Source of the DNA: Heliobacteriaceae bacterium
Lineage (GTDB): Bacteria > Cyanobacteriota > Vampirovibrionia > Gastranaerophilales > Gastranaerophilaceae
Reading direction: 5' to 3'
NCBI GenBank assembly: GCA_031267015.1
Contig: JAIRZW010000106.1
Location: 1 to 11,653, forward strand
Length of the DNA stretch: 11,653 bases
Shown here: positions 1 through 11,653 of the stretch, piece by piece
How positions within the stretch are numbered: position 1 is the first letter of the stretch
How the letters are laid out: every line of letters begins with the position of its first letter
The notes under the pieces: generated by a model
Databases searched by the model: none
What the model was told of the DNA's origin: nothing
The model's input: the letters and a program-made list of their open reading frames with translations, nothing else
Program-made: the position numbers and the translations under genes

Positions 1-1202
1 AACTTCTCCAAGTCGTCTATTGAAGCATATTTAGGATTTGCGTCGGCAAATACTTCTCTTTTTGTTTTTAATTCCTCAGTAAGCAGCTTATCAAATTTAT
101 AGGCATCTTTATATTCAAATCTATTCATCTTAATTTCTTCCAGCGCTGACTTTTTCAAACTCTGAATTACAGGCAGTTTTTCTTCAGGCTTCAAAACTTT
201 ATTAGGATTCAAACTCATCTTTAACATCAGCCAGTCTGCGATGTCTAATTTATTTTCATGTAGAAAGGCCTTGCTTGCTTTAAATGCCGAGTTGTTCTGT
301 AAGCCAAGAAAGAGTTCTTTGTATAATTCCGCGGCCGTTACTGATTCATTGTCCGCCGTTCTGCTAAACGACACTGCGTCAATAAAATTCAGCTTAATAT
401 CATCCGCATACTTATTGCTGTTCAGGATTTCTTTAATTTCCTTGATTTTATGCGTATCCAGCTTAGTGTATTTATAATGATTTGACAATATATCTATTTG
501 CAGCATTGAAGGCTTGCCGATGTTGCTAAACCTGCCTTTATATTCTTTTTCCTCAATATTATCAAGCAGATTAACTAATTTTTTAAACTGATTTCCGACA
601 ATTTTCGGATTTTCTTTATACCTGTCAATACCGGCTAAATTATCTGCAATAAGCATCTTATATTCCGGCGAATAGTTAGCGGCATTATCAAGCAATTTGT
701 CAAGAAACTTCGGCGTTAGCAGATTTTTATCTTCCATGACTTTAATAACCTCATGAACATGAAAATCCACACTGCCCTGACTCCATATTTTCAGTGGTTT
801 CAAAGAAGCCAGTGTGGAAATAATTTTTTCTGCAATATCTTCATTAATGTATTTCCCGTCAATTAATGTTCTGACCGTATCAAATTTCACCTCATCATCA
901 TTGTGAGACAGCATCTTATCAATATCAGGAAGCATGTCTTCCAAATTTTTGGATTTCAATAATTTTTGATTAAAATCATAAGATTCTTTGCCTCCGGCTA
1001 TTGCAAATTTTCGCGCTCTGCCTTTAGCTATAAGAATTGCAGCAGTAGCGATTCCGACCGCTGCAATACAGCTTAAAGCAGTTGCGTTTCTTTTAATCCA
1101 CGGTTTTTTTTCTTCTCCGTCATCTTGTACTTTTTCGGCTTTTGCTATGAAGTATGGATTATCATAGGATAAATTATTAATTTTTACAGGCTCTACCAGC
1201 AC
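1..1202 (-). CDS. Unknown membrane-anchored protein, C-terminus beyond window edge
   Basis: The minus strand is open from a GTG at 1200-1202 to the left edge, giving 400 residues with no stop; bases 1-2 belong to the next codon. The GTG is chosen because AAGGA lies 8 nt upstream and no ATG precedes it in frame. The protein starts MLVEPVKINNLSYDNPYF. A charged stretch (about 24-38) is followed by one hydrophobic segment (about 40-59, ATALSCIAAVGIATAAILIA) and a basic stop-transfer cluster (KGRARK). The remaining 340 residues are hydrophilic, Lys/Asp/Asn/Leu-rich and look alpha-helical, with no cysteine or catalytic motif that I recognise. I do not recognise the family. The topology suggests a protein held in the membrane by one N-terminal helix, with a large soluble helical domain. 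The coding call is firm; the function is unknown. Confidence 0.8.
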   Translation of the reverse strand, partial: MLVEPVKINNLSYDNPYFIAKAEKVQDDGEEKKPWIKRNATALSCIAAVGIATAAILIAKGRARKFAIAGGKESYDFNQKLLKSKNLEDMLPDIDKMLSHNDDEVKFDTVRTLIDGKYINEDIAEKIISTLASLKPLKIWSQGSVDFHVHEVIKVMEDKNLLTPKFLDKLLDNAANYSPEYKMLIADNLAGIDRYKENPKIVGNQFKKLVNLLDNIEEKEYKGRFSNIGKPSMLQIDILSNHYKYTKLDTHKIKEIKEILNSNKYADDIKLNFIDAVSFSRTADNESVTAAELYKELFLGLQNNSAFKASKAFLHENKLDIADWLMLKMSLNPNKVLKPEEKLPVIQSLKKSALEEIKMNRFEYKDAYKFDKLLTEELKTKREVFADANPKYASIDDLEK

Positions 1203-1293
1203 AAAACTATTCCTTTCTATAAATAGCAAAACACAAACACAAAAATTTTTGCTCTCAAGCTTAAAACATTTACAATATATTTACATAACAAAA

Positions 1294-1374
1294 TGACCAG
1301 TGAGAGGCTTTATGCCCAAACTAAAAAAGGTATCAAGTTGGGATACCTCTTTTAGTCCAGACCCGAAGAGACTC
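1294..1374. repeat. 81-bp direct repeat, copy A (degenerate tRNA 3' end plus terminator)
   Basis: This copy aligns without gaps to 1467-1547 with 8 mismatches in 81 positions. On the minus strand it reads as the last part of the tRNA-Leu T-arm (GAGTCTCTTCGGG) followed by the terminator hairpin. No tRNA body precedes it. The mismatches cluster in the hairpin tip (1334-1335) and at the former tRNA acceptor end (1356-1360), so this copy appears free of selection for tRNA function. Confidence 0.85.
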
Positions 1375-1466
1375 CCCGCCTACCGTAGGTGAGTAACACG
1401 AGCCGTACGGGGGCGGATTTCCGCACAGCGGATTGAACTCAGTCAGTTTGTTCTGTCGGAACAAAC
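1375..1466. other. GC-richer spacer between the two direct repeats
   Basis: These 92 nt are visibly richer in G+C than the flanks and hold no convincing ORF. They contain small dyads (CCTAC/GTAGG near 1379-1390 and GCGGA/TCCGC near 1423-1434). At the right end, 1442-1453 and 1459-1470 form a perfect 12-bp hairpin with a 5-nt loop (GTCAGTTTGTTC / GAACAAACTGAC), overlapping copy B by 4 nt. The hairpin lacks a following U-run on either strand, so it is a structured repeat and not a clear terminator. Origin unknown. Confidence 0.5.
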
Positions 1467-1530
1467 TGACCAGTAAGAGGCTTTATGCCCAAACTAAAAG
1501 AGGTATCCCGTTGGGATACCTCTTTTAGTT

Positions 1531-1547
<17 letters not shown>
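1467..1547. repeat. 81-bp direct repeat, copy B (tRNA-Leu 3' end plus terminator)
   Basis: Partner of 1294-1374, 173 bp away. Here the repeat's right end is the genuine 3' end of the tRNA-Leu gene, from the T-loop/T-stem border onward, and the left end lies just past the terminator hairpin. The repeat boundary inside the T-arm is where tRNA-targeting integrases commonly recombine, although no integrase gene is in the window. Confidence 0.85.
1487..1535 (-). terminator. Terminator hairpin of tRNA-Leu
   Basis: A perfect 23-bp inverted repeat (1487-1509 and 1513-1535) with a 3-nt loop directly follows the tRNA on the minus strand. The outer 5 bp use the last bases of the tRNA itself (GGGCCCA end). 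In the transcript the distal arm is U-rich (CUCUUUUAGUUU), so the inner GGTATCCC/GGGATACC stem followed by that stretch acts as a rho-independent terminator. The symmetry would let it work in both directions. Confidence 0.75.
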
Positions 1548-1612
<65 letters not shown>

Positions 1613-1668
1613 ATTTACTTTGTTCGGCAGAGTGCCACAGGCCCCTGCTATTAATTATCACAATCTCT

Positions 1669-1697
1669 AAACTACCCCGAATAAAGAAATATGTCAA
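1669..1697 (-). promoter_or_regulatory. Candidate promoter of tRNA-Leu
   Basis: On the minus strand a perfect TTGACA (1692-1697) is followed 17 nt later by TAGTTT (1669-1674), about 57 nt upstream of the tRNA 5' end. The -35 is consensus; the -10 matches only 3 of 6. An alternative extended -10 (TGTGATAAT, about 1653-1661) has no good -35. The -35 overlaps the last codon and stop of the small ORF at 1694-1828. Confidence 0.4.
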
Positions 1698-1828
1698 GAC
1701 TTGTCGGGGTGGTTTGACTGTGACATCTTAATCTCAAAATACTCATTCTTGTCAATATCCACGCCCATGTTTTTAATATCGGCGTAAATTTTTTTCTTCT
1801 TCAATAATTTTTTGTAATCACCTGCCAT
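1694..1828 (-). CDS. Possible small protein (44 aa)
   Basis: An ATG at 1826-1828 opens 44 residues beginning MAGDYKKLLKKKKIYADI and ending in NHPDKS. Composition is hydrophilic and protein-like: a Lys-rich N-terminus, then an acidic mixed segment, with no cysteine. There is no signal peptide or membrane segment. No Shine-Dalgarno precedes the ATG; a longer version from TTG 1885 has none either. It is divergent from prepilin-like gene 1, and the shared dyad motif (1850-1864) lies 21 nt upstream of its start, so it could be co-controlled. It may instead be the tail of a decayed gene. I do not recognise it. Confidence 0.3.
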   Translation of the reverse strand: MAGDYKKLLKKKKIYADIKNMGVDIDKNEYFEIKMSQSNHPDKS

Positions 1829-1849
1829 AGCAATATAATAACATAAAAC

Positions 1850-1864
1850 ATAACGAAATGTAAC
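1850..1864 (+). promoter_or_regulatory. Shared dyad motif, site 1 (upstream of prepilin gene 1)
   Basis: ATAACGAAATGTAAC, one of four copies of RTWACGRWWTGTAAC in the window, each in front of a prepilin-like gene. Its 3' edge is 14 nt upstream of the -35 and there are 59 nt between it and the ATG, exactly as at site 4. Lying upstream of a weak promoter, it is placed like an activator site. It also sits in the divergent gap to the small ORF at 1694-1828. Confidence 0.65.
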
Positions 1865-1878
1865 AAAGCAATAAAGAA

Positions 1879-1907
1879 TAGACAAACTTGTGATTGTGTG
1901 CTAAGAT
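1879..1907 (+). promoter_or_regulatory. Promoter of prepilin-like gene 1
   Basis: TAGACA (1879-1884), a 17-nt spacer and TAAGAT (1902-1907), the latter preceded by TGC, an extended -10. The -10 is weak (4 of 6). The stretch from GATTGTGTG to the GGAGGT ribosome binding site is nearly the same as in front of prepilin-like gene 4, which supports functional conservation of this promoter. Confidence 0.6.
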
Positions 1908-1923
1908 TTCTGCGGAGGTAAAC

Positions 1924-2559
1924 ATGAATAGAAAAGCATTCACCTTGGCTGAGGTTTTAATTACTTTAGGAATTATCGGCATTGTCGCGGCGCTAACCAT
2001 GCCCGCGCTAATCAGCAGCACACAGAAAAAAGAACTTGAAGCCTGCTTAAAAAAGCAATATTCAATTATGAGCCAGGCATTACAAAAAATGGCGTACGAA
2101 AATGGCAAAGAGGCTTTATCTACGGACTATCCAAACGCTAACGCGTTCAAGTCGGATTTCATGAAACATTTCAAAGTTGCTGATGAATGCCCTCAAAATA
2201 ATTGCGTACCTTACACATTTTGGAAAACATACAACGGAAATAATGTCGGCGACATTTTTGGCGGGCCTCAGTTTATCGCAGCTGACGGAGCGATTTATTT
2301 CTTCTTTTTCGGAAATCCAAGTCAGGCGGTCTATATCGGGGTTGATGTAAACGGATATAAAAAACCTAATAAATACGGATATGATTTTTTCTATTTTAAT
2401 TTACTTGTAGACAACGAAAAACTGATTCCGGGAGGCGCTTCGGGGTCAATACGTCCTGAAGGATTTGATTGTTCCAAAACATCAACCGGAGCATACAATG
2501 GTATTTATTGCACAAATGAAGCCCTGACAAATCCAAACTACTTTAAAAATCTGCCATAG
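1924..2559 (+). CDS. Prepilin-like secreted protein 1 (type IV pilin/pseudopilin leader)
   Basis: A 211-residue protein with a class III prepilin leader: MNRKA, then FTLAEVLITLGIIGIVAALT. A prepilin peptidase (PilD type) would cut between Ala5 and Phe6. Glu at mature position 5, required in pilins for cleavage or assembly, is present. The -1 residue is Ala, not the usual Gly. The hydrophobic helix (about 6-30) is followed by an amphipathic stretch (QKKELEACLKKQYSIMSQAL), a globular domain rich in Gly/Asn/aromatics, and a Cys-containing tail. The start is set at 1924 because GGAGGT is 5 nt upstream; an earlier in-frame ATG at 1894 would place residues ahead of the leader and overlap the promoter. 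It probably forms or decorates a type IV pilus or type II secretion pseudopilus; the exact role cannot be read from sequence. Confidence 0.88.
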   Translation: MNRKAFTLAEVLITLGIIGIVAALTMPALISSTQKKELEACLKKQYSIMSQALQKMAYENGKEALSTDYPNANAFKSDFMKHFKVADECPQNNCVPYTFWKTYNGNNVGDIFGGPQFIAADGAIYFFFFGNPSQAVYIGVDVNGYKKPNKYGYDFFYFNLLVDNEKLIPGGASGSIRPEGFDCSKTSTGAYNGIYCTNEALTNPNYFKNLP

Positions 2560-2595
2560 TAACATAAATTAATAACCACTTGCATTAAGACTTTT

Positions 2596-2625
2596 TTTAC
2601 AATAAACTTAAAACAGCCGTAAAAT
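2596..2625 (+). promoter_or_regulatory. Candidate promoter of rplS-rbgA-rnhB
   Basis: TTTACA (2596-2601), an 18-nt spacer and TAAAAT (2620-2625), each 5 of 6 to consensus, 16 nt before the rplS ATG. No terminator hairpin separates it from prepilin-like gene 1, so read-through from that gene is also possible. Confidence 0.5.
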
Positions 2626-2641
2626 ATAAAGGAAAAGAAAA

Positions 2642-2995
2642 ATGAACCCTGTTATTAACGAATTAGAAAAATCATACTTAAAATCAGATATGCCTGAAGT
2701 TAACCCGGGCGATACCGTAAAAGTTTTCGTGCGGATTATTGAAGGCAACAAAGAAAGAACCCAGGCTTTTGAAGGCACAATAATCAAAAAGCACGGCTCA
2801 GGCATTAATAAAACAATTACCGTTAGAAAAGTATTCCAAGGCGTAGGCGTGGAACGTGTGTTCCTGCTCAACTCACCGCGAATCGAGAAAATTAACGTTC
2901 TTAGACGCGGCGATGTCCGGCGCTCAAAACTTTACTACCTCAGAGAACGCTCCGGCAAAGCTACCCGTATTAAGGAAAAAATCGAAAAGAGATAA
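2642..2995 (+). CDS. rplS: 50S ribosomal protein L19
   Basis: A 117-residue L19, full length for the family. L19 sits at the interface of the 30S and 50S subunits and helps form bridges between them. Recognisable family stretches are [42 protein letters not shown], the [18 protein letters not shown] segment and the basic tail [26 protein letters not shown]. The ATG has AAGGA 8 nt upstream. rbgA starts 3 nt after the stop, so the two are translationally close. The order rplS, ribosome-assembly GTPase, rnhB is a known conserved arrangement. Confidence 0.97.
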
Positions 2996-2998
2996 AAG

Positions 2999-3838
2999 AT
3001 GCCGGATTTTATTCACTGGTATCCCGGGCATATTGCCAAAGCCGAACGGAAATTAAAAGAACAGCTTTCGCTGGTTGATGCGGTGATTGAAGTTTTAGAC
3101 GCGCGGCTTCCGCTTTCGAGCAGTTATGAGAATATCAGCGGGCTTTTGGGCGAAAAACCCCGTCTAATTCTGTTGAACAAATCAGATTTAACCGAGCCTA
3201 AGGAATTAAAAAAATGGATTGCGGCGATTGAAGCCCGCGAAGGCTTTCCTGTGCTTGCGTCAGACGCGAAACATTCCAAAGACTTAAACGCGATTGTCAA
3301 AAAAGCCGCTGAACTTGCCGAACCGCGGATTCAGGCGGCTATGGCCAAAGGTCTTCTGCGCAGACCCGCACGGATAATGGTTGTGGGCATGCCAAACGTG
3401 GGCAAGTCTTCAATTATTAATAAATTAACCCGTTCGTCCAAAACCAAAACTGGCGCCAGAGCAGGCGTAACCCGTCAGCAGCAATGGGTAAGGATTAACC
3501 CGCAGCTTGAACTTCTTGATACGCCCGGCATAATCCCAATGAGGCAGGCCGACCAGCAGCGTGCAAAAAAATTAGCGTTTGTAAATTCGGTTTCTGAAAA
3601 TGCTTACTCAAATGAGGCAGCAGCGCATGCACTGCTAGAGATTCTTCCGGCTGAAAAAGTCAATGAATACTATGGCGGTACAACAATAGAAGACATTGCC
3701 AAAGCGCGCAACTGGCTGGCCTCGGGCGGCAAACCCGACATTGAGCGCACCGCCGTCTATGTTTTAAAAGATTTTCGCGAAGGCAGAATAGGGAAGTTTA
3801 TACTTGACACGTTCCCTCTCCCTTTGGGAGAGGGCTAG
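2999..3838 (+). CDS. rbgA: Ribosome biogenesis GTPase RbgA (YlqF)
   Basis: A circularly permuted GTPase needed for late 50S subunit maturation in Bacillus. The order of motifs is diagnostic: the N-terminal HWYPGHIAKA signature (6-15), DAR (34-36), then G4 NKSD (60-63), then G1 GMPNVGKSS (130-138), G2 Thr158 in GVT and G3 DTPG (174-177). A C-terminal helical domain follows. At 279 residues it is of normal length. The last 8 residues (FPLPLGEG) and the TAG stop come from a hairpin repeat (3814-3846) and do not look like native RbgA sequence, so the original C-terminus was probably replaced. It starts 3 nt after rplS and lies 14 nt before rnhB; all three work in ribosome or nucleic-acid housekeeping and are likely co-transcribed. 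Confidence 0.96.
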   Translation: MPDFIHWYPGHIAKAERKLKEQLSLVDAVIEVLDARLPLSSSYENISGLLGEKPRLILLNKSDLTEPKELKKWIAAIEAREGFPVLASDAKHSKDLNAIVKKAAELAEPRIQAAMAKGLLRRPARIMVVGMPNVGKSSIINKLTRSSKTKTGARAGVTRQQQWVRINPQLELLDTPGIIPMRQADQQRAKKLAFVNSVSENAYSNEAAAHALLEILPAEKVNEYYGGTTIEDIAKARNWLASGGKPDIERTAVYVLKDFREGRIGKFILDTFPLPLGEG

Positions 3839-3848
3839 GGTGAGGGGG
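3814..3848 (+). repeat. Hairpin repeat 1, bridging rbgA end and rnhB ribosome binding site
   Basis: A perfect 9-bp stem, CCCTCTCCC (3814-3822) and GGGAGAGGG (3826-3834), with a TTT loop, is followed by CTAGGGTGAGGGGG. It resembles a short GC-rich hairpin repeat with a GGGTGAGGG tail that I recall from many bacterial genomes. It supplies the last codons and stop of rbgA and the purine-rich GAGGGGG just before the rnhB start. No U-run follows, so it is not a standard terminator. Confidence 0.7.
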
Positions 3849-3852
3849 CAGC

Positions 3853-4518
3853 TTGAATAACCTATTCACTTTCGACCAACAATTCGGCAAAACCATCATC
3901 GGCACAGACGAAGCAGGCCGGGGGCCGGCAGCCGGCGGGGTTTTTGCGTCAGCGGTGTGCTTCCCGCCCCGCTTGCTAAAGAGGGGATTAATGAGGGAGC
4001 TTTCAATTCTGAACGACTCTAAAAAACTCACAAAAAAGCAGCGCGAAAGCATTTACGACATAATTTTAAACGAAACAATCAATTCAACAGTTTGTATTGA
4101 GGTAGAAGAAATCGAGCAAATCAATATTTTAAACGCCTCGTTAAAAGCCATGAAACTGGCCTGCAACAACGTTGTTGCTTCCTTCTCCCCTTGTGAGAAG
4201 GTGGCGAAGCCGGATGAGGGTTTTATTGTATTAATCGACGGAAATAAATTAATAAAGGATTTTAAACACCCCCAAAAATTCATCATCAAAGGCGACGGCA
4301 AGTCTGCGTCGATAGCGGCAGCGAGCGTGCTTGCAAAGGTTACACGCGACAGGTACATGGAGGAGCTTCACGAAAAATTCCCGCAATACAATTGGGCTCA
4401 GAACGCGGGCTACCTGACAGCAGAACACTCAAAGGCCATAGACAAATACGGCTTAACCCCTCACCACCGCCCGTCATTTCTGAAAAAACACTTTGAGAGA
4501 CAGTTGAATTTATTCTAA
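3853..4518 (+). CDS. rnhB: Ribonuclease HII
   Basis: RNase HII cuts the RNA strand of RNA-DNA hybrids and starts removal of single ribonucleotides misincorporated in DNA. The four acidic catalytic residues are present: Asp19 and Glu20 (GTDEAGRGP), Asp129 (VLIDGN) and Asp148 (KGD). LNDSKKL and AAASVLAKVTRD are also typical. The start is TTG: a stop (TGA 3841-3843) lies 9 nt upstream in frame, no ATG occurs until codon 47, and GAGGGGG precedes it at 5 nt. At 221 residues it is about 20 longer than E. coli RnhB. The excess maps to two surface segments (37-49 and 110-122) encoded by hairpin repeats. Its stop overlaps by 4 nt the stop of the convergent prepilin-like gene 2. Confidence 0.95.
   Translation: MNNLFTFDQQFGKTIIGTDEAGRGPAAGGVFASAVCFPPRLLKRGLMRELSILNDSKKLTKKQRESIYDIILNETINSTVCIEVEEIEQINILNASLKAMKLACNNVVASFSPCEKVAKPDEGFIVLIDGNKLIKDFKHPQKFIIKGDGKSASIAAASVLAKVTRDRYMEELHEKFPQYNWAQNAGYLTAEHSKAIDKYGLTPHHRPSFLKKHFERQLNLF
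3963..3999 (+). repeat. Hairpin repeat 2, in frame within rnhB
   Basis: An imperfect hairpin (CCCC ... CTT GCTA AAG ... GGGG, about 3967-3986) is followed by ATTAATGAGGGAG. It encodes residues about 37-49 of RNase HII, between two conserved blocks where E. coli RnhB has a shorter loop. It shares the TGAGGG tail (3992-3997) and orientation with repeats 1 and 3. Confidence 0.5.
4163..4220 (+). repeat. Hairpin repeat 3 with adjacent 16-bp palindrome, in frame within rnhB
   Basis: CCTTCTC (4181-4187) pairs with GAGAAGG (4195-4201), followed by TGGCGAAGCCGGATGAGGG, a tail I recall from a common bacterial hairpin repeat. A perfect 16-bp palindrome (4163-4178) lies 2 nt upstream. The element encodes residues about 110-122 of RNase HII, directly before the VLIDGN block, where the protein is about 12 residues longer than E. 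coli RnhB. Confidence 0.65.
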
Positions 4519-5096
4519 AACTTATACGGATAATCGTCTTTAAACTCAAAATTGTCAAACTCCAAAAATCCGGCACAGAAACGCGAATTGGTCTTACAGT
4601 ATGCAAGCGCTTTTTCACGTGTATCATTTACCGTAGGCCTCGTTGCACACCAGCCTTTCTCACCACACCATTCGCTGCTTTGGGCAGGACAGATTGAAAA
4701 CATGAACCTGTCATATCCGTTGCTATTTGGCCGTTTTTCGGCATTAGTATCAAATACAAAGTCCACACATGCGCCTCTGCTAAAAATAACCTTAGAGCCG
4801 TCTGCAAAATACATAGTATCGTTTGCGTAATTAGTAGAAGTAGTTTTTAAGTAAGGTTTTAAATATTGTTCAAAAAATGCCGATGAAGAAAGCGAGAAAT
4901 CCCATTCTTTAGTTTTTCCGTTTTCAATTTCGGCAAGAAGCACTGCCTGGCTCATCATGCTGTGAAATTTTTTTAATTTGACAGAAACTTCTTTTCTCTT
5001 AAAGTTTTGAATCAATGACGGCATAGTTAAGGCTGCCACAACCCCAATAATACCCAATGTGATAAGTACCTCAGCCAACGTAAAACCTTTTCTCAT
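4515..5096 (-). CDS. Prepilin-like secreted protein 2
   Basis: A 193-residue protein with a textbook class III prepilin leader: MRKG, then FTLAEVLITLGIIGVVAALTM. Prepilin peptidase would cut after Gly4; Phe is mature position 1 and Glu mature position 5. The hydrophobic helix runs to about residue 28. It is followed by the amphipathic NFKRKEVSVKLKKFHSMMSQAV segment and a globular domain with several cysteines (ACVDF, SICPAQSSEWCGEKGWC, YCKTNSRFC) that could form disulfides after export. AGGAG is 5 nt before the ATG. It has its own consensus promoter with a motif copy just downstream of the -10, and lies directly downstream of the XRE gene on the same strand. Its stop overlaps that of rnhB by 4 nt, with no terminator between them. 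Probable type IV pilus/type II secretion-like subunit; partner unknown. Confidence 0.9.
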   Translation of the reverse strand: MRKGFTLAEVLITLGIIGVVAALTMPSLIQNFKRKEVSVKLKKFHSMMSQAVLLAEIENGKTKEWDFSLSSSAFFEQYLKPYLKTTSTNYANDTMYFADGSKVIFSRGACVDFVFDTNAEKRPNSNGYDRFMFSICPAQSSEWCGEKGWCATRPTVNDTREKALAYCKTNSRFCAGFLEFDNFEFKDDYPYKF

Positions 5097-5110
5097 ACCT
5101 TCTCCTATCT

Positions 5111-5125
5111 GTTACGATATGTAAC
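5111..5125 (-). promoter_or_regulatory. Shared dyad motif, site 2 (downstream of -10, prepilin gene 2)
   Basis: GTTACGATATGTAAC on the plus strand, so the motif points against transcription of its gene. Arms are perfect GTTAC/GTAAC. It begins 8 nt after the -10, so it covers roughly +2 to +16, where a bound protein would block initiation or clearance. Site 3 has identical spacing. Confidence 0.75.
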
Positions 5126-5133
5126 CACAAGTA

Positions 5134-5162
5134 ATTATATAAGAAAACTCGGAATTTGTCAA
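5134..5162 (-). promoter_or_regulatory. Consensus promoter of prepilin-like gene 2
   Basis: A perfect TTGACA (5157-5162), 17-nt spacer and perfect TATAAT (5134-5139) on the minus strand. The -35 begins 6 nt past the XRE gene's stop. Such a strong promoter directly followed by a dyad operator suggests a gene that is on by default and repressed. Confidence 0.85.
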
Positions 5163-5168
5163 GTACAT

Positions 5169-5495
5169 TTACACAGAAGTAATGGCTTTAACAACTTTGT
5201 AAATACTTTCGATTTTGTCCCGGTCATCGCGCACACTTTGGATGCTTTGTTGGATTTCTTCAAGCAGGTCTTCTGTGGGCTTGAGGTGGTCGGAGATAAA
5301 AAGCTCGTCAACTGTGACGCCGAGACATTGCAAAATATTTTCCATTGTTTGCGCGGTCATAAAATTTTCGCCCAGCTCAATTCCGCTGAGGGTTCGCGGC
5401 GAAATATTCGTCATTTCAGCGAGTTTCCCTTGCGTAATCCCGCGTTTCTGCCGAAGCCGCTTAATCTTGTATCCGATTTGCTGTTTAATGTCCAT
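5169..5495 (-). CDS. XRE-family DNA-binding regulator
   Basis: A 108-residue protein with one N-terminal Cro/C1-type helix-turn-helix (about 7-66; KIKRLRQKRGITQGKLAEMTNISPRTLSGIELG holds helices 1-3) and a charged C-terminal helix (about 75-105, LLEEIQQSIQSVRDDRDKIESIY) likely used for dimerisation. No metal-binding or peptidase domain follows, so it is a simple phage-repressor-like regulator. It lies immediately upstream of prepilin-like gene 2 on the same strand. That makes it a candidate, but no more than a candidate, for the protein that binds the shared motif; its own promoter lacks that motif. There is no ribosome binding site at normal distance: the -10 ends 6 nt before the ATG. Confidence 0.88.
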   Translation of the reverse strand: MDIKQQIGYKIKRLRQKRGITQGKLAEMTNISPRTLSGIELGENFMTAQTMENILQCLGVTVDELFISDHLKPTEDLLEEIQQSIQSVRDDRDKIESIYKVVKAITSV

Positions 5496-5501
5496 TTTTT
5501 T

Positions 5502-5530
5502 ATTTTATGGCCTTGTGACACAAAAAACAA
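5502..5530 (-). promoter_or_regulatory. Putative XRE promoter with palindrome in the spacer
   Basis: On the minus strand TTGTTT (5525-5530), 17 nt, then TAAAAT (5502-5507), ending 6 nt from the ATG at 5495. The spacer holds a perfect 11-bp palindrome, TTGTGACACAA (5513-5523). The layout suggests autoregulation and a leaderless or nearly leaderless mRNA. The -35 is weak (3 of 6). Confidence 0.5.
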
Positions 5531-5655
5531 TGAGATTAAGTTGTATCAATATGGCAATATATGAGATTAAATTTCAGATTAGCAGCATAACATATTAATT
5601 TTTATTAAGCTGAAAAGCATTGTTGTTTCAATAAAATCAAAATTAATGAGATTAA
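5530..5655. repeat. Three direct copies of ATGAGATTAA
   Basis: The 10-mer ATGAGATTAA occurs at 5530-5539, 5561-5570 and 5646-5655, all in the same orientation, in the AT-rich gap between the divergent XRE gene and the gene at 5758. The first copy abuts the XRE -35. Repeats of this kind are candidate binding sites for a regulator. No ORF of note lies in the gap (5496-5757). Confidence 0.55.
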
Positions 5656-5702
5656 ATATCATATTTATTAGCAATTTTTCTTTTTTTTGATTTTTAATAA
5701 AG

Positions 5703-5719
5703 TTATAACCAGGTTATAA
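5703..5719. promoter_or_regulatory. 17-bp palindrome upstream of the gene at 5758
   Basis: TTATAACC-A-GGTTATAA is a perfect palindrome with a 1-nt centre, ending 38 nt before the ATG at 5758. Each arm contains a TATAAC/TATAAG -10-like hexamer, so it probably overlaps the promoter. No good -35 is seen at 16-18 nt. Candidate operator. Confidence 0.45.
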
Positions 5720-5757
5720 GAGGAAATTTAAAAAAGTCAAAAAAGGAGAAATTAATT

Positions 5758-6546
5758 ATGGTAAACATAGGAAAAATTTTAAACATGGCCATGGCAAATG
5801 GCACTAGATTACGCATGACATTAGTGGGCAAACAGCTTAGAGCTGTGCCTGAACTAAACAATGTATTGAAAGGTATAGCAAATCCAAAAGTACAACTTGC
5901 AGCAAACGGACGCGGCGCATCAGGAGTTGCGGGGATTAGAATTAAATCAGGAAATGAGACATTATTAGAACTGGCAGGCGGGCTTGACCGCTCAAAGGGT
6001 AATCCTATTTTTCAACTTCGCGAGCGAATTCCCAAAGTCGGCAGCGGCAGCGCTATTATGGATATGAACAAACCGTTTCTTGCAGATAATTTTGCAGCAA
6101 GTGTTTCAAGCAAAAAAGGAGTCGTGTCGGCAGCTATTGATTCTGCACCGCTTAAATATAACGCTAAGGTAAATCTTAATGAATCTGAAAATTTCATAAA
6201 CAAATTCAATTTGCCAAAGGACATTAAAGTTAAAGTCAATGAAGTATTCGGCCAATATGAAGAACTTTGCAATCCCAGAAAAGGTAAGCAGATAATGGAC
6301 GGACTTGCCGAAAAAGTAAACGGATTTTTAAACGGAGCATATAAAAAGCCCGGCGTGCAAAAAATCGCAAAGATTTCAGAAGTTAATAAAGCGGAAAAAA
6401 TCGTAGGACCTTCAAAACTTAAATTGGTCAAACGGCTAAAAACAGTGAATCCGGAAGAAATCAAACTTGGCGCAAAAAACGCTAATCTTTTCAAAGACCC
6501 TAACTTCCGTTCGATTGAAGCTCTAAAAAATACAAAACATTCGTAA
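5758..6546 (+). CDS. Unknown basic protein (262 aa)
   Basis: The ORF starts with ATG preceded by AGGAG at 9 nt and ends 15 nt before a strong terminator, so it is a real single-gene unit. The protein is Lys/Asn/Ala-rich and basic, without signal peptide or clear membrane helix. Residues about 25-80 look like alternating short strands with Gly turns (VQLAANGRGASGVAGIRI, ETLLELAGGL). The C-terminal third is strongly basic (PSKLKLVKRLKTVNPEEIKL). Only one cysteine. I do not recognise a family or motif, so no function is proposed. It is divergent from the XRE gene across a gap with repeats and a palindrome, so its expression is likely regulated. Convergent with the TPR gene. Confidence 0.8.
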   Translation: MVNIGKILNMAMANGTRLRMTLVGKQLRAVPELNNVLKGIANPKVQLAANGRGASGVAGIRIKSGNETLLELAGGLDRSKGNPIFQLRERIPKVGSGSAIMDMNKPFLADNFAASVSSKKGVVSAAIDSAPLKYNAKVNLNESENFINKFNLPKDIKVKVNEVFGQYEELCNPRKGKQIMDGLAEKVNGFLNGAYKKPGVQKIAKISEVNKAEKIVGPSKLKLVKRLKTVNPEEIKLGAKNANLFKDPNFRSIEALKNTKHS

Positions 6547-6561
6547 TCTAATTACACCATA

Positions 6562-6593
6562 AAAAAGCGCTGATAAATAATTCAGCGCTTTTT
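6562..6593. terminator. Bidirectional rho-independent terminator
   Basis: A perfect 12-bp inverted repeat, AAAAAGCGCTGA (6562-6573) and TCAGCGCTTTTT (6582-6593), with an 8-nt loop. A GCGCTGA core flanked by an A-run and a T-run works on both strands. It lies between the convergent genes ending at 6546 (plus) and 6595 (minus). Confidence 0.9.
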
Positions 6594-6594
6594 G

Positions 6595-8256
6595 TTATAT
6601 GTCAAACAGCCTGTGGAGGCGGTCGGTAATGTCGTGTTCGTCAAGGTCTTCGGTAAGCTTGTTTAAGTCAATCGCGCGCTGGTAGTAGCGTGCAGCGTCA
6701 TTGATAAACCCAAGCGCATGCGACGCGCGGCCCGCGTTAAAGTATGCGATTGTGTAATTCGGGTTCATGTCGATTGCCTGCTCAAAGTACTCAAGGGCTT
6801 CCATTGGGTCGCCGAACCCGTCGAGGTAAAGAACCCCCAGATTATTATACGAAAACGCATTGTCAGGGTCTAAATCAATGGCCTTGTGAAAGGACACGAG
6901 CGCTTCTTCAATGTAATCCTTTTCCCAGAGCGCCACTCCGGCCTTTTCATAAGCCTTAGCAGTATGCGGTTCAAGCGTAATAGCATCACAATATGCCCGA
7001 ATCGCCTTGTCTAAGTCGTATTCCGACATGTAAATATCACCGAGCGAAATATACAGGTCATAATTTGCCGGGTCAAGTATAATCCCGGCCTGATAAGTCG
7101 ACACTGCCGCGTCCGTATTGCCCTTAATCTCGCCGTAAATCGCGCCAAGCGCCTGACAGACAATAGAAGTCCACTCAGGGTCAGGGTTTAGAGAAACCGC
7201 CTTTTGATAGTGCTCAATTGCTTCGTCGTAAAGTTCTGCTTTTGTGTAGGCGTAGGCAAGCGAGTTATTGTAGAACGGATTTTCCGTGTCGTTTTCAAGC
7301 GCAAGCTTAAACGCGCTGATTGAGTGCAATTTATCCTCTTTTCTCAAATAAAGGTGGCCGAGTTCGTAATAAATTTGCGCAGTATCCATTTTGAATTGCA
7401 AAAGCGTTTCATAGCATTCGATTGCCTCGTCAGTACTTTCAGGGAAAAATGTCTGCAAAACAGTCGCAAGCTTAATCAAAACCTCACGGTTAAGCGGGTT
7501 AGCCTCAAGAGCTTTGCGGTAGCAGCCTACTGTCATTTCAGCTTCTTTGTTTTTCAGCGCCAAATCGCCCATTCTGTTGTAGAAAATTTCTGTGTGCCCG
7601 GTTTCGTCCGCGGCCTTTTTATAAACATTTTCAGCAGCAGGACGAAGCTTAAATTTCTCAAGGAATTTCCCAACCGCATTGAACGAGAACACTGAAAAAT
7701 CATCCGACATGTTTTTGCAGAACATTTTGAGCGAGGGCTTGTCCCATGCCAGCATAAGGCTTCCGGACAGGAAATAATAAACAAAATTCACATAGTCATT
7801 CATGCCTGCGTTTTTGGCATTAATTTTCTGCAAAAGGGTCTGGGACATGATTAATCTCGGGCGGCCCGATTTCATGCGGTTAATTTTTATTGCGGACTTA
7901 AATTCCTTTTCAGCGGCCTGAAAATCCTCGGCCATTTTCATAAAATAGCCTGCATAAAGGTGTGCGTCAGCGCTTTGCGGCGCAAGCGAAACCGCGGTTT
8001 TGCACTGCTCGATAGCAGTGGTAAGACTTATCTGGCCCTGTTCCCACATCAAAGTCGCAAGCCGGTAGTAGGATTCCGGCATTGTGGGGTCGAGCTTAAC
8101 AGCATTAATATAGTATTCAATAGCCTCATCAAGGTCGTTATTATGCTTTCGCAGCAAATAACGCTCGTGCGCGGCTCTGGCTCTTTCCAGCGCGTCAAAA
8201 GCTTTTTGGCTGTTTTCGGGGTTTTTTACAGGTTGCACTAAAATCTGTTCTGACAT
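6595..8256 (-). CDS. Tetratricopeptide-repeat protein (553 aa)
   Basis: A cytoplasmic-looking protein without signal peptide or membrane segment, built almost wholly of TPR units. Clear 34-residue repeats end in patterns such as A-(I/V)-x-L-x-P: DEAIEYYINAVKLDPTMPES, TAIEQCKTAVSLAPQSADAH, DEAIEHYQKAVSLNPDPEWT, DKAIRAYCDAITLEPHTAKA, EEALVSFHKAIDLDPDNAFS and MEALEYFEQAIDMNPNYTIA. About a dozen units are visible. A non-TPR hydrophobic insert (about 145-175, MNDYVNFVYYFLSGSLMLAW) separates the first three from the rest. No catalytic domain is attached, so it is likely a scaffold for protein-protein contacts; partners are unknown. GGAG lies 10 nt before the ATG, and a possible -10 (TACAAT, 8305-8310) is about 48 nt upstream without a good -35. 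Confidence 0.92.
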   Translation of the reverse strand: MSEQILVQPVKNPENSQKAFDALERARAAHERYLLRKHNNDLDEAIEYYINAVKLDPTMPESYYRLATLMWEQGQISLTTAIEQCKTAVSLAPQSADAHLYAGYFMKMAEDFQAAEKEFKSAIKINRMKSGRPRLIMSQTLLQKINAKNAGMNDYVNFVYYFLSGSLMLAWDKPSLKMFCKNMSDDFSVFSFNAVGKFLEKFKLRPAAENVYKKAADETGHTEIFYNRMGDLALKNKEAEMTVGCYRKALEANPLNREVLIKLATVLQTFFPESTDEAIECYETLLQFKMDTAQIYYELGHLYLRKEDKLHSISAFKLALENDTENPFYNNSLAYAYTKAELYDEAIEHYQKAVSLNPDPEWTSIVCQALGAIYGEIKGNTDAAVSTYQAGIILDPANYDLYISLGDIYMSEYDLDKAIRAYCDAITLEPHTAKAYEKAGVALWEKDYIEEALVSFHKAIDLDPDNAFSYNNLGVLYLDGFGDPMEALEYFEQAIDMNPNYTIAYFNAGRASHALGFINDAARYYQRAIDLNKLTEDLDEHDITDRLHRLFDI

Positions 8257-8383
8257 TTATAAGAGCTCCATAAGGTGTGTTATCCATGCTTTCGGCCTAA
8301 TTGAATTGTACCTTTATTAATTACATGGAAAATCATACAAATGGAGTAGAGTTGTGTACATTGCCGGGATGGTTAATATTTAC

Positions 8384-8412
8384 TTGACAAACTCCCGAAT
8401 TTCTTATACAAT
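8384..8412 (+). promoter_or_regulatory. Promoter of prepilin-like gene 3 (decayed)
   Basis: TTGACA (8384-8389), a 17-nt spacer and TACAAT (8407-8412). The layout, spacing to the following dyad (8 nt) and ribosome binding site context (CAGATAGGAGA) match prepilin-like gene 2, so the two promoters are paralogous. It is intact although the gene behind it is broken. Confidence 0.8.
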
Positions 8413-8420
8413 TGCTGATA

Positions 8421-8435
8421 GTTACAAACCGTAAC
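8421..8435 (+). promoter_or_regulatory. Shared dyad motif, site 3 (downstream of -10, prepilin gene 3)
   Basis: GTTACAAACCGTAAC; read on the minus strand it is GTTACGGTTTGTAAC, fitting RTWACGRWWTGTAAC against the direction of transcription, like site 2. It starts 8 nt after the -10 and ends 15 nt before the old ATG. Confidence 0.75.
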
Positions 8436-8450
8436 AGATAGGAGAAAAGT

Positions 8451-9213
8451 ATGGTCAACCATAGGGCAAGCCGTGCATGTAGTAACAGTAAACGGCGGGA
8501 TATCCGGTGCAACAGATGCGCAAGACTTTGTAGAAAACCACTTGAGAGAACAGATAAAAATTCTCAAGACGTGCGACAATGCTAACTTACGCAGTTGCGG
8601 TATTGAAACAGACACAAATGCTATAAAAACGCTGGCCGGAACTTCTACGACTATGCCAAAGGCGCTTCATAGTTTGACAACAAGTATGTCAAATGGAGAA
8701 ACAACAAACATCAACACCACAAGCTACGGTTTTGTGATGGCGAATGGCTATTCGGTGAACTTATTTTACAACCCTAAGTGCCTGCCGGACGACCCTGTCT
8801 CAAGTTGGCACTATGGCCAAGATAGAGTGTGTGTAAACGCTATTTACGATATGAATGGCCTTGGAAGACCAAATCAGGTAGGAAAGGACATAGGATTTGT
8901 AACAGTACTTTATCCTAACGAAACATCGGTAGCTTATGCACCTGATGTTGTTGGCAATGCAGCAGTAACTTCTACCTTCAATGCGGCCCCTCAAGCTTGT
9001 ACAGACCAGAACCCTGATTATTCGCTTCCGAACAGAGACGAACTGCTTGCAATGTATATGAACATGAATATCTTAGGAATTCCATATAGTCACGGCATCT
9101 GGTCAGCCTCTGAGATCTCTCCAGAGTTAGTTTGGTACCAGAATTTCACCAATGGCTCCCGCACCCAAGGCGCCAAAGCCAATCCTGGCGACGTTCGGTG
9201 CGTCAGGAGATAA
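8451..9213 (+). pseudogene. Prepilin-like gene 3 with deleted leader; C-terminal DUF1566-like domain
   Basis: The promoter, operator, AGGAGA and ATG (8451-8453) match those of prepilin-like gene 2. From the ATG, however, the frame ends after 44 codons (TAA 8583-8585). The real frame is +1 and reads WSTIGQAVHVVTV directly at 8452. That aligns with HSMMSQAV (residues 45-52) of prepilin-like gene 2 and YSIMSQAL of gene 1. About 43 leader and helix codons are therefore missing, with loss of frame. The remaining frame has no ATG, GTG or TTG before GTG 8473, which would yield 246 residues without a leader. The C-terminus (PNRDELLAMYMN, GIWSASEIS, LVWYQNFTNGSRTQG, NPGDVRCVRR) resembles the DUF1566/Lcl C-type-lectin-like fold. 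Possibly a recent deletion, an assembly error, or a cytosolic remnant from GTG 8473. Confidence 0.78.
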
Positions 9214-9313
9214 GCTCAATATATTAAGGAATGTAATAATTACCGCGTCTGCAAGCAATTTATGCTCCTCAAAATTCGTTTAATTATATAGGGGAATTAA
9301 CACAGGAATTACC

Positions 9314-10834
9314 ATGAGAATATCAGCTCTGAAAATGCTTGCATACTCTGCTATGGCAGCGGCAACAGCCGCAGGTTTTGCCGCATGCTCAAAAAAGAAA
9401 GATGAGTACGAAAATTATATTATACGAAAAGGCGATAACCCGAACGAACTTGCCAACAGATATTTGCTTCCTCTTGACAAGTTCAAGAAAGAAGTACACA
9501 TACCTGACTCTTTTAGAGCCGGGGATACGCTAAGAATACCAAAGTCAATATTCGAACGGCAGGTAAAAGACACTATTTATACAGTGAAAAAGGGCGACAC
9601 TTACTACGAGCTTTCAAACAAAAACGGTCTGGGCGTAAACGAATTTGCAAACCGCGCCGGACTGAATCCGGAGAAAGACATGCTAAAAGCCGACATAACT
9701 GCAATAAATCTCAGCGGAATTGTTCCTGTCAAGGCGAAAAATTATACCGTGAAAAAAGGCGATACGTTTGCGGGTTTGGCAGCTAAATTCAATTTTGTAA
9801 AAGAAGACGGCACGCCTGATGTTGAGGCGTTCAAGGAATACGCCGGCGTAAACAAACTGAAAAAAGACAACGAAATATATGTTCCGACAATTGCACAGAA
9901 ATCGGGCATGACTTTTTGGAGTATTGCAAGCTCAAACGGCATGGCGCAATCGGAATTGGAAGAATTAAACCCGCAAATCTCTGACGCTGGCGCAATCACG
10001 GAAAACATGCGCATAAACGTTCCTTACAAGCCGTTTGATTCAGATTATTCACCGGTCGTTTCAGATGAAACGCCGCAGAGTTCAACCATAAAATTCTCTA
10101 TTGCAAAGCCGAAACAGCCTTTGAAAAACGGACATCCGGCGGCAGAGGAGGAAGTGCGGCCGTCAACTAATCCAAAAGGGTCTTTAGCGGGCAAGACGAT
10201 TATTGTAAACGCCGGACACCATTGGGGAAACCGCTGGGACCCGGGTGCTACGGTCGGCGATGCTCAGGAATGGGAATATAGCAGAATTTTGGCGGACAAA
10301 TTGGCCAACAAGCTGTGTGCACAGGGTGCAAAGGTCGTTTTCTGTTCAGGTTCAGCCAAACTGATTGAAGGCGTGAAAACAAAATACCGCACTAATTGTG
10401 CGGCATTTGTATCAATTCATACTAATGCGCTTGAGCTTGACCCGAATAAAATTCTTAAACAAGAACAAAAACGCAACAAAAAATATACCCTTGCAGACGC
10501 TAAGAAGCAAGCAGCATACAATGCTACGGTTAAGCGCGCAGAGATACTACATTACGCGGGAACAGGCAAAAAACCGAATACGAAGAGTATAAATTTTGCC
10601 AAAAACCTCGTAAATGATTATCCGGGCACATGTCTGTTTAAAAGAGATAACGAAGGGCAGCACTCAAGGCTCGGGGTGCTTCGTACGGAAGAACATATTC
10701 CGTCAATTATGCTTGAAGCAGGATTTTTGTCAAACAAAGATGACCTTGCGAATTTACGCAGTTCAGCACATCAGGACAAAATCACAGAATACCTTGCAAA
10801 AGGTGTTGCCGCACAGTTTGGCGTGAAAAAATGA
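9314..10834 (+). CDS. LysM-repeat lipoprotein N-acetylmuramoyl-L-alanine amidase
   Basis: A 506-residue exported enzyme that would cut the bond between MurNAc and the peptide stem of peptidoglycan. The N-terminus is a lipoprotein signal with lipobox GFAAC (Cys25). Three LysM peptidoglycan-binding units follow (about 35-76, 88-133 and 144-191; motifs YTVKKGDTYYEL and YTVKKGDTFAGLA), plus a fourth, degenerate one (198-238). After a Pro/Ser linker comes an Amidase_3 domain (about 292-504). Likely zinc ligands are His302 (NAGHHWG), Glu319 or Glu321 and His369 (SIHTNA), with catalytic Glu468 (IMLEAGFLSN). The usual Asp in DPGHGG is Asn here. A roughly 50-residue Lys-rich insert (about 372-425) follows SIHTNA. 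AGGA precedes the ATG at 7 nt. It stands alone, ending 5 nt from convergent higA. Likely role: cell-wall remodelling or daughter-cell separation. Confidence 0.93.
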   Translation: MRISALKMLAYSAMAAATAAGFAACSKKKDEYENYIIRKGDNPNELANRYLLPLDKFKKEVHIPDSFRAGDTLRIPKSIFERQVKDTIYTVKKGDTYYELSNKNGLGVNEFANRAGLNPEKDMLKADITAINLSGIVPVKAKNYTVKKGDTFAGLAAKFNFVKEDGTPDVEAFKEYAGVNKLKKDNEIYVPTIAQKSGMTFWSIASSNGMAQSELEELNPQISDAGAITENMRINVPYKPFDSDYSPVVSDETPQSSTIKFSIAKPKQPLKNGHPAAEEEVRPSTNPKGSLAGKTIIVNAGHHWGNRWDPGATVGDAQEWEYSRILADKLANKLCAQGAKVVFCSGSAKLIEGVKTKYRTNCAAFVSIHTNALELDPNKILKQEQKRNKKYTLADAKKQAAYNATVKRAEILHYAGTGKKPNTKSINFAKNLVNDYPGTCLFKRDNEGQHSRLGVLRTEEHIPSIMLEAGFLSNKDDLANLRSSAHQDKITEYLAKGVAAQFGVKK

Positions 10835-10839
10835 TTAGC

Positions 10840-11130
10840 CTAAACCGCTCTGTAAACAACCTCTACATTATCAAGGTTTACATTTTGTTTTGCATGCCAT
10901 AAATCGTACTGCACCTGCATTCTCAGCCAAATTTCAGCAGAGGTGCCAAGGGCCTTAGAGAGCTTTAAAGCCATTTCAGGGCTTATACCTGTTTTGCCGT
11001 TAACTATTTCAGACAAATTTTTACGGCTTGTGCCGATTTTGAGCGCAAACTCCGAAACAGTAAAGTTAAGCGGTTTAATCCAGTCTTCAAGAAGTATTTC
11101 GCCTGGGTGACAAGGGTTATACATTTCCAC
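10840..11130 (-). CDS. higA: HigA antitoxin (XRE type)
   Basis: A 96-residue antitoxin of the HigA/VapI family that binds and neutralises HigB and represses its own operon. Family marks are the N-terminal NPCHPGEILLEDWIKPL, the helix-turn-helix (FTVSEFALKIGTSRKNLSEIVNGKTGISPEMALKLSKALG) and the AEIWLRMQVQYDLWHAK segment. The start is set at GTG 11128-11130 because AGGA is 7 nt upstream; ATG 11124 (94 residues) is possible but 13 nt from that site. It follows higB by 16 nt on the same strand, the toxin-first order typical of higBA. The gene ends 5 nt from the amidase stop on the other strand. Confidence 0.94.
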   Translation of the reverse strand: MEMYNPCHPGEILLEDWIKPLNFTVSEFALKIGTSRKNLSEIVNGKTGISPEMALKLSKALGTSAEIWLRMQVQYDLWHAKQNVNLDNVEVVYRAV

Positions 11131-11146
11131 ATTTATATCCTTTCTT

Positions 11147-11425
11147 TTAGTGATAATCAAGATAATCAACTATATATGCATTTTCATCCTCAAACTCAAA
11201 GATTATCCGCCAATTTCCGTTTACTGTTACCGACCAGAGGCCTTTTAGCTTGCCTTTTAACTGATGTAATCTATAATTTGGCGATTTGAATTCTTTCAGG
11301 TCTGAAGTCATGCTCAAAGCAGTTAATATACGTCGCAGCTTAACTGTATGCTCTGCCTGTATACCTTTAATACTGCCTGTCAAATAGAATTTTTCAAGAC
11401 CTTTGTGTTTGAAAGATTTAATCAT
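11147..11425 (-). CDS. higB: HigB toxin (RelE-like mRNA interferase)
   Basis: A 92-residue toxin of the HigB/RelE superfamily that cleaves mRNA on the ribosome. It fits the family across its whole length: IKSFKHKGLEKFYLTGS at the N-terminus, KLRRILTALS, YRLHQLKGKLKGLWSVTVNGNWRIIF and the C-terminal VDYLDYH. The start is set at ATG 11423-11425, which gives the family's usual MIKSF beginning; upstream in-frame starts would run through the promoter. No Shine-Dalgarno is present: the consensus -10 ends 6 nt before this ATG, so the mRNA probably starts at or next to the A of the ATG. Confidence 0.95.
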   Translation of the reverse strand: MIKSFKHKGLEKFYLTGSIKGIQAEHTVKLRRILTALSMTSDLKEFKSPNYRLHQLKGKLKGLWSVTVNGNWRIIFEFEDENAYIVDYLDYH

Positions 11426-11431
11426 ACATTT

Positions 11432-11460
11432 ATTATAACCTATAACGTTACAGGTGTCAA
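11432..11460 (-). promoter_or_regulatory. Consensus promoter of higBA
   Basis: A perfect TTGACA (11455-11460), 17-nt spacer and perfect TATAAT (11432-11437) on the minus strand. With the -10 ending 6 nt from the higB ATG, initiation about 7 nt downstream falls on the start codon, which implies a leaderless transcript. Confidence 0.85.
11439..11454. promoter_or_regulatory. Probable HigA/HigBA operator
   Basis: CCTATAACGTTACAGG is a 16-bp palindrome with a single mismatched base pair, filling the spacer between the higBA -35 and -10. Antitoxins of this type autoregulate by binding such promoter-core palindromes. Confidence 0.7.
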
Positions 11461-11471
11461 GCATTATGTAT

Positions 11472-11486
11472 ATTACGGATTGTAAC
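11472..11486 (+). promoter_or_regulatory. Shared dyad motif, site 4 (upstream of prepilin gene 4)
   Basis: ATTACGGATTGTAAC, same orientation as transcription and with exactly 59 nt between motif and ATG, as at site 1. It is also 11 nt upstream of the higBA -35, so a bound protein could touch both divergent promoters. A further GTTAC half-site lies at 11496-11500. Confidence 0.65.
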
Positions 11487-11500
11487 AATGCGGCTGTTAC

Positions 11501-11529
11501 TGTACAATTTTTAGATTGTGTGGTAATAT
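11501..11529 (+). promoter_or_regulatory. Promoter of prepilin-like gene 4
   Basis: TGTACA (11501-11506), a 17-nt spacer and TAATAT (11524-11529) with an extended-10 TGG before it, in register with the promoter of prepilin-like gene 1. An alternative, TTGTAA (11480-11485), 17 nt and TACAAT (11503-11508), would overlap the dyad; conservation with gene 1 favours the first. Confidence 0.5.
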
Positions 11530-11545
11530 TTTTTCGGAGGTGAGT

Positions 11546-11653
11546 ATGAAAAACGCATTCACATTGGCAGAAGTGTTAATTACATTGGGAATTATTGGAA
11601 TTGTTGCAGCATTGACTCTGCCAAATATTATTGCAAATGTTAAATACAAGAAA
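11546..11653 (+). CDS. Prepilin-like secreted protein 4 (N-terminus only)
   Basis: The first 36 codons of a further prepilin-like gene run off the right edge. GGAGG lies 5 nt before the ATG. The leader is MKNA, then FTLAEVLITLGIIGIVAALT, with Ala at -1 and Glu at mature position 5, nearly identical to prepilin-like gene 1. The 5' leader region is conserved with gene 1 from the -10 to the ATG. The rest of the protein, and therefore its type, is not visible. Confidence 0.92.
   Translation, partial: MKNAFTLAEVLITLGIIGIVAALTLPNIIANVKYKK

Follow-up and report, generated by a model that had tools for sequence, protein, structure and literature searches.

We find that a 15-bp motif, RTWACGRWWTGTAAC, stands at most of the prepilin genes found in one genome that appears to belong to Candidatus Gastranaerophilales, in one of two fixed positions relative to the promoter, and that, judged by sequence, its closest fit is HLR1, to which the OmpR-family response regulator RpaB of cyanobacteria binds. 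We consider it rather likely that these HLR1-type sites are bound by a regulator of the RpaB/RpaA lineage, most likely RpaB, which would activate one set of prepilin genes (class B, site upstream of the -35 box) and repress another (class A, site at the expected transcription start). The evidence comes from the window (the whole 11,653-nt stretch of DNA analysed), from the window's own genome assembly (G000, 57% complete) and from related genomes.

An exact search finds the motif at 1850-1864 (+), 5111-5125 (+), 8421-8435 (-) and 11472-11486 (+), with no fifth exact copy anywhere in the window; this bears out the four positions given in the first-pass annotation and its statement that there is no further full copy. 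With up to two mismatches allowed, the window holds 5 matches, compared with a mean of 0.58 in shuffled sequence, and none of 200 shuffles reached 5. Ten of the 15 positions are invariant among the four copies (positions 1, 3, 7, 8 and 9 vary), not 11 as had been counted. Taken in order, the copies lie 59, 14, 15 and 59 nt from an ATG, and they form two pairs of unlike architecture: copies 2 and 3 (class A, n=2; 5111 and 8421) sit just downstream of a -10 box, and copies 1 and 4 (class B, n=2; 1850 and 11472) lie 14 nt upstream of a -35 box.

The first class B site, identified by motif search and promoter geometry (1850..1864, GTTACATTTCGTTAT on the minus strand), precedes a plus-strand promoter predicted by class alignment at 1879..1907 (-35 TAGACA 1879-1884, 17-nt spacer, -10 TAAGAT 1902-1907) and a prepilin gene with leader MNRKAFTLAEVLITLGIIG at 1924..2559 (+). 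The second (11472..11486, GTTACAATCCGTAAT on the minus strand) stands before a promoter predicted in the same way at 11501..11529 (+; -35 TGTACA 11501-11506, 17-nt spacer, -10 TAATAT 11524-11529), followed by the start of a prepilin gene at 11546..11653 (+), which is truncated by the contig end and called by its leader, MKNAFTLAEVLITLGIIG, alone. In the first class A arrangement, all on the minus strand, the predicted promoter at 5134..5162 (-35 TTGACA 5162-5157, 17-nt spacer, -10 TATAAT 5139-5134) is separated by 8 nt from the site (GTTACATATCGTAAC in gene sense, 5111..5125) and the site by 14 nt from the ATG of the prepilin gene at 4515..5096, whose leader is MRKGFTLAEVLITLGIIG. The proteins of 1924-2559 (24.7 bits) and 5096-4515 both pass the cut-off for the type IV prepilin N-terminal methylation leader (PF07963), and the latter passes that for PF20318 as well. 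The other class A site (GTTACAAACCGTAAC in gene sense, 8421..8435, +) again begins after an 8-nt gap from the -10 box of a predicted promoter at 8384..8412 (+; -35 TTGACA 8384-8389, 17-nt spacer, -10 TACAAT 8407-8412). What follows it at 8451..9213 (+) looks like a decayed prepilin gene that has retained its promoter: the ATG at 8451 opens a frame of 44 codons only (stop at 8583-8585), and the leaderless body, open in a different frame from 8473 to 9213, has no PF07963 match and a weak, sub-threshold match to Lcl_C (E 6.8e-5). The earlier claim that every copy lies close to the start of a prepilin-like gene is thus upheld in its distances and has to be qualified at the 8421 copy, whose apparently decayed gene lacks the FTLAEV leader.

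Across G000 the motif is real. At up to one mismatch there are 60 sites, compared with 1 for the reversed control, and for 45 of these a prepilin leader match follows within 400 nt (43 of 80 exact leaders are marked). When the 200 nt upstream of 83 leader genes are scored (82 of which are common, by leader sequence, to our other set of leader genes from G000), 45 carry the motif at up to two mismatches, as against 0.15 in mononucleotide shuffles. Anchoring the count on the promoter gives the same picture: 58 of the 83 genes have TTGAC with a -10 box 16-18 nt further on, and 46 of those 58 have TTAC at an identical offset past the -10 box. The prediction of a regulon, one cis-regulatory motif at most prepilin genes found in the genome, therefore stands far above chance (60 vs 1; 46/58). 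The exact string GTTACATWTCGTAACAGATAGGAG had no match in the genome contigs scanned, a set from which the window's own genome may be missing. For one protein that starts MGLSASQARLL and is truncated at a contig end, and for a 60-residue piece of a relative's protein, Pfam gave no domain.

In class A the motif begins where transcription is expected to start, 9 nt past the -10 box, and its final bases overlap the ribosome-binding site. In class B (n=14 genes) 14 nt separate TGTAAC from the -35 box, which puts the site at about -64 to -50; for both classes the transcription starts are those inferred from the -10 boxes. As described in a review (PMC13421787), HLR1 is KTTACAWW-N2-KTTACAWW, and RpaB activates from about -66 to -45 and represses over -38 to +23. 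With starts placed from the -10 boxes, class B and class A match these two RpaB-type positions, upstream and over the start, respectively. A uniform response of all the marked genes, as a single regulon had implied, is not what these positions predict, since they call for opposite signs.

How close is the motif to HLR1 itself? The strict consensus occurs at 0 of 83 prepilin upstream regions of G000, so we class the prepilin motif as HLR1-like and not as HLR1; with one mismatch allowed it occurs at 3 of 83, and with two at 35 of 83 (2.35 in shuffles). Strict HLR1 is present at other genes of G000 (13 sites, 1 in the control) and exceeds the reversed control in all 40 family genomes of one scan, with 26 sites to 2 in one of the relatives (G005). 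In a sample of the phylum it occurs 969 times in 47 family genomes (control 142) and 432 times in 66 genomes taken from other parts of the phylum (control 51); these 66 served as the positive control for the scan, and strict HLR1 was above control in 56 of them and not in 10. No enrichment was seen in three genomes of the same class outside the order (1 site, 3 in controls). The excerpts of PMC5785211 give neither an RpaA nor an RpaB consensus.

Taken as a wider family, the sites fit HLR1. Outside G000 one scan gave 54 GTTACAWTTCGTWAY sites, of which we examined 49, and 27 of the 49 are direct repeats, GTTAC-N5-GTTAC. All 27 have the A of HLR1 at position 16, a base that the search pattern left free, and 25 of them fit strict HLR1. 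The earlier view that such a motif belongs to no described regulon is not borne out, in that the wider site family fits the HLR1 of RpaB. Downstream of the 49 sites we find a TGAAAT-like box at 15 nt in 23, a TAAAG box at 17-18 nt in 11 and neither in 15; with boxes at set distances 3' of the sites, an upstream position is conserved, and perfect HLR1 boxes occur in relatives at a class B-like position. An automatic promoter classifier left 8 of 12 strict HLR1 sites unclassified in G000 and 24 of 27 in G001, a genome of the same genus with 44 strict sites, of which 30 are given as loci. On reading, many of the unclassified G001 sites have another promoter form in common.

RpaB was found in 20 of the 24 genomes searched, G001 included, at 80.8-94% identity to the G001 protein, and the three RpaB proteins checked pass the NCBIfam RpaB cut-off, with G001 among the genomes above it. 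The stretch DTRVVDVHISRLR, which we take to be the recognition helix, is identical in a Nostoc RpaB. The search did not find RpaB in the G000 assembly, and the examined loci of G005 (93% complete), G006 (75%) and G028 (99%) likewise gave none; besides those loci, G005 and G028 each have one more regulator match above the cut-off.

The motif and its enrichment, the two fixed positions, the likeness to HLR1 and the occurrence of RpaB in 20 of 24 genomes are computed results; the binder, the signs of its effects and the signal are inferred. The HLR1-type site at the prepilin promoters of G000 would be bound by a response regulator of the OmpR family that belongs to the RpaB/RpaA lineage of cyanobacteria, with RpaB the likeliest candidate. 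Bound upstream of the -35 box, as at 1850 and 11472, the regulator would activate; bound at the expected transcription start, as at 5111 and 8421, it would block RNA polymerase. A single signal would in this way have opposite effects on two sets of prepilin genes.

The binder might instead be the RpaA-like response regulator, or some other member of the OmpR family in G000, acting on HLR1-related sites, which we think unlikely but well worth weighing. The sole OmpR-family regulator found in G000 is RpaA-like, and the second half of the prepilin sites departs from strict HLR1. Moreover, in S. elongatus RpaA and RpaB contest shared promoters, according to the accessible part of PMC13421787, and the minor pilin genes pilA3 and pilW are controlled by phosphorylated RpaA, according to that of PMC7125226. 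Against RpaA stand the relatives' direct repeats with the same core, nearly all of which are strict HLR1, the RpaB consensus; in addition, the RpaA-like protein differs from RpaB across the stretch aligned to DTRVVDVHISRLR.

The first-pass annotation had read the arms as a GTTAC-N5-GTAAC dyad for a dimeric regulator. This is correct for the copies at 5111 and 8421 and fails in the other two, which have ATAAC or ATTAC. That an unrelated dimeric regulator reads the sites as a true inverted repeat seems improbable to us, even though at the G000 prepilins the first arm is mostly GTTAC, the second mostly GTAAC, GTAAT or GTAAA, and the base at the centre of the second half speaks for an inverted repeat. 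The class A site has an asymmetric centre and a single orientation relative to its gene, and in relatives more than half of the same-core sites examined are direct repeats that run on into the A of HLR1, so that a simple palindrome is not favoured.

The class A motif could also work at the RNA level, forming a hairpin at the mRNA's 5' end, and not as a DNA site, which we regard as very improbable. The site does lie at the expected mRNA start, GUUAC and GUAAC can pair, and a leader carrying the commonest site gives a fold of -3.8 kcal/mol that contains this stem. However, the three variant leaders that we folded do not form the hairpin, and among 45 sites (selected by a regex that fixed positions 2-5 and 13-14) the 1-15 pair is kept in 32 and the 5-11 pair in 36, with no compensation at 5-11. 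Because pairs are lost without compensation, and because the same motif occurs upstream of -35 boxes in class B and in relatives, we reject the hairpin. Equally improbable is a functionless motif carried along as prepilin genes were copied with their promoters: class A promoters are alike (their spacers average 0.59 identity) and the 69-nt stretches that contain window copies 2 and 3 agree at 81% of positions, but pairwise identity averages 0.34 immediately before the -35 box and 0.96 in the first half-site (the motif columns being inflated by the selection regex), and this contrast, together with the promoter-anchored count, which is free of that bias, makes pure promoter copying unlikely, as does the motif's presence before non-prepilin genes in G000 and relatives.

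Conservation at the orthologous promoters of relatives had been set beforehand as a refuting test, and it was not found. In G001 the motif (up to two mismatches) is at 0 of 65 prepilin promoters, and it is absent from the prepilin promoters examined in G002 (7 of 7), G008 (9 of 49) and G045 (4 of 6). Within the family the motif recurs at genes other than prepilins. On the promoters compared, the link between motif and prepilins is lineage-specific.

The system proposed here, with RpaB in 20 of 24 genomes of the order and strict HLR1 in the family and in G000, resembles the cyanobacterial HLR1/RpaB regulon, as presented in the excerpts of PMC13421787 and PMC11633204, in its GTTACAWW core with a second half-site 10 nt on and in having sites both upstream of the -35 box and over the start. 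It differs in that the second half-site at G000 prepilins is mostly not KTTACA, and in that its candidate targets are prepilins and other genes of a lineage reported to be non-photosynthetic. The control of minor pilins and competence in S. elongatus is also similar, in that minor pilin genes are reached by the same regulator lineage; there, as far as the excerpted PMC7125226 goes, pilA3 and pilW are under RpaA and the sigma factor SigF2 is targeted by both RpaA and RpaB, whereas here some 60 prepilin promoters in a single genome themselves carry the motif.

The Melainabacteria lineage is reported as non-photosynthetic (PMC3787301), and both RpaA and RpaB (PMC3787301, PMC4040986, PMC5877343) and the sensor kinase NblS (PMC3787301, PMC4040986) have been reported in it. 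These proteins were noted in 2013 and 2014, and the 2013 paper remarks that they may have another function there; the parts of the three papers available to us name no targets of RpaA or RpaB, and among the open-licence papers listed in our searches we saw none tying HLR1 to Gastranaerophilales or Melainabacteria. The sites described here are concrete candidate targets. They offer a case in which one regulator may act in opposite ways on two portions of a very large set of pilins, and a way into the question of what this regulator did before or without photosynthesis. In this non-photosynthetic gut relative of the cyanobacteria the motif at prepilins looks like a variant of the switch used in cyanobacterial light acclimation, and it hints at what the regulator may do where photosynthesis is absent. 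More tentatively, it is possible that in gut Gastranaerophilales RpaB, a regulator of light acclimation in cyanobacteria, is a regulator of surface and envelope genes that has been newly wired in this lineage to dozens of prepilins, with class B on and class A off while it is bound and the opposite once it is released. Should targets of this kind be old, the regulator's part in controlling the cell surface would be older than its part in photosynthesis.

The window, contig C62 of the G000 assembly (1.008 Mb, 206 contigs, 57% complete), carries four copies of the 15-bp motif exactly where the first-pass annotation had placed them, with no further exact copy, and by promoter arrangement these fall into two pairs. 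In class A, at 5111-5125 (gene sense GTTACATATCGTAAC) and 8421-8435 (gene sense GTTACAAACCGTAAC), there are 8 nt between the -10 box and the site, which is followed by AGATAGGAG and ATG. The class B copies, at 1850-1864 and 11472-11486, are in the opposite orientation to the class A pair and precede a -35 box by 14 nt; the -35/-10 spacer is 17 nt. All four genes behind these copies had been described as prepilin-like. This stands for two, whose leaders pass the Pfam cut-off, and for the fourth, which is truncated at the contig end with its leader present; the third, behind 8421-8435, has lost its prepilin leader. Next to the copy at 11472-11486 lie genes for a HigB-like toxin (11147-11425) and an HTH antitoxin-like protein (10840-11136). 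The window also holds two 88-nt direct repeats at 1287-1547 that are 90% alike, one of which contains a perfect inverted repeat of 23 bp (1487-1535), and, upstream of an HTH regulator gene (5169-5495), two 25-nt repeats at 5556-5665 (84% alike) that contain ATGAGATTAAAT.

Allowing at most one mismatch, we find 60 motif sites in G000 (21 exact) versus one for the reversed control. The leader pattern matches at 80 exact places and 18 with one mismatch, and 45 of the 60 sites (18 of the 21 exact) lie at most 400 nt upstream of such a place, so that the suggested enrichment upstream of prepilin-like leaders holds in the window's own genome. These 45 sites mark 44 leaders, 43 of which belong to the 80 exact. 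The other 15 comprise the leaderless gene of the window, one site that follows a class A promoter close to a contig end, one class A promoter with no nearby leader match, five sites in other promoters (loci L013, L111, L112, L115 and L024) and seven outside all these categories. Prepilin gene sets are very large in G000, whose 1.0 Mb contain 80 exact leader places, in the same-genus genome G001 (65) and in the relative G008 (49), and small in two other relatives, G002 (7 leaders) and G045 (6).

How general are the two arrangements? Among 83 distinct G000 leader genes (covering all 80 exact places and some of the 18 with one mismatch), a regular expression requiring the motif assigns 45 to class A and an upstream TGTAAC assigns 14 to class B, leaving 24. 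By reading, class A-like promoters stand before five of the 24 (L015, L048, L059, L084, L116), in which the start codon is altered, the leader is longer or the site is weakened; L105 has a weakened site in a class B-like promoter. Because the class A expression fixes the motif columns, we also anchored on the promoter alone: TTGAC with a -10 box 16-18 nt on occurs at 58 of the 83 genes, and 46 of these 58 carry TTAC at one identical offset after the -10. Judged from sequence, a site at this offset coincides with the expected start of transcription.

The classes also differ in the stretch preceding the leader's F, which spans 10-48 residues in 22 of the 45 class A genes and 4-5 in the other 23; none of the 14 class B genes clearly has a long stretch, and among the 24 unclassified genes perhaps two or three do. 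In most cases the extra DNA is a palindromic repeat, or what remains of one, that is read in frame and separates the first codons from the FTLAEV leader (for example in L009, L011, L023 and L058), with ends GTCATTGCGAG...CTCGCAATGAC or GTCATTCTGAG...CTCAGAATGAC; L010 and L016 carry a different insert. Since prepilin leaders are removed prior to assembly, the pre-leader may be a site where such repeats insert at little cost.

The expectation that relatives keep the motif at their prepilin promoters was not borne out. Within two mismatches it occurs at none of 65 leader genes in the G001 loci fetched, and it is absent at the prepilins examined in G002 (all 7 leaders), G008 (9 of 49) and G045 (4 of 6, the other two having too little upstream sequence). 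GTTACA lies upstream of 2 of 65 G001 leaders versus 8.1 expected, and of 62 of 83 in G000 versus 10.4 expected. The link to prepilins therefore appears, as far as examined, specific to the lineage of G000. Homopolymeric stretches of G or C, about 8 to 10 long and possibly phase-variable, precede leaders at six of the nine G008 loci examined (L215, L227, L231, L235, L241, L243) and one G000 leader (L072).

The motif itself is not lineage-specific: of 60 family genomes, 31 (G000 among them) contain GTTACAWTTCGTWAY, with 54 sites outside G000 versus 3 for the reversed control. The 49 of these 54 that we examined end in GTTAC (27), GTAAT (15), GTAAC (6) or GTTAT (1); A follows GTTAC in all 27 cases, and 25 of the 27 are strict HLR1 sites. 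Downstream of the 49, a TGAAAT-like box stands 15 nt on in 23 and TAAAG 17-18 nt on in 11, with neither in 15. Proteins of an MGLxASQARxL type, for which a Pfam search gave no domain, are encoded in 11 of the 49 loci, and in G000 at L013, L112, L115 and L429.

HLR1, KTTACAWW-N2-KTTACAWW, is the box of the response regulator RpaB, which according to a review activates from about -66 to -45 and represses over the start (PMC13421787); a second paper gives the identical consensus, with activating sites about 50-100 nt upstream (PMC11633204). Strict HLR1 exceeds its reversed control in 40 of 40 family genomes of one scan and, in a phylum sample, by 969 to 142 in 47 family genomes and 432 to 51 in 66 genomes elsewhere (above control in 56 of the 66); three same-class genomes gave 1 site versus 3 control sites. 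G000 has 13 strict sites, several with downstream promoter boxes as in relatives by reading; an automatic promoter classifier recognised 4 of 12. Its prepilin copies fail the strict consensus, and we therefore call them HLR1-like. By reading, many strict sites at G001 loci L437-L465 are followed by a common promoter form, and several also by ATAGG or ATAGC tandem repeats ahead of varied genes; by eye, the window's 5758-6546 protein (family unknown) resembles one behind the L449 site.

Which regulator could act here? The only OmpR-family regulator found in G000 is RpaA-like: its top solved-structure match is RpaA, it scores 206.8 bits on the NCBIfam RpaB model (cut-off 330), and the first ten matches listed in a named genome collection (labelled Candidatus Gastranaerophilales, 5; Candidatus Scatousia, 1; Cyanobacteria bacterium, 1; only uncultured bacterium, 3) share 88-93% identity with it. 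RpaB was not found in this 57% complete assembly, nor among the loci listed for G005, G006 and G028. In an output-domain family search it is present, among the 30 loci listed, in at least 20 of 24 genomes of the order, G001 included (at least 12 of 15 same-family genomes and at least 8 of 9 others); G005 and G028 each have one further match above the cut-off. Identity to the G001 protein is 80.8-94%; the three tested pass the RpaB cut-off at 361.8-362.9 bits, and G001 RpaB shares 70% identity with a Nostoc RpaB, the stretch DTRVVDVHISRLR being the same in both.

Computation establishes that the motif exists, is enriched, takes two positions and is related to HLR1, and that RpaB occurs in the order. 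From these observations we infer that RpaB (or RpaA) binds the variant prepilin sites. The bound regulator would activate class B prepilins and repress class A prepilins, so that one signal would move both. The idea is less surprising because minor pilins of S. elongatus are already tied to RpaA (PMC7125226). New, if true, would be sites standing directly at dozens of prepilin genes, together with a candidate function of these regulators in cells that lack photosynthesis.
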